A stretch of DNA of 40,658 nt, from positions 1 to 40,658 of the forward strand of contig JAKSCQ010000224.1 of NCBI GenBank assembly GCA_022360555.1, in the 5' to 3' direction. Every line of letters starts with the position of its first letter. The stretch's first letter is position 1. The notes under the pieces were generated by a model, which ran no database searches, was not told where the DNA came from, and was given only the letters and a program-made list of their open reading frames with translations. Origin of the DNA: Pseudomonadales bacterium. Its GTDB lineage: Bacteria > Pseudomonadota > Gammaproteobacteria > Pseudomonadales > Alcanivoracaceae. Both the position numbers and the translations under genes were made by a program. Below are positions 1 to 40,658 of this stretch, piece after piece.

Positions 1-830
1 ACCACCGCGCCGGGGTAATCCACCATATCGTTGAACCACTGGCCCATGGTCATGTGCTCGGTCACGTATTCCCGGTCGGCGATGTTTCGCACCAGATTCA
101 GGTAGGCCTGTACCACCCCTGGTGGATTGGTCATTTTGAAGCCAAGCGTTAGCAGGCTGGCGGGGATATGGAACAGCTTGTCGTCGAGGGGCTCCAGGCG
201 CACCTTGAACCAGTCATGTAGCTGCATGGCCGGAATGGAGGCCAGGCCCAGTGCCTTGCCGAAGGGCCCGCTCTTGTGGAAATTCACCGGGCTGGCAATG
301 GTAATCAGGCTGCGTACCGGGGCATCCGGGTGGCCGCCAAGGTACATCAGGCAAAGCAGCCCCCCCATGCAGTAGCCCATCAGATTGACCGCGTCCTGCC
401 CGGAATGGGCCTTGACGGTTTCCACCGCCGCCGGCAGCCAGCGGTTCACATAGGTGTCCAGATCCAGGCTGCGTTCTGCCTGGGAGGGTTTGCCCCAGTC
501 CACCAGATACACATCATAGCCCCGGGCCATCAGGTAACGGACCATGGAGCGGGTGGGCATCAGATCGTAGGTCCAGCAATGGATACCCAGAGCCGGCACC
601 AGCAGCAGCGGAATACGGTGCTTGTTGCGCTCCACCGGCAGCATCTCGTCATTGACCGGAATCTCCTTCATGGGCGGCAGGCTGTAATGGCGCAGCGCCA
701 TGATGCCGTCACGGTAGATTTCATCCCAGGGGCACTTGTCCACCTGAATGAACCGCTGGGGATGGCGGCGACGCTCGACAATGTGGCCCACCGCACGCAG
801 GCCGGTTTTCAGACGCGATGGTGTTGCCAT
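1..830 (-). CDS. phaC: PHA synthase-like alpha/beta hydrolase (C-terminus beyond window edge)
   Basis: The frame is open from an ATG at 830 to the window edge, giving 276 codons with the 3' end missing. The lipase-like box reads GYCMGG with Cys at about residue 154. Polyhydroxyalkanoate synthases replace the usual lipase serine with cysteine at this place, and class III PhaC has its nucleophile at a similar position (about 149). Upstream, the stretch DVYLVDWGKP around residues 105-115 is also typical of the family. Known family role: polymerising (R)-3-hydroxyacyl-CoA into carbon-storage granules. The short N-terminal part before the box fits class III size, not the ~560-residue class I/II enzymes, but the partner PhaE is not visible here. 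A related non-polymerising hydrolase remains possible. It is divergent from the thioesterase pair. Confidence 0.72.
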   Translation of the reverse strand, partial: MATPSRLKTGLRAVGHIVERRRHPQRFIQVDKCPWDEIYRDGIMALRHYSLPPMKEIPVNDEMLPVERNKHRIPLLLVPALGIHCWTYDLMPTRSMVRYLMARGYDVYLVDWGKPSQAERSLDLDTYVNRWLPAAVETVKAHSGQDAVNLMGYCMGGLLCLMYLGGHPDAPVRSLITIASPVNFHKSGPFGKALGLASIPAMQLHDWFKVRLEPLDDKLFHIPASLLTLGFKMTNPPGVVQAYLNLVRNIADREYVTEHMTMGQWFNDMVDYPGAV

Positions 831-936
831 TCAACTGGCTCCGGTCACAGGGAAGAGGGGGATGGTAACGGGAGACTTTGCCAATTCCAGTGTAGAAAAG
901 TAACACTTCAAGAAGGAATGTTTATCTTTTCATGCA

Positions 937-965
937 TTGGCAACCGTCTCTTGAGACACTAATCT
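937..965 (+). promoter_or_regulatory. Sigma70-type promoter for the thioesterase pair
   Basis: TTGGCA at 937-942 and TAATCT at 960-965 are separated by exactly 17 bp, a good match to the sigma70 consensus. The predicted transcription start near 972 leaves a leader of about 27 nt before the GTG at 999. It lies in the 168-bp gap between the divergent PhaC-like gene and the thioesterases. Confidence 0.55.
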
Positions 966-998
966 AGCGCGTCCGCAGAACAGGAGGCATTGGCCGTC

Positions 999-1469
999 GT
1001 GACAGAGTCATCTCTACCTTACACCCGTCTTGATGTCTGCAACCGGTTCCTGGAGTCCGTCAGACACTCCGTGGTCCTGGGCATGCAGGTCGTCAGCGCC
1101 GAGGAAAATGCCGTTCGCGTCCGGGTGCCGTGGCGCGAGGACCTGGTGGGTAACCCGGATACAGGCGTCATGCATGGAGGGGCCATCTTCGCCATGATGG
1201 ACCATGCGGGAGGCATGTCGGTCACCTGTCGGACCTTCCCGACCTTCGAAATTACTCCCACCATCGATTTTCGCGTGGATCACCTGCGCGGGCCGGCCAA
1301 GGGAGCCGCGGTGGTCTGTGAGGCAAGCTGCTATCGGCTGACCAACCATGTGGCCTTTGTACGGATCACCACCTGGGAGGAGGGTAACGAGGACGAACCC
1401 ATAGCCACCGGACTGGCAACCTACACACGACTGAAAATCGATAACGCGGGCAAGGTGGTGGGACAATGA
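999..1469 (+). CDS. PaaI/hotdog-fold thioesterase
   Basis: A hotdog-fold acyl-CoA thioesterase of the PaaI type, about 156 residues. The signature is the segment VMHGGAIFAMMDHAG, in which HGG and the following helix form the substrate and CoA site in this family. The expected reaction is hydrolysis of an acyl-CoA to free acid and CoA; the acyl group cannot be told from sequence. I chose GTG 999 because AGGAGG at 982-987 lies 11 nt upstream, whereas the earlier in-frame TTG at 990 is only 2 nt from that ribosome binding site. The stop overlaps the next gene's ATG (ATGA), so the two hotdog genes are translationally coupled and may work as a heteromer. Confidence 0.8.
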   Translation: MTESSLPYTRLDVCNRFLESVRHSVVLGMQVVSAEENAVRVRVPWREDLVGNPDTGVMHGGAIFAMMDHAGGMSVTCRTFPTFEITPTIDFRVDHLRGPAKGAAVVCEASCYRLTNHVAFVRITTWEEGNEDEPIATGLATYTRLKIDNAGKVVGQ

Positions 1470-1924
1470 AAGCACTGAAGACGCTGATAGAAGAATGCCG
1501 CACAGGCGAGAGCGACTACCAGGCCCTGATTGATCGGGTGCCCTATGCGCGTTTTCTGGGTATCAAGGTGCTGGCGCAGGGGGATGAGCTAACCTTTGTG
1601 CTGCCCAGACATGACAATGTGGTGGGCAACCCGACGCTGCCAGCCCTGCACGGCGGGGCAGTGGCCGGTTTCATTGAGCAGGCGGCAATCATCTTTATCC
1701 TGCTGCAGATGGGCGAGCCGCGGGTACCCAAGACCATCGATTTCACCATTGACTATCTGCGTGCCGGGCTGTTCCGGGATACCTATGCGGAGTGCAGCAT
1801 CACCCGCCTGGGCCGCCGGATCGCCAATGTGCACATCAGTGCCTGGCAAAAGAATCGCCAGGAGCCCATCGCCATTGCCCGCGCCCACTTCCTGCTGTCG
1901 GATGATGTGACAGCGGATACCTGA
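1466..1924 (+). CDS. Second PaaI/hotdog-fold thioesterase
   Basis: This 152-residue protein has the same hotdog fold as its upstream neighbour. Its matching motif is LHGGAVAGFIEQAA, with a later PKTIDFTIDYLR strand. It starts at an ATG overlapping the upstream stop by 4 nt. The preceding AAGGTGG serves as ribosome binding site inside the upstream gene. The pair resembles a tandem duplication that has diverged. Tandem hotdog genes often form mixed or double-hotdog thioesterases; substrate unknown. The nearby PhaC-like gene makes a role in acyl-CoA turnover reasonable, but this is inference. Confidence 0.8.
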   Translation: MKALKTLIEECRTGESDYQALIDRVPYARFLGIKVLAQGDELTFVLPRHDNVVGNPTLPALHGGAVAGFIEQAAIIFILLQMGEPRVPKTIDFTIDYLRAGLFRDTYAECSITRLGRRIANVHISAWQKNRQEPIAIARAHFLLSDDVTADT

Positions 1925-2368
1925 GCGCCTCTTCGCAAATCCGGGGGAGGGGTGATGTTGTTCGCTGACACGCAGCACGCTTGCACGCAAAAAACGGGTT
2001 CATCACGGATAAGAGGATCGGCACCTTTACTCAGCGAGTTGGCCATGTGTAGGTTTGCTTGAAAGCGAACAGCTTGCCTATTGAGAGGCGAGGGCCTCGT
2101 CCGCGGCCCCGCCGTTTGCAGGATGGCGTGCAAGCGTGGTGCGTGTAAGCGTGAAAGCATGACTCACCCCGTTTCCATGTAATTCCACGAAACGCCTCAC
2201 GCAAGAGCCGCAATCAGGGCCCCTTCGAGTTGTGATTTTGCGTCACCCGTCACAGGGTTTGTCATAACACGACATTGCCTCGGCCCCGACATCCGCCTAG
2301 CGTTGAAGTGAACCGTCAGAGCCCCTTTGGCTCTGGTTTGCGCGACAACGTTGAATAAGGGTGTCTCA
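1925..2368. other. 444-bp intergenic region with leader hairpin before the diiron gene
   Basis: No credible gene is seen. A short hairpin (GAGGC, loop GAGG, GCCTC) lies at 2085-2098. A 7-bp stem CAGAGCC / GGCTCTG with loop CCTTT lies at 2317-2335, about 33 nt before the downstream ATG. It would sit in that gene's leader and is followed only by GTTTG, so it is a weak terminator or attenuator candidate. I find no convincing -35/-10 pair. Confidence 0.4.
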
Positions 2369-3481
2369 ATGAAAATAAAACAGGTCACCGCTCCGCCCAC
2401 CTCGGTCAGCATCTACGAGAACTGGGATGGTCCCGGCGCCGATGATATCGAAGACAAGCTCACCCCGGCCCACGTTGAGGATGTGGTGGAAATCTTCCAG
2501 ACGCCGCTGACCGGCCACTACAACTGGGATTATTCCTCCGCGGACGGGCGTATCCGCAAGCTCTACCGGCTCGGCAAGGAGCTGAACTGGAACGCCGATA
2601 TGGACCTGGACTGGAGCCAGAATTTCCCCAAGAGCGAAATTCCCCTGGATCAGTCCTTTAACCCGTTCAATGGCTGGGACACCTTCGAAGCCCTCAGTGA
2701 TGAGGAAAAACTGCGTTTCGGGTGGCATAACCTGGCCTGGATGCTGGCCCAGTTCATGCACGGTGAGCAGGGGGCCCTGCTGGTGGCTTCCCAGTTGGCA
2801 AGCTGTGCGCCCACCTATGATGCCAAGCTCTATGCCGCCAGCCAGACCTTCGACGAAGCCCGCCATGTGGAGGTGTTCACCCGTTATTTGCAGGAAAAGA
2901 TCGGCATCCTTTATCCGGTCAACCCGAACCTGAAGGCCCTGCTGGACAAGATCCTCTCCGACCCACGCTGGGACCTGAAATTCATCGGCATGCAGATCAT
3001 CATTGAAGGGCTGGCGCTGGCCGCCTTCAATACCCTGAAGCTCACCGCCCAGGACCCGCTGCTCAAGCAGATTATCCACCTGGTGATTCGCGATGAGGCT
3101 CGCCACGTTACCTTTGGTGTCAATTACTTAGAGGATTTTGTTGAGACGCTTTCTGAAGAAGAGAAAGAGGAAAGGGCGCACTTTGCCTTCGAGGCCTGCG
3201 TGGTCATGCGCGAACGCCTGATCAGCACCGAAGTGTTCGAGCATTTCGGCTGGGATGTGGAAGCCGCCCGCGAGCAGGTGTTGTCCTCGTCCATCATGGC
3301 CCAGTTCCGCAACCTGCTGTTCACCCGCATCATGCCCAACCTCAAGCGGATCGGGTTGCTCACCGAATCGGTGCGCCCCCGTTTCGAGGAGCTGGGGATT
3401 TTGCAATTCGAAAACCTGGTGGATGACGGCCAGATCGACTGGGCGGAACTGTCCAAGCCCCTCTACGACGAAGCCTCCTGA
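2369..3481 (+). CDS. Ferritin-like diiron protein (R2/AurF-like)
   Basis: A 370-residue ferritin-like protein. The complete carboxylate/histidine set of a four-helix-bundle diiron site is visible: E133 (HGEQ), E163-A-R-H166, E213 (IIIEG) and E243-A-R-H246. The two DEARH repeats are the canonical ExxH ligand pairs of ribonucleotide reductase R2-like and AurF-like oxygenases. The function is therefore probably O2-dependent oxidation or oxygenation, but the substrate is unknown. It is not a bona fide NrdB by length or context, since no nrdA is present. The start is ATG 2369, with AAGGG seven nt upstream; an earlier in-frame start would lack a ribosome binding site. It is monocistronic and convergent with the patatin remnant. 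Lipid oxidation is only a contextual guess. Confidence 0.75.
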   Translation: MKIKQVTAPPTSVSIYENWDGPGADDIEDKLTPAHVEDVVEIFQTPLTGHYNWDYSSADGRIRKLYRLGKELNWNADMDLDWSQNFPKSEIPLDQSFNPFNGWDTFEALSDEEKLRFGWHNLAWMLAQFMHGEQGALLVASQLASCAPTYDAKLYAASQTFDEARHVEVFTRYLQEKIGILYPVNPNLKALLDKILSDPRWDLKFIGMQIIIEGLALAAFNTLKLTAQDPLLKQIIHLVIRDEARHVTFGVNYLEDFVETLSEEEKEERAHFAFEACVVMRERLISTEVFEHFGWDVEAAREQVLSSSIMAQFRNLLFTRIMPNLKRIGLLTESVRPRFEELGILQFENLVDDGQIDWAELSKPLYDEAS

Positions 3482-3501
3482 CGCCTTTGTTGATTGCGTG
3501 T

Positions 3502-3534
3502 CTCCGGGGTATTCATTGCGTTTGTACCCCGGAG
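3502..3534. terminator. Hairpin between convergent genes
   Basis: A perfect 10-bp stem, CTCCGGGGTA (3502-3511) with TACCCCGGAG (3525-3534), has a 13-nt loop and lies 20 nt after the diiron gene stop. There is no strong T tract on either strand, so it may be a factor-assisted bidirectional terminator or a fossil of an intergenic repeat. The rest of 3535-3673 shows nothing recognisable. Confidence 0.45.
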
Positions 3535-3673
3535 CCTGCTTCTGGTCGTCTTTGTCTTTCCAGGGGCGTCCAAGGAGTGGGCGAAGCGAATAACCCCGGT
3601 ATGACGTTGAGGCGCTGAGCCAGGCCTTGCTGCAGGCGCCGCCGCATTGTTTCCCAAAACCTCAATTCACCGT

Positions 3674-4431
3674 TCAGGCGAAGGGTCTTTCCGGCAAAGG
3701 CCGGGACAGGGCCTGCCGGGTCGCCTGATACGCCTTTTCCAGTGCTATCCTCCCCTGGTCCAGCCGGTTCGGCCCGGAACGGGGGAGGTCGTCAATGGCC
3801 AGGGTTATCAGGTTGGGACGACGTGGCGGCTCCAGGGCAGGGCTGTTGGGCCGGCGCCATGGCGATCGGGACTGCAGATGGTGGTAAAGTACGCGCTCGC
3901 CGGGCCAGGTGCTGGCCAGGCCGTGCCGATCCGCGATGCCGCCATCCCAGTAATAGCCACCCTGTATCCGGGCCGGCTGGAAAAGGAAGGGGACGGCGCA
4001 GGACGCATAGACCGCCTCCACCGGGTCTCCACTGGCAAGCACCCGGGTGCGGCGGCTGCCGCCATGCCAGGCGGAAACGGCAACGGGGGTGGAGGTATGC
4101 GCCAAATCCGATACCGGTAGCAAGTCCTTCAGCATTTGCCGGAAGGCATCACCCGCCAGCAGACCCAGGCCGGGGATGGGTCCCAGAAATCTGCCTTGCC
4201 CAGCGACAACAGGCGTTGCTCCAGCGCGGAACAATCGCCGCTGGCGGCCATGCAGGCGCCCACCAGAGCGCCTGCGCTGGAGCCACAGTAACGGGCCGGT
4301 TTCAGCCCCTGTTCGTGCAGGGCCTTGACCACCCCGAAGTGGGCAAAGAAACCAAAAAATCCGGATGACAGGGCGAGCGTGAAAGGAACATCCGCCAGCC
4401 AGTCGCCCAGAGTGGAAGTGGAATATGTCAC
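3674..4431 (-). pseudogene. Patatin-like phospholipase, interrupted by a -1 frameshift
   Basis: Reading from GTG 4431 gives a patatin N-terminus, with GSSAG around nucleophile S52 in the segment CGSSAGALVGA. After about residue 89 this frame becomes nonsensical and stops near 4129. The next frame continues the protein (PIPGLGLLAGDAF onwards), including YYWDGGIADRHGL, which carries the catalytic Asp of the Ser-Asp dyad, and ends at TGA 3674-3676. Adding one base in the GGG run at 4178-4180 restores a continuous protein of about 252 residues. The ribosome binding site AAGGA lies 7 nt before the GTG. The oxyanion loop reads SSGFFG instead of the common GGGxRG. Either a real inactivated gene or a homopolymer sequencing error; the intact tail favours a recent event or an error. 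Confidence 0.8.
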
Positions 4432-5675
4432 TGCAAAATCCTTCCCCTGATAGCGTGGGCAAGACTAGCTCGCCTGTGCTCAGTCATACAATCCTTCTTG
4501 CGGCCGTGGGGGTAACTGCCCTGGGCCAGACGCTGGTTTTCACGCTGTTGCCCTCGCTGGGGCGTGCTACCGGCCTGGCGGAAATGCAGGTGGGGCTGAT
4601 CATCAGCTGTTCGTCACTGGTGTTCGCCTTGGCCAGCCCGGTATGGGGTACCTTCAGCGAGTCCCTGGGGCGCAAGCGGGTGCTGGTAATCGGCCTGACC
4701 GGCTATTCCCTGGGAACGCTGGCTTTTGCCCTGGTGTTTGATGCCGGGTTGCGCGGTTGGGTGGCCGGCGGGCTCCTGCTGGCCGGCCTGGTGGTCAGCC
4801 GCATGTTGCAGGCGGCCATCATGGCTGCTACCCCGGCGGCGGCCGCGGCCTACACCGCCGATATCACTACCCCGGAACAACGCACTCAGGGGATGGGGCG
4901 CATCGGGGCGGCCAATAATCTGGGCACCGTGATCGGCCCGGTGTCCGGCGGTGTCCTGGTGGCGGTGGCGCTGGTCTTTCCCCTTTATGGTGTGGCGCTG
5001 CTGACCGGGCTGATGGCACTCCTGGCTGCCTGGTGGTTGCCGCAATCTCCACACCAGCCCAGCGAAAGAACCCTCACTCTGGGGCAGACCCTGCGGAAAG
5101 GGCTGGCCGCCTATGCGGACCCGCGCCTGCGGGACCTGCTGCTCACCGGGGTCATGCTGTTCATGAGTTTTGCGTTGATCCAGCAGACCCTGGGTTTTCT
5201 GTTTCAGGACCATTTTGCCCTGTCGCCGGCTGAGGCGGCCCGGGCGTTGGGGCTGACCATGATGGCCGCTGCCGTCATGTCCCTGGCCGGGCAGATTATC
5301 GTGGTGCAATGGCTGCGAGCGCCGGCGACGCTGCTGATCGGGCTGGCGATTCCCGCCATTGCCACCGGTGCGCTGGTGCTGTGGCTGGCTGACCAGAAAT
5401 GGGCCATGAGCGTGGCGGTGATGCTGGTAGGGCTTGGCCTGGGTTTCGGCATGCCGGCGGTGATGTCGCTGGCCAGCCTGCGGGTCAGTCCCGAGGAACA
5501 GGGGCGGGTAGCTGGCCTGGCCAGTGCCTGTCCGGCACTGGGGTTCATCCTTGGCCCCTTGGTGGGAACCGGGCTTTACACACTGGATCACCGCTGGCCG
5601 TATCTGCTGGTCATGTCCCTGAGTGTGCCCCTGGCGATTCTCGGGTGGCGGCTGGCGAGATCAGGCACTCAGTGA
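4425..5675 (+). CDS. MFS transporter (TetA/multidrug type)
   Basis: A 416-residue major facilitator with about 12 hydrophobic segments. The loop 2-3 signature is GTFSESLGRKRVLVIG, with a second-half counterpart further on. This fits a drug:proton antiporter subfamily; the substrate cannot be predicted. ATG 4425 has GGAAG at 4414-4418. Its start codon overlaps the divergent patatin start (GTG at 4431, minus strand), so each gene's ribosome binding site lies inside the other's coding sequence. A later start within the first ~20 residues, before TM1, is possible. The 3' end overlaps the convergent alkA-like gene by 15 bp. Confidence 0.85.
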   Translation: MSLQNPSPDSVGKTSSPVLSHTILLAAVGVTALGQTLVFTLLPSLGRATGLAEMQVGLIISCSSLVFALASPVWGTFSESLGRKRVLVIGLTGYSLGTLAFALVFDAGLRGWVAGGLLLAGLVVSRMLQAAIMAATPAAAAAYTADITTPEQRTQGMGRIGAANNLGTVIGPVSGGVLVAVALVFPLYGVALLTGLMALLAAWWLPQSPHQPSERTLTLGQTLRKGLAAYADPRLRDLLLTGVMLFMSFALIQQTLGFLFQDHFALSPAEAARALGLTMMAAAVMSLAGQIIVVQWLRAPATLLIGLAIPAIATGALVLWLADQKWAMSVAVMLVGLGLGFGMPAVMSLASLRVSPEEQGRVAGLASACPALGFILGPLVGTGLYTLDHRWPYLLVMSLSVPLAILGWRLARSGTQ

Positions 5676-6536
5676 CAGCGACCGCCACAGATGGGCCGCC
5701 ACCAGGGCTCGCCATGGCGAGAACCCGGCCAGCCATTGCTCAGTGTCCCTCGCTGACATGGGCTGCTCCCGCCTGAGCAGGCGCTGCAACGCCTTCCGCA
5801 CGGCCACATCACCATGCAGGCTGCCATCCAGGTCGGCATAGCCACGCAGTAACGCGTAATTCACACTCCAGGGCCCCAGCCCCTTGATGGCCAGCAAACG
5901 TTCCCGAAGGGCCTCGTCTGTTGCCTCGTCACCGGGGATCGGCAGCAGGCCGGATTGTCGACAGGCCTGAACCACCCGGCAAAGGGTCTCAGCCTTGGCA
6001 ACGGAAAAACCACAGGACTTCAGGTCTGCCACAGAGGCGTTTGCCAGCCTGTCCGGCGAGGGATAGCAATAGAGGCCGTTATCCAGGCGCGGTCCGAAGC
6101 AAACGATGAAGCGCCGGCGAATGGCCACGGCGGCACGGACGCTGATCTGCTGGCCGATAATGGCCCAGCTCAAGGCTTCAAAAGGGGTTGCACACTGGGG
6201 AATGCGCAGCCCGCTCTGGGTTTTCAGCAACCGGCCAAGCTCGCGGTGCCGGGCATAGCGCTGCTCGAATGCCTCGACAGGCTGATCCAGGCCCAGCAGG
6301 TGACGGACCAGGGGCGCCGGCGATGGCGGCAAGCCGGGGGCGTCCAGCGTTGCCTGTACACTGCGGGGGCGGAATCGCACGGTCAGCATGGCGGGGCCAT
6401 CAAGAGACAACCCTTTTATCAGGGTCTGGCCATCCACTCGCTCCGCGGTGCCTTCGCCATCACGGCGATGAAAATCCAGAAAGGTGTCCCGGTCAAAGGA
6501 CTCGGGCAGGGGGATCCGGGTGTGCGTGACAGGCAC
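5661..6536 (-). CDS. alkA: DNA-3-methyladenine glycosylase II (AlkA-like)
   Basis: A 291-residue HhH-GPD DNA glycosylase that removes alkylated bases such as 3-methyladenine. Seen: AIIGQQISVRAA (about 125-136); the helix-hairpin-helix LLAIKGLGPWSVNYALLRGY (about 214-233); and D243 in SLHGDVAVRK, which aligns with E. coli AlkA catalytic Asp238. An N-terminal AlkA_N-like domain precedes this. It starts with GTG directly after the ada stop (TGAGTG), so translation is probably coupled to ada, and both should respond to methylation damage. Its stop lies inside the end of the convergent MFS gene. Confidence 0.88.
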   Translation of the reverse strand: MPVTHTRIPLPESFDRDTFLDFHRRDGEGTAERVDGQTLIKGLSLDGPAMLTVRFRPRSVQATLDAPGLPPSPAPLVRHLLGLDQPVEAFEQRYARHRELGRLLKTQSGLRIPQCATPFEALSWAIIGQQISVRAAVAIRRRFIVCFGPRLDNGLYCYPSPDRLANASVADLKSCGFSVAKAETLCRVVQACRQSGLLPIPGDEATDEALRERLLAIKGLGPWSVNYALLRGYADLDGSLHGDVAVRKALQRLLRREQPMSARDTEQWLAGFSPWRALVAAHLWRSLSLSA

Positions 6537-7583
6537 TCAGTGCGCCTCCCGTTCCAGCAAGGCCCGCTTGCGTTCCACGCCCCAGCGATAGCCGGACAGG
6601 CCGCCGTCATTGCGCACGATGCGATGACAGGGAATGGCCACGGCCAGAGTGTTGGCGGCACAGGCGGAGGCCACCGCCCGGGCGGCACCGGGTTTGCCGA
6701 TACGTTCGGCCAGGGCCTGGTAGGAAAGCGTGGTGCCGGCGGGAATGGCGAGCAGTGCCTGCCAGACCTGTTGTTGAAAGGCCGTGCCGCGAATGTCCAA
6801 TGGCAGCGTTGGCGACGTGCCTGGGGATTCGATCAGTCCGATAACGGTGGCGACGGTCTCGTTGAATGGGCCGTCACCGGGGATGAGCGTCGCATTGGCA
6901 AACCGTTCTTCCAGTTCATGCAGCAATTGTTGTGGATCGTCGCCAAGATTGATGGCACAGACACCCCGTTCGCTACTGGCAACCAGCACCTGGCCGAGAC
7001 TGCATTCACCGATGGCGAAATGCAGGGTTTCTCCCTTGCCGCGGGCCTTGTAGCTGCCCGGCGACATGCCGATGAGGCGGTCGGCATGCTGATAGCCATG
7101 TCCGCCGGAGGCAAAGCCGGCATCCAGAAAGGCCCGGGTCACGGAACCAGGCTCGCGCAGGGTTTTGCCCAGACGGCGCCGGCGAATGGCCTGGAAATAC
7201 TGATAAGGGGTCACGCCGGTGAGCGCCTTGAAACGGCGCTGTAGATGATGCCGCGACCAGCCGGCCAGAGCCGCCAGTTCCGACAATGAGGGTGTGCTGT
7301 CGCTCCGCTCGATATGTCGGCACAGGGTGATCACCGTAGCGGCCGATGGATTCGTATCATCCAGGGGGTGGCAGCGCAGGCAGGGGCGATAGCCGGCGCG
7401 GATAGCCTCTTGTGGCGTATCAAACAGGCGCAGGTTGTCAGGCCTTGGCCGGCGCGAGGGGCAAGAGGGGCGGCAGAAAATGCCCGTGGACAGCACGGCA
7501 TAGACAAAGTGGCCATCGGCCTGGCTGTCGCGACGCAGCACCGCGAGGCGACGGGATTCGGTCTGATCAGTGGCGGTGGTCAT
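6537..7583 (-). CDS. ada: Ada: methylphosphotriester/O6-methylguanine methyltransferase and activator
   Basis: A 348-residue full-length Ada. Domain order: N-terminal zinc domain with C37, C41 (CRPSC) and C68, C71 (CLRC), one off from E. coli numbering, where Cys38 accepts the methyl group that turns Ada into an activator; then an AraC-type HTH (about 85-180); then a C-terminal methyltransferase with PCHRIVR, whose Cys (about 318) repairs O6-methylguanine. The start is ATG 7583, with AGAGGA about 6 nt upstream; a longer reading frame extends upstream but would swallow the promoter and operator. It is first in an ada-alkA operon controlled by the operator described at 7606-7662. Confidence 0.95.
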   Translation of the reverse strand: MTTATDQTESRRLAVLRRDSQADGHFVYAVLSTGIFCRPSCPSRRPRPDNLRLFDTPQEAIRAGYRPCLRCHPLDDTNPSAATVITLCRHIERSDSTPSLSELAALAGWSRHHLQRRFKALTGVTPYQYFQAIRRRRLGKTLREPGSVTRAFLDAGFASGGHGYQHADRLIGMSPGSYKARGKGETLHFAIGECSLGQVLVASSERGVCAINLGDDPQQLLHELEERFANATLIPGDGPFNETVATVIGLIESPGTSPTLPLDIRGTAFQQQVWQALLAIPAGTTLSYQALAERIGKPGAARAVASACAANTLAVAIPCHRIVRNDGGLSGYRWGVERKRALLEREAH

Positions 7584-7605
7584 GGACTTTCCTCTCTTGA
7601 GTCCG

Positions 7606-7662
7606 GTTATACCATGTTGGGCGGTCGAGAGGAGAGCGCACCCGTGATGTTGCGTTTGAATT
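7606..7662 (-). promoter_or_regulatory. Ada-dependent promoter of ada-alkA
   Basis: Read on the minus strand, AATTCAAACGCAA (7662-7650) matches the Ada operator pattern AAT-N6-GCAA known from the E. coli ada promoter. TATAAC (7611-7606) is a good -10, placed 38 nt after the operator, and there is no good -35. Operator plus -10 without a -35 is what an Ada-activated promoter looks like; the E. coli spacing, from memory, is about 36 nt. Confidence 0.65.
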
Positions 7663-7766
7663 GAACAAGACAAGGCCAGCACCGTAACCCATAGCGGAGA
7701 ACCCCCTCATTCCGGGCCCCGTTGGCAGAGCGGCAATCGCTTGGGGAGATGCAGGCAGGGGAGGAA

Positions 7767-7787
7767 GGAGGGCGCCGGGCGCCCTCC
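7767..7787 (-). terminator. GC-rich hairpin after the OmpA-domain gene
   Basis: GGAGGGCG (7767-7774) pairs with CGCCCTCC (7780-7787) across a 5-nt loop, 7 nt beyond the stop of the minus-strand lipoprotein gene. The downstream T tract is poor (TTCCTCC), so its strength is uncertain. The remaining bases up to the ada promoter hold nothing obvious. Confidence 0.5.
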
Positions 7788-7794
7788 GGGGGAC

Positions 7795-8460
7795 TTACTC
7801 GGTGTAAGGGATCAGGGTCAGCTCGACACGACGGTTCTGTTCGCGCCCGCTGGCGGTGCTGTTGCTGGCAATCGGCTGGGTTTCGCCAAAGCCGACGATG
7901 TCCATGCGCACCTGTTGCACACCATAACCACCGAGCACGTTGGCCACGGCCTGGGCACGATTCTGGGAAAGCAGCAGGTTGTAGCGGTCGCCGCCGGTGC
8001 TGTCGGTGTGGCCGGCGATCTGGATCATGGTGGACTCGTACTCTTTGAGGACTTCCGCCACGGCATCGAGAACCGGCTGGAAGGAAGACTTCACCGTGGT
8101 GCTGTCGGTATCGAAAGTCAGGTTGCCCGGCATGTTCAGGATAATGTTGTCACCGTTACGGGTCACGGAAACGCCGGCGCCTTCCAGTTTCTGGCGCAGC
8201 TTGGCTTCCTGGACATCCATGTAGTAGCCCACGCCGCCGCCGGCAACGGCACCGATGCCGGCACCGGCCAGGGCACGTTCCTTGCGTTCCTTGGCGCTGT
8301 CGGAGGTGGCAATACCGATCAGGGCGCCTGCCACGGCGCCGATGGCGGCACCCGAGGTGGCCTTGGAGGTCTGTTTTTCACCGGTGTAGGGGTTGATGGT
8401 GCTACAGCCGCTGATGGCAACGGCACCGGCAAGGGCAAGGCACCCGGCAAAACGTTTCAT
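7795..8460 (-). CDS. OmpA-domain lipoprotein with glycine zipper (YiaD-like)
   Basis: A 221-residue outer-membrane lipoprotein. A lipoprotein signal peptide ends at the lipobox ISGC (C19). A glycine/alanine-rich zipper follows at about 35-80 (AAIGAVAGALIG; GAGIGAVAGGGVGY). A C-terminal OmpA peptidoglycan-binding domain has IQIAGHTDSTG and NRRVELTLIP; the D and R of these motifs bind diaminopimelate in the family. The overall layout matches E. coli YiaD. Role: tethering outer membrane to peptidoglycan. AAGGAG lies 5 nt before the ATG. Monocistronic, divergent from the acyltransferase gene. Confidence 0.88.
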   Translation of the reverse strand: MKRFAGCLALAGAVAISGCSTINPYTGEKQTSKATSGAAIGAVAGALIGIATSDSAKERKERALAGAGIGAVAGGGVGYYMDVQEAKLRQKLEGAGVSVTRNGDNIILNMPGNLTFDTDSTTVKSSFQPVLDAVAEVLKEYESTMIQIAGHTDSTGGDRYNLLLSQNRAQAVANVLGGYGVQQVRMDIVGFGETQPIASNSTASGREQNRRVELTLIPYTE

Positions 8461-8597
8461 GGAAGCTCCTTAGGGAATGTATCACTTACTGGTTTTGTAA
8501 TGGTTTAGGCCTGAATGAACCATAGCTGTCGTGTAAAAGCTGGTAAAGTGGCGCGTTTCCAACATTGGTAACCAGTTGCAGTTTTACGGATAAGACA

Positions 8598-9425
8598 TTG
8601 ACTTCTGACGATTTTACGCCACCACCGGTCAAGCTCATGGAGCGTTTGCTGGCGCCTTCCAGTGCCTGGTTTCAGCCACGACTGCGAGGGGCCGATAATG
8701 TTGACCCGCAGCGCCCGGCACTGTTTGTCGGCAACCATGGGCTGTACGGGCTGATCGATTCCCCGTTGTTCGTGCTGGCCCTGTATCGCCAGACCGGGGT
8801 CTTTCCCCGTGCCCTGGGTGACCGGTTGCACTTCCAGGTGCCCGGTTGGGGCAAGCTGTTGCAGCGCTGGGGCGCAGTGGAGGGAAACCCCGACAACTGC
8901 CGGGCACTGATGCAAAGCGGTCAGTTTGTACTGGTGTTTCCTGGTGGTGCCCGCGAAGTGGCCATGCGCCGCGATGAAGTGCATCGGTTGGTATGGAAGC
9001 AGCGTACCGGTTTTGCCCGCATGGCCATCGAAAACGGTTACGACATTATCCCGTTTGCCTCGGCGGGCTGTGACAGAACCTATCGCGTGCTCTACGACGG
9101 TCAGGATTTTCGTCAGTCCCGTCTGGGCAAGCTGTTGCTCAAATCGCGGCGTCTCAATCAGGTCATGCGCGATGGTGATACTTTCATGCCACTAGGTCGC
9201 GGCGTGGGCCCGACCCTGATTCCCAAGCCCGAGCCGCTGTGGTTTCAGATCGGCAAGCCGATTTCCACCGCACCCTGGTCGGGGCGGGCGGGTGACAGGG
9301 AGGCATGCTGGGCCCTGCGCGATCAGGTCTCCGCGTCCATCGAGCATATGCTGGCCACCCTGGAAGCGGAGCGTTCGGCCGTGCGCTCACGGGGCTGGCG
9401 AGGCTGGCTACTGAAGGATTCCTGA
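8598..9425 (+). CDS. MGAT/TMEM68-like acyltransferase
   Basis: A lysophospholipid/glycerol acyltransferase-fold protein of about 275 residues. Motifs: VGNHGLYGLID (N46, H47, D54), where the His-to-Asp spacing is longer than the classical Hx4D, and VFPGGAREV (about 113-121), typical of the MGAT/DGAT2/TMEM68/phytyl-ester-synthase branch, not PlsC. Such enzymes esterify glycerides or fatty alcohols; in wax-ester-accumulating Alcanivorax a neutral-lipid role is attractive but unproven. The start is uncertain: TTG 8598 is chosen by fit to the protein, TTG 8565 or ATG 8637 are alternatives, and none has a strong ribosome binding site. It precedes the AGPS-like operon by 138 nt. Confidence 0.75.
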   Translation: MTSDDFTPPPVKLMERLLAPSSAWFQPRLRGADNVDPQRPALFVGNHGLYGLIDSPLFVLALYRQTGVFPRALGDRLHFQVPGWGKLLQRWGAVEGNPDNCRALMQSGQFVLVFPGGAREVAMRRDEVHRLVWKQRTGFARMAIENGYDIIPFASAGCDRTYRVLYDGQDFRQSRLGKLLLKSRRLNQVMRDGDTFMPLGRGVGPTLIPKPEPLWFQIGKPISTAPWSGRAGDREACWALRDQVSASIEHMLATLEAERSAVRSRGWRGWLLKDS

Positions 9426-9488
9426 CAGCAGTGTCCGAAATTGTCCATGCACTGACCCGCAACGCCAGTGAAAAGGACGCCGTGCAGC

Positions 9489-9520
9489 GCTAACATGCCC
9501 GGCAGCCTGCTAACGATGCC
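9489..9520. promoter_or_regulatory. Paired direct repeat upstream of the AGPS-like gene
   Basis: GCTAACATGCC (9489-9499) and GCTAACGATGCC (9509-9520) start exactly 20 bp apart, about two helical turns, in the 138-bp gap before the alkyl-DHAP synthase-like gene. They could be a two-site operator on one DNA face. No clear -35/-10 pair accompanies them. Confidence 0.3.
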
Positions 9521-9563
9521 GATATCCAGGCAAAAAAGCAGATTCTGAACAGGGAGTCCTTGC

Positions 9564-11183
9564 ATGCGACGCTGGAACGGCTGGGGCGACAGCGCCAATC
9601 ATTACCCTCTCAAGGCTTCGGGCCTGGCATTTCTGCAGGAGCGGCTGGGTGCCGCCACGCCACTGACGGATGCTGAACTGGCCAGCGTGGAAAAACAGGT
9701 GCCGCCATCGCGCCTGCCTGCCCATCCGCTGATAAAGACCGACCACGAAACCCGCATTCGCCATGCCCGGGGGCAGAGCCTGCCGGACTGGCTGGCCATG
9801 CGGTCCGGCGACTTTAAACGGTTCCCCGATGGCGTGGCCACCCCCGAAAACAGTGACCAGGTGCGGGCCTTGCTGGACTGGGCCGCGGAGCAGGGCGTGG
9901 TGGTGATTCCTTATGGCGGCGGCACGTCCGTGGCCGGGCATATCAATCCACCGCCATCGGATGCGCCGGTCCTGACCCTGTCACTGGCCGCCATGGACCA
10001 GTTGCTGGCACTGGACCGGGAAAGCCAGATCGCCACCTTCGGGGCCGGCACCCCGGGGCCGCAGGTGGAAGCGCAGCTGCGCGCGCAGGGCTACATGCTG
10101 GGCCACTTCCCCCAGTCCTGGGAGCTCAGCACCATCGGTGGCTGGGTGGCCAGTCGTTCCAGTGGCCAGCAATCCATGCGCTACGGGCGCATTGAACAGA
10201 TGTTTGCCGGAGGACGGGTGGAAACCCCGCAGGGGACACTGAACATTCCCACCATTCCGGCATCTTCCGCCGGCCCGGATCTGCGCGAAATGATCCTCGG
10301 CTCGGAAGGGCGCATGGGCGTGATCACCGAAGTGAAAGTGCGCGTGACTCCGTTACCGGAAAGCGAAACCTTCCAGGTGGCCTTTGCCCCGGACTGGGAC
10401 ACGGCGATTGCGTTGGTTCGCGAGCTGACCCAGGCAAAACTGCCGCTTTCCATGTTGCGGCTTTCCAACGCGGAAGAAACCCGCACTCACCTGATGCTGG
10501 CCGGCCATGAAAAAATGGTAGGCATGCTGCATCGCTACCTGTCCCTGCGTGGCTGCGGGGACGACAAATGCATGATTACCTTCGGGCTTACCGGCGATAA
10601 ATCCCTGGTCCGCCACACGCTTGGCATGGTGAAAAAGCGGCTGCGAGCCGCCGGCGGTGTGTTGGTGGGCACCTTGTTGGGGAAAAAATGGGAAGAATCC
10701 CGGTTCCGGTCACCGTATCTGCGCCATGGGCTGTGGGAGCATGGCTATGCGGTGGATACCTTCGAGACCGCCGTGGACTGGAAAAACGTCACCGCTGCCA
10801 TGCGGGCCATGGAGCAGGCGGTGCGTGATAACGCCGGCGATGACGGCCGGGTGCATGTTTTCACGCACCTGTCGCATCTTTATCCGCAAGGCTCCAGTAT
10901 CTATACCACCTATGTGTTCCGCTGCAGCGACAGTTATGAGGCCACACTGGCGCGCTGGCAGGCCATGAAACGGGCGGCCAGCGATGCCATCGTCGCCCAC
11001 GGCGGCACCATCAGCCACCAACATGGCGTGGGGCGAGACCACGCGCCCTGGCTCCAGCACGAAAAGGGGGAGCAGGGGATGGGCGCCCTGCGCCAACTGG
11101 TAGGGTATTTTGATCCACAGCACCGGCTTAATCCCGGTTGCCTGCTGGAAGACGCACCGCAACATCAATCAGGGACGGAGTAA
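9564..11183 (+). CDS. Alkyldihydroxyacetonephosphate synthase-like FAD enzyme
   Basis: A 539-residue flavoprotein of the VAO/PCMH family, closest by motif to alkyl-DHAP synthase (AGPS). Seen: the N-terminal RRWNGWGD, characteristic of AGPS; the FAD loop PYGGGTSVAGH (116-126); HFPQSWELSTIGGWVASRSSG; GSEGRMGVITEV; the IYTTYVFR segment in the place of the AGPS catalytic Tyr region; and SHQHGVGRDH (H485, H487), matching the AGPS active-site HHH motif. AGPS swaps the acyl of acyl-DHAP for a fatty alcohol, forming the ether bond. A D-lactate or 2-hydroxyacid dehydrogenase is less likely given RWNGWG. ATG 9564 has GGGAG 7 nt upstream. It overlaps the next gene by 1 nt (TAATG). Confidence 0.82.
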   Translation: MRRWNGWGDSANHYPLKASGLAFLQERLGAATPLTDAELASVEKQVPPSRLPAHPLIKTDHETRIRHARGQSLPDWLAMRSGDFKRFPDGVATPENSDQVRALLDWAAEQGVVVIPYGGGTSVAGHINPPPSDAPVLTLSLAAMDQLLALDRESQIATFGAGTPGPQVEAQLRAQGYMLGHFPQSWELSTIGGWVASRSSGQQSMRYGRIEQMFAGGRVETPQGTLNIPTIPASSAGPDLREMILGSEGRMGVITEVKVRVTPLPESETFQVAFAPDWDTAIALVRELTQAKLPLSMLRLSNAEETRTHLMLAGHEKMVGMLHRYLSLRGCGDDKCMITFGLTGDKSLVRHTLGMVKKRLRAAGGVLVGTLLGKKWEESRFRSPYLRHGLWEHGYAVDTFETAVDWKNVTAAMRAMEQAVRDNAGDDGRVHVFTHLSHLYPQGSSIYTTYVFRCSDSYEATLARWQAMKRAASDAIVAHGGTISHQHGVGRDHAPWLQHEKGEQGMGALRQLVGYFDPQHRLNPGCLLEDAPQHQSGTE

Positions 11184-12682
11184 TGCTGGGTCAACGCCGC
11201 AGTCTGGCTGCAGTGGAACAGGAAGAGTGGGATCTGATCGTCATTGGGGGCGGCATCACCGGTGCCGGCGTGTTGCTGGAAGCGGCTCGCCGGGGGCACC
11301 GTGTGTTGCTGCTGGAACAGACGGATTTCGCCTGGGGCACCTCCAGCCGGTCTTCGAAGATGGTACATGGCGGCTTGCGCTATATCGCCCAGGGGGACAT
11401 TCGTCTTACCCGCCATTCCCTGCTGGAACGGGAACGTCTGATCCGGGAACTGCCCGGCCTGGTGGAGCGTGCCACCTACCTGTTTCCCTTGCGCAAAGGG
11501 GTTTTCCCCGGGCGCTGGCCCATGAAGGCGGTGCTCTGGCTGTACGATTTCCTCGCCGGCATTCGCGATCATCGTTACCTCAGTCGCGAACAGGTGCTGC
11601 AACGGGTGCCGGACCTCAAGGGCGATGACCTGACCGGCGCCATGAGCTATACGGATGCTCTCACCGATGACTGTCGCCTGGTCATGCGTACCCTGCTGGA
11701 AGGTTGCCGTCATGGTGGTTGGGTGCGCAACTATACCCGGGTGGAGTCCACCTCCCGTGACGGTGATCGCTTTCGCGTGCAGGTCAAGGACCGGGAAAGC
11801 GGCGAAACCGCGACGCTCAACACTCACCGGGTGATCAGCGCCACCGGCGCCTGGGCAGACCGGCTTTCCGGCAGCGATCCCCGGGTGCGCCCCTTGCGTG
11901 GCAGCCACCTTTTCGTCGATCCAGCCAAGCTGCCGGTAAAAGACTGCCTGACGGTGATGCATCCCGACGATGGTCGCCCTGTTTTTGTCTTCCCCTGGGA
12001 GGGCGTCACCTGTGTCGGCACCACGGATCTGGACCATCCCCAGGACATGGATATCGAAGCCGCCGCCAGCCATCAGGAAGTGGATTATCTGCTGAAACTG
12101 GTCAACACCCAATTCACCGAGCATCCGGTATCACGGGAGGATATTTATTCCACCATCGCCGGGGTACGCCCGGTGATTGCTTCCGGCAAGGGGGTCGATC
12201 CTTCCAAGGAGCGGCGTGACCATGCGGTGTGGGGTGACAACGGTGTCGTCACCGTCAGCGGTGGCAAGCTGACCACCTTTCGGTTGATCGCCCTGGACGC
12301 GCTGCTGGCCGCCGGGCTACTGGATGAAACCACACATCGTCGTGAGCAGAAGTCCGACGCCCCCGGCTTTACCCCCATCACGGATGCACCTCGGGCGGTG
12401 GAGTCTTTCATGCAGGCGGACCAGACCGAGCCGGCCTTTATCCAGTGGATTCTGGAGCAGGAGGCGGTGGTACATCTGGATGACCTGATGCTTCGCCGCA
12501 CCCGCCTCGGACTGCTCAACCCCGCTGCCGGCATGGCGGTGCTGGAACCAATGAAGGCGGCCATTCAGGCGCAACTGCAGTGGGATGATCAGCGCTGGGA
12601 CCAGGAAGTGCGGCGTTATCTTGATATCCATCAGCGCTACTACGGCGTGCCCGCTGCGGAACCTCGGAAGGCCTGCGGATGA
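11183..12682 (+). CDS. FAD-dependent glycerol-3-phosphate dehydrogenase (GlpD family)
   Basis: A 499-residue GlpD/GlpA-type flavoprotein. The dinucleotide-binding motif IGGGITGAG (21-29) is followed by TDFAWGTSSRSSKMVHGGLR, the classical GlpD signature, and later by TIAGVRPVIASG. The family oxidises sn-glycerol 3-phosphate to dihydroxyacetone phosphate at the membrane and passes electrons to quinone. Start ATG 11183 shares its A with the upstream stop; GGGACGGAG precedes it. It overlaps the downstream kinase (ATGA). Placed between an AGPS-like enzyme and a kinase, it may supply DHAP for ether-lipid synthesis or act on an alkylated glycerol phosphate instead of serving ordinary glycerol catabolism. 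Confidence 0.88.
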   Translation: MLGQRRSLAAVEQEEWDLIVIGGGITGAGVLLEAARRGHRVLLLEQTDFAWGTSSRSSKMVHGGLRYIAQGDIRLTRHSLLERERLIRELPGLVERATYLFPLRKGVFPGRWPMKAVLWLYDFLAGIRDHRYLSREQVLQRVPDLKGDDLTGAMSYTDALTDDCRLVMRTLLEGCRHGGWVRNYTRVESTSRDGDRFRVQVKDRESGETATLNTHRVISATGAWADRLSGSDPRVRPLRGSHLFVDPAKLPVKDCLTVMHPDDGRPVFVFPWEGVTCVGTTDLDHPQDMDIEAAASHQEVDYLLKLVNTQFTEHPVSREDIYSTIAGVRPVIASGKGVDPSKERRDHAVWGDNGVVTVSGGKLTTFRLIALDALLAAGLLDETTHRREQKSDAPGFTPITDAPRAVESFMQADQTEPAFIQWILEQEAVVHLDDLMLRRTRLGLLNPAAGMAVLEPMKAAIQAQLQWDDQRWDQEVRRYLDIHQRYYGVPAAEPRKACG

Positions 12683-14241
12683 ACGAGCCCTTGCTGCTGG
12701 CCCTGGACCAGGGCACGCAAAGTAGCCGGGCCATGCTGTTCAATGCCCGGGGAGAGCTGGTGGCCCGCTCCCAGCAGCATATCGAACCCTATGTCTCACC
12801 CCGGCCAGGCTGGGCGGAACAGGACGCCGATTACTTCTGGGAAATGCTGGGGCAGGCCTGTCAGGGGCTGTGGGAGCAGCACCCTGAGCTGCGCGAGCGG
12901 ATCGTGGCGGTTTCTCTGACCACGCAGCGCGCCTCGGTAGTCTGCCTCGACAAGGCCATGAAGCCGCTGCGGCCGGCGGTGATCTGGCTGGACCAGCGAC
13001 GCACCCATGACTTCCCCCGGCTACCTCTCTGGTATGCCGCGCCCGTGTCGCTACTCGGCCAGGGGGAAACCCTGCGTCAGTTTCAATCCAAGGCGGAATG
13101 TAACTGGCTGGCCGTGGACGAGCCGGAAATCTGGCAGCGCACGGCGCACTTCTTGCTACTTTCCGGGTACCTGAATTATCGCCTGACAGATGCAATCCGC
13201 GACTGCACCGCGTCCCAGGTGGGATATCTGCCGTTTGATTACAAGGGCCTGCAATGGGCTGCGGCCCATGATCTGAAATGGAAAGCACTGCGTGTACGCC
13301 GTGACCAGTTGTCGGAGCTGGTGCCCCCGGGGCAATCGCTGGGGCAGGTTACTGCCAGGGCCAGTCGCCACACCGGCATCCCGGCCGGGCTACCGGTGAT
13401 CGCCAGTGGTGCCGACAAGGCCTGCGAGGTCCTCGGCGCCGGCGCCTTTACGCCGGATATCGGCAATTTGAGCTATGGCACCACGGCCACCTTCAACACC
13501 TGCAATGCCCGCTATGTGGAACCCATCCCTTTTGTGCCGGCCTATGGTGCGGCGGTGCCGGAGCGCTACAACTCGGAAATCATCGTCCAGCGTGGCTACT
13601 GGATGGTGAACTGGTTCAAGCGCGAATTCGCCCAGCAGGAGGTGCAGCAGGCCCAGGAGCTGGGGGTGTCACCGGAGACCCTGTTCGAGCGTTTTCTGGA
13701 CGAGTCCCCAGCGGGGGCCATGGGGCTGACACTGCAACCGTTCTGGAACCCGGGTGTGAGAATCCCCGGACCCGAAGCCAAGGGCGCTATTATCGGTTTT
13801 GGCGACGTGCATACCCGCGCCCATCTGTACCGGGCAATCATTGAAGGGATTGCGTATGCCCTGCGCGAAGGGAAGGAGCGGCTGGAAAAGCGCAATCGTG
13901 TGCCGGTGAAATCCCTGCGCGTTTCCGGGGGTGGCTCCCAGAGTGATGCCATCATGCAGATTACCGCCAATATTTTTGGCCTGCCCGCCGAGCGGCCTCA
14001 CACGTCGGAAACGTCCGGCCTGGGCGCGGCGATCAATGCTGCTGTGGGGGCGGGTATCCACCCGGATTATCCCGACGCCGTGGCCGCCATGACCCGACCG
14101 GGCCAGCGCTTTGAACCACAAGCGGCATTGGTCGACCGCTACGACGCCCTGTACCGGCAGGTATACCGCAAGATGTACGGGCGTCTTTCCCCGCTCTATC
14201 GTTCCATTCGCCAGATCACCGGTTACCCGGCCAAGGTATAG
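12679..14241 (+). CDS. FGGY-family kinase (glycerol kinase-like, substrate unknown)
   Basis: A 520-residue sugar/polyol kinase. The N-terminal phosphate loop is LALDQGTQSSRAMLF (about 7-21); later come VSLTTQRASVV, VIWLDQRR, SGADKACEVLGAGAF, and the C-terminal ATP-site segment LRVSGGGSQSDAIMQITANIF. It is clearly FGGY, but the sequence around the polyol-binding site departs from canonical GlpK: where GlpK has its GQ-RTT and GWVEHD-type segments, this protein has TQSSRAMLF and GWAEQDADYF. Substrate could be glycerol, dihydroxyacetone or an alkylglycerol. It is the last gene of the coupled trio (ATGA overlap) and is followed by a repeat element. Confidence 0.85.
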   Translation: MNEPLLLALDQGTQSSRAMLFNARGELVARSQQHIEPYVSPRPGWAEQDADYFWEMLGQACQGLWEQHPELRERIVAVSLTTQRASVVCLDKAMKPLRPAVIWLDQRRTHDFPRLPLWYAAPVSLLGQGETLRQFQSKAECNWLAVDEPEIWQRTAHFLLLSGYLNYRLTDAIRDCTASQVGYLPFDYKGLQWAAAHDLKWKALRVRRDQLSELVPPGQSLGQVTARASRHTGIPAGLPVIASGADKACEVLGAGAFTPDIGNLSYGTTATFNTCNARYVEPIPFVPAYGAAVPERYNSEIIVQRGYWMVNWFKREFAQQEVQQAQELGVSPETLFERFLDESPAGAMGLTLQPFWNPGVRIPGPEAKGAIIGFGDVHTRAHLYRAIIEGIAYALREGKERLEKRNRVPVKSLRVSGGGSQSDAIMQITANIFGLPAERPHTSETSGLGAAINAAVGAGIHPDYPDAVAAMTRPGQRFEPQAALVDRYDALYRQVYRKMYGRLSPLYRSIRQITGYPAKV

Positions 14242-14253
14242 CAACACCCATCG

Positions 14254-14325
14254 CCGTTGGCGCTTTGCTCGCAAAGCGAACTTTCCAGTGCGGTGCCATT
14301 CGCTTTTCGAGCAAAGCTCCAACGG
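14254..14325. repeat. REP-like inverted repeat, 27-bp arms, 18-bp spacer
   Basis: Left arm 14254-14280 begins CCGTTGG and includes CTTTGCTCGCAAAGCGAA. Right arm 14299-14325 is its reverse complement with 2 mismatches in 27. The spacer is 18 bp. It lies 12 nt after the kinase stop and probably acts as a transcript end or RNA-stabilising structure, like other intergenic palindromes. The spacer equals that of the element at 38985-39054. Confidence 0.75.
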
Positions 14326-14382
14326 TGAAATGTCCAACCCAAAGCCTGTATCCTGAAGCCCTTCAACCATAAAAGGAACGCC

Positions 14383-15318
14383 ATGCTGCGCTGGCTGATA
14401 CTACCGTTTCTGATGCTGATAGGGATGCAGCAGGTCATGGCCGCTGACGACAGCGCTACCCTGAAGGCGCTGCGCAAGGATCTGTCCAGCGGCTCCCTGG
14501 AGCCCGTTATCCTGCGTCAGTCGTTGGCGCCGTTGCCCGACCCGGTATTGCAGCAGTGGCTGGCCGATGTGCCGGTTTCCCGGTTTGCCATCACCGGTTT
14601 CAACGAGAATGATCAACGCTTTGCGGCACGTGTGCGCCTGCATTTTGCCGATGGCGGTTTTACCTACGTTCGCATCGAAGGCAAGCCCGGCCCTGACTAT
14701 GCACTCACCGAATGGCATGACTATGCCTCCGGATTGAGGCTGAGCGAGCTGGTGGCGTTGGCTCCCTGGTTCCGGGAAAAAGAAGGGCGGGCTTTTCTCG
14801 CGCTCCTTTCCAGGGCGCCGGATTCTGACGAACTGGGGAAGTATGTGGCACAGCATCCCGCCGCAGCGGCTCTGTGGCTCGCCCAGTGCAGCGGGCAGTC
14901 CTGTGAGCAGCAGGCCACCAGCCATCAACCTGAAAGCAGTGGCCCGACTTTGTGGGCCTGGCGGCAGGTCTTTGCCCAAGGGGAGCGGCAGACGGCAAAG
15001 GCCTTGCAGCAAGCTTTGGAAAACGCCCTGGGTGATGATCCATATTTCTGGTTGATGACAGGCCATTACGCCCTCGACAGCCAGCATTGTGACTGGGTGG
15101 CAACCGAGCTTCAGTCCGCCGCACTGCGTCATCATCTGGCCATACTTTCGGACGTGGCCTTGCAATGTTATCTGGCCGGCTCGGGGGCCACGCAGGGGGG
15201 AACGGAATTTCTCGATGCGCTGTCTGAGCAACTGGGTCGCTCGCTGGTCGAGGCGGCCATTCAACGGCACTATCATCTGCAAGCGTTGCCTGTCCCCGAC
15301 AAGCTGCAGTCCTGGTAA
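14383..15318 (+). CDS. Secreted protein of unknown function
   Basis: I do not recognise this 311-residue protein. A clear Sec signal peptide (about 1-21, hydrophobic core LILPFLMLIGM, ending VMAAD) predicts export to the periplasm. The mature part has no membrane segment, is rich in Leu, Ala and Gln, and looks alpha-helical in its second half; two cysteines close together (QCSGQSCEQQ, near 170) could form a disulphide. Start ATG 14383 has AAAGGAA upstream. It is 14 nt from the MerR gene and probably shares its transcript, so it may belong to that regulator's response, but no target is known. Confidence 0.7.
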   Translation: MLRWLILPFLMLIGMQQVMAADDSATLKALRKDLSSGSLEPVILRQSLAPLPDPVLQQWLADVPVSRFAITGFNENDQRFAARVRLHFADGGFTYVRIEGKPGPDYALTEWHDYASGLRLSELVALAPWFREKEGRAFLALLSRAPDSDELGKYVAQHPAAAALWLAQCSGQSCEQQATSHQPESSGPTLWAWRQVFAQGERQTAKALQQALENALGDDPYFWLMTGHYALDSQHCDWVATELQSAALRHHLAILSDVALQCYLAGSGATQGGTEFLDALSEQLGRSLVEAAIQRHYHLQALPVPDKLQSW

Positions 15319-15332
15319 GGAGAAATGAGTCA

Positions 15333-15740
15333 ATGCGAGTGTCCGATCTGGCCCGCAAGGCAGATACCACCACGGAAACAGTGCGTCACTACACGGAAAT
15401 TGGTCTGCTCAGGCCGGCTCGTGACGCCGGCAATGGCTACCGCCGTTACGGAAATACGGATTTAAGGCTGTTGCGGTTTGCGCTCAAGGCCCGCTACCTG
15501 GGCTTTACCCTGACCGACATTCTGGCGTTGGCCAAAGCCTCGGAGGAAGGGGAGAGCCCCTGCGGCCAGGTGCGCACCCTGATCGAAACCCGCCTGGAGC
15601 AGGTAGAGGCCCAGATCGCCGAGCTTCAGTCCCTGAGCCAGCGCATGCGTGATGCCATGACAACCTGGCAGGGCAGCCCGGACTGCCGGCTGGACGATGG
15701 CCGTGTCTGTGGACTGATTGACACCTTCGTATCGGAGTAG
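15333..15740 (+). CDS. MerR-family metal-type regulator
   Basis: A 135-residue MerR regulator. The N-terminal winged HTH is MRVSDLARKADTTTETVRHY, followed by a long dimerisation helix (about 82-112). Cysteines fall at C77 (SPCGQ), C118 (SPDCRL) and C126 (GRVCGL). Divalent-metal sensors such as ZntR, CadR and PbrR have a Cys near 79 and a C-terminal metal-binding loop with two more, so a Zn/Cd/Pb-type sensor is plausible. No metal efflux gene is adjacent; the upstream secreted protein and the antiporter on the other strand are the only neighbours. AAGGAG lies upstream of ATG 15333. Confidence 0.8.
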   Translation: MRVSDLARKADTTTETVRHYTEIGLLRPARDAGNGYRRYGNTDLRLLRFALKARYLGFTLTDILALAKASEEGESPCGQVRTLIETRLEQVEAQIAELQSLSQRMRDAMTTWQGSPDCRLDDGRVCGLIDTFVSE

Positions 15741-15753
15741 TCCGGTTGTAGAC

Positions 15754-15838
15754 GCTTGCTTGCAAGCGAACATCGGCCTGGATTTTCCAGCCCGGCTCGC
15801 CTGCAAGCAGCCTCTGTGGGAGCCGTCACTCGGACGGC
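15754..15838. repeat. Degenerate REP-like element plus hairpin between convergent genes
   Basis: GCTTGCTTGCAAGCGA (from 15754) has an imperfect reverse complement near 15797-15809 (TCGCCTGCAAGCA). It is followed by TGTGGGAG, the same word that begins the element at 38985. A separate perfect stem GCCGTC / GACGGC with loop ACTCG lies at 15822-15838, 6 nt from the antiporter stop. Together they probably end transcription from both sides. Confidence 0.55.
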
Positions 15839-15843
15839 GAATT

Positions 15844-17721
15844 TCACTTGTTCTCGGCGGCTTTTTCCTTTTCCGCCTTGCGCTCCGCTGCTGCTTCCGC
15901 GCGGGCTTCCGCCTTCGCTTCTTCCTTGGCCGGGTCTTCTTTTATTAAACCCAGCACATGCCAGCCGGCTTTGGGTTCGGGTTGATCTTCGGCGGTGAAG
16001 ACATAAATCCGCTCTCGCGGGTCAATGGCAAACAGCGGCCACACCTGGCGGCCTGGGCTTTTCAGGTAGGCTTGGAAATCAAATTCTTCGGTGATTCTGG
16101 TCTTGCGGATTTCGGCGCCCTTGCTCATCAGGCTGGCAAGGCGGGCATAGGTCATGTCGGTACCAAACAGGGTGGCGCCCCGATGCTCCGGTGCCACTTC
16201 GTGTTTGACTTCCTTTTCTGATTTCTGGGTCGGCAGGCTGAAAATGTTCGGCTCGCCGAATTCCAGGCGGTATCGCATGGTGGCCATGGTGTTCAGTTCC
16301 CGACGGGGGCTAAGTCCCAGCAGCTTGCCGTAGCCTACCAGGTCCAGATATTGGTCGGCATGTTGCGAGACCGGGTTGCCGTAGAAGGTGCCCAGCCCCT
16401 CCATCCGCGCCGCGCGGATAGATTCCCAACTGGAGTCCGTCACCATCACTGGGTACTGGTTTTTCTGCAGGGCACGACCAATGGCCCGGGCTACCGGGTT
16501 GGCACCAATGATGAGGAAACCCCGCGGGGCAGGTTCTGCGACCTTCAGCAGGCGAGCCATGGGGCGGGCGGTGAGGCTTTGCAGGGCCACGGTGCCGATA
16601 ATCACCATGAAGGTGAGCGGCACCAGCATCTCGGCGCCGGCTACGCCGTTTTGCTGTAGCCGTTCAGCGAACAGGGCCGAGATGGCCGCTGCCACGATGC
16701 CGCGTGGTGCAATCCAGGCGAGCAGGGATTTTTCCCGCCAATTCAGCGAAGAGCCGGCGGTGGAAACCAGCACGGAAAGCGGCCGCGCCACCAGTTGAAT
16801 AATGACTAGTATGGCCAGAGCCGTGACACCCAGCCGGGTGAGTTCTGCCATTTCCAGGCGTGCCGCCAGCACGATGAAGAGCCCGGAAATCAACATAACG
16901 GACAGGTTCTCCTTGAAGTGGAGAATGTCGTCCGTGCGCACTCCCTTGCGGTTGGCCAGCACAATGCCGGTGGCTGTCACCGCCACCAGACCGGATTCTT
17001 CACTCAGGCCATTGGCCAGTACGAATTCACCGATCACGGAAGACAGCACCAGGAAACTGCGCAGGTATTCCGGCACCAGATGGCGGCGCAGCAATTCAGC
17101 CAGGGCAAAGGCCACCGCACAGCCGATAATGGCACCGATGCCGATGGTCTGGAAAAACAGCCAGGCGGTATGAAGCAGGGCGCCTTCCTGGCCGCTGGCA
17201 ACGACCAGCTCGTAGGCGAGAACCGCGAGAATGGCCCCCAGCGGGTCGATAACAATGCCTTCCCAGCGCAGCAGTCGGGCCACGCTGCTCACCGGCCGGA
17301 CACTACGCAGCAGGGGCACAATAACGGTGGGGCCGGTCACTACCACCAGGGCGCCGAACAACAGGGACATTCCAAATGGCAATTCGAGCAGCCACCAGGT
17401 GGATGCGGTGACCACCGCCCAGGTGACCAGCGCCCCCCAGGTCACCAGTCGCCGGACGGTCTTTTCCAGGCCGCGAATTTCATCGAAATGCAGCGTCATC
17501 GCCCCCTCGAAAAGAATGATGGACACCGCCAGGGAGACCCCGGGCAACAGCAGGTCGCCGAACACATCGCGGGGCTCTAGCACACCGGTTAGCGGCCCGA
17601 GCGCCAGGCCGGTGAGCAGAAGGGGAAGAATGGCGGGGAGCTTGATCCGCCAGGCCAGCCACTGACAGGCAAAGGCAACGACGGCAATGATGGCAAGCTG
17701 GAAAGGGACGCTTAATTCCAT
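15844..17721 (-). CDS. Cation:proton antiporter with C-terminal RCK/TrkA-N-like domain
   Basis: A 625-residue CPA1/NhaP-like Na+(or K+)/H+ antiporter. About 12 membrane segments occupy the first ~400 residues, with the ion-path region GALVVVTGPTVIVPLL and ALSALFAERL. A cytoplasmic nucleotide-binding TrkA-N-like domain follows (GFLIIGANPVARAIGRAL, about 405-425), then a highly charged Lys/Glu/Ala tail (about 590-625) that is probably a helix. Role: pH, salt or potassium homeostasis, expected in a marine bacterium. ATG 17721 has AGGA 5 nt upstream. Divergent from the Bcr/CflA transporter and convergent with merR. Confidence 0.85.
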   Translation of the reverse strand: MELSVPFQLAIIAVVAFACQWLAWRIKLPAILPLLLTGLALGPLTGVLEPRDVFGDLLLPGVSLAVSIILFEGAMTLHFDEIRGLEKTVRRLVTWGALVTWAVVTASTWWLLELPFGMSLLFGALVVVTGPTVIVPLLRSVRPVSSVARLLRWEGIVIDPLGAILAVLAYELVVASGQEGALLHTAWLFFQTIGIGAIIGCAVAFALAELLRRHLVPEYLRSFLVLSSVIGEFVLANGLSEESGLVAVTATGIVLANRKGVRTDDILHFKENLSVMLISGLFIVLAARLEMAELTRLGVTALAILVIIQLVARPLSVLVSTAGSSLNWREKSLLAWIAPRGIVAAAISALFAERLQQNGVAGAEMLVPLTFMVIIGTVALQSLTARPMARLLKVAEPAPRGFLIIGANPVARAIGRALQKNQYPVMVTDSSWESIRAARMEGLGTFYGNPVSQHADQYLDLVGYGKLLGLSPRRELNTMATMRYRLEFGEPNIFSLPTQKSEKEVKHEVAPEHRGATLFGTDMTYARLASLMSKGAEIRKTRITEEFDFQAYLKSPGRQVWPLFAIDPRERIYVFTAEDQPEPKAGWHVLGLIKEDPAKEEAKAEARAEAAAERKAEKEKAAENK

Positions 17722-18095
17722 GCGGTTCCTGTAATCAATCCTCTGTCCGGTGCGAGAAGCCGTTCTCGGCTTCCGTCACCTCGGGAGTCGGGTCGCTGGC
17801 GGGCCGTTGAGCGACCCCGCGAACGGGCTAATAGTCACAGCCCAGCCATAGGGTCGCAACCCGTTTTTTCAGGTTTTTCAGCAGCCTGTTAGGCCGGGGC
17901 TGGAGTCGGACGTTGGAAGTCAGACGCTATAACGGCAACCCGTCAGTGTTGAAAGCAGGCAGGCTTCGATCTCGGCGTGAGAATACTTCCGGGTAGTCCG
18001 GATTTTAGTAAGCAAAAATGAACCTGATTCATAAATTAACTGAAGGGTTGAAGTGGCTGGTGTAGTATCCGCCCATCAAGTGAAATGGAAGCCCT
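17722..18095. other. 374-bp divergent intergenic region with several hairpins
   Basis: No gene seen. Stems: GAAGCCG / CGGCTTC (17756-17773); GGGTCGCT / AGCGACCC (17790-17817, 12-nt loop); and GGGT-CGCA-ACCC (17851-17862) followed by G and six T on the plus strand, terminator-like although no plus-strand gene lies upstream. An imperfect operator-like palindrome, TTCA-N9-TGAA, occurs just after 18025. GGAAG at 18087-18091 is the ribosome binding site of the next gene. A small RNA or leader is possible but unproven. Confidence 0.4.
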
Positions 18096-19280
18096 ATGAA
18101 ACCTGCTGTCACCCCTGGACGTCTTGCTCTGATGCTTGGCGCGCTCGTGGCCCTGGGGCCATTGGCCATCGATACCTATCTCCCTGCCTTGCTGAACATG
18201 GCCGGCCATTTTGCTGTGGAGATCCACGATGTGGAGCTGTCGGTCAGCGTCTATGTGATCGGTGTGGCTCTGGGGCAGTGGCTGGGCGGGCCGTTGTCGG
18301 ATCATTTCGGGCGTAAGCCGGTGGCTTATACCGGGCTATTGCTGTTTTTTGTCGGCAGCCTGTGCATCCCGATCAGTGAGAACATTACGGGTCTTTACCT
18401 GTTCCGCTTCATTCAGGCGGTAGGGGGTGGTGCTACCGTGGTGATCGCCGCGGCCTCGGTGCGCGATCATTTCACTGGGCAGGCAGCAGCGGGGGTGATG
18501 ACCACCATCGGCCTGGTGATGCTGATTGCGCCGCTGGTGGCGCCGGCGCTGGGTTCCACGCTGCTGCATCTGGCGGGCTGGCAGAGCATTTTCTACATGC
18601 TGGCCGGTTACGGGGTGCTGGTGTTCTTCATTGTGCGCTTTTTGCTCCCCAAGGTGGTGCCGTTGCCGGGGGGAGAACCTCTTCGCCAGCGGCTCTTCAC
18701 TGCCTACGGGCGTGTACTGAAAAACCGGGCGGCCATGGGCTTCATTCTCGCCAACGGGCTGGCTTTTTCGGCCATGTTCACTTTCATCACTGATGCCGCT
18801 TTCCTTTACATGGATTACTTCGGCATCAGTTCCAAGGTTTTCCCGCTCTATTTTGGTGCCAACGTGCTGACCATGCTGAGCATGAACCGGCTGAATGTTT
18901 TACTGCTGCGCCGTTACGCCAGCGCCGGCATTTTCGGTGTGGCCCTGACCATCCAGAGCCTGGCCGGGCTCACCCTGCTGGGCCTGACCCTGGCGGGTTA
19001 TCTGACCCTGTGGGCGGTGGTGCCACTGGTCATGCTGATCTGCGGCATGGTGGCCCTGGGCATGCCCAACGGCATCGCCAGTTTCCTGTCGCTGTTCGAG
19101 CGTGACAGCGGTGCGGCTACCGGGTTGAACGGGACCTTGCAGTTTCTGCTGGCCGGTCTGATCGGGGTGTTGCTGGGGATATGGCACGATGGCACCCCGG
19201 TGCCGATGGCTGCCCTGATGGCGGGCAGTAGCCTGGCGGCGTTCACCGCCTACCGGCTACTGACCCGAGCGCCCCGTTGA
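18096..19280 (+). CDS. Bcr/CflA-family MFS efflux transporter
   Basis: A 394-residue 12-TM drug efflux carrier. The N-terminal segment ALVALGPLAIDTYLPAL and the loop 2-3 signature GPLSDHFGRKPV are hallmarks of the Bcr/CflA subfamily (bicyclomycin, chloramphenicol and related compounds). The motif LFRFIQAVGGGA (antiporter motif C region) is also present. GGAAG precedes ATG 18096 by 4 nt. The last 24 bp overlap the end of the convergent ybbP-like gene. Confidence 0.88.
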   Translation: MKPAVTPGRLALMLGALVALGPLAIDTYLPALLNMAGHFAVEIHDVELSVSVYVIGVALGQWLGGPLSDHFGRKPVAYTGLLLFFVGSLCIPISENITGLYLFRFIQAVGGGATVVIAAASVRDHFTGQAAAGVMTTIGLVMLIAPLVAPALGSTLLHLAGWQSIFYMLAGYGVLVFFIVRFLLPKVVPLPGGEPLRQRLFTAYGRVLKNRAAMGFILANGLAFSAMFTFITDAAFLYMDYFGISSKVFPLYFGANVLTMLSMNRLNVLLLRRYASAGIFGVALTIQSLAGLTLLGLTLAGYLTLWAVVPLVMLICGMVALGMPNGIASFLSLFERDSGAATGLNGTLQFLLAGLIGVLLGIWHDGTPVPMAALMAGSSLAAFTAYRLLTRAPR

Positions 19281-21749
19281 GCGGGTGGGGCGCAACGGTG
19301 GCAGCACGAATGCCAGTAGCACCAGGGCGCCAGCAATGGCCCACGGCAGCAGCAGCCACAGACTGACCGGTAGTTGCCCGTCAAACAGTCGCTGCCCCAG
19401 TGGCCACAGCGCGGCCAGATGAATCAGGTTGGCCAGCAGCGCCGCGCCACCGATCAGGAACAGCGCCTGCAGTCCGGCCGTGCGCCGTAACAGGCGGCTG
19501 CGCGCGCCGATCACGATCAGCAGATGGTTGTCCTTGCGCATTTGATCGGCGGTGGCCAACAGGGCGGCCATTAGCACCAGCAGCGCTGCCGCCATCAACA
19601 GCAGCCCGACAAAGAATGCGGCTTGGCTGGCCTGGCCAATGATGTCCTGCAGGGTGGCCAGGATGGCATTCACGTCCAGCAGGCTGATCTGCGGATAACG
19701 GGCCACCAGGCTGCCGAGTTTGCTGCTTTGTTCGGGAGGCAGATAGAAGCTGGTCATCCAGGTACGGCTTTGTGCGTCCAGGGTGCCCGGTGAAAAAATG
19801 AAATAGAAATTGGGGGCGAAACTCTCCCAGTCCACTTCCCGCAGACCGACTACCTCGGCCTTGATCGGGGTGGCGGCACCGGTGAAGGTAAGGCGGTCGC
19901 CCAGTGACAGGTCCAGCGCTTTGGCCAGCTTGCTTTCCACGGTCACCTCGCCTGGCTGTTCGCTCCAGCGGCCTTCCAGCATCAGGTTGCTGTCTGGCAG
20001 GGTATCCGCCTCGGTCAGTGACAGGTCGCGGTTCAGCGCCCGATCGCCCCGGTCCTCTTCCTTGGTAACCGCCTCGCGTACCGGCTCACCGTTAATTGCC
20101 GTGAGACGTGCCCGCACCACCGGGTAAAGGGGGCGCGATTCGCTGTCATGCTCATCCAGCCAGTGGTTGAAACCGTCCAGGTCCTGGTCGAACAGGTTGA
20201 TAATGAAATAGTTGGGGGCATTTTCCGGCAGGGTCGATTGCCAGTCGTCCAGCAGTTGCCGACCGGTCTGGATAGACAGGGCCAGTACCGCCAGGGACAC
20301 CACCATGGCCGCCAGCAGGGGCAGGGTGGTGGTCTTGCGTCGACTGAGGCGGCGGAATGCCAGCCGGGCGGGCAGCGGCATGCGCCCACTGGTCCGGTCC
20401 AGCAGGGCCATTAGCGGCCACAACACCAGCGGCAGCCCCACGGCGACCGCCAGCGTCAATGCCAGCAGAGGCCATAGCGCCGCCAGTGAACCGGTCATGA
20501 GGGCTGCCAGCGGTAGCGGCGTAAGCAGGGCGATTACCAGCACATAACGGGGGTGTCCTCCCTGGTTCTCACGGTGCTGTAGCAGGCTGGTGGCAGGCTG
20601 GGAAAGATGTGACCACAGGGTGGGCGCGGCAAAGCCCAGCCACAGCAATATCGGCCCCAGGATGCCGGGGAGCAATGCCATGACCGGGAAGCGGGCACTG
20701 TCGCCCAGCAGGTTGATCACAACCTGGCCGAGCAACGCGGCGGTGGCAACGCCGGCAAGAATCGGCAGCAACAGGGCCAGGGCATCCCCCCCGAGCAGGC
20801 GCCGTACAATCTGGCGCTGACTGGCGCCGACGGTTTTCATGACGGCGCACAGGGTTTGCTGATGGCGGGCGCGGTGGCTGGCCGTCAGGTAGATGGCGGC
20901 GGCACACAACAGGATAACCAGCATCACGGCAAGCTGGGACCACAGGAACAATTGTTTCACCGGGCCGCGACTGCGCAGGTCGGTGTTTTCCACGGTCTCG
21001 AATTCCTGGTCGGGGCGCAGGGTACTTTCCAGCTCGGCCTGCAGTTGTGTTCGCTCCTGGGGGCTGGCCCGCACCAGCAGGTTGTGCCGGTAGCGACTAC
21101 CGGCACCGAGTACGGCGGTGCTTTCCAGATCATCAAGATGAATCAGGGCGCGCGGGTTCATGCTGTAGAAGCCGGCCTGCTGGTCTGGTTCCTGAACAAT
21201 GACCTTGTCGATCAGGAAGCTGCGCTCCCCCAGGGTAATGAATTCGCCGGTCTTCAGCCCCAGACGATCCAGTGCCTGCCCGGCCAGCCAGATATGGCCT
21301 TTTGCCGGGCCATGATTCACCGGATAGGGATCGCCAAAGCGGCTGTCACTGACGATCATGTCGCCGTACAGCGGGAAACCATCGGACAGGGCCCGGATAC
21401 TGGCCAGCAGGAACTGCTCGCCGTGGATCAGCACACTGGCAAATTTCACATTTTCCGCATGGGGCAGCGATGCAAAGGGCTGGCGCTGTTGCGGCTCGGG
21501 GAAACGGGTGCCTTCCAGTATCAGGTCTGCCCCCAGGGCTTGTGCCGTGCGCTGATTGAAGCGCTGGTCCACGGTGTCGCGCAGGATCAGTGTGGCGCTC
21601 ATGGCAAAGGCGGCGACCAGTAACGCCAAAGCTTGAATACGAAACGCTGGAGAGCGCCATGCACGAGCCTGAAAATTCCGCCAAAACGCTACAGACCAGT
21701 AACTTGTTCTTTGTTGGGCGGTCATAGCGTTATTCTCGTTAGAGTGCAT
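19257..21749 (-). CDS. ybbP: FtsX-like ABC transporter permease (YbbP-like)
   Basis: An 830-residue permease with the duplicated FtsX/MacB layout. One membrane helix near the N-terminus (ALALLVAAFAMSATLI) precedes a large periplasmic domain, followed by three-helix FtsX units in the middle and at the C-terminus. Together with YbbA it forms the ABC system found beside tesA in many gammaproteobacteria, thought to act on envelope lipids or lipoproteins; the substrate is unknown. I chose ATG 21749 (AGAGGT 6 nt upstream); ATG 21776 is in frame but lacks a good site. It lies 50 nt after ybbA on the same strand. Confidence 0.85.
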   Translation of the reverse strand: MHSNENNAMTAQQRTSYWSVAFWRNFQARAWRSPAFRIQALALLVAAFAMSATLILRDTVDQRFNQRTAQALGADLILEGTRFPEPQQRQPFASLPHAENVKFASVLIHGEQFLLASIRALSDGFPLYGDMIVSDSRFGDPYPVNHGPAKGHIWLAGQALDRLGLKTGEFITLGERSFLIDKVIVQEPDQQAGFYSMNPRALIHLDDLESTAVLGAGSRYRHNLLVRASPQERTQLQAELESTLRPDQEFETVENTDLRSRGPVKQLFLWSQLAVMLVILLCAAAIYLTASHRARHQQTLCAVMKTVGASQRQIVRRLLGGDALALLLPILAGVATAALLGQVVINLLGDSARFPVMALLPGILGPILLWLGFAAPTLWSHLSQPATSLLQHRENQGGHPRYVLVIALLTPLPLAALMTGSLAALWPLLALTLAVAVGLPLVLWPLMALLDRTSGRMPLPARLAFRRLSRRKTTTLPLLAAMVVSLAVLALSIQTGRQLLDDWQSTLPENAPNYFIINLFDQDLDGFNHWLDEHDSESRPLYPVVRARLTAINGEPVREAVTKEEDRGDRALNRDLSLTEADTLPDSNLMLEGRWSEQPGEVTVESKLAKALDLSLGDRLTFTGAATPIKAEVVGLREVDWESFAPNFYFIFSPGTLDAQSRTWMTSFYLPPEQSSKLGSLVARYPQISLLDVNAILATLQDIIGQASQAAFFVGLLLMAAALLVLMAALLATADQMRKDNHLLIVIGARSRLLRRTAGLQALFLIGGAALLANLIHLAALWPLGQRLFDGQLPVSLWLLLPWAIAGALVLLAFVLPPLRPTRSTGRSGQ

Positions 21750-21799
21750 CGATTTACCTCTACGCTGGGTACGCATCAGCCGATCTCAAAATGCGCCTG

Positions 21800-22504
21800 C
21801 TACGCACCATTTGATGGAACGTTCAGGCTGTCACCGAGACGTCCTTCCACCAGCGATACGGAGCGGGCACAGCGGGACGCCAGAGTCTGGTCGTGGGTAA
21901 CCAGTACCAGCGCTGTGCCCTGTTCACGATTAAGCGAGAACAACAGGTCGGCCACATGCTCGCCATTGGCATAGTCCAGGCTGCCGGTGGGTTCATCGGC
22001 AAAAAGCAGGGAAGGGGAGACCGCAAAGGCACGCGCCAGCGCTACCCGTTGTTGTTCGCCGCCGGAAAGCTGGGCAGGGAAGTGGTGGCAGCGTTTGCCC
22101 AGCCCTACCTGTCCCAACCAGTGCCTCGCGGTCTTGCGGGCGCCATCGCGGCCAAGGATTTCCAGCGGCAGCATGACGTTTTCCTCGGCGGTCAGGTCCG
22201 CCACCAGCTGGAAGTGCTGAAAGACAAAGCCACAGTGTTCACCGCGCAATCTGGCTCTTTCATCCTCGCTGCCATCGCTGAAAACCTTGCCCTGCAGACT
22301 GACATCGCCGCCGCTGGGCACATCCAGGCCTGCCAGCAAGGAGAGCAGGGTGGACTTGCCGGAACCGGACGGTCCGGTAATTGCCAGGCTGTCACCGGCA
22401 TTCACGTTCAGCGTGATATCCTGCAGCAAATCCAGACCGCCTTCCGGCCCCTGCACACGTTTGCTAAGGTTTCTGGCGCTCAAGACAGGAGTAGATGTAT
22501 TCAT
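21800..22504 (-). CDS. ybbA: ABC transporter ATPase (YbbA-like)
   Basis: A 234-residue LolD/MacB-type ATPase. Walker A is GPSGSGKS (44-51), the Q-loop VFQHFQL lies near 94-100, the signature is LSGGEQQR (146-153), Walker B with catalytic Glu is LLFADEPTG (166-174), and the switch His is in LVTHDQ. It powers the YbbP permease. Divergence from tesA matches the E. coli arrangement. Its ATG (22504-22502) overlaps the tesA ATG (22503-22505) by two bases. The ribosome binding site is weak (AGAAG). Confidence 0.92.
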
Positions 22505-23129
22505 GGTTCGGCTTCTTTTTCTGGCAATACTATGGATGGTATCGGTCCCGGCCCTGGCCCGGGGGATATTGGTGCTCGGCGATAGTATCAGTGCCGCCTA
22601 TGGCATTGAAAAGTCGCAGGGCTGGGTGGCGCTGCTGGAATCGGAAATTCACCAGCGTTGCGATGATTACCCCGTGATCAATGCGTCGGTCAGTGGTGAA
22701 ACCACCGCCGGCGGCCGTTCCCGCCTGCCGGCACTGCTGGACCGTCATCAGCCGGATATCGTGGTGATCGAGCTGGGAGGCAATGATGGGCTGCGCGGGC
22801 TCTCCCCGCTGGCCATGGCCAACAACCTGCAGCAGATGGTTCAGGCCAGTCGCGATGCGGATGCCAACCCGGTCCTGCTTGGTATGCGTATCCCCCCGAA
22901 CTACGGCCAACAGTATACCCGGCTGTTTGAACAGCAGTTCGCCAAAGTCTCTGACGCCACCGGCACGCCTTTGTTCCCGTTTTTTCTCGAGGGTGTAGTG
23001 GAAAAAGGCTGGATGCAGGATGACGGGATTCACCCCACCGTGGACGCCCAGCCGCTGTTGAAACGCCATGCGCTGTCCGTGCTTGAACCGCTGATGCCGG
23101 GCCAATGTAGCGGAGGTGGCAATGTTTGA
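22503..23129 (+). CDS. tesA: TesA: periplasmic acyl-CoA thioesterase I / lysophospholipase L1
   Basis: A 208-residue SGNH hydrolase. A signal peptide (about 1-19, VSVPALA) directs it to the periplasm. The four blocks are present: GDS (S28, nucleophile), SGE with Gly, GGND (N94), and DGIHP (D174, H177). The family hydrolyses long-chain acyl thioesters, lysophospholipids and other esters. The start is ATG 22503; AGGAG at 22487-22491 is 11 nt away, slightly far. Upstream in-frame codons have no support, and a later Met would destroy the signal peptide. The end overlaps the DUF924 gene by 8 nt. Confidence 0.95.
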   Translation: MVRLLFLAILWMVSVPALARGILVLGDSISAAYGIEKSQGWVALLESEIHQRCDDYPVINASVSGETTAGGRSRLPALLDRHQPDIVVIELGGNDGLRGLSPLAMANNLQQMVQASRDADANPVLLGMRIPPNYGQQYTRLFEQQFAKVSDATGTPLFPFFLEGVVEKGWMQDDGIHPTVDAQPLLKRHALSVLEPLMPGQCSGGGNV

Positions 23130-23736
23130 TTTTTCTTCCCCCTGGCAGGAAGTGCTGGATTACTGGTTCGAGGATGGTCTGGAGCGTGGCTGGCCCAGTA
23201 CGCCAGCAACACGAAAATGGTTTCGGGCCACCCCAGGCGATGACGCGGAAATCGAGCACCGCTTCGGCAATCTGGTAGAGGCCGCTTTGCAGCAGGAGCT
23301 GGTGGACTGGGAGCGTCACCCGCTGTCCCGGCTGGCGCTGATTCTGGTACTTGATCAGTTTTGTCGGCACATCCACCGCGGTACCGCCAGGGCTTTTGCC
23401 GGCGATCACCGCGCCGCAACCTTGTCAGTGGAAGGGGTGTCCCGGCGGATGCAGGAGAAACTGCCACTGTGTGGCAAGGTATTCTTTCTCATGCCATTGA
23501 TGCACGCCGAAGACGAGGATCTGCAGGACCTGTGCGTAACACAGATGACAACGCTGCAGGAGCAGGCGGATAGTTGCTGGCAGGAAAACCTGGAAAGCAG
23601 CCTCCGGTCAGCCCATCAGCATCGCGAAATCATTCGCCGTTTTGGGCGCTTTCCTCACCGTAATCAGGCGCTGGGCCGTGACAGCACGGAAAAGGAATTG
23701 AAGTACCTGGCCACGGCGAGCCGCATGGGGCAATAA
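23122..23736 (+). CDS. DUF924 family protein
   Basis: A 204-residue DUF924 protein. The diagnostic segments are VLDYWFEDG (about 9-17), LALILVLDQFCRHIHRGTARAF (split by one turn near 76-95), LMPLMHAED and RFGRFPHRNQALGR near the C-terminus. The family is predicted to be TPR-like and all-helical; no biochemical role is established to my knowledge. GGAGG lies 5 nt before ATG 23122, inside tesA, so the pair is translationally coupled. This link with tesA is the only functional hint. Confidence 0.85.
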   Translation: MFDFSSPWQEVLDYWFEDGLERGWPSTPATRKWFRATPGDDAEIEHRFGNLVEAALQQELVDWERHPLSRLALILVLDQFCRHIHRGTARAFAGDHRAATLSVEGVSRRMQEKLPLCGKVFFLMPLMHAEDEDLQDLCVTQMTTLQEQADSCWQENLESSLRSAHQHREIIRRFGRFPHRNQALGRDSTEKELKYLATASRMGQ

Positions 23737-23765
23737 CAGCCTCTGCTCGGTGCACGCAAGGAGCG

Positions 23766-24257
23766 TTATTCAGAGGCTTCCTGGTTCGCTGACTTGCGAC
23801 GGATGTAAAGGGTCTTCTTCACCTTGGCGACCCTTTCTCCCCGGTCATCGTTAATGCTCACCTCCCAGGTGGGCAGGTACTTGTCGCCTCCTGCGGTGTG
23901 TTCGCGGATAGTTTCAATCATGGCGTCGGTGAGCTTGAAGCTGGCGTGAACGCGCCCTTTGCCAGGGCGCTGAAAATCGATTTCGGCGCTTTTGTCCCAA
24001 ACGATATAGTCTTTGCCCAGCACGTTCATGACCATGAGCATGTAGAACGGGTCCACCATGGAGTAAAGGCTGCCACCAAAATGGGTGCCGACATAATTGC
24101 GGTTATACCAGTGCAGCCCCATGGAGACCTTTAGCTCCCGAAAGTCCTCGGCCAGATAATCCACTCGGACGCCGGCCCCGAGATAGGGGCCGTAGAGGTT
24201 CAGAAACCACTGCAAGCCTTTGGGAGAACGCGCCAGTCGTGATAGCCAGTTACGCAT
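23766..24257 (-). CDS. DUF4442 hotdog-fold protein (putative thioesterase)
   Basis: A 163-residue hotdog-fold protein of the DUF4442 type. The segment NYVGTHFGGSLYSMVDPFYMLM (about 54-75) is the counterpart of the HGG helix in PaaI-like thioesterases; YIVWDKSAEIDFQRPGKG continues the fold. Likely an acyl-CoA thioesterase or acyl-CoA-binding protein, substrate unknown. It is the third hotdog protein in the window. ATG 24257 overlaps the DUF349 stop by 8 nt, so it is coupled to that gene. Confidence 0.75.
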   Translation of the reverse strand: MRNWLSRLARSPKGLQWFLNLYGPYLGAGVRVDYLAEDFRELKVSMGLHWYNRNYVGTHFGGSLYSMVDPFYMLMVMNVLGKDYIVWDKSAEIDFQRPGKGRVHASFKLTDAMIETIREHTAGGDKYLPTWEVSINDDRGERVAKVKKTLYIRRKSANQEASE

Positions 24258-26811
24258 TGCCTGGCTCCAGCACGGTCATGGCGGTTTCCATGCGTTGACG
24301 GGCCACCGGACAGATCGGGGCCTCATGGCCGGCCAGCAATTTGCGCATTTCCTCAAGCGCGGAGAAGTTGTGCTGTTTCATGGCGCTGGACAGGGTTTCC
24401 AGTTGCCATTGCAGGCGCCGCTGGCGCTCTTCTTCCGGGCTGGGTACTCCGGCCAGGGCTTCAAAGGCCACCGCCAGGTTCAGCGCGGCTTCATCGCATT
24501 CCTCTGCAACGGGCAAGGCTTGCAGGGTTTGTCTGAGCTGTTGCCATTCGCCCTGATGCGAGAGTCGTTCATTGGCGCGGCGCCGTAATTGCTGAACCTG
24601 GCGGTTGAGCTGACGCGGTAATGGGCCTTCCTCGCACGCTTCGTCCAGTTGGCCGACAGCATCGCGAAGTTGGCTGGCACTGTCCTCGGAGAAGGGCGCA
24701 TTCAGACAGCTTTCAAGATGGGCCATGGCGGCTTCGACCTTTTCGGCCACGGCATCCTGCTGCGCCTTGCGTTCTTCACTCTTGCGATCACGGGCTTTGA
24801 AGATGCTGTCCATGGCTTTCCGGAAAGCCTTTTGCTGGCCGCGGTGCTCTGCCGGCGGCAGCCAGGGGGCATCCCGCCACTGCCTTTGCAGGTCGCGCGC
24901 CAGGCGCGCGGCGCTTTCCACATCTTCCAGGTTTTGCAAATCGCGGGCCTGATCAACCAGCCGTTCGCGAGCCGCCTTGGTGTCGGTAACGTAGTCGGCC
25001 AGTTTTTCATCCAGCGTTCGCAGCAGGGCGGAGAACTGTTTTTGCACCTCGCGACCATCGGTAAAACGAACAGGTTGAAGCTGCTTCCAGTCCTTGGGGG
25101 CCTGCTGGCGAATCTGCCAGACGCCATGCCAGTCCGCCTGGTCCCAGTTCTGTTTGGCGATAAAGGCTTCCAGTTGTTCGCACAGCTCGCGGCGTTTTTC
25201 CAGGTTGGCCTGGCGCTGGGCATCCAGCTCGGCAAAGTGGGCTCGGCAGGGTTCGTAGGCCTTGTCCGTGGCTGCCTTGAAACGATCCCACAGGGCCTGG
25301 TCCTCATCCTGGTCAGAGCTCATCAGGCTTCGCCATTCATCGTGCAGCGCCTGGATGGCGCTGGCCAGTTGCGGGGCATCCATGGTGCTGTCGGCCAGGG
25401 CCTCCATCTGTTCACACAGCGAGGCTTTTTTCGGTTCGGCGGCGAACCGGTGCCAGTCCTGCAGTTCGGCACGGCGGGGTTCCAGGCGGGCGAGCTGGTT
25501 GGCCAGGTGACGGTCATTCTCTTCAGTGATAATGGCCTGGGCTTTGTGCCAAAGACGGTTGGCATGGCGCAGGTTGCCCTGGCGCAGCTCCCGTTTCAGT
25601 GCCACCAGCAGGCCCTTGTGCGGCGTGGAATGGGACGCCTTGGCGGCAGCCGGTTCTGCCTGGTCCGAGGCGGGAGAATTGTCCACGCTCATTAGCACGG
25701 AAGGGCGAGGGTATTCCGCCGGCCACTGGCTGGCCAGTTCCTTGAGTCGGTCCGGATAGTCCCGGGCATCCGCGGCGTCACCGGCCAACATCAGCATGCG
25801 TTCGAAAGCCGCGGTGAGATCGGAAAAAGCCCGTTGTTCTTCTTCCGGTGCCGGAGCCTGCTCATTGGCGCTTTGCCAGCGGCGTTGCTGGGTGGCCAGG
25901 GCAGATCGCAGCTCGCCGAGCTGCTGGTCCCAGGTTTCGGAGGTGCTCTGGGTCAGGAGTTGATAAAGGCTGTGGGCGGCAGCTTCGCGTTCTGCCCGGG
26001 CCGTATCGGCCAGCGCCTGGCGGCGGGCTTCTTCCTGAACTGCGGAAAGCTGATTGCGGCATTGTTGAAGGGCTCGCTGTACCCGCTCCGCCAGCTCCGG
26101 GGAGGCCTTGTTGCTGGTGTCCTGCCATTGCTGCTCGAGCTGCTCCAGGCGCGGGCCATAGAGAGCATCCACGCTGCGCTTGGCATGCTGCTCCAGTCGG
26201 TCAGCCAGATGGATCACCTTGGCAGACTCTGCCTGCTCCTGCTGCTTTTTCTCCTGCAGGGCTTTCGCCTGATCCCGGGCCAGGCGGGTGACGCGCTTGT
26301 CACGGCCCTCGCGGGCGAGGCGCTTGAGAACCGTCAGGTTGTGAATGCCCTGGGCGGCGGAAACGCGCAGGGCTTCGGTGCGGCTTTCCACGGCAAGCTG
26401 AAAGAGTTGCTCGTCGTCATCCAATCGCTCGATGGCGGCCTGCTGGCAGATTTCGTCCGGGCTGTTGGCGGCGATAAAGGCCAGCACTTCGCTGTTGTCC
26501 GTCAGCCGTATCAGTCGCAGTCGGGTTTCCTGGTTGGGAGCGTCATCGGTGGTGCCGGCCAGCAGCGCCATGATGCGCATGGAGGCAGCCTGCCGAACGC
26601 TGGGGGCTTCGTCGCGCTGGTGAATCTCGTCGAGCAGGCTGAAATCGGTCACTCTGCCGGTGGCAGCGGCACGCACCAGGGCGTTGGCGTCGCCCCGGGC
26701 GAGTTGAGCAAGAACGGCATCGTCCTGCTCGGCAGACAGTTGTTCGATCGCCTTGAGGCGAATGTCGGGATTGGCGTGTTGCCAGCGTGGTTTGAGAAAT
26801 CGGCCAAACAT
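24250..26811 (-). CDS. DUF349 domain protein, large coiled-coil
   Basis: An 853-residue cytoplasmic protein. The N-terminal ~200 residues look like HEAT-type repeats (RLKAIEQLSAEQDDAVLAQL; ALVRAAATGRV; SVRQAASMRIM). The rest is strongly helical, rich in Gln, Glu, Arg and Ala, with several DUF349-type units containing WQDT/W...W patterns (for example DEWRSLMSS; WKQLQPVRF). No signal or membrane segment. Function is not established. ATG 26811 has only a weak ribosome binding site. It follows the acyltransferase gene by 76 bp that hold a repeat. Confidence 0.75.
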   Translation of the reverse strand: MFGRFLKPRWQHANPDIRLKAIEQLSAEQDDAVLAQLARGDANALVRAAATGRVTDFSLLDEIHQRDEAPSVRQAASMRIMALLAGTTDDAPNQETRLRLIRLTDNSEVLAFIAANSPDEICQQAAIERLDDDEQLFQLAVESRTEALRVSAAQGIHNLTVLKRLAREGRDKRVTRLARDQAKALQEKKQQEQAESAKVIHLADRLEQHAKRSVDALYGPRLEQLEQQWQDTSNKASPELAERVQRALQQCRNQLSAVQEEARRQALADTARAEREAAAHSLYQLLTQSTSETWDQQLGELRSALATQQRRWQSANEQAPAPEEEQRAFSDLTAAFERMLMLAGDAADARDYPDRLKELASQWPAEYPRPSVLMSVDNSPASDQAEPAAAKASHSTPHKGLLVALKRELRQGNLRHANRLWHKAQAIITEENDRHLANQLARLEPRRAELQDWHRFAAEPKKASLCEQMEALADSTMDAPQLASAIQALHDEWRSLMSSDQDEDQALWDRFKAATDKAYEPCRAHFAELDAQRQANLEKRRELCEQLEAFIAKQNWDQADWHGVWQIRQQAPKDWKQLQPVRFTDGREVQKQFSALLRTLDEKLADYVTDTKAARERLVDQARDLQNLEDVESAARLARDLQRQWRDAPWLPPAEHRGQQKAFRKAMDSIFKARDRKSEERKAQQDAVAEKVEAAMAHLESCLNAPFSEDSASQLRDAVGQLDEACEEGPLPRQLNRQVQQLRRRANERLSHQGEWQQLRQTLQALPVAEECDEAALNLAVAFEALAGVPSPEEERQRRLQWQLETLSSAMKQHNFSALEEMRKLLAGHEAPICPVARQRMETAMTVLEPGNA

Positions 26812-26831
26812 ATAAAGGTTCCAAATGCGCT

Positions 26832-26915
26832 AGCACGCAACACGCCTCACGCCTGCATGCGGGTAATTGAAACCCGGTTTGCGGTGCTCAGGAAATGTGC
26901 TGCGTGTTGCGTGTT
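26832..26915. repeat. Word-repeat element (ACGCAACACGC) over the acyltransferase 3' end
   Basis: AGCACGCAACACGC (26832-26845) is matched in inverse by GCGTGTTGCGTGTT (26902-26915), 13 of 14. The right side holds the word GCGTGTT in tandem, continuing to 26919. A small CGGGT / ACCCG stem lies between. The element provides the last codons and stop of the acyltransferase gene (its tail reads RNTQHIS). Confidence 0.55.
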
Positions 26916-27799
26916 GCGTTCTTTTTTTCCAGCAAGGCGTCCTTTTCCGCCCAGAGGTCACCAATCCATTGCTGGAATCGAGCCCGGAAGGCCGGGTCGG
27001 ATTCGTAGTCACCCTCTGAGGCCCAGGCAGGCACGACCCGCTGCTGAACGATCACTTCAATGGATGGCATGGCACCACCGAGGTAAGCCAGCAGGTCACG
27101 GGGCACGCCCGGAGGGTAAATGATGGTCACATCAAGCAGATTTCGCAAATGTCCTGACATGGCATTGAGCGCAAAAGCGGCACCACCGGCCTTGGGTTTG
27201 AGCAGGTGTTTATAGGGGGAGTCCTGGGCCGCGTGTTTCTGGCTGTCGAAACGGGTGCCTTCGAAAAAGTTCATCACCGAGGTAGGAAAGTAGGCAAATT
27301 TCTCGCAGGCCTTGCGGGTCGTCTCCAGATCCTTGCCTTTGAGCGAAGGGTCGCGGGCAATTTCTTCCTTGCTGTAGCGCTTCATGAACGGAAAATCCAG
27401 TGCCCACCAGGCCAGGCCGAGAATGGGTACCCGGATCAGTTCCTGCTTGAGGAAAAATTTCAGGAACGGAATGCGGCGGTTGGAGAGTTTCTGCAACACC
27501 AGGATATCGGCCCAGGACTGATGGTTACAGGTCACCAGATACCACTGATCGCGGTCCAGGTTTTCCATGCCGCTGATGTGCCAGCGGGTCTGGCTGGTGA
27601 GGCCGATGATGGCGTTATTGATGCCGATCCAGGTTTCCGCGATGACCACCAGCACCCTTGAAAGGGCGACCTGGGCTTTATCAAAGCGCAGAACCAGACG
27701 CAGCAGGGCAAAGAAGAACAGGGGAATGCAGAGGATAATGGTGTTGGCCACGATGCCCAGCAGGGCAAGGCTGCCACGAATCTTGTGCCAGATTGTCAT
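26888..27799 (-). CDS. PlsC-type acyltransferase (YihG-like)
   Basis: A 303-residue membrane-anchored acyltransferase. An N-terminal membrane segment (about 11-36) is followed by the catalytic NHQSWAD (N92, H93, D98; classical Hx4D) and the acceptor-binding FFEGTR (178-183). The family adds an acyl group to lysophosphatidic acid or related lipids; the long form with C-terminal extension resembles YihG/YihG-like proteins beside housekeeping PlsC. The C-terminal seven or so residues are encoded by the repeat at 26832-26915, so the tail is probably not conserved. The ATG has a weak ribosome binding site. Confidence 0.85.
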   Translation of the reverse strand: MTIWHKIRGSLALLGIVANTIILCIPLFFFALLRLVLRFDKAQVALSRVLVVIAETWIGINNAIIGLTSQTRWHISGMENLDRDQWYLVTCNHQSWADILVLQKLSNRRIPFLKFFLKQELIRVPILGLAWWALDFPFMKRYSKEEIARDPSLKGKDLETTRKACEKFAYFPTSVMNFFEGTRFDSQKHAAQDSPYKHLLKPKAGGAAFALNAMSGHLRNLLDVTIIYPPGVPRDLLAYLGGAMPSIEVIVQQRVVPAWASEGDYESDPAFRARFQQWIGDLWAEKDALLEKKNATRNTQHIS

Positions 27800-27954
27800 A
27801 GCAAAATCGTCAGTTCAGGGTAAACACGCATGCTACCCAAAGGGGCAGAGCTTGTCCCATGTCCGTTTCGGTCAATTATGGTGGCGAGACAGCGGTGGGC
27901 AGGAAAGGAGTCATCACGGATGAGCGGGCAGGTACGCTCAAGACAAGCCGATAC

Positions 27955-28059
27955 GTCGCCATGCCGGACTTGATCCGGCATCTCCATCCGTGTCCCGAAG
28001 CCGGTATTCAGCGCTCTGCCGAAGTAGGGAGATGCCGGATCGGTGTCCGGTATGACGAC
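27955..28059. repeat. ATGCCGGA-type palindrome pair
   Basis: Left arm 27955-27985 and right arm 28028-28059 are reverse complements with 3 mismatches and a 1-nt indel. The left arm contains a perfect hairpin of its own, ATGCCGGA / TCCGGCAT with loop CTTGA (27961-27981). It sits in the 337-bp gap between the minus-strand acyltransferase and SH3 genes; nothing else is recognisable in that gap apart from the terminator at 28094-28124. Words of this kind recur in intergenic regions of many proteobacteria (known in general). Confidence 0.65.
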
Positions 28060-28093
28060 ATTGAAAAAAGACGGGCGCTGGAATGGGGTGCTC

Positions 28094-28124
28094 AATAAAT
28101 AACCGGGCCCGTGAAGGGCCCGGT
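28094..28124 (-). terminator. Rho-independent terminator of the SH3-domain gene
   Basis: On the minus strand ACCGGGCCC pairs with GGGCCCGGT over a 5-nt loop (28102-28124) and is followed by TTATTTATT. It starts 12 nt after the stop codon of the gene at 28137-28799. Confidence 0.8.
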
Positions 28125-28136
28125 GCGGTGTGCTGG

Positions 28137-28799
28137 TCAGTTGGCCCAGCCGGAGTTGCGGCGGCGACCCGAGCGTGAACGCATGATGATGCCGGCCACC
28201 AGGCCCAGCAGCAAAATGGCGACACCGGTGATCCACTGCTGGGAGGTGTTGTTGTTGCGCAGCATGACGTTTTCGCCTTTTACCTGGTCCAGCTCGGAGC
28301 GCAGCAGGCTCAGCTCCTCATTCAGGCGGCGGTTTGCCTGGTCCAGACGAATCGGGTCGGACGCCACTTCCTGAAGCTGCTCCAGTTCGTTGCTGCGAGC
28401 GTTGAGTGAATTCTTCAGTTCGGAGGATTGCTCGGCCAGCGCATCCCGCTCACCTTTGAGTTCGGCAAGCTGGGTGCGCAGCTTGGCGGCTTCGGCCTTG
28501 GCGGCCTCGCTGGCCTTCTGGGCGCGCTCCAGCAGGATTTCCGCCGTGGGAGTCTGGCTCAGGTACTGTTTGCCGATATAGCCTTCGATGTCGCCATAGC
28601 GGATCTTGGCCCAGTCGCCTTCAAAACCGAGAAATTCGATTCGGGTGCCGCTCTTGATGCCGCGGTGGAGAATGCGACCGCCGGGGCTGGCAGAGGCGCG
28701 GATAGGCACATAAATACTGTCATCTACCCAGGCTGCGGAAGCAGCGGCAGTGCCGGAAGCACTGAGTACAGCCAGAAGGCAAACAAGTCTCGCGAGCAT
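28137..28799 (-). CDS. SH3-domain membrane protein (YgiM/TIGR04211-like)
   Basis: A 220-residue envelope protein. Order: signal peptide (1-22); bacterial SH3 domain (about 25-85; DSIYVPIRASASPGGRI, GDWAKIRYGDIEGYIG); a coiled coil (about 88-185); one C-terminal transmembrane helix (about 190-206; WITGVAILLLGLVAGIIM); and a short Arg-rich cytoplasmic tail. This architecture is that of the TIGR04211/YgiM family, whose exact role is unclear, probably cell-wall related. AAGGAG lies upstream of the ATG. It has its own terminator and is separated from the upstream gene by another terminator, so it is monocistronic. Confidence 0.87.
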   Translation of the reverse strand: MLARLVCLLAVLSASGTAAASAAWVDDSIYVPIRASASPGGRILHRGIKSGTRIEFLGFEGDWAKIRYGDIEGYIGKQYLSQTPTAEILLERAQKASEAAKAEAAKLRTQLAELKGERDALAEQSSELKNSLNARSNELEQLQEVASDPIRLDQANRRLNEELSLLRSELDQVKGENVMLRNNNTSQQWITGVAILLLGLVAGIIMRSRSGRRRNSGWAN

Positions 28800-28898
28800 C
28801 GGTTACTCCTTGGAATCAGGCCGCGCAGTCTAAATCAGTCAGCGGGACAGCATCGCTACCCTAATCACATTTCGCGGTACGGGCCGTGGTGTCTTTGT

Positions 28899-28920
28899 AA
28901 AAAATGGCAAACTGCCATTA
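28899..28920 (-). terminator. Rho-independent terminator after yciI
   Basis: On the minus strand AATGGCA - GTT - TGCCATT (28919-28903) is followed at once by TTTT. It begins 4 nt after the yciI stop and separates that operon from the SH3 gene. Confidence 0.85.
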
Positions 28921-28923
28921 AGG

Positions 28924-29223
28924 TCAGGGCAGCACTTTCTTGAACGGCTTCACCGTTACGTTGGCGTAAACTCCGGCTTCGATATGAGGATCGGCGTCAG
29001 CCCAGGCCTGGGCTGCCTCCAGAGACGCAAACTCCGCCACCACCAGGGAGCCGCTGAAGCCCGCTTCCCCCGGATCGTTGCTGTCGATGGCCGGGTGGGG
29101 GCCGGCCAGAACCAGGCGGCCTTCTTCCCGGAGCTGCTCAAGACGGGCCAGGTGGTCAGCGCGGGCGGTCTTGCGCAGGGGCAGGGAGTCTTCCACGTCT
29201 TGACTGATGATCGCGTACAACAT
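28924..29223 (-). CDS. yciI: YciI family protein
   Basis: A 99-residue ferredoxin-like dimeric alpha+beta barrel protein. Family features: the N-terminal strand MLYAIISQD, a conserved His in [10 protein letters not shown] (H24), and [13 protein letters not shown] with Asp in the active-site pocket. The reaction is not established for most members. It follows the VC0807-type gene by 15 nt. The order yciI - membrane protein - PHP - yciO - trpS - scpAB - rluB is a known gammaproteobacterial arrangement. Confidence 0.9.
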
Positions 29224-29238
29224 GATGGGCTCTTTCCG

Positions 29239-29976
29239 TTAATGATGGGCAACAATGTCTTCCAGTTTCAGCCCGGTCAGCTTACCGATGCGACGAAACA
29301 GGAAGAACATGGCCAGGATCAGGACAATCATTGAGGGCACGACAATAACCGGGTAGCTCAGGGCTGTCATCTTGCCCAGCTCGGCATTGAAGGCCTCACT
29401 GCCCGGCGGGCTGGTAAGAATAACCTTGGCAAGGATGTAATTCAGCGCCGAAGACAGAAAAAAGGAGCCCGCCACCATCCAGGAAGCCTGTTTCAGGGTG
29501 CGTTCGAAGGCGCTCTCATTGCCCCGATCGGCCAGGTGGTCGGCAATTTTTTCGGTGTTGAGTACCTTGTCGTTATAGAGAAAGGTCTTCACCAGCGGCC
29601 ACCGGGTCCGCAGGGAGGCGATAGTGGCAAGGCCGAGCAGGCCGGGGATAGCGGCTTCCTTGATGGCAATGTACTTGGCATCCAGCTCCATCAGACTGAT
29701 GCCGCCGGTGAGCAGGATGCTGATAATGCCCAGCGCCGAAAAGAAGTTGACCTTGCCGCTCTGGAACAGGTCGCGCAGCCCGTAGGCCAGCGGGAAGGCC
29801 AGCGCCACGACAATGGCCCACTTGGTACCCAGCCAGTCGTCCCCGGAGAGCTTGGCGAGGATCAGGGCGGGAATGACAATATTGATCAGCAGGTTGGCCA
29901 GCAGGCTTTCCCTGGGGGGTTGAGACTTGGCGGTGGCCTTGTCCTGGCTCTGGGTGTGGTTATCGCTATCGGTCAT
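29239..29976 (-). CDS. VC0807-family inner membrane protein
   Basis: A 245-residue integral membrane protein with about six hydrophobic helices: LINIVIPALILAKL, WAIVVALAFPLAYGL, FSALGIISILLTGGISL, IPGLLGLATIAS, SFFLSSALNYILA and YPVIVVPSMIVLILAMFFLF. The N-terminus is hydrophilic and Ser/Gln/Lys-rich. I recognise the pattern of the VC0807 family; function unknown. It occupies the place where many relatives carry yciB/ispZ (septation protein A), and could be a functional or positional substitute. It is first in a two-gene operon with yciI and divergent from the PHP gene. Confidence 0.72.
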   Translation of the reverse strand: MTDSDNHTQSQDKATAKSQPPRESLLANLLINIVIPALILAKLSGDDWLGTKWAIVVALAFPLAYGLRDLFQSGKVNFFSALGIISILLTGGISLMELDAKYIAIKEAAIPGLLGLATIASLRTRWPLVKTFLYNDKVLNTEKIADHLADRGNESAFERTLKQASWMVAGSFFLSSALNYILAKVILTSPPGSEAFNAELGKMTALSYPVIVVPSMIVLILAMFFLFRRIGKLTGLKLEDIVAHH

Positions 29977-30069
29977 GCTTGATTCCGTATGATGCGTTCA
30001 GCGAAAAGCTGCGGGTCCGGTGTCTAAAAATGGTACCCTAGCCGGGCCCTGGCGACCTGGCAGGTTGCT

Positions 30070-31005
30070 ATGGACCGCAATTTTATGTCCGGGTTCGTTG
30101 CCTGTCTGTTTTCCGGCCCTGAGTGCAACACCGAGGAGAGTGTTATTTCTTTCAGCACGGGATTGATTGACCTGCACAGTCACAGCACGGCGTCCGACGG
30201 TATTCTAAGCCCTGAAGCGCTGGTGTCGAGGGCCGCCGACTACGGTGTCTCCTGTCTGGCGCTGACGGACCACGACACCCTGGCCGGGCTGGACGAGGCC
30301 CGTCAGGCGGCGTCCGCGCGCGGCATGACGCTGGTCAATGGCATTGAACTGTCCGTACAGCATGAAAAGCGGGAGTTTCATGTGCTGGGGCTGTGGCTGG
30401 ACACGGAGTGCGAGGCGCTGCGGGCCCGGGTGGCCGCCCAGCAGGCGGCCCGCGTGGAGCGCGCCCGGGAAATCGGGCGGCGGCTGGACCGGGCGGCGGG
30501 ACTGGCCAATACCTACGAGCATACCTGTGAACTGGCTGGTACCGATGCCCCGGGCCGCCCCCTGTTTGCCCGTTATCTGGAGCAGGCCGGGCGGGTGCGT
30601 AATCAGCGCCATGCCTTCAATCGCTTTCTCAAACAGGGGCAGTCGGCGTTCGTGGCTACGCCCTGGTGCTCGATGAAAGAGGCCATCGACGATATTCATG
30701 CGGCAGGCGGCACCGCGGTGCTGGCTCACCCCCATGCCTACGGCCTGACCCGCAAGAAATTGCGCCATTTTCTGGGTGCTTTCAAGGAGGCCGGCGGTGA
30801 CGGCCTGGAAGTGGCCATGCCGGGCCTGACCCGACAGCAGAGCGAACTGCTGGACGAATGCTGGCAGCATTTCGATCTCCAGGTATCCGCCGGCTCGGAT
30901 TTCCATTCCCCAGAACAGAAATGGCTGGCCCTGGGCCGCCTGCCCCCCATTCCATCCGGGGCGACGCCAGTCTGGGAGGGGAGGCTGACATCAATGAATA
31001 GTTAA
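30070..31005 (+). CDS. PHP-domain phosphoesterase (RNase AM / YciV-like)
   Basis: A PHP metal-dependent phosphoesterase. The four motifs are seen: LIDLHSHSTASDG, LALTDHDTLAG, VLAHPHAYG and GSDFHSP. E. coli YciV (RNase AM) is a 3',5'-nucleotide phosphatase and 5'-exonuclease that trims RNA 5' ends. The start is doubtful. ATG 30070 or 30085 would add about 20-25 residues before the usual N-terminus and have poor ribosome binding sites. GAGGAG at 30133-30138 lies exactly 6 nt before an in-frame ATT (30145), which would give the normal family N-terminus. The last residues (SMNS) come from the AT-rich repeat that follows. Confidence 0.9.
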   Translation: MDRNFMSGFVACLFSGPECNTEESVISFSTGLIDLHSHSTASDGILSPEALVSRAADYGVSCLALTDHDTLAGLDEARQAASARGMTLVNGIELSVQHEKREFHVLGLWLDTECEALRARVAAQQAARVERAREIGRRLDRAAGLANTYEHTCELAGTDAPGRPLFARYLEQAGRVRNQRHAFNRFLKQGQSAFVATPWCSMKEAIDDIHAAGGTAVLAHPHAYGLTRKKLRHFLGAFKEAGGDGLEVAMPGLTRQQSELLDECWQHFDLQVSAGSDFHSPEQKWLALGRLPPIPSGATPVWEGRLTSMNS

Positions 31006-31085
31006 TAGTGAATAATTAATAGCTTTAAAAACAATTCACTATAGCTTTCTCTTGATGTTGATTATTAATTATTCATTGTTAATTG
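30992..31085. repeat. AT-rich word-repeat element (GAATAATTAATA)
   Basis: ATGAATAGTTAATA (30994-31007) and TGAATAATTAATA (31009-31021) form a near tandem. TATTAATTATTCA (31063-31075) is the exact inverse of the second. The element is about 75-80% A+T in a GC-rich genome. It contains the PHP stop codon and ends 7 nt before the yciO ATG, leaving no Shine-Dalgarno sequence there. Confidence 0.65.
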
Positions 31086-31092
31086 CTTATTT

Positions 31093-31716
31093 ATGACCGA
31101 CACCCTCTACATCCATCCGGAAACGCCCCAGCCGCGACTGATTCGTCAGGCGGTGGAAGTGATTCGCAATGGGGGGCTGATCGCCTATCCCACCGACACC
31201 ACCTATGCCCTGGGCTGCGGTATTGGTGAGAAAAAGGCACTGGAACAGCTTATTCGGGTGCGCCAGCTGGACAAGAAACACCAGTTCACCCTGCTGTGTC
31301 AGGACCTGTCCGTGCTGGCCGTGTATGCCAAGGTGGAAAACCCGGATTATCGGCTTCTCAAGGCGCATACCCCGGGCCCCTATACTTTTATCCTGCAGGG
31401 CACCACCGAGGTGCCGCGCCGCCTGATGGACCCGAAGAAGCGCACCATCGGTATCCGTGTGCCGGATCACCCCATTTGCCAGGCGCTGCTGGAGGAGCAT
31501 GGTGAGCCCATCATGACCTCCACCTGCCACCTGCCCGGGGACGAGTTCCCGCTGACCGATCCCCAGGACGTACGAGATTTTCTGCAGGGTCAGGTGGATC
31601 TGGTCATTGATGGCGGCTTCTGCGGGGTCACGGAAACCACCGTGATCTCACTGGCCGACGGCACTGGCCCGGACGTAATTCGTGAAGGGGCGGGGCCGGT
31701 GGACAGCATTTTTTAA
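31093..31716 (+). CDS. yciO: YciO/Sua5/YrdC-domain protein
   Basis: A 207-residue YrdC-fold protein. Seen: the N-terminal GGLIAYPTDTTYALGCGIG (about 27-45), LIRVRQLDKKHQFTLLC (KxR-like nucleotide-binding region), and late HxxS-like loop residues in MTSTCHLPG. The fold is shared with TsaC/Sua5, which makes threonylcarbamoyl-AMP for tRNA t6A; YciO paralogs are close but their role is less certain. Context (PHP upstream, trpS downstream) matches YciO. ATG 31093 has no ribosome binding site because a repeat ends directly upstream. Confidence 0.87.
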   Translation: MTDTLYIHPETPQPRLIRQAVEVIRNGGLIAYPTDTTYALGCGIGEKKALEQLIRVRQLDKKHQFTLLCQDLSVLAVYAKVENPDYRLLKAHTPGPYTFILQGTTEVPRRLMDPKKRTIGIRVPDHPICQALLEEHGEPIMTSTCHLPGDEFPLTDPQDVRDFLQGQVDLVIDGGFCGVTETTVISLADGTGPDVIREGAGPVDSIF

Positions 31717-31900
31717 CGAGACACAGAACGTGTCATGCCGGGCCGGAATCAGCCTGGCACCTGCGACGTCGAGCGCAGGCGGGTGTGGGGGCTGGCGGCG
31801 GCAGGCCCCGACTGGCATGAATTCCCGCCAATGCGCGATGAGTCATGCCCGTCCGGTTGTTCATCTTTTGTTCAGGCCGGCCCAAACCCGGGCCTTGCCA

Positions 31901-31970
31901 CTGTCACTGGGGCCCCGGTTCACCGTATAATCGCGGGCTTTCCCCTGTGCCATGCCAGTAAGTATGGCAC
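31901..31970 (+). promoter_or_regulatory. Promoter and leader hairpin of trpS-scpA-scpB-rluB
   Basis: TATAAT at 31926-31931 is a perfect -10 with a weak -35 (CTGTCA 31901-31906, 19-bp spacer). The ~60-nt leader holds the stem GTGCCAT / ATGGCAC (31947-31953, 31964-31970; 10-nt loop). The remainder of 31717-31997 shows no gene. Confidence 0.5.
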
Positions 31971-31997
31971 CCGAGATCGGGCATTAAGGAGTTGGCT

Positions 31998-33212
31998 TTG
32001 AGTTCCGTGGTTCCCTCCCAGCGAGTTGTTTCCGGCATGCGCGCCACAGGCCGCCTGCATCTGGGTCACTACCATGGCGTGCTGAAAAACTGGGCGCGTC
32101 TGCAGCACGAATATGAATGCTTTTTCTTCGTGGCGGACTGGCACGGCCTGACCACGGAGTACGAAAACCCGCATAACATTGAGCAGCACGTCTGGGACCT
32201 GGTGATCGACTGGCTGGCTGCCGGTGTGAACCCGGGGTCCGCGACCCTGTTTATCCAGAGCCAGGTGCCCGAACACGCGGAACTGCATCTGTTGTTGTCC
32301 ATGATGACTCCGCTGTCCTGGCTGGAACGGGTGCCCACCTACAAGGACCAGCAGGAGAAGCTGCGCGAAAAGGACCTGAGCACCTACGGGTTTCTCGGCT
32401 ACCCGCTGCTGCAATCGGCGGACATTCTGGCCTACCGGGCCGGCCAGGTGCCGGTAGGCGCGGACCAGGTGGCCCACGTGGAGCTGACCCGCGAGGTGGC
32501 CCGCCGTTTCAACCACCTGTATGGCCGTGAGCCGGGCTTCGAGGAAGCGGTGGAAGCCGCCATCAAGAAGATGGGCAAGAAACAGGCGAAGGTCTATATC
32601 AATCATCGCCGCCAGTACCAGGAGAAAGGTGACGAAGCGTCGCTGGAAACCGCCCGGGCACTGGTGGAAAACCAGCAGAACATCACCCTGGGGGACAAGG
32701 AGCGCCTGCTCGGTGACCTGGAAGGTGGCGGCAAGGTGATCCTGCCCGAGCCTCAGGCCCTGCTGACCCCGGCGTCCAAGATGCCGGGGCTGGATGGTCA
32801 GAAAATGTCCAAGTCCTACGGCAATTTCATCAGTATGCGTGAAGAGCCGGCGGAGGTAGAAAGCAAGATCCGTCGCATGCCCACGGACCCGGCCCGGGTG
32901 CGTCGCACCGATCCCGGCAACCCGGATAACTGCCCGGTATGGCAGTTCCATATGGTGTACTCTGACGACGATACCCGCGCTTGGGTGAGAGAGGGCTGCA
33001 CCAGTGCCGGCATCGGCTGCCTGGACTGCAAAAAGCCCATCATCGAGGCGGTGCAGGAAGAGCTGGAGCCCATTCGCAAACGGGCCGAAGAACACCTGCG
33101 CAACCCGGACCTGGTGCGCACGCTTGTGGCCGAAGGCTGCGAAGAAGCCCGCGAGGCCGCCCGTGCCACCCTGGAAGAAGTGCGCGCCGCCATGGGGCTC
33201 AACTACCGCTGA
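31998..33212 (+). CDS. trpS: Tryptophanyl-tRNA synthetase
   Basis: A class I aminoacyl-tRNA synthetase, 404 residues, charging tRNA-Trp. The HIGH motif is HLGH (21-24) in ATGRLHLGHYHG, and KMSKS is exact at 269-273 (DGQKMSKSYGN). It is longer than the ~334-residue E. coli enzyme, like the Pseudomonas type. I chose TTG 31998 because AAGGAG (31986-31991) is 6 nt upstream; the in-frame TTG at 31992 directly abuts that site. First gene of a four-gene run with scpA, scpB and rluB. Confidence 0.95.
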   Translation: MSSVVPSQRVVSGMRATGRLHLGHYHGVLKNWARLQHEYECFFFVADWHGLTTEYENPHNIEQHVWDLVIDWLAAGVNPGSATLFIQSQVPEHAELHLLLSMMTPLSWLERVPTYKDQQEKLREKDLSTYGFLGYPLLQSADILAYRAGQVPVGADQVAHVELTREVARRFNHLYGREPGFEEAVEAAIKKMGKKQAKVYINHRRQYQEKGDEASLETARALVENQQNITLGDKERLLGDLEGGGKVILPEPQALLTPASKMPGLDGQKMSKSYGNFISMREEPAEVESKIRRMPTDPARVRRTDPGNPDNCPVWQFHMVYSDDDTRAWVREGCTSAGIGCLDCKKPIIEAVQEELEPIRKRAEEHLRNPDLVRTLVAEGCEEAREAARATLEEVRAAMGLNYR

Positions 33213-33227
33213 TTGCGGAGCAGAATA

Positions 33228-34154
33228 ATGACAGAGACCGTAGAACAGACCCTGACACCCCTGCATCCCAGCCAGGCTGAGATGCCGTTCGGTCTTGTCT
33301 ACGGCAAGGCCATCACCAAGCTGCCGGACGACCTTTACATCCCGCCGGATGCCCTGGAGGTCTTCCTGGAAGCCTTTGAGGGGCCGCTGGATCTGCTGCT
33401 TTATCTGATCAAGCGCCAGAACCTGGACATCCTGGACATCCCGGTCGCCACCATCACCAGCCAGTACATGGAGTACGTGGAGCTGATGAAGGCCATGAAC
33501 TTCGAGTTGGCGGCGGAGTATCTGGTGATGGCGGCCATGCTCGGCGAGATCAAGTCGCGCATGCTGCTGCCGCGGCAAAAGGAAGAAGAGGAAGACGAGG
33601 GCGAGGACCCGCGTGCCGAGCTGATCCGCCGCCTGCAGGAATACGAGCGTTTCAAGAAAGCCGCCGAAGACCTGGACGAACTGCCCCGCCTGGAACGTGA
33701 TGTCTTCCCGGCGGAGGCCAAACGCCCGGACTTCACCCGTGCCAAGGCCCAGCCGGACGTGGATATGCGCGAACTGCTTCTGGCCCTGAAAGAAGTGATG
33801 CACCGGGCTGACATGTTCGAAAGCCACCAGGTATCCCGGGAGAAGCTGTCCACTCGCGAGCGCATGGCCAATGTGCTGGATCGCCTCAAGGGCAGGGAAT
33901 TCGTGCCCTTCGTGGAGCTGTTCAATCCGGAAGAGGGCAAGCTTGGCGTGGTGGTTACCTTCCTGGCGGTGCTGGAACTGGTGAAGGGAGCACTGATCGA
34001 ACTGGTGCAGAACGAGTCTTTTGCCCCGATTCACGTAAAGGCCAAGACCCTGGTGATGGAAGAATCCGATGTGCTGGCCCAGCTTGAGCTGGAAGATGAA
34101 CCGCTTGAGGCGGTCGATGAGGAAACCGATGCCCATGACGGAACTGAGGGGTAG
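33228..34154 (+). CDS. scpA: Segregation and condensation protein A
   Basis: A 308-residue kleisin that bridges the SMC/condensin heads with ScpB. The N-terminal FEGPLDLLLYLIKRQNLDI (about 50-68) is the family signature; ILDIPVATITSQYMEYVELM and the C-terminal winged-helix region (EFVPFVELF) follow. An acidic linker EEEEDEGEDP lies near 122. ATG 33228 has GGAG 7 nt upstream; 15 nt after trpS and 2 nt before scpB. The condensin is used in chromosome compaction and segregation. Confidence 0.95.
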   Translation: MTETVEQTLTPLHPSQAEMPFGLVYGKAITKLPDDLYIPPDALEVFLEAFEGPLDLLLYLIKRQNLDILDIPVATITSQYMEYVELMKAMNFELAAEYLVMAAMLGEIKSRMLLPRQKEEEEDEGEDPRAELIRRLQEYERFKKAAEDLDELPRLERDVFPAEAKRPDFTRAKAQPDVDMRELLLALKEVMHRADMFESHQVSREKLSTRERMANVLDRLKGREFVPFVELFNPEEGKLGVVVTFLAVLELVKGALIELVQNESFAPIHVKAKTLVMEESDVLAQLELEDEPLEAVDEETDAHDGTEG

Positions 34155-34156
34155 GC

Positions 34157-35092
34157 GTGGAAGCTGAACAGATAAAAAAAATTATTGAAGCCGCCATCCT
34201 GGTTGCGGAAGGTCCGCTGGACCGGGATGCCATGCTGACGCTGTTCGACGAAGAAGACCGGCCCAGCAAGCAGGACCTGAGCAAATATCTGGACGAATTA
34301 TCGGAAGACTACGCCGAGCGCGGCGTCTACCTCAAGGAGGTGGCGTCGGGCTTCCGCTTTCAGGCCCGGGCGGAACTGGGGCAATGGGTTAGCCGCCTGT
34401 GGCAGGAAAAACCGCCGCGCTACAGCCGTGCCATCCTGGAAACCCTGGCGCTGATCGCGTACCGGCAGCCGATTACCCGTGGCGAAATCGAAGAAATTCG
34501 TGGCGTTTCGGTAAGCTCCCATATCGTCAAGAGCCTGCTGGAGCGAAACTGGGTCCGAGTGGTGGGGCACCGGGACGTGCCGGGGCGGCCAGCCATGTTC
34601 GCCACCACCAAGCAGTTTCTGGACTACTTTGACCTGAAAAGCCTGGAAGACCTGCCCGCTTTGTCCGAAATTCGCGACCTGGACAAGATCAACGAAGAGC
34701 TGAACCTGTCCGATGTGCCGCCCACCGAGGCGTCCCCCGGCGATGCGGATGAAGCCCCGGAAGGGGAGGATGGCCGCGGCCTGCTTGAAGAAGAGCAGGA
34801 GCACCGCCTGCCCGGCGACCAGGAAACCTTTCCGGGCCTGGAGCAGGAGCCAGAAGAGGATGAAGCCGACCTGATGAGCATGGACAAGGTGGATTCGGTT
34901 CTGGCCAGTTTCGAAGAAGAGTTCCGGCGCAAGCCATCAGCGGACAAGGCGGAGCCTGCCGATAGCGCTGAAGCGCCGGGGGCCGACACCGTGGTGGACA
35001 ACGAGCAGGATGATGTCGACCAGGCTGCCGCTGAAAACAGTGAAGACAGTGCCGATGAAGGCACCAAGGACAGCCAGATACGTCATGAGTGA
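34157..35092 (+). CDS. scpB: Segregation and condensation protein B
   Basis: A 311-residue ScpB, partner of ScpA and SMC. The two winged-helix domains occupy about 1-175: IIEAAILVAEGPLDRDAML; ETLALIAYRQPITRGEIEEIRG (split as two adjacent motifs); and SLLERNWVRVVGHRDVPGRP. The C-terminal ~130 residues are a very acidic, probably disordered tail (EEEQEHRLPGDQE; EQEPEEDEADL). GTG 34157 has GAGGGG 5 nt upstream. The end overlaps rluB by 8 nt. Confidence 0.95.
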   Translation: MEAEQIKKIIEAAILVAEGPLDRDAMLTLFDEEDRPSKQDLSKYLDELSEDYAERGVYLKEVASGFRFQARAELGQWVSRLWQEKPPRYSRAILETLALIAYRQPITRGEIEEIRGVSVSSHIVKSLLERNWVRVVGHRDVPGRPAMFATTKQFLDYFDLKSLEDLPALSEIRDLDKINEELNLSDVPPTEASPGDADEAPEGEDGRGLLEEEQEHRLPGDQETFPGLEQEPEEDEADLMSMDKVDSVLASFEEEFRRKPSADKAEPADSAEAPGADTVVDNEQDDVDQAAAENSEDSADEGTKDSQIRHE

Positions 35093-35933
35093 GACGGAAA
35101 AATTGCAGAAAGTCCTGGCCCGCGCCGGACTGGGCTCCCGCCGGGAGCTGGAAAAATGGATCGCTGACGGGCGAGTGTCCGTCAACGGTAATATGGCCAC
35201 CTTGGGCGACCGTGTCAGTGCCAAGGACACCTTGAGAGTTGATGGCAGGATTATCAAAGTGAAGCCGGAAGAAGACATCGTTCAACGTGTCATCATGTAC
35301 CACAAACCCATGGGTGAAGTGTGTTCGCGCAATGACCCCGAGGGTCGCCCGACGGTATTCGACAATCTGCCGCGCCTGCAGGGCATGCGCTGGGTGCAGG
35401 TAGGCCGCCTGGATATCAACACCACCGGCCTGCTGCTCTTCACCACCGATGGCGAGCTGGCACACCGGCTTATGCACCCGTCCAACGGTTTTGTCCGTGA
35501 GTATGCGGTACGGGTGCGTGGCGAGCTGACCCCGGAAAAGCGTCAGGCCATGCTGGACGGGGTGTTGCTGGAAGATGGTGTGTCAAAATTCGACAGCATC
35601 GATGATGCCGGTGGCGCGGAAGAGGGCGCCAACCACTGGTACAAGGTCACCCTCACCGGCGGCAAGTACCGCGAGGTGCGCCGCCTGTTCCAGTCCCAGG
35701 ACCTGGAAGTGGCCCGTCTGATGCGGATTCGCTTCGGCGAGCTGACTCTGCCGCCACAGTTGCGTCAGGGGCGCTGGATGGAGCTGGAGCCCGAGCAGAT
35801 TCAGTCGTTGATCAACAAGGTGGAGCTGAAGGGCAAGAAATACACCGGCCTCTATGGTCGGGCCCGTCTGCGTCACCAGCGCGGTGGCAGCAAACCTCCG
35901 CGCAAACCCCGCCGAGGGCCTTACCGTCGCTAG
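35085..35933 (+). CDS. rluB: 23S rRNA pseudouridine synthase B (U2605)
   Basis: A 282-residue RsuA/RluB-type pseudouridine synthase. An N-terminal S4 RNA-binding domain (KLQKVLARAGLGSRRELEKW) precedes the catalytic domain with GRLDINTTGLLLFTTDG; D110 matches E. coli RluB Asp110. It converts U2605 of 23S rRNA. A basic C-terminal tail (about 255-282) follows. The start is ATG 35085, overlapping scpB; longer frames upstream are scpB shadow. No ribosome binding site is close, so translation is probably coupled. Confidence 0.93.
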   Translation: MSETEKLQKVLARAGLGSRRELEKWIADGRVSVNGNMATLGDRVSAKDTLRVDGRIIKVKPEEDIVQRVIMYHKPMGEVCSRNDPEGRPTVFDNLPRLQGMRWVQVGRLDINTTGLLLFTTDGELAHRLMHPSNGFVREYAVRVRGELTPEKRQAMLDGVLLEDGVSKFDSIDDAGGAEEGANHWYKVTLTGGKYREVRRLFQSQDLEVARLMRIRFGELTLPPQLRQGRWMELEPEQIQSLINKVELKGKKYTGLYGRARLRHQRGGSKPPRKPRRGPYRR

Positions 35934-35977
35934 GAAGGCCTTGGCTCTCCCGCAGGAGCGTCGCTGGCGAGATTGTG

Positions 35978-36059
35978 CGAGTACCGAGTTTCGACATTTA
36001 AAAGCCAAAAACCGGATTGTTTGAAGGTTTTCGCTTCTCGTAACCCGGTACTCGAAACT
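35978..36059. repeat. Word-repeat element (CGAGTACCG / AGTTTCGA) between rluB and rsmE
   Basis: CGAGTACCG (35978-35986) is inverted as CGGTACTCG (36046-36054); AGTTTCGA (35987-35994) is inverted as TCGAAACT (36052-36059). The order of the words differs between the sides, so this is not a simple stem. It lies between two convergent genes. Confidence 0.5.
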
Positions 36060-36072
36060 GATTTATCCCGGC

Positions 36073-36789
36073 CTACGGCAACTTCATCAAGCGCCCGACC
36101 AGTGCCGGCAGGGCCGTCTCCACCCGCAGAATGCGCTGCCCGAAGCTGTGGCAGGCAAACCCCTGTTGCTGCAGCATCCCCGCTTCATAGTCCGTCCAGC
36201 CCCCCTCGGGGCCGATGGCCAGGGTAACCGGCTCGGTCAGATCGCAGGGCATGGCCGGATACTCACCGGGATGGGCCAGAATCCGCCGGCCGGGGCCGGC
36301 CCAGTCATCCAGTTCGTCTTCCACGAACGGCTTGAAGCGTGGCGCCAGCCGTAGCGCGGGAAGGCGAGTATCACGGGCCTGCTCCAGGCCCAGCAGCATT
36401 TTTTCGTGCAGCAGCGCCGCCTTCAGATTGGGGGTCTGCCAGTAGCTCTTGTCTACCTTCCAGCTATTGATAAGCACGATGCGCTTGATGCCCAGGCTGG
36501 TGGCATCGATCACGATGCGCTTGAGCATCTTGGGCCGGGGCAGGGCGAGCAGCAGGGATAGCGGAAGCGGTGAAACAGGTTGTGAATCTACTTTAAAGTC
36601 CACCTCTATACTTTTGTTATTAATGGACTTTATGATTGATTTGCCAGTATCGCCATTGACAATGCCAGCCCGACAGGTGTCACCCAGAGCAAGCTTGAGC
36701 ACCGTGAGGACATGGTGACACTGGCGCTCATTCAGCCGCCACAGGCCGTTGGGGAGCTGTTGCTCCGGGTGCAGAAGTAGCAGATTCAT
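36073..36789 (-). CDS. rsmE: 16S rRNA (uracil1498-N3)-methyltransferase
   Basis: A 238-residue SPOUT methyltransferase that modifies U1498 of 16S rRNA. Signatures: the N-terminal QCHHVLTVLKLALGD (PUA-like domain), LALPRPKMLKRIVIDATSLGIKR (in two adjacent segments), LAIGPEGGWTDYE (knotted SAM site) and LRVETALPALVG. ATG 36789 gives the normal family length; upstream in-frame codons run into the divergent promoter region. A 70-bp stretch (36581-36650) of about 30% GC encodes the Lys/Ile/Asn-rich SIIKSINNKSIEVDF between the PUA-like and SPOUT domains. Confidence 0.94.
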   Translation of the reverse strand: MNLLLLHPEQQLPNGLWRLNERQCHHVLTVLKLALGDTCRAGIVNGDTGKSIIKSINNKSIEVDFKVDSQPVSPLPLSLLLALPRPKMLKRIVIDATSLGIKRIVLINSWKVDKSYWQTPNLKAALLHEKMLLGLEQARDTRLPALRLAPRFKPFVEDELDDWAGPGRRILAHPGEYPAMPCDLTEPVTLAIGPEGGWTDYEAGMLQQQGFACHSFGQRILRVETALPALVGRLMKLP

Positions 36790-36916
36790 GGCGCGGATTA
36801 TCGCACAGTGCTGACGCAAATCACTGTTTTCTTGGCTTTTCCGGCCCTTTGCCCGGCGGTTGCAGGTTGGTAGAGTGTGCGCCTTCGATCGATTAACTGT
36901 ATTTGTGGAGAACGTC

Positions 36917-37759
36917 ATGCAGTTTCAGGGTACTGAGCAATATGTGGCCACAGATGACCTGAAAATGGCCGTTAACGCAGCCATCGCTCTCAAGCGTCCG
37001 CTGCTTATCAAGGGTGAGCCGGGCACTGGCAAGACCCTGCTGGCCGAACAGGTGGCCGAGTCCCTGGGCCTGCCACTGCTGTCCTGGAACATCAAATCCA
37101 CCACCAAGGCCCAGCAAGGCCTGTACGAGTACGATGCGGTCTCGCGCCTGCGCGATTCCCAGCTCGGCGCCGAAGGGGTGGAAGATGTGTCCAACTACCT
37201 GAAAAAGGGCAAGCTGTGGGAAGCGTTTACCCATGAAGGCCAGGTGGTACTGCTGATCGACGAAATTGACAAGGCGGACATCGAATTCCCCAACGACCTG
37301 CTCCAGGAACTGGACCGCATGGAGTTCTTCGTCTATGAAACCGGCGAAACCATCCGTGCCAAGCAGCGCCCCATCGTGATCATCACTTCCAACAACGAGA
37401 AGGAGCTGCCGGACGCCTTCCTGCGTCGTTGCTTCTTCCACTACATCAACTTTCCCGATGCGCAGACCATGCAGGCCATCGTTGATGTGCACTTCCCGGA
37501 GATCAAGAAGAGCCTGGTCACCGAGGCCCTGGAGATCTTCTTCGACCTGCGCAAGGTGCCGGGCATGAAGAAGAAACCGTCCACCAGCGAGCTGATCGAC
37601 TGGCTCAAGCTGCTGATGGCGGACGACATCCCGGAAGACATCCTGCGCAACCGTGACACCAAGAGCGCGGTACCGCCGCTCTACGGTGCCCTGGTCAAGA
37701 ACGAGGCGGATGTACAGCTGCTTGAGCGGCTGGCATTCATGAGTCGTCGCCAAAGCTGA
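36917..37759 (+). CDS. MoxR-family AAA+ ATPase
   Basis: A 280-residue MoxR AAA+ ATPase. Walker A is GEPGTGKT (33-40), Walker B VLLIDEIDKAD (111-121), sensor 1 IITSNNEKELPDAFLRRC, with an arginine finger in the last part. MoxR proteins act as chaperones that remodel or activate VWA-containing partners, often with metal cofactor or stress complexes. ATG 36917 has GGAG 6 nt upstream. The VWA gene 14 nt downstream is the expected partner. Confidence 0.93.
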   Translation: MQFQGTEQYVATDDLKMAVNAAIALKRPLLIKGEPGTGKTLLAEQVAESLGLPLLSWNIKSTTKAQQGLYEYDAVSRLRDSQLGAEGVEDVSNYLKKGKLWEAFTHEGQVVLLIDEIDKADIEFPNDLLQELDRMEFFVYETGETIRAKQRPIVIITSNNEKELPDAFLRRCFFHYINFPDAQTMQAIVDVHFPEIKKSLVTEALEIFFDLRKVPGMKKKPSTSELIDWLKLLMADDIPEDILRNRDTKSAVPPLYGALVKNEADVQLLERLAFMSRRQS

Positions 37760-37773
37760 ACGGCTGCTGACCT

Positions 37774-38952
37774 ATGCTGATTGGTTTTTTCGAGAATCTG
37801 CGTCGCTACCGGGTGCCTGTCACCCTGCGCGAGCTGCTCGATCTGTTTGATGCCCTGCAGGCCCATGTGGCCTTCGGCTCGGTGGAAGATTTCTATCTGC
37901 TCAGCCGGGCCGTCATGGTCAAGGACGAGAAATACTACGACCGCTTTGACCAGGCCTTTGCCAACTACTTCGAAGGACTGGAGCAACTGGAACCGGACTG
38001 GCTGAACCAGGTTATTCCCGACGAATGGCTGCGCAAGGAGCTGGAAAAGAACCTGAGCCCGGAAGAGTTCGAAAAGCTCAAGGGCCTGGGCAGCCTGGAA
38101 AAGATCATGGACGAGCTGCGCAAGCGGCTCGAAGAGCAGGAAAAACGCCACCAGGGCGGCAACAAGTGGATAGGCACCGGCGGCACCAGCCCGTTTGGTG
38201 GCTACGGTTCCAACCCGGAAGGGGTGCGCATGGTCGGCCCGTCCCGTAACAAGCGGGCGGTTAAAGTCTGGGAGAAGCGGGAGTTCCGCAACCTGGACGA
38301 CTCCGTGGAACTGGGCATCCGCAATATCAAGCTGGCCCTGCGCCGGCTGCGCAAATTTGCCCGCACCGGTCGCGAAGAAGAGCTGGACATGGACGATACC
38401 ATCTCGTCCACTGCCAGAAACGCCGGCCTGCTCGACATCAAGATGCGCCCGGAAAGGGAAAACCGCGTCAAAGTGCTGCTGTTCTTCGATGTGGGCGGCT
38501 CCATGGACCCGTACATCAAGACCTGTGAAGAGCTGTTCTCCGCCGCCAGGCTGGAGTTCAAGCACATGGAGTACTTCTACTTCCATAACTTCATCTACGA
38601 GTACGTGTGGAAAGACAACCGGCGTCGCTGGGACGAGAAAATTTCCACCTGGGATGTGCTGCACAAGTACGGCAGCGACTATAAGGTGATTTTCGTGGGT
38701 GACGCCGCCATGAGCCCATACGAGGTGAACTCGGTGGGCGGCAGTGTCGAGCACTGGAACGAGGAGCCCGGTGCGGTCTGGTTCCAGCGCATTATGGAAA
38801 CCTACGACAAGGTGGCCTGGCTGAATCCGGAGCCGGAGAGAGCCTGGCAGATGACCACCTCCACCCAGTGGATCAAGCAGCTCAGTGAGCACAAGATGTA
38901 TCCGCTGACCATCGAAGGGCTGGAAAAGGCCATGCGCTACCTGAGCCAGTAA
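37774..38952 (+). CDS. VWA domain protein (CoxE-like), MoxR partner
   Basis: A 392-residue cytoplasmic protein. The N-terminal helical part carries a charged linker (EEQEKRHQGGN), and the VWA domain begins near 225 with the MIDAS motif FFDVGGSMD (D239, G242-S243), followed by LEFKHMEYFYFHN and IFVGDAAMSPYEV. CoxE-like proteins pair with MoxR ATPases to mature enzyme complexes; the client is unknown here. Translation is probably coupled to moxR, with a weak ribosome binding site of its own. A strong palindrome follows 33 nt after the stop. Confidence 0.9.
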   Translation: MLIGFFENLRRYRVPVTLRELLDLFDALQAHVAFGSVEDFYLLSRAVMVKDEKYYDRFDQAFANYFEGLEQLEPDWLNQVIPDEWLRKELEKNLSPEEFEKLKGLGSLEKIMDELRKRLEEQEKRHQGGNKWIGTGGTSPFGGYGSNPEGVRMVGPSRNKRAVKVWEKREFRNLDDSVELGIRNIKLALRRLRKFARTGREEELDMDDTISSTARNAGLLDIKMRPERENRVKVLLFFDVGGSMDPYIKTCEELFSAARLEFKHMEYFYFHNFIYEYVWKDNRRRWDEKISTWDVLHKYGSDYKVIFVGDAAMSPYEVNSVGGSVEHWNEEPGAVWFQRIMETYDKVAWLNPEPERAWQMTTSTQWIKQLSEHKMYPLTIEGLEKAMRYLSQ

Positions 38953-38984
38953 ACGCCGCCCCAGCGGTTGGGCACGGCACTGTC

Positions 38985-39054
38985 TGTGGGAGCGGTCGTT
39001 CTACCGCGATTATTCCCCTGAGTTGGAGATCGCGGTCGAACGACCGCTCCCACA
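38985..39054. repeat. REP-like inverted repeat, 26-bp arms, 18-bp spacer
   Basis: The left arm 38985-39010 begins TGTGGGAGCGGTCGTT. The right arm 39029-39054 is its reverse complement with one mismatch in 26. The 18-bp spacer is AT-richer. The form is like the TGTGGGAGCGG-type REP sequences known in pseudomonads. It probably stops read-through from the moxR-VWA operon. Confidence 0.8.
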
Positions 39055-39355
39055 AAAGCCGCCCAAGGCGCTTTTCGCCTTTCCTTCTTGTTCCCTTTCC
39101 CAAACCCCCGTTTGACCCTATCCAAGAAAGTGCACGCCGTCCGTCAGCGGAAGCGACTTTTCTGCACCAATAAACAGCATGTCTAGTGGTCAGAAAAGCA
39201 TCATATCCGTATCCTCCGCGCCTTTCGCGCTTCGCAGGCACAACAATAGCTCACAAGGCATATCAATCCGGCAGGCTCCCAGCTGCTTGCCAGGGGGAAA
39301 GCGAAGCAGGGTTATGAACGCCCGCCGAGATCCGGCGGACTTCAGGAGAATCGCA
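39055..39355. other. Upstream region of the porin gene
   Basis: No gene is convincing here. A 6-bp stem CCGCCG / CGGCGG with loop AGATC (39322-39338) sits 5 nt before the AGGAG ribosome binding site of the porin and could limit its access. No clear -35/-10 pair is seen. Confidence 0.35.
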
Positions 39356-40561
39356 ATGTCCAGGGTGAGAACCACTATCTGGATGGCGGTGATTTGCGTG
39401 ACAGCACTGACCAGCAGTGTCGCACTGGGCGATAACACCCAGGCAGAGATCCGTCGTCTACAGGAAGAACTCGACCGCCTTCAGGCCAGTCTTGATGCCG
39501 GAAACACCGGCAACGAGCTGGACTGGCCCGCCTTCAGTTTCTTCGGCAAAGTCAGCGTGGATGCCATCTACGACGACAAGAATGCCGGCCTCGAAGAGCT
39601 GCTGATCCCCAGCACCATCCCTTCCGGTGATATCCATCAGCAGAATTTCACCCTGCACGCCAAGAACAGCCAGTTTGGCTTCCGGGTAGGGGAGAGCGAA
39701 GGGCCGCATATGGTATTCGCCGCGGATTTGTTCGGCAGCATCGACGGCTACGATATCCGTATTCGCGATTTCTACTTCCAGCACGGCGCCCTGCGTGCCG
39801 GGTATGGCTTCACCGCACTGCTGGATGGCGCCGCCTGGCCGCTGACCCTGGATGCCCAGGGCCCCAACAGCGCCATCTTTGCCCGCCAGACCGGCGTGCG
39901 CTGGCAGGGCGAACACCTGACCATCGCCCTGGAAGACCCGAACCCGGAAGTCTACGACCCAACCAACCTGAGCAGCGCCAGCGGTCGTCGTCCGGACGCC
40001 ATCATCACCTGGAAGCAGCCGTTTGCTGTCGGTCACCTGCAACTGGGGCTGGTGAACCGCGAAATCGGCGTGGAATTCGCCGATGGGGAACAGCAATTTA
40101 CCACCGGCACCGGCGGTGTTCTCAGTGGTGCGCTCACGCTGGCCGATACCGTCAAACTGATGGGTAATGCCAGCTATGGTCAGGCCATGGCGCATTACTA
40201 CAATGACCTGTCCGGCTTTGGTGATGGTGGCATGGATGGTTATGTGTTCCCGGACGGGCAGCTTGAGCCGCTGCTGGGGCAGGGCGGCTATGCCGGCATC
40301 GAATGGCAGGCCACACCAAAATGGACGCTGGCCATGGTGGGCGGGCAGATCGTGATCGAGTCTGACCAGGCACTACCGGATGAGGCCTTGCGCCGCACCC
40401 GTTACGGCACACTCACCGCTGAACGGGCCATGAGTCCACGCCTGAGCTACGGGGCGGAAGTCTCCTACGGCCTGCGGGATACCCAGGGTGGTGATCGCAG
40501 CGAGGTGCCGCGTATCCAGCTCAACGTGACGTACCGCTTCGCACACACCAGCCGGCACTAG
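39356..40561 (+). CDS. DcaP-like outer-membrane porin
   Basis: A 401-residue outer-membrane protein. A signal peptide (about 1-25) is followed by a short heptad coiled coil (IRRLQEELDRLQASL), as in trimeric DcaP porins, and then alternating beta-strands from FSFFGKVSVDAIYDD to the terminal VTYRF. The usual terminal aromatic is not the last residue: AHTSRH follows YRF. DcaP porins take up small acids and other anionic compounds. ATG 39356 has AGGAG 7 nt upstream; longer upstream frames have no support. Monocistronic. Confidence 0.85.
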   Translation: MSRVRTTIWMAVICVTALTSSVALGDNTQAEIRRLQEELDRLQASLDAGNTGNELDWPAFSFFGKVSVDAIYDDKNAGLEELLIPSTIPSGDIHQQNFTLHAKNSQFGFRVGESEGPHMVFAADLFGSIDGYDIRIRDFYFQHGALRAGYGFTALLDGAAWPLTLDAQGPNSAIFARQTGVRWQGEHLTIALEDPNPEVYDPTNLSSASGRRPDAIITWKQPFAVGHLQLGLVNREIGVEFADGEQQFTTGTGGVLSGALTLADTVKLMGNASYGQAMAHYYNDLSGFGDGGMDGYVFPDGQLEPLLGQGGYAGIEWQATPKWTLAMVGGQIVIESDQALPDEALRRTRYGTLTAERAMSPRLSYGAEVSYGLRDTQGGDRSEVPRIQLNVTYRFAHTSRH

Positions 40562-40658
40562 GGAGCCTCAGAATAACTCCTTGCGTGCTCAGTCTTTCAG
40601 GCTGGCTCGCCCCCTCGGCCAAGGTAAAGAGGGGCGTGCTTTTGAAGGTGTATGTCCA

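Follow-up and report, generated by a model that had tools for sequence, protein, structure and literature searches.

The closest described counterpart of the locus analysed here is the PA3026-PA3024 operon of Pseudomonas aeruginosa, published in 2021 by Kotecka et al. as standing under the regulator GliR and encoding an FAD oxidoreductase (PA3026), a GlpD homologue (PA3025) and an FGGY kinase (PA3024) (PMC8151288). An excess of GliR raises the operon together with the phospholipase C gene plcA. In the portion of that report available to us, a forward, i.e., synthetic, model is proposed for the three genes and no reverse one. Their deletion had no phenotype under the conditions named there (rich medium, glycerol, citrate, osmotic stress, Biolog plates), alkylglycerols not being among those mentioned, and those strains identified in that study outside Pseudomonas are said to be without glpD and glpK (PMC8151288). 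With this counterpart already in print, the operon itself is not new. Two further data sets, as far as their accessible parts go, are uninformative on the direction of the pathway: relative to n-hexadecane cells, PA3026 in n-octadecane cells stood at 0.5 by label-free and 0.57 by iTRAQ quantification (PMC5491041), and PA3025 appears in a microarray gene list (PMC4412052). In Myxococcus, the ether-lipid operon MXAN_1676-1674 encodes an AGPS homologue, and its disruption lowers ether lipids slightly, while ElbD is given as the main ether-lipid route in the available part of that study (PMC9131029). The alkyl ether bond is of high chemical stability. According to the abstract of a 2021 review, the tetrahydrobiopterin-dependent monooxygenase AGMO was the only enzyme known for alkylglycerol breakdown (PMC7911779). 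Neither a bacterial alkylglycerol pathway nor an AGPS working in reverse is described in the titles and abstract openings of the literature that we searched.

The window, a stretch of 40,658 nucleotides from a member of the Alcanivoracaceae, carries an operon of this type (Table 1). The end-to-start overlap of the three genes via TAATG and ATGA, on which the original prediction was built, was confirmed for both junctions. In the first of these, the single base 11183 is common to the TAA of the flavoprotein gene and the ATG of the GlpD-like gene; the latter is taken to run from this ATG to the TGA ending at 12682, the ORF listing giving a longer version that starts with TTG at 11138. The predicted flavoprotein motifs were located as well, RWNGWG at residues 3-8 and HQH at residues 485-487, and the assignment of the genes as AGPS-like, GlpD-like and FGGY was borne out by the position of the flavoprotein on the AGPS side of the tree and, at Pfam level, by DAO, FGGY_N and FGGY_C matches that support the labels 'GlpD' and 'FGGY'. 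Of the NCBIfam models listed (for the GlpD-like protein, 25 of 27), none reaches its cut-off with any of the three proteins, and a promoter and terminator scan performed no better than shuffles.

Table 1 Features of the operon and its upstream neighbour in the window
Feature	Position	Strand	Basis
Acyltransferase (PlsC/DAGAT superfamily)	8565..9425	+	Pfam PF01553 and PF03982; 138 bp upstream of operon
AGPS-type FAD flavoprotein, 539 aa	9564..11183	+	Pfam FAD_binding_4 and FAD-oxidase_C, best solved relatives, tree, residues
TAATG stop/start overlap, flavoprotein/GlpD-like gene	11181..11185	+	Sequence
GlpD-type glycerol-3-phosphate dehydrogenase homologue, 499 aa	11183..12682	+	Pfam DAO and DAO_C
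ATGA start/stop overlap, kinase/GlpD-like gene	12679..12682	+	Sequence
FGGY-family kinase, not GlpK, 520 aa	12679..14241	+	Pfam FGGY_N/FGGY_C

Among the 80 best named loci, 75 share the gene order of the window, with all three genes on one strand, an arrangement that exceeds chance. The flavoprotein stop and the GlpD start lie no more than 30 bp apart in 61 of these 75 full loci; between the GlpD stop and the kinase start, 43 loci keep within 30 bp and 66 within 100 bp. These distances depend on gene starts deduced by alignment to the window and treat overlaps as small gaps; at least one of the deduced values is plainly wrong (the lowest, -1569). At L124 and L138 an FGGY ortholog is absent from the locus. 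Beyond the three genes, neighbours vary between loci and are mostly uninformative. The hosts include Endozoicomonas and Pseudovibrio, partners of corals and sponges, animals with abundant ether lipids.

The flavoprotein finds its best solved relatives in AGPS (2uuu, 266 bits; 4bby, 212 bits), the best D-lactate dehydrogenase scoring 87 bits. In the tree, the AGPS side with the flavoprotein (39 rows) is separated by a 100/100 branch from eight rows of D-lactate/glycolate/2-hydroxyglutarate-type dehydrogenases, so called by motif and in one case also by glcE/glcF neighbours; the clade order within the AGPS side is not resolved, and the program flags L059, 4bby and L159 as long branches. An identity as D-lactate or 2-hydroxyacid dehydrogenase, the alternative against which the original prediction wanted the phylogeny checked, is thus rejected, the more so as the motifs GDGN-H and (G/A)EHG are absent. 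The positions H300, R419, R515, Y578, H615 and H617, which we take to be the catalytic residues of AGPS, are conserved in all 21 operon rows, among which 19 are distinct, and the window protein has H181, R299, R387, Y447 and H485-Q486-H487. The HHH motif reads HQH in 20 of the 21 rows, the window included, and is HHH only in L058; we do not regard its middle histidine by itself as defining for the AGPS family. R515 presumably forms part of the DHAP-phosphate site of AGPS, and its retention throughout the operon rows points to an AGPS-like phosphorylated substrate; the equivalent residue is M in the plasmid-encoded AGPS-like proteins L148, L175 and L176.

For the GlpD-like protein, the best solved relatives are 3da1, 2rgh, 2rgo and 2qcu, and by family knowledge we assume it to be quinone-linked. 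It scores below the NCBIfam GlpD equivalog (273 bits, cut-off 360). R66, Y67, H242, R329, R345 and K362, which we regard as substrate-site residues of GlpD, are identical in 22 of 22 operon rows and in 9 of 9 comparison GlpDs. In the GlpD tree, operon and stand-alone rows form one clade (100/99), and the nine comparison GlpDs, six of them encoded beside GlpK, lie across a 97/93 branch.

The kinase was predicted to be a non-canonical FGGY enzyme, and this description fits. With the NCBIfam glycerol_kin model it scores 149 bits (cut-off 590), and with XylB 248 (cut-off 380). Of R83, E84, W103, Y135, D245, Q246 and F270, which we take to be the glycerol contacts of GlpK, E84, Y135 and Q246 are replaced and F270 is gapped in all 22 operon kinases, with R83, W103 and D245 retained; all seven positions are kept in 7 of 7 GlpK rows. 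An identity as GlpK is rejected on these grounds. The substrates of FGGY kinases are mainly small polyols, and a lipid substrate would be unusual.

Occurrence across genomes ties the flavoprotein to the kinase. Among 57 relatives, the kinase accompanies the flavoprotein ortholog in 37 of 37 cases, and 4 of the 36 genomes of the window's family lack the two genes jointly, the operon-type GlpD being present in all 36. In 35 of these 36 genomes this GlpD is the sole match with E <1e-10, and the window's genome has no second match, so the enzyme probably oxidises plain glycerol-3-phosphate too. That the whole locus serves ordinary catabolism of glycerol or glycerol phosphate, with the flavoprotein as an accessory 2-hydroxyacid dehydrogenase and the kinase as an accessory sugar kinase, would agree with a GlpD that is the only one in nearly the whole family and is retained without the other two genes. 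We nevertheless consider this explanation very improbable, as the tree places the flavoprotein apart from the 2-hydroxyacid dehydrogenases and the kinase, which is not GlpK, follows the flavoprotein in its occurrence.

A canonical GlpK above the cut-off is present in 31 of 32 flavoprotein-bearing genomes, four of them named Pseudomonas, which contrasts with the published statement on glpK cited above, the genome sets being different (PMC8151288). A second glycerol kinase would accordingly not be needed. This bears on the forward model, which the original prediction had placed beside a reverse one and in which DHAP made from glycerol by way of glycerol-3-phosphate receives its acyl group from another enzyme before the flavoprotein turns it into alkyl-DHAP for ether-lipid synthesis. 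The retained catalytic residues of the AGPS-like flavoprotein and the publication of this very model for PA3026-PA3024 (PMC8151288) speak for it. So does an acyltransferase gene of unassigned substrate directly upstream in the window, but it does not track the flavoprotein: it adjoins GlpD at family loci that have neither flavoprotein nor kinase (L047, L048), and none was detected adjoining the operon in L051 and L052. It is therefore regarded as a neighbour, not as a part of the operon, and was rejected as a GNPAT partner. Pfam revealed no GNPAT or FAR domains in the three operon genes, which sets them apart from the Myxococcus operon (PMC9131029, comparing operon genes only), and there is no GNPAT-type gene among the ten genes flanking related operons. 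One of these ten, an NAD-epimerase-type gene upstream at the related locus L072, would lean to synthesis, given its weaker FAR-type match (PF07993, 64.7 bits, versus 129.6 for Epimerase). PF10520, the PEDS1/CarF family that concerns plasmalogens only, had no match in seven genomes including the window's, in a search that lacked a positive control. DHAP is, moreover, a general metabolite, and the operon kinase has lost GlpK contacts. Taken together, the forward model appears unlikely.

The comparative evidence favours the reverse model, because flavoprotein and kinase are present and absent together while GlpD stays, because a canonical glycerol kinase is nearly always present elsewhere in the genome, and because the operon kinase is without the polar glycerol contacts of GlpK. 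Two further arguments come from other phyla: in two of three actinobacterial cases, Streptomyces and Tsukamurella, a DAGK/YegS-family lipid kinase gene and a GlpD-like gene accompany the flavoprotein relative, and in both Chloroflexota loci the gene directly upstream encodes a FadR_C-type regulator. Rv2249c, Rv2251 and Rv2252 may be a mycobacterial parallel. Of the two models originally put forward, the reverse one has thus gained and the forward one, with GlpK elsewhere in the genomes and no FAR or GNPAT in the operon, is the weaker. A hydrocarbon-degrading host is not needed, since the operon also occurs in genera not known as such.

We propose, at what we judge to be even chances, that the operon breaks down 1-O-alkylglycerols, which form the backbone that carries the ether linkage in ether lipids. 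In the first step, the FGGY kinase would phosphorylate the alkylglycerol to 1-alkyl-sn-glycerol-3-phosphate, and the GlpD-like enzyme would oxidise the C2 hydroxyl to a ketone, yielding alkyl-DHAP and passing electrons to quinone. The AGPS-type flavoprotein would then run its exchange chemistry opposite to ether-lipid synthesis: with the flavin holding the DHAP skeleton, the alkoxy group would leave as a fatty alcohol and be replaced by a fatty acid, giving acyl-DHAP, or by water, giving DHAP. The exchange is taken to be reversible, reverse running of AGPS being an assumption, and its direction would be set by the two strongly driven steps, dependent on ATP and quinone, that precede it. We infer substrate, direction and product (acyl-DHAP or DHAP) from the observed gene order, family placement, residue conservation and co-occurrence. 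More tentatively, and with slightly less than even confidence, we envisage an oxygen-independent catabolism of ether lipids by flavin-adduct cleavage, in which the kinase slot is filled by an FGGY or a diacylglycerol-kinase-type enzyme depending on the phylum.

Additional points counted for the reverse model are the AGPS-side tree position and residues of the flavoprotein, the conserved substrate-side residues of the GlpD-like protein, a YegS gene downstream in 9 of the 80 best named loci (all Pseudomonas), the joint response of operon and plcA to GliR (PMC8151288) and the presence of kinase and GlpD where Myxococcus has a FAR1/GNPAT-like protein (PMC9131029). On the opposite side we count the usual FGGY substrates, the phenotype-less P. 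aeruginosa deletion (PMC8151288), the status of the operon-type enzyme as sole GlpD, L124 and L138 without FGGY, the L072 neighbour, and two observations on related loci. Of ten plasmid loci with an AGPS-like gene (L145-L154), three have a GlpD-like gene and two YegS. In a sister clade of AGPS-like proteins, 3 of 11 rows (L148, L175 and L176) lie within gene sets that we read as resembling those for PEG/dioxane degradation, so the fold does not fix the substrate.

The superfamily chemistry may hence exceed alkyl-DHAP, and the same three-step logic could act on another substituted glycerol, such as monoacylglycerol, a plasmalogen-derived alkenylglycerol or a different glycerol ether, with exchange or release of something other than a saturated alkyl chain. 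The comparative arguments against free glycerol apply equally here, and HQH in place of HHH hints at some change; the invariant R515, replaced in the three PEG/dioxane-like cases, indicates an AGPS-like phosphorylated substrate instead. We rate this variant as rather improbable.

Should the alkylglycerol route hold true, it would constitute a new way of breaking a very stable bond, by a lipid-making enzyme run backwards, and many bacterial species would possess an ether-cleaving chemistry different from that of AGMO, requiring no oxygen at the bond. It would allow recycling of ether lipids from animals, protists and other microbes, and would provide a function, along with a testable substrate class, for an operon and a regulator, GliR, that entered the literature with no phenotype (PMC8151288).

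In comparison with known systems, PA3026-PA3024 comprises, by its published description, the same three gene families as the window, and the Pseudomonas loci of our set share its gene order at 60-66% flavoprotein identity. A difference is that no gliR-like gene is found among the Pfam-tested flanks in the window (OmpA-type lipoprotein, acyltransferase, one protein without Pfam match, MerR, antiporter, MFS); another is the lack of any second GlpD match in the window's genome. The plasmid-encoded proteins L148, L175 and L176 belong to the same superfamily and retain H300, R419, Y578 and H615-H617, but they differ from the operon proteins at R515 and are neighboured by GST, adenylate-forming and dehydrogenase genes, with no GlpD or FGGY/YegS kinase annotated. 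Eukaryotic AGPS (2uuu, 4bby) resembles the operon flavoprotein in fold family as judged by sequence, in the N-terminal WNGWG and in the equivalents of the six catalytic residues, and differs in H616, which is Q in all operon rows but one, and in that the bacterial gene has kinase and GlpD-like genes as operon partners. The Myxococcus operon likewise contains an AGPS homologue, whose partners are, going by the available description, a FAR1/GNPAT-like fusion and an NAD-dependent epimerase-type protein instead of a kinase and GlpD (PMC9131029). AGMO, finally, achieves the same net outcome as that proposed for the operon, cleavage of the alkylglycerol ether bond, but does so, as described, by monooxygenase chemistry (PMC7911779).

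The flavoprotein, GlpD-type dehydrogenase and FGGY kinase genes overlap end to start, as had been claimed, with the TAATG and ATGA junctions both present in the window. None of the NCBIfam models listed for the three proteins reached its cut-off. An acyltransferase gene ends 138 bp before the operon starts; a PlsC/DAGAT acyltransferase also adjoins GlpD at L047 and L048, two related loci lacking flavoprotein and kinase. Just 3' of the kinase gene lies a REP-like inverted pair. With up to two mismatches, its 20-base core occurs at 98 sites in the window's own genome (50 forward, 48 reverse), some of them inverted pairs about 50 bp apart, and at none when the pattern is read backwards.

Operon genes, adjacent features in the window and neighbouring genes at related loci (L numbers)
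Feature	Position	Strand	Assignment
FAD flavoprotein	window 9564-11183	+	Pfam FAD_binding_4/FAD-oxidase_C
GlpD-type dehydrogenase	window 11183-12682	+	Pfam DAO/DAO_C
FGGY kinase	window 12679-14241	+	Pfam FGGY_N/FGGY_C
Acyltransferase	window 8565-9425		PlsC/DAGAT superfamily; between OmpA-type lipoprotein gene and operon
REP-like element	window 14259-14278	+	inverted pair
REP-like element	window 14301-14320	-	inverted pair
GntR regulator	L124:2195-2914		FadR_C
GntR regulator	L138:3905-4654		FadR_C
Upstream cluster member	L068:6827-7855		DUF4062 match, weak TIR_2 match
Upstream cluster member	L115:3295-4317		DUF4062 match
Upstream cluster member	L107:6857-7897		by clustering
Upstream cluster member	L125:6896-7936		by clustering

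Judged by its sequence, the flavoprotein is of the AGPS (alkylglycerone-phosphate synthase) type. Its top solved-structure matches were AGPS 2uuu (266 bits) and 4bby (212 bits), which we take to be the Dictyostelium and guinea pig enzymes, against 87 bits for the best D-lactate dehydrogenase. The original prediction had called for a phylogeny against AGPS and 2-hydroxyacid dehydrogenases; in a tree built from 47 rows, 45 of which differ, that carries a long-branch warning, with 4bby and the divergent locus L059 among those flagged, a 100/100 branch separates 39 AGPS-side rows, the flavoprotein included, from 8 D-lactate/glycolate-type rows. The 21 operon rows form one clade (100/100), one of several on the AGPS side with no resolved branching order. 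H300, R419, R515, Y578, H615 and H617 (AGPS numbering), with roles presumably as in AGPS structural work, are kept in all 21, of which 19 are distinct. At position 616, 20 rows have Q and one has H, and RWNGWG is found in 20 of the 21, WNGWG being common to both solved AGPS sequences. The 8 dehydrogenase-type rows carry GDGN-H and (G/A)EHG in place of the AGPS residues.

The same three-step logic could also act on another substituted glycerol, which we consider rather unlikely. In an AGPS-like sister clade, 3 of the 11 rows come from gene sets resembling those for PEG/dioxane degradation, so the superfamily may also act on other substrates. Plasmid gene sets of Aminobacter, Sphingopyxis macrogoltabida and Xanthobacter dioxanivorans (L148, L175, L176) encode AGPS-like flavoproteins along with GST and adenylate-forming genes; the R515 position is M in all three, which may indicate unphosphorylated substrates.

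Canonical GlpK scored above its curated cut-off in 31 of 32 flavoprotein genomes drawn from the best 80 loci (two, from Chloroflexota, without a kinase ortholog at the locus) and was found in the window's own genome too. Among the positions that we take to be glycerol contacts of GlpK, the operon kinase keeps R83, W103 and D245 but has other residues at E84, Y135 and Q246 and an alignment gap at F270, in 22 of 22 rows. This agrees with its earlier description as non-canonical. Glycerol is probably not the substrate of the kinase, and the replaced contacts would suit a substrate with its distal hydroxyl substituted.

A flavoprotein ortholog (at least 55% identity) occurs in 37 of 57 relatives compared, and all 37 have a non-GlpK kinase match, on the same contig except in G022, where it lies on another contig together with GlpD. 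One further genome, G045, has a kinase ortholog (48%) at locus L059 (G045:C13) together with a strongly divergent AGPS-like protein (29%) and GlpD (30%), in the order GlpD, flavoprotein, kinase; this pathway may have been assembled there independently. Neither flavoprotein nor kinase is present in four of the 36 Alcanivoracaceae genomes, the same four for both (G017, G026, G033, G035), and operon-type GlpD (at least 50% identity) is present in all 36. In the three of those four loci examined (L046, L048, L049), and likewise at L047 (G024:C20), GlpD stands without the other two genes beside the OmpA-type gene. Since these stand-alone GlpDs nest within the operon GlpD clade (in a tree with a long-branch warning), the simplest reading would be that flavoprotein and kinase were lost together and GlpD was kept.

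Operon-type GlpD is the sole match at E <1e-10 in 35 of the 36 family genomes, and most likely also serves glycerol there; operon genomes outside the family (G036, G038, G041, G050, G054) have a second GlpD. That the operon as a whole conducts plain glycerol metabolism, towards which this GlpD role points and from which the kinase residues point away, appears highly improbable.

YegS neighbours and FadR-type regulators provide independent hints of a lipid substrate. On plasmids of Streptomyces fungicidicus and Tsukamurella tyrosinosolvens (L145, L146), a DAGK_cat/YegS lipid kinase gene comes after a flavoprotein relative (39%), and the pair is divergent from genes for a TetR regulator and a GlpD-like protein; Rv2249c to Rv2252 may be a mycobacterial parallel. 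A Nonomuraea plasmid locus has the GlpD-like gene and no YegS gene within 6 kb either side, and seven further plasmid-borne AGPS-like genes (L147-L149, L151-L154) have neither beside them. A YegS gene lies downstream in 9 of the best 80 loci, all Pseudomonas. Both Chloroflexota loci (L124, L138) hold an AGPS-GlpD pair only, without an FGGY ortholog, next to an upstream GntR regulator with FadR_C, the acyl-CoA-binding type. At four other loci one protein cluster directly precedes the flavoprotein.

When one genome per species was scanned by pattern, at least 573 stretches were found to encode a relative, stretches not being equal to loci. All three genes occur in order at 75 of the best 80 loci; outside the 75 are the Chloroflexota pairs, L107, cut by a contig end, and L088 and L092, with GlpD and kinase together elsewhere in the genome. 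P. aeruginosa PA3026-PA3024, of the same gene families, was reported by Kotecka et al. 2021 (PMC8151288), who describe the arrangement as restricted to few strains and propose a route from glycerol to alkylglycerone phosphate. With the AraC regulator GliR in excess, PA3026-PA3024 and the phospholipase C gene plcA (PA3464) rose by over 100-fold, yegS PA3023 47-fold and PA3342 15-fold; for the deletion, the paper names rich medium, citrate, glycerol, osmotic stress and Biolog plates, all without phenotype (PMC8151288). GliR-like AraC genes accompany 46 of the best 80 loci (by clustering, one member Pfam-tested). The operon is thus already described, and that of the window is a further member of the set.

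GlpD enzymes work toward the ketone and so would not supply alkyl-glycerol-phosphate of the kind synthesis needs. Kinase and dehydrogenase would instead convert alkylglycerol to alkyl-DHAP, on which the AGPS-type flavoprotein would putatively act in reverse, a pathway that would account for all three genes. The alkylglycerol kinase step has mammalian precedent (EC 2.7.1.93; PMC7911779). Ether-lipid synthesis from glycerol through acyl-DHAP, which would be favoured by an NAD-epimerase-type gene that stands upstream of the operon at L072 and also matches, more weakly, a FAR domain, seems distinctly unlikely, kinase and GlpD being redundant for it outside the window's family. Given the sister-clade gene sets, the L072 neighbour, the probable glycerol role of GlpD and the phenotype-less knockout, all of which count against it, we give predicted alkylglycerol catabolism about an even chance.

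Among the papers inspected from a literature search largely outside subscription journals, none described a bacterial pathway of reverse-AGPS alkylglycerol breakdown. The proposed reverse function would be a novel variation on how AGPS enzymes are used. In the aerobic bacterial set available for comparison, that of Myxococcus, the AGPS homologue MXAN_1676 is grouped with a FAR1/GNPAT-like fusion and contributes a minor route to ether lipids, ElbD being the main one (PMC9131029). Those partners would provide fatty alcohol and acyl-DHAP, whereas the AGPS-type flavoprotein is joined in the window by a kinase and a GlpD-type dehydrogenase.
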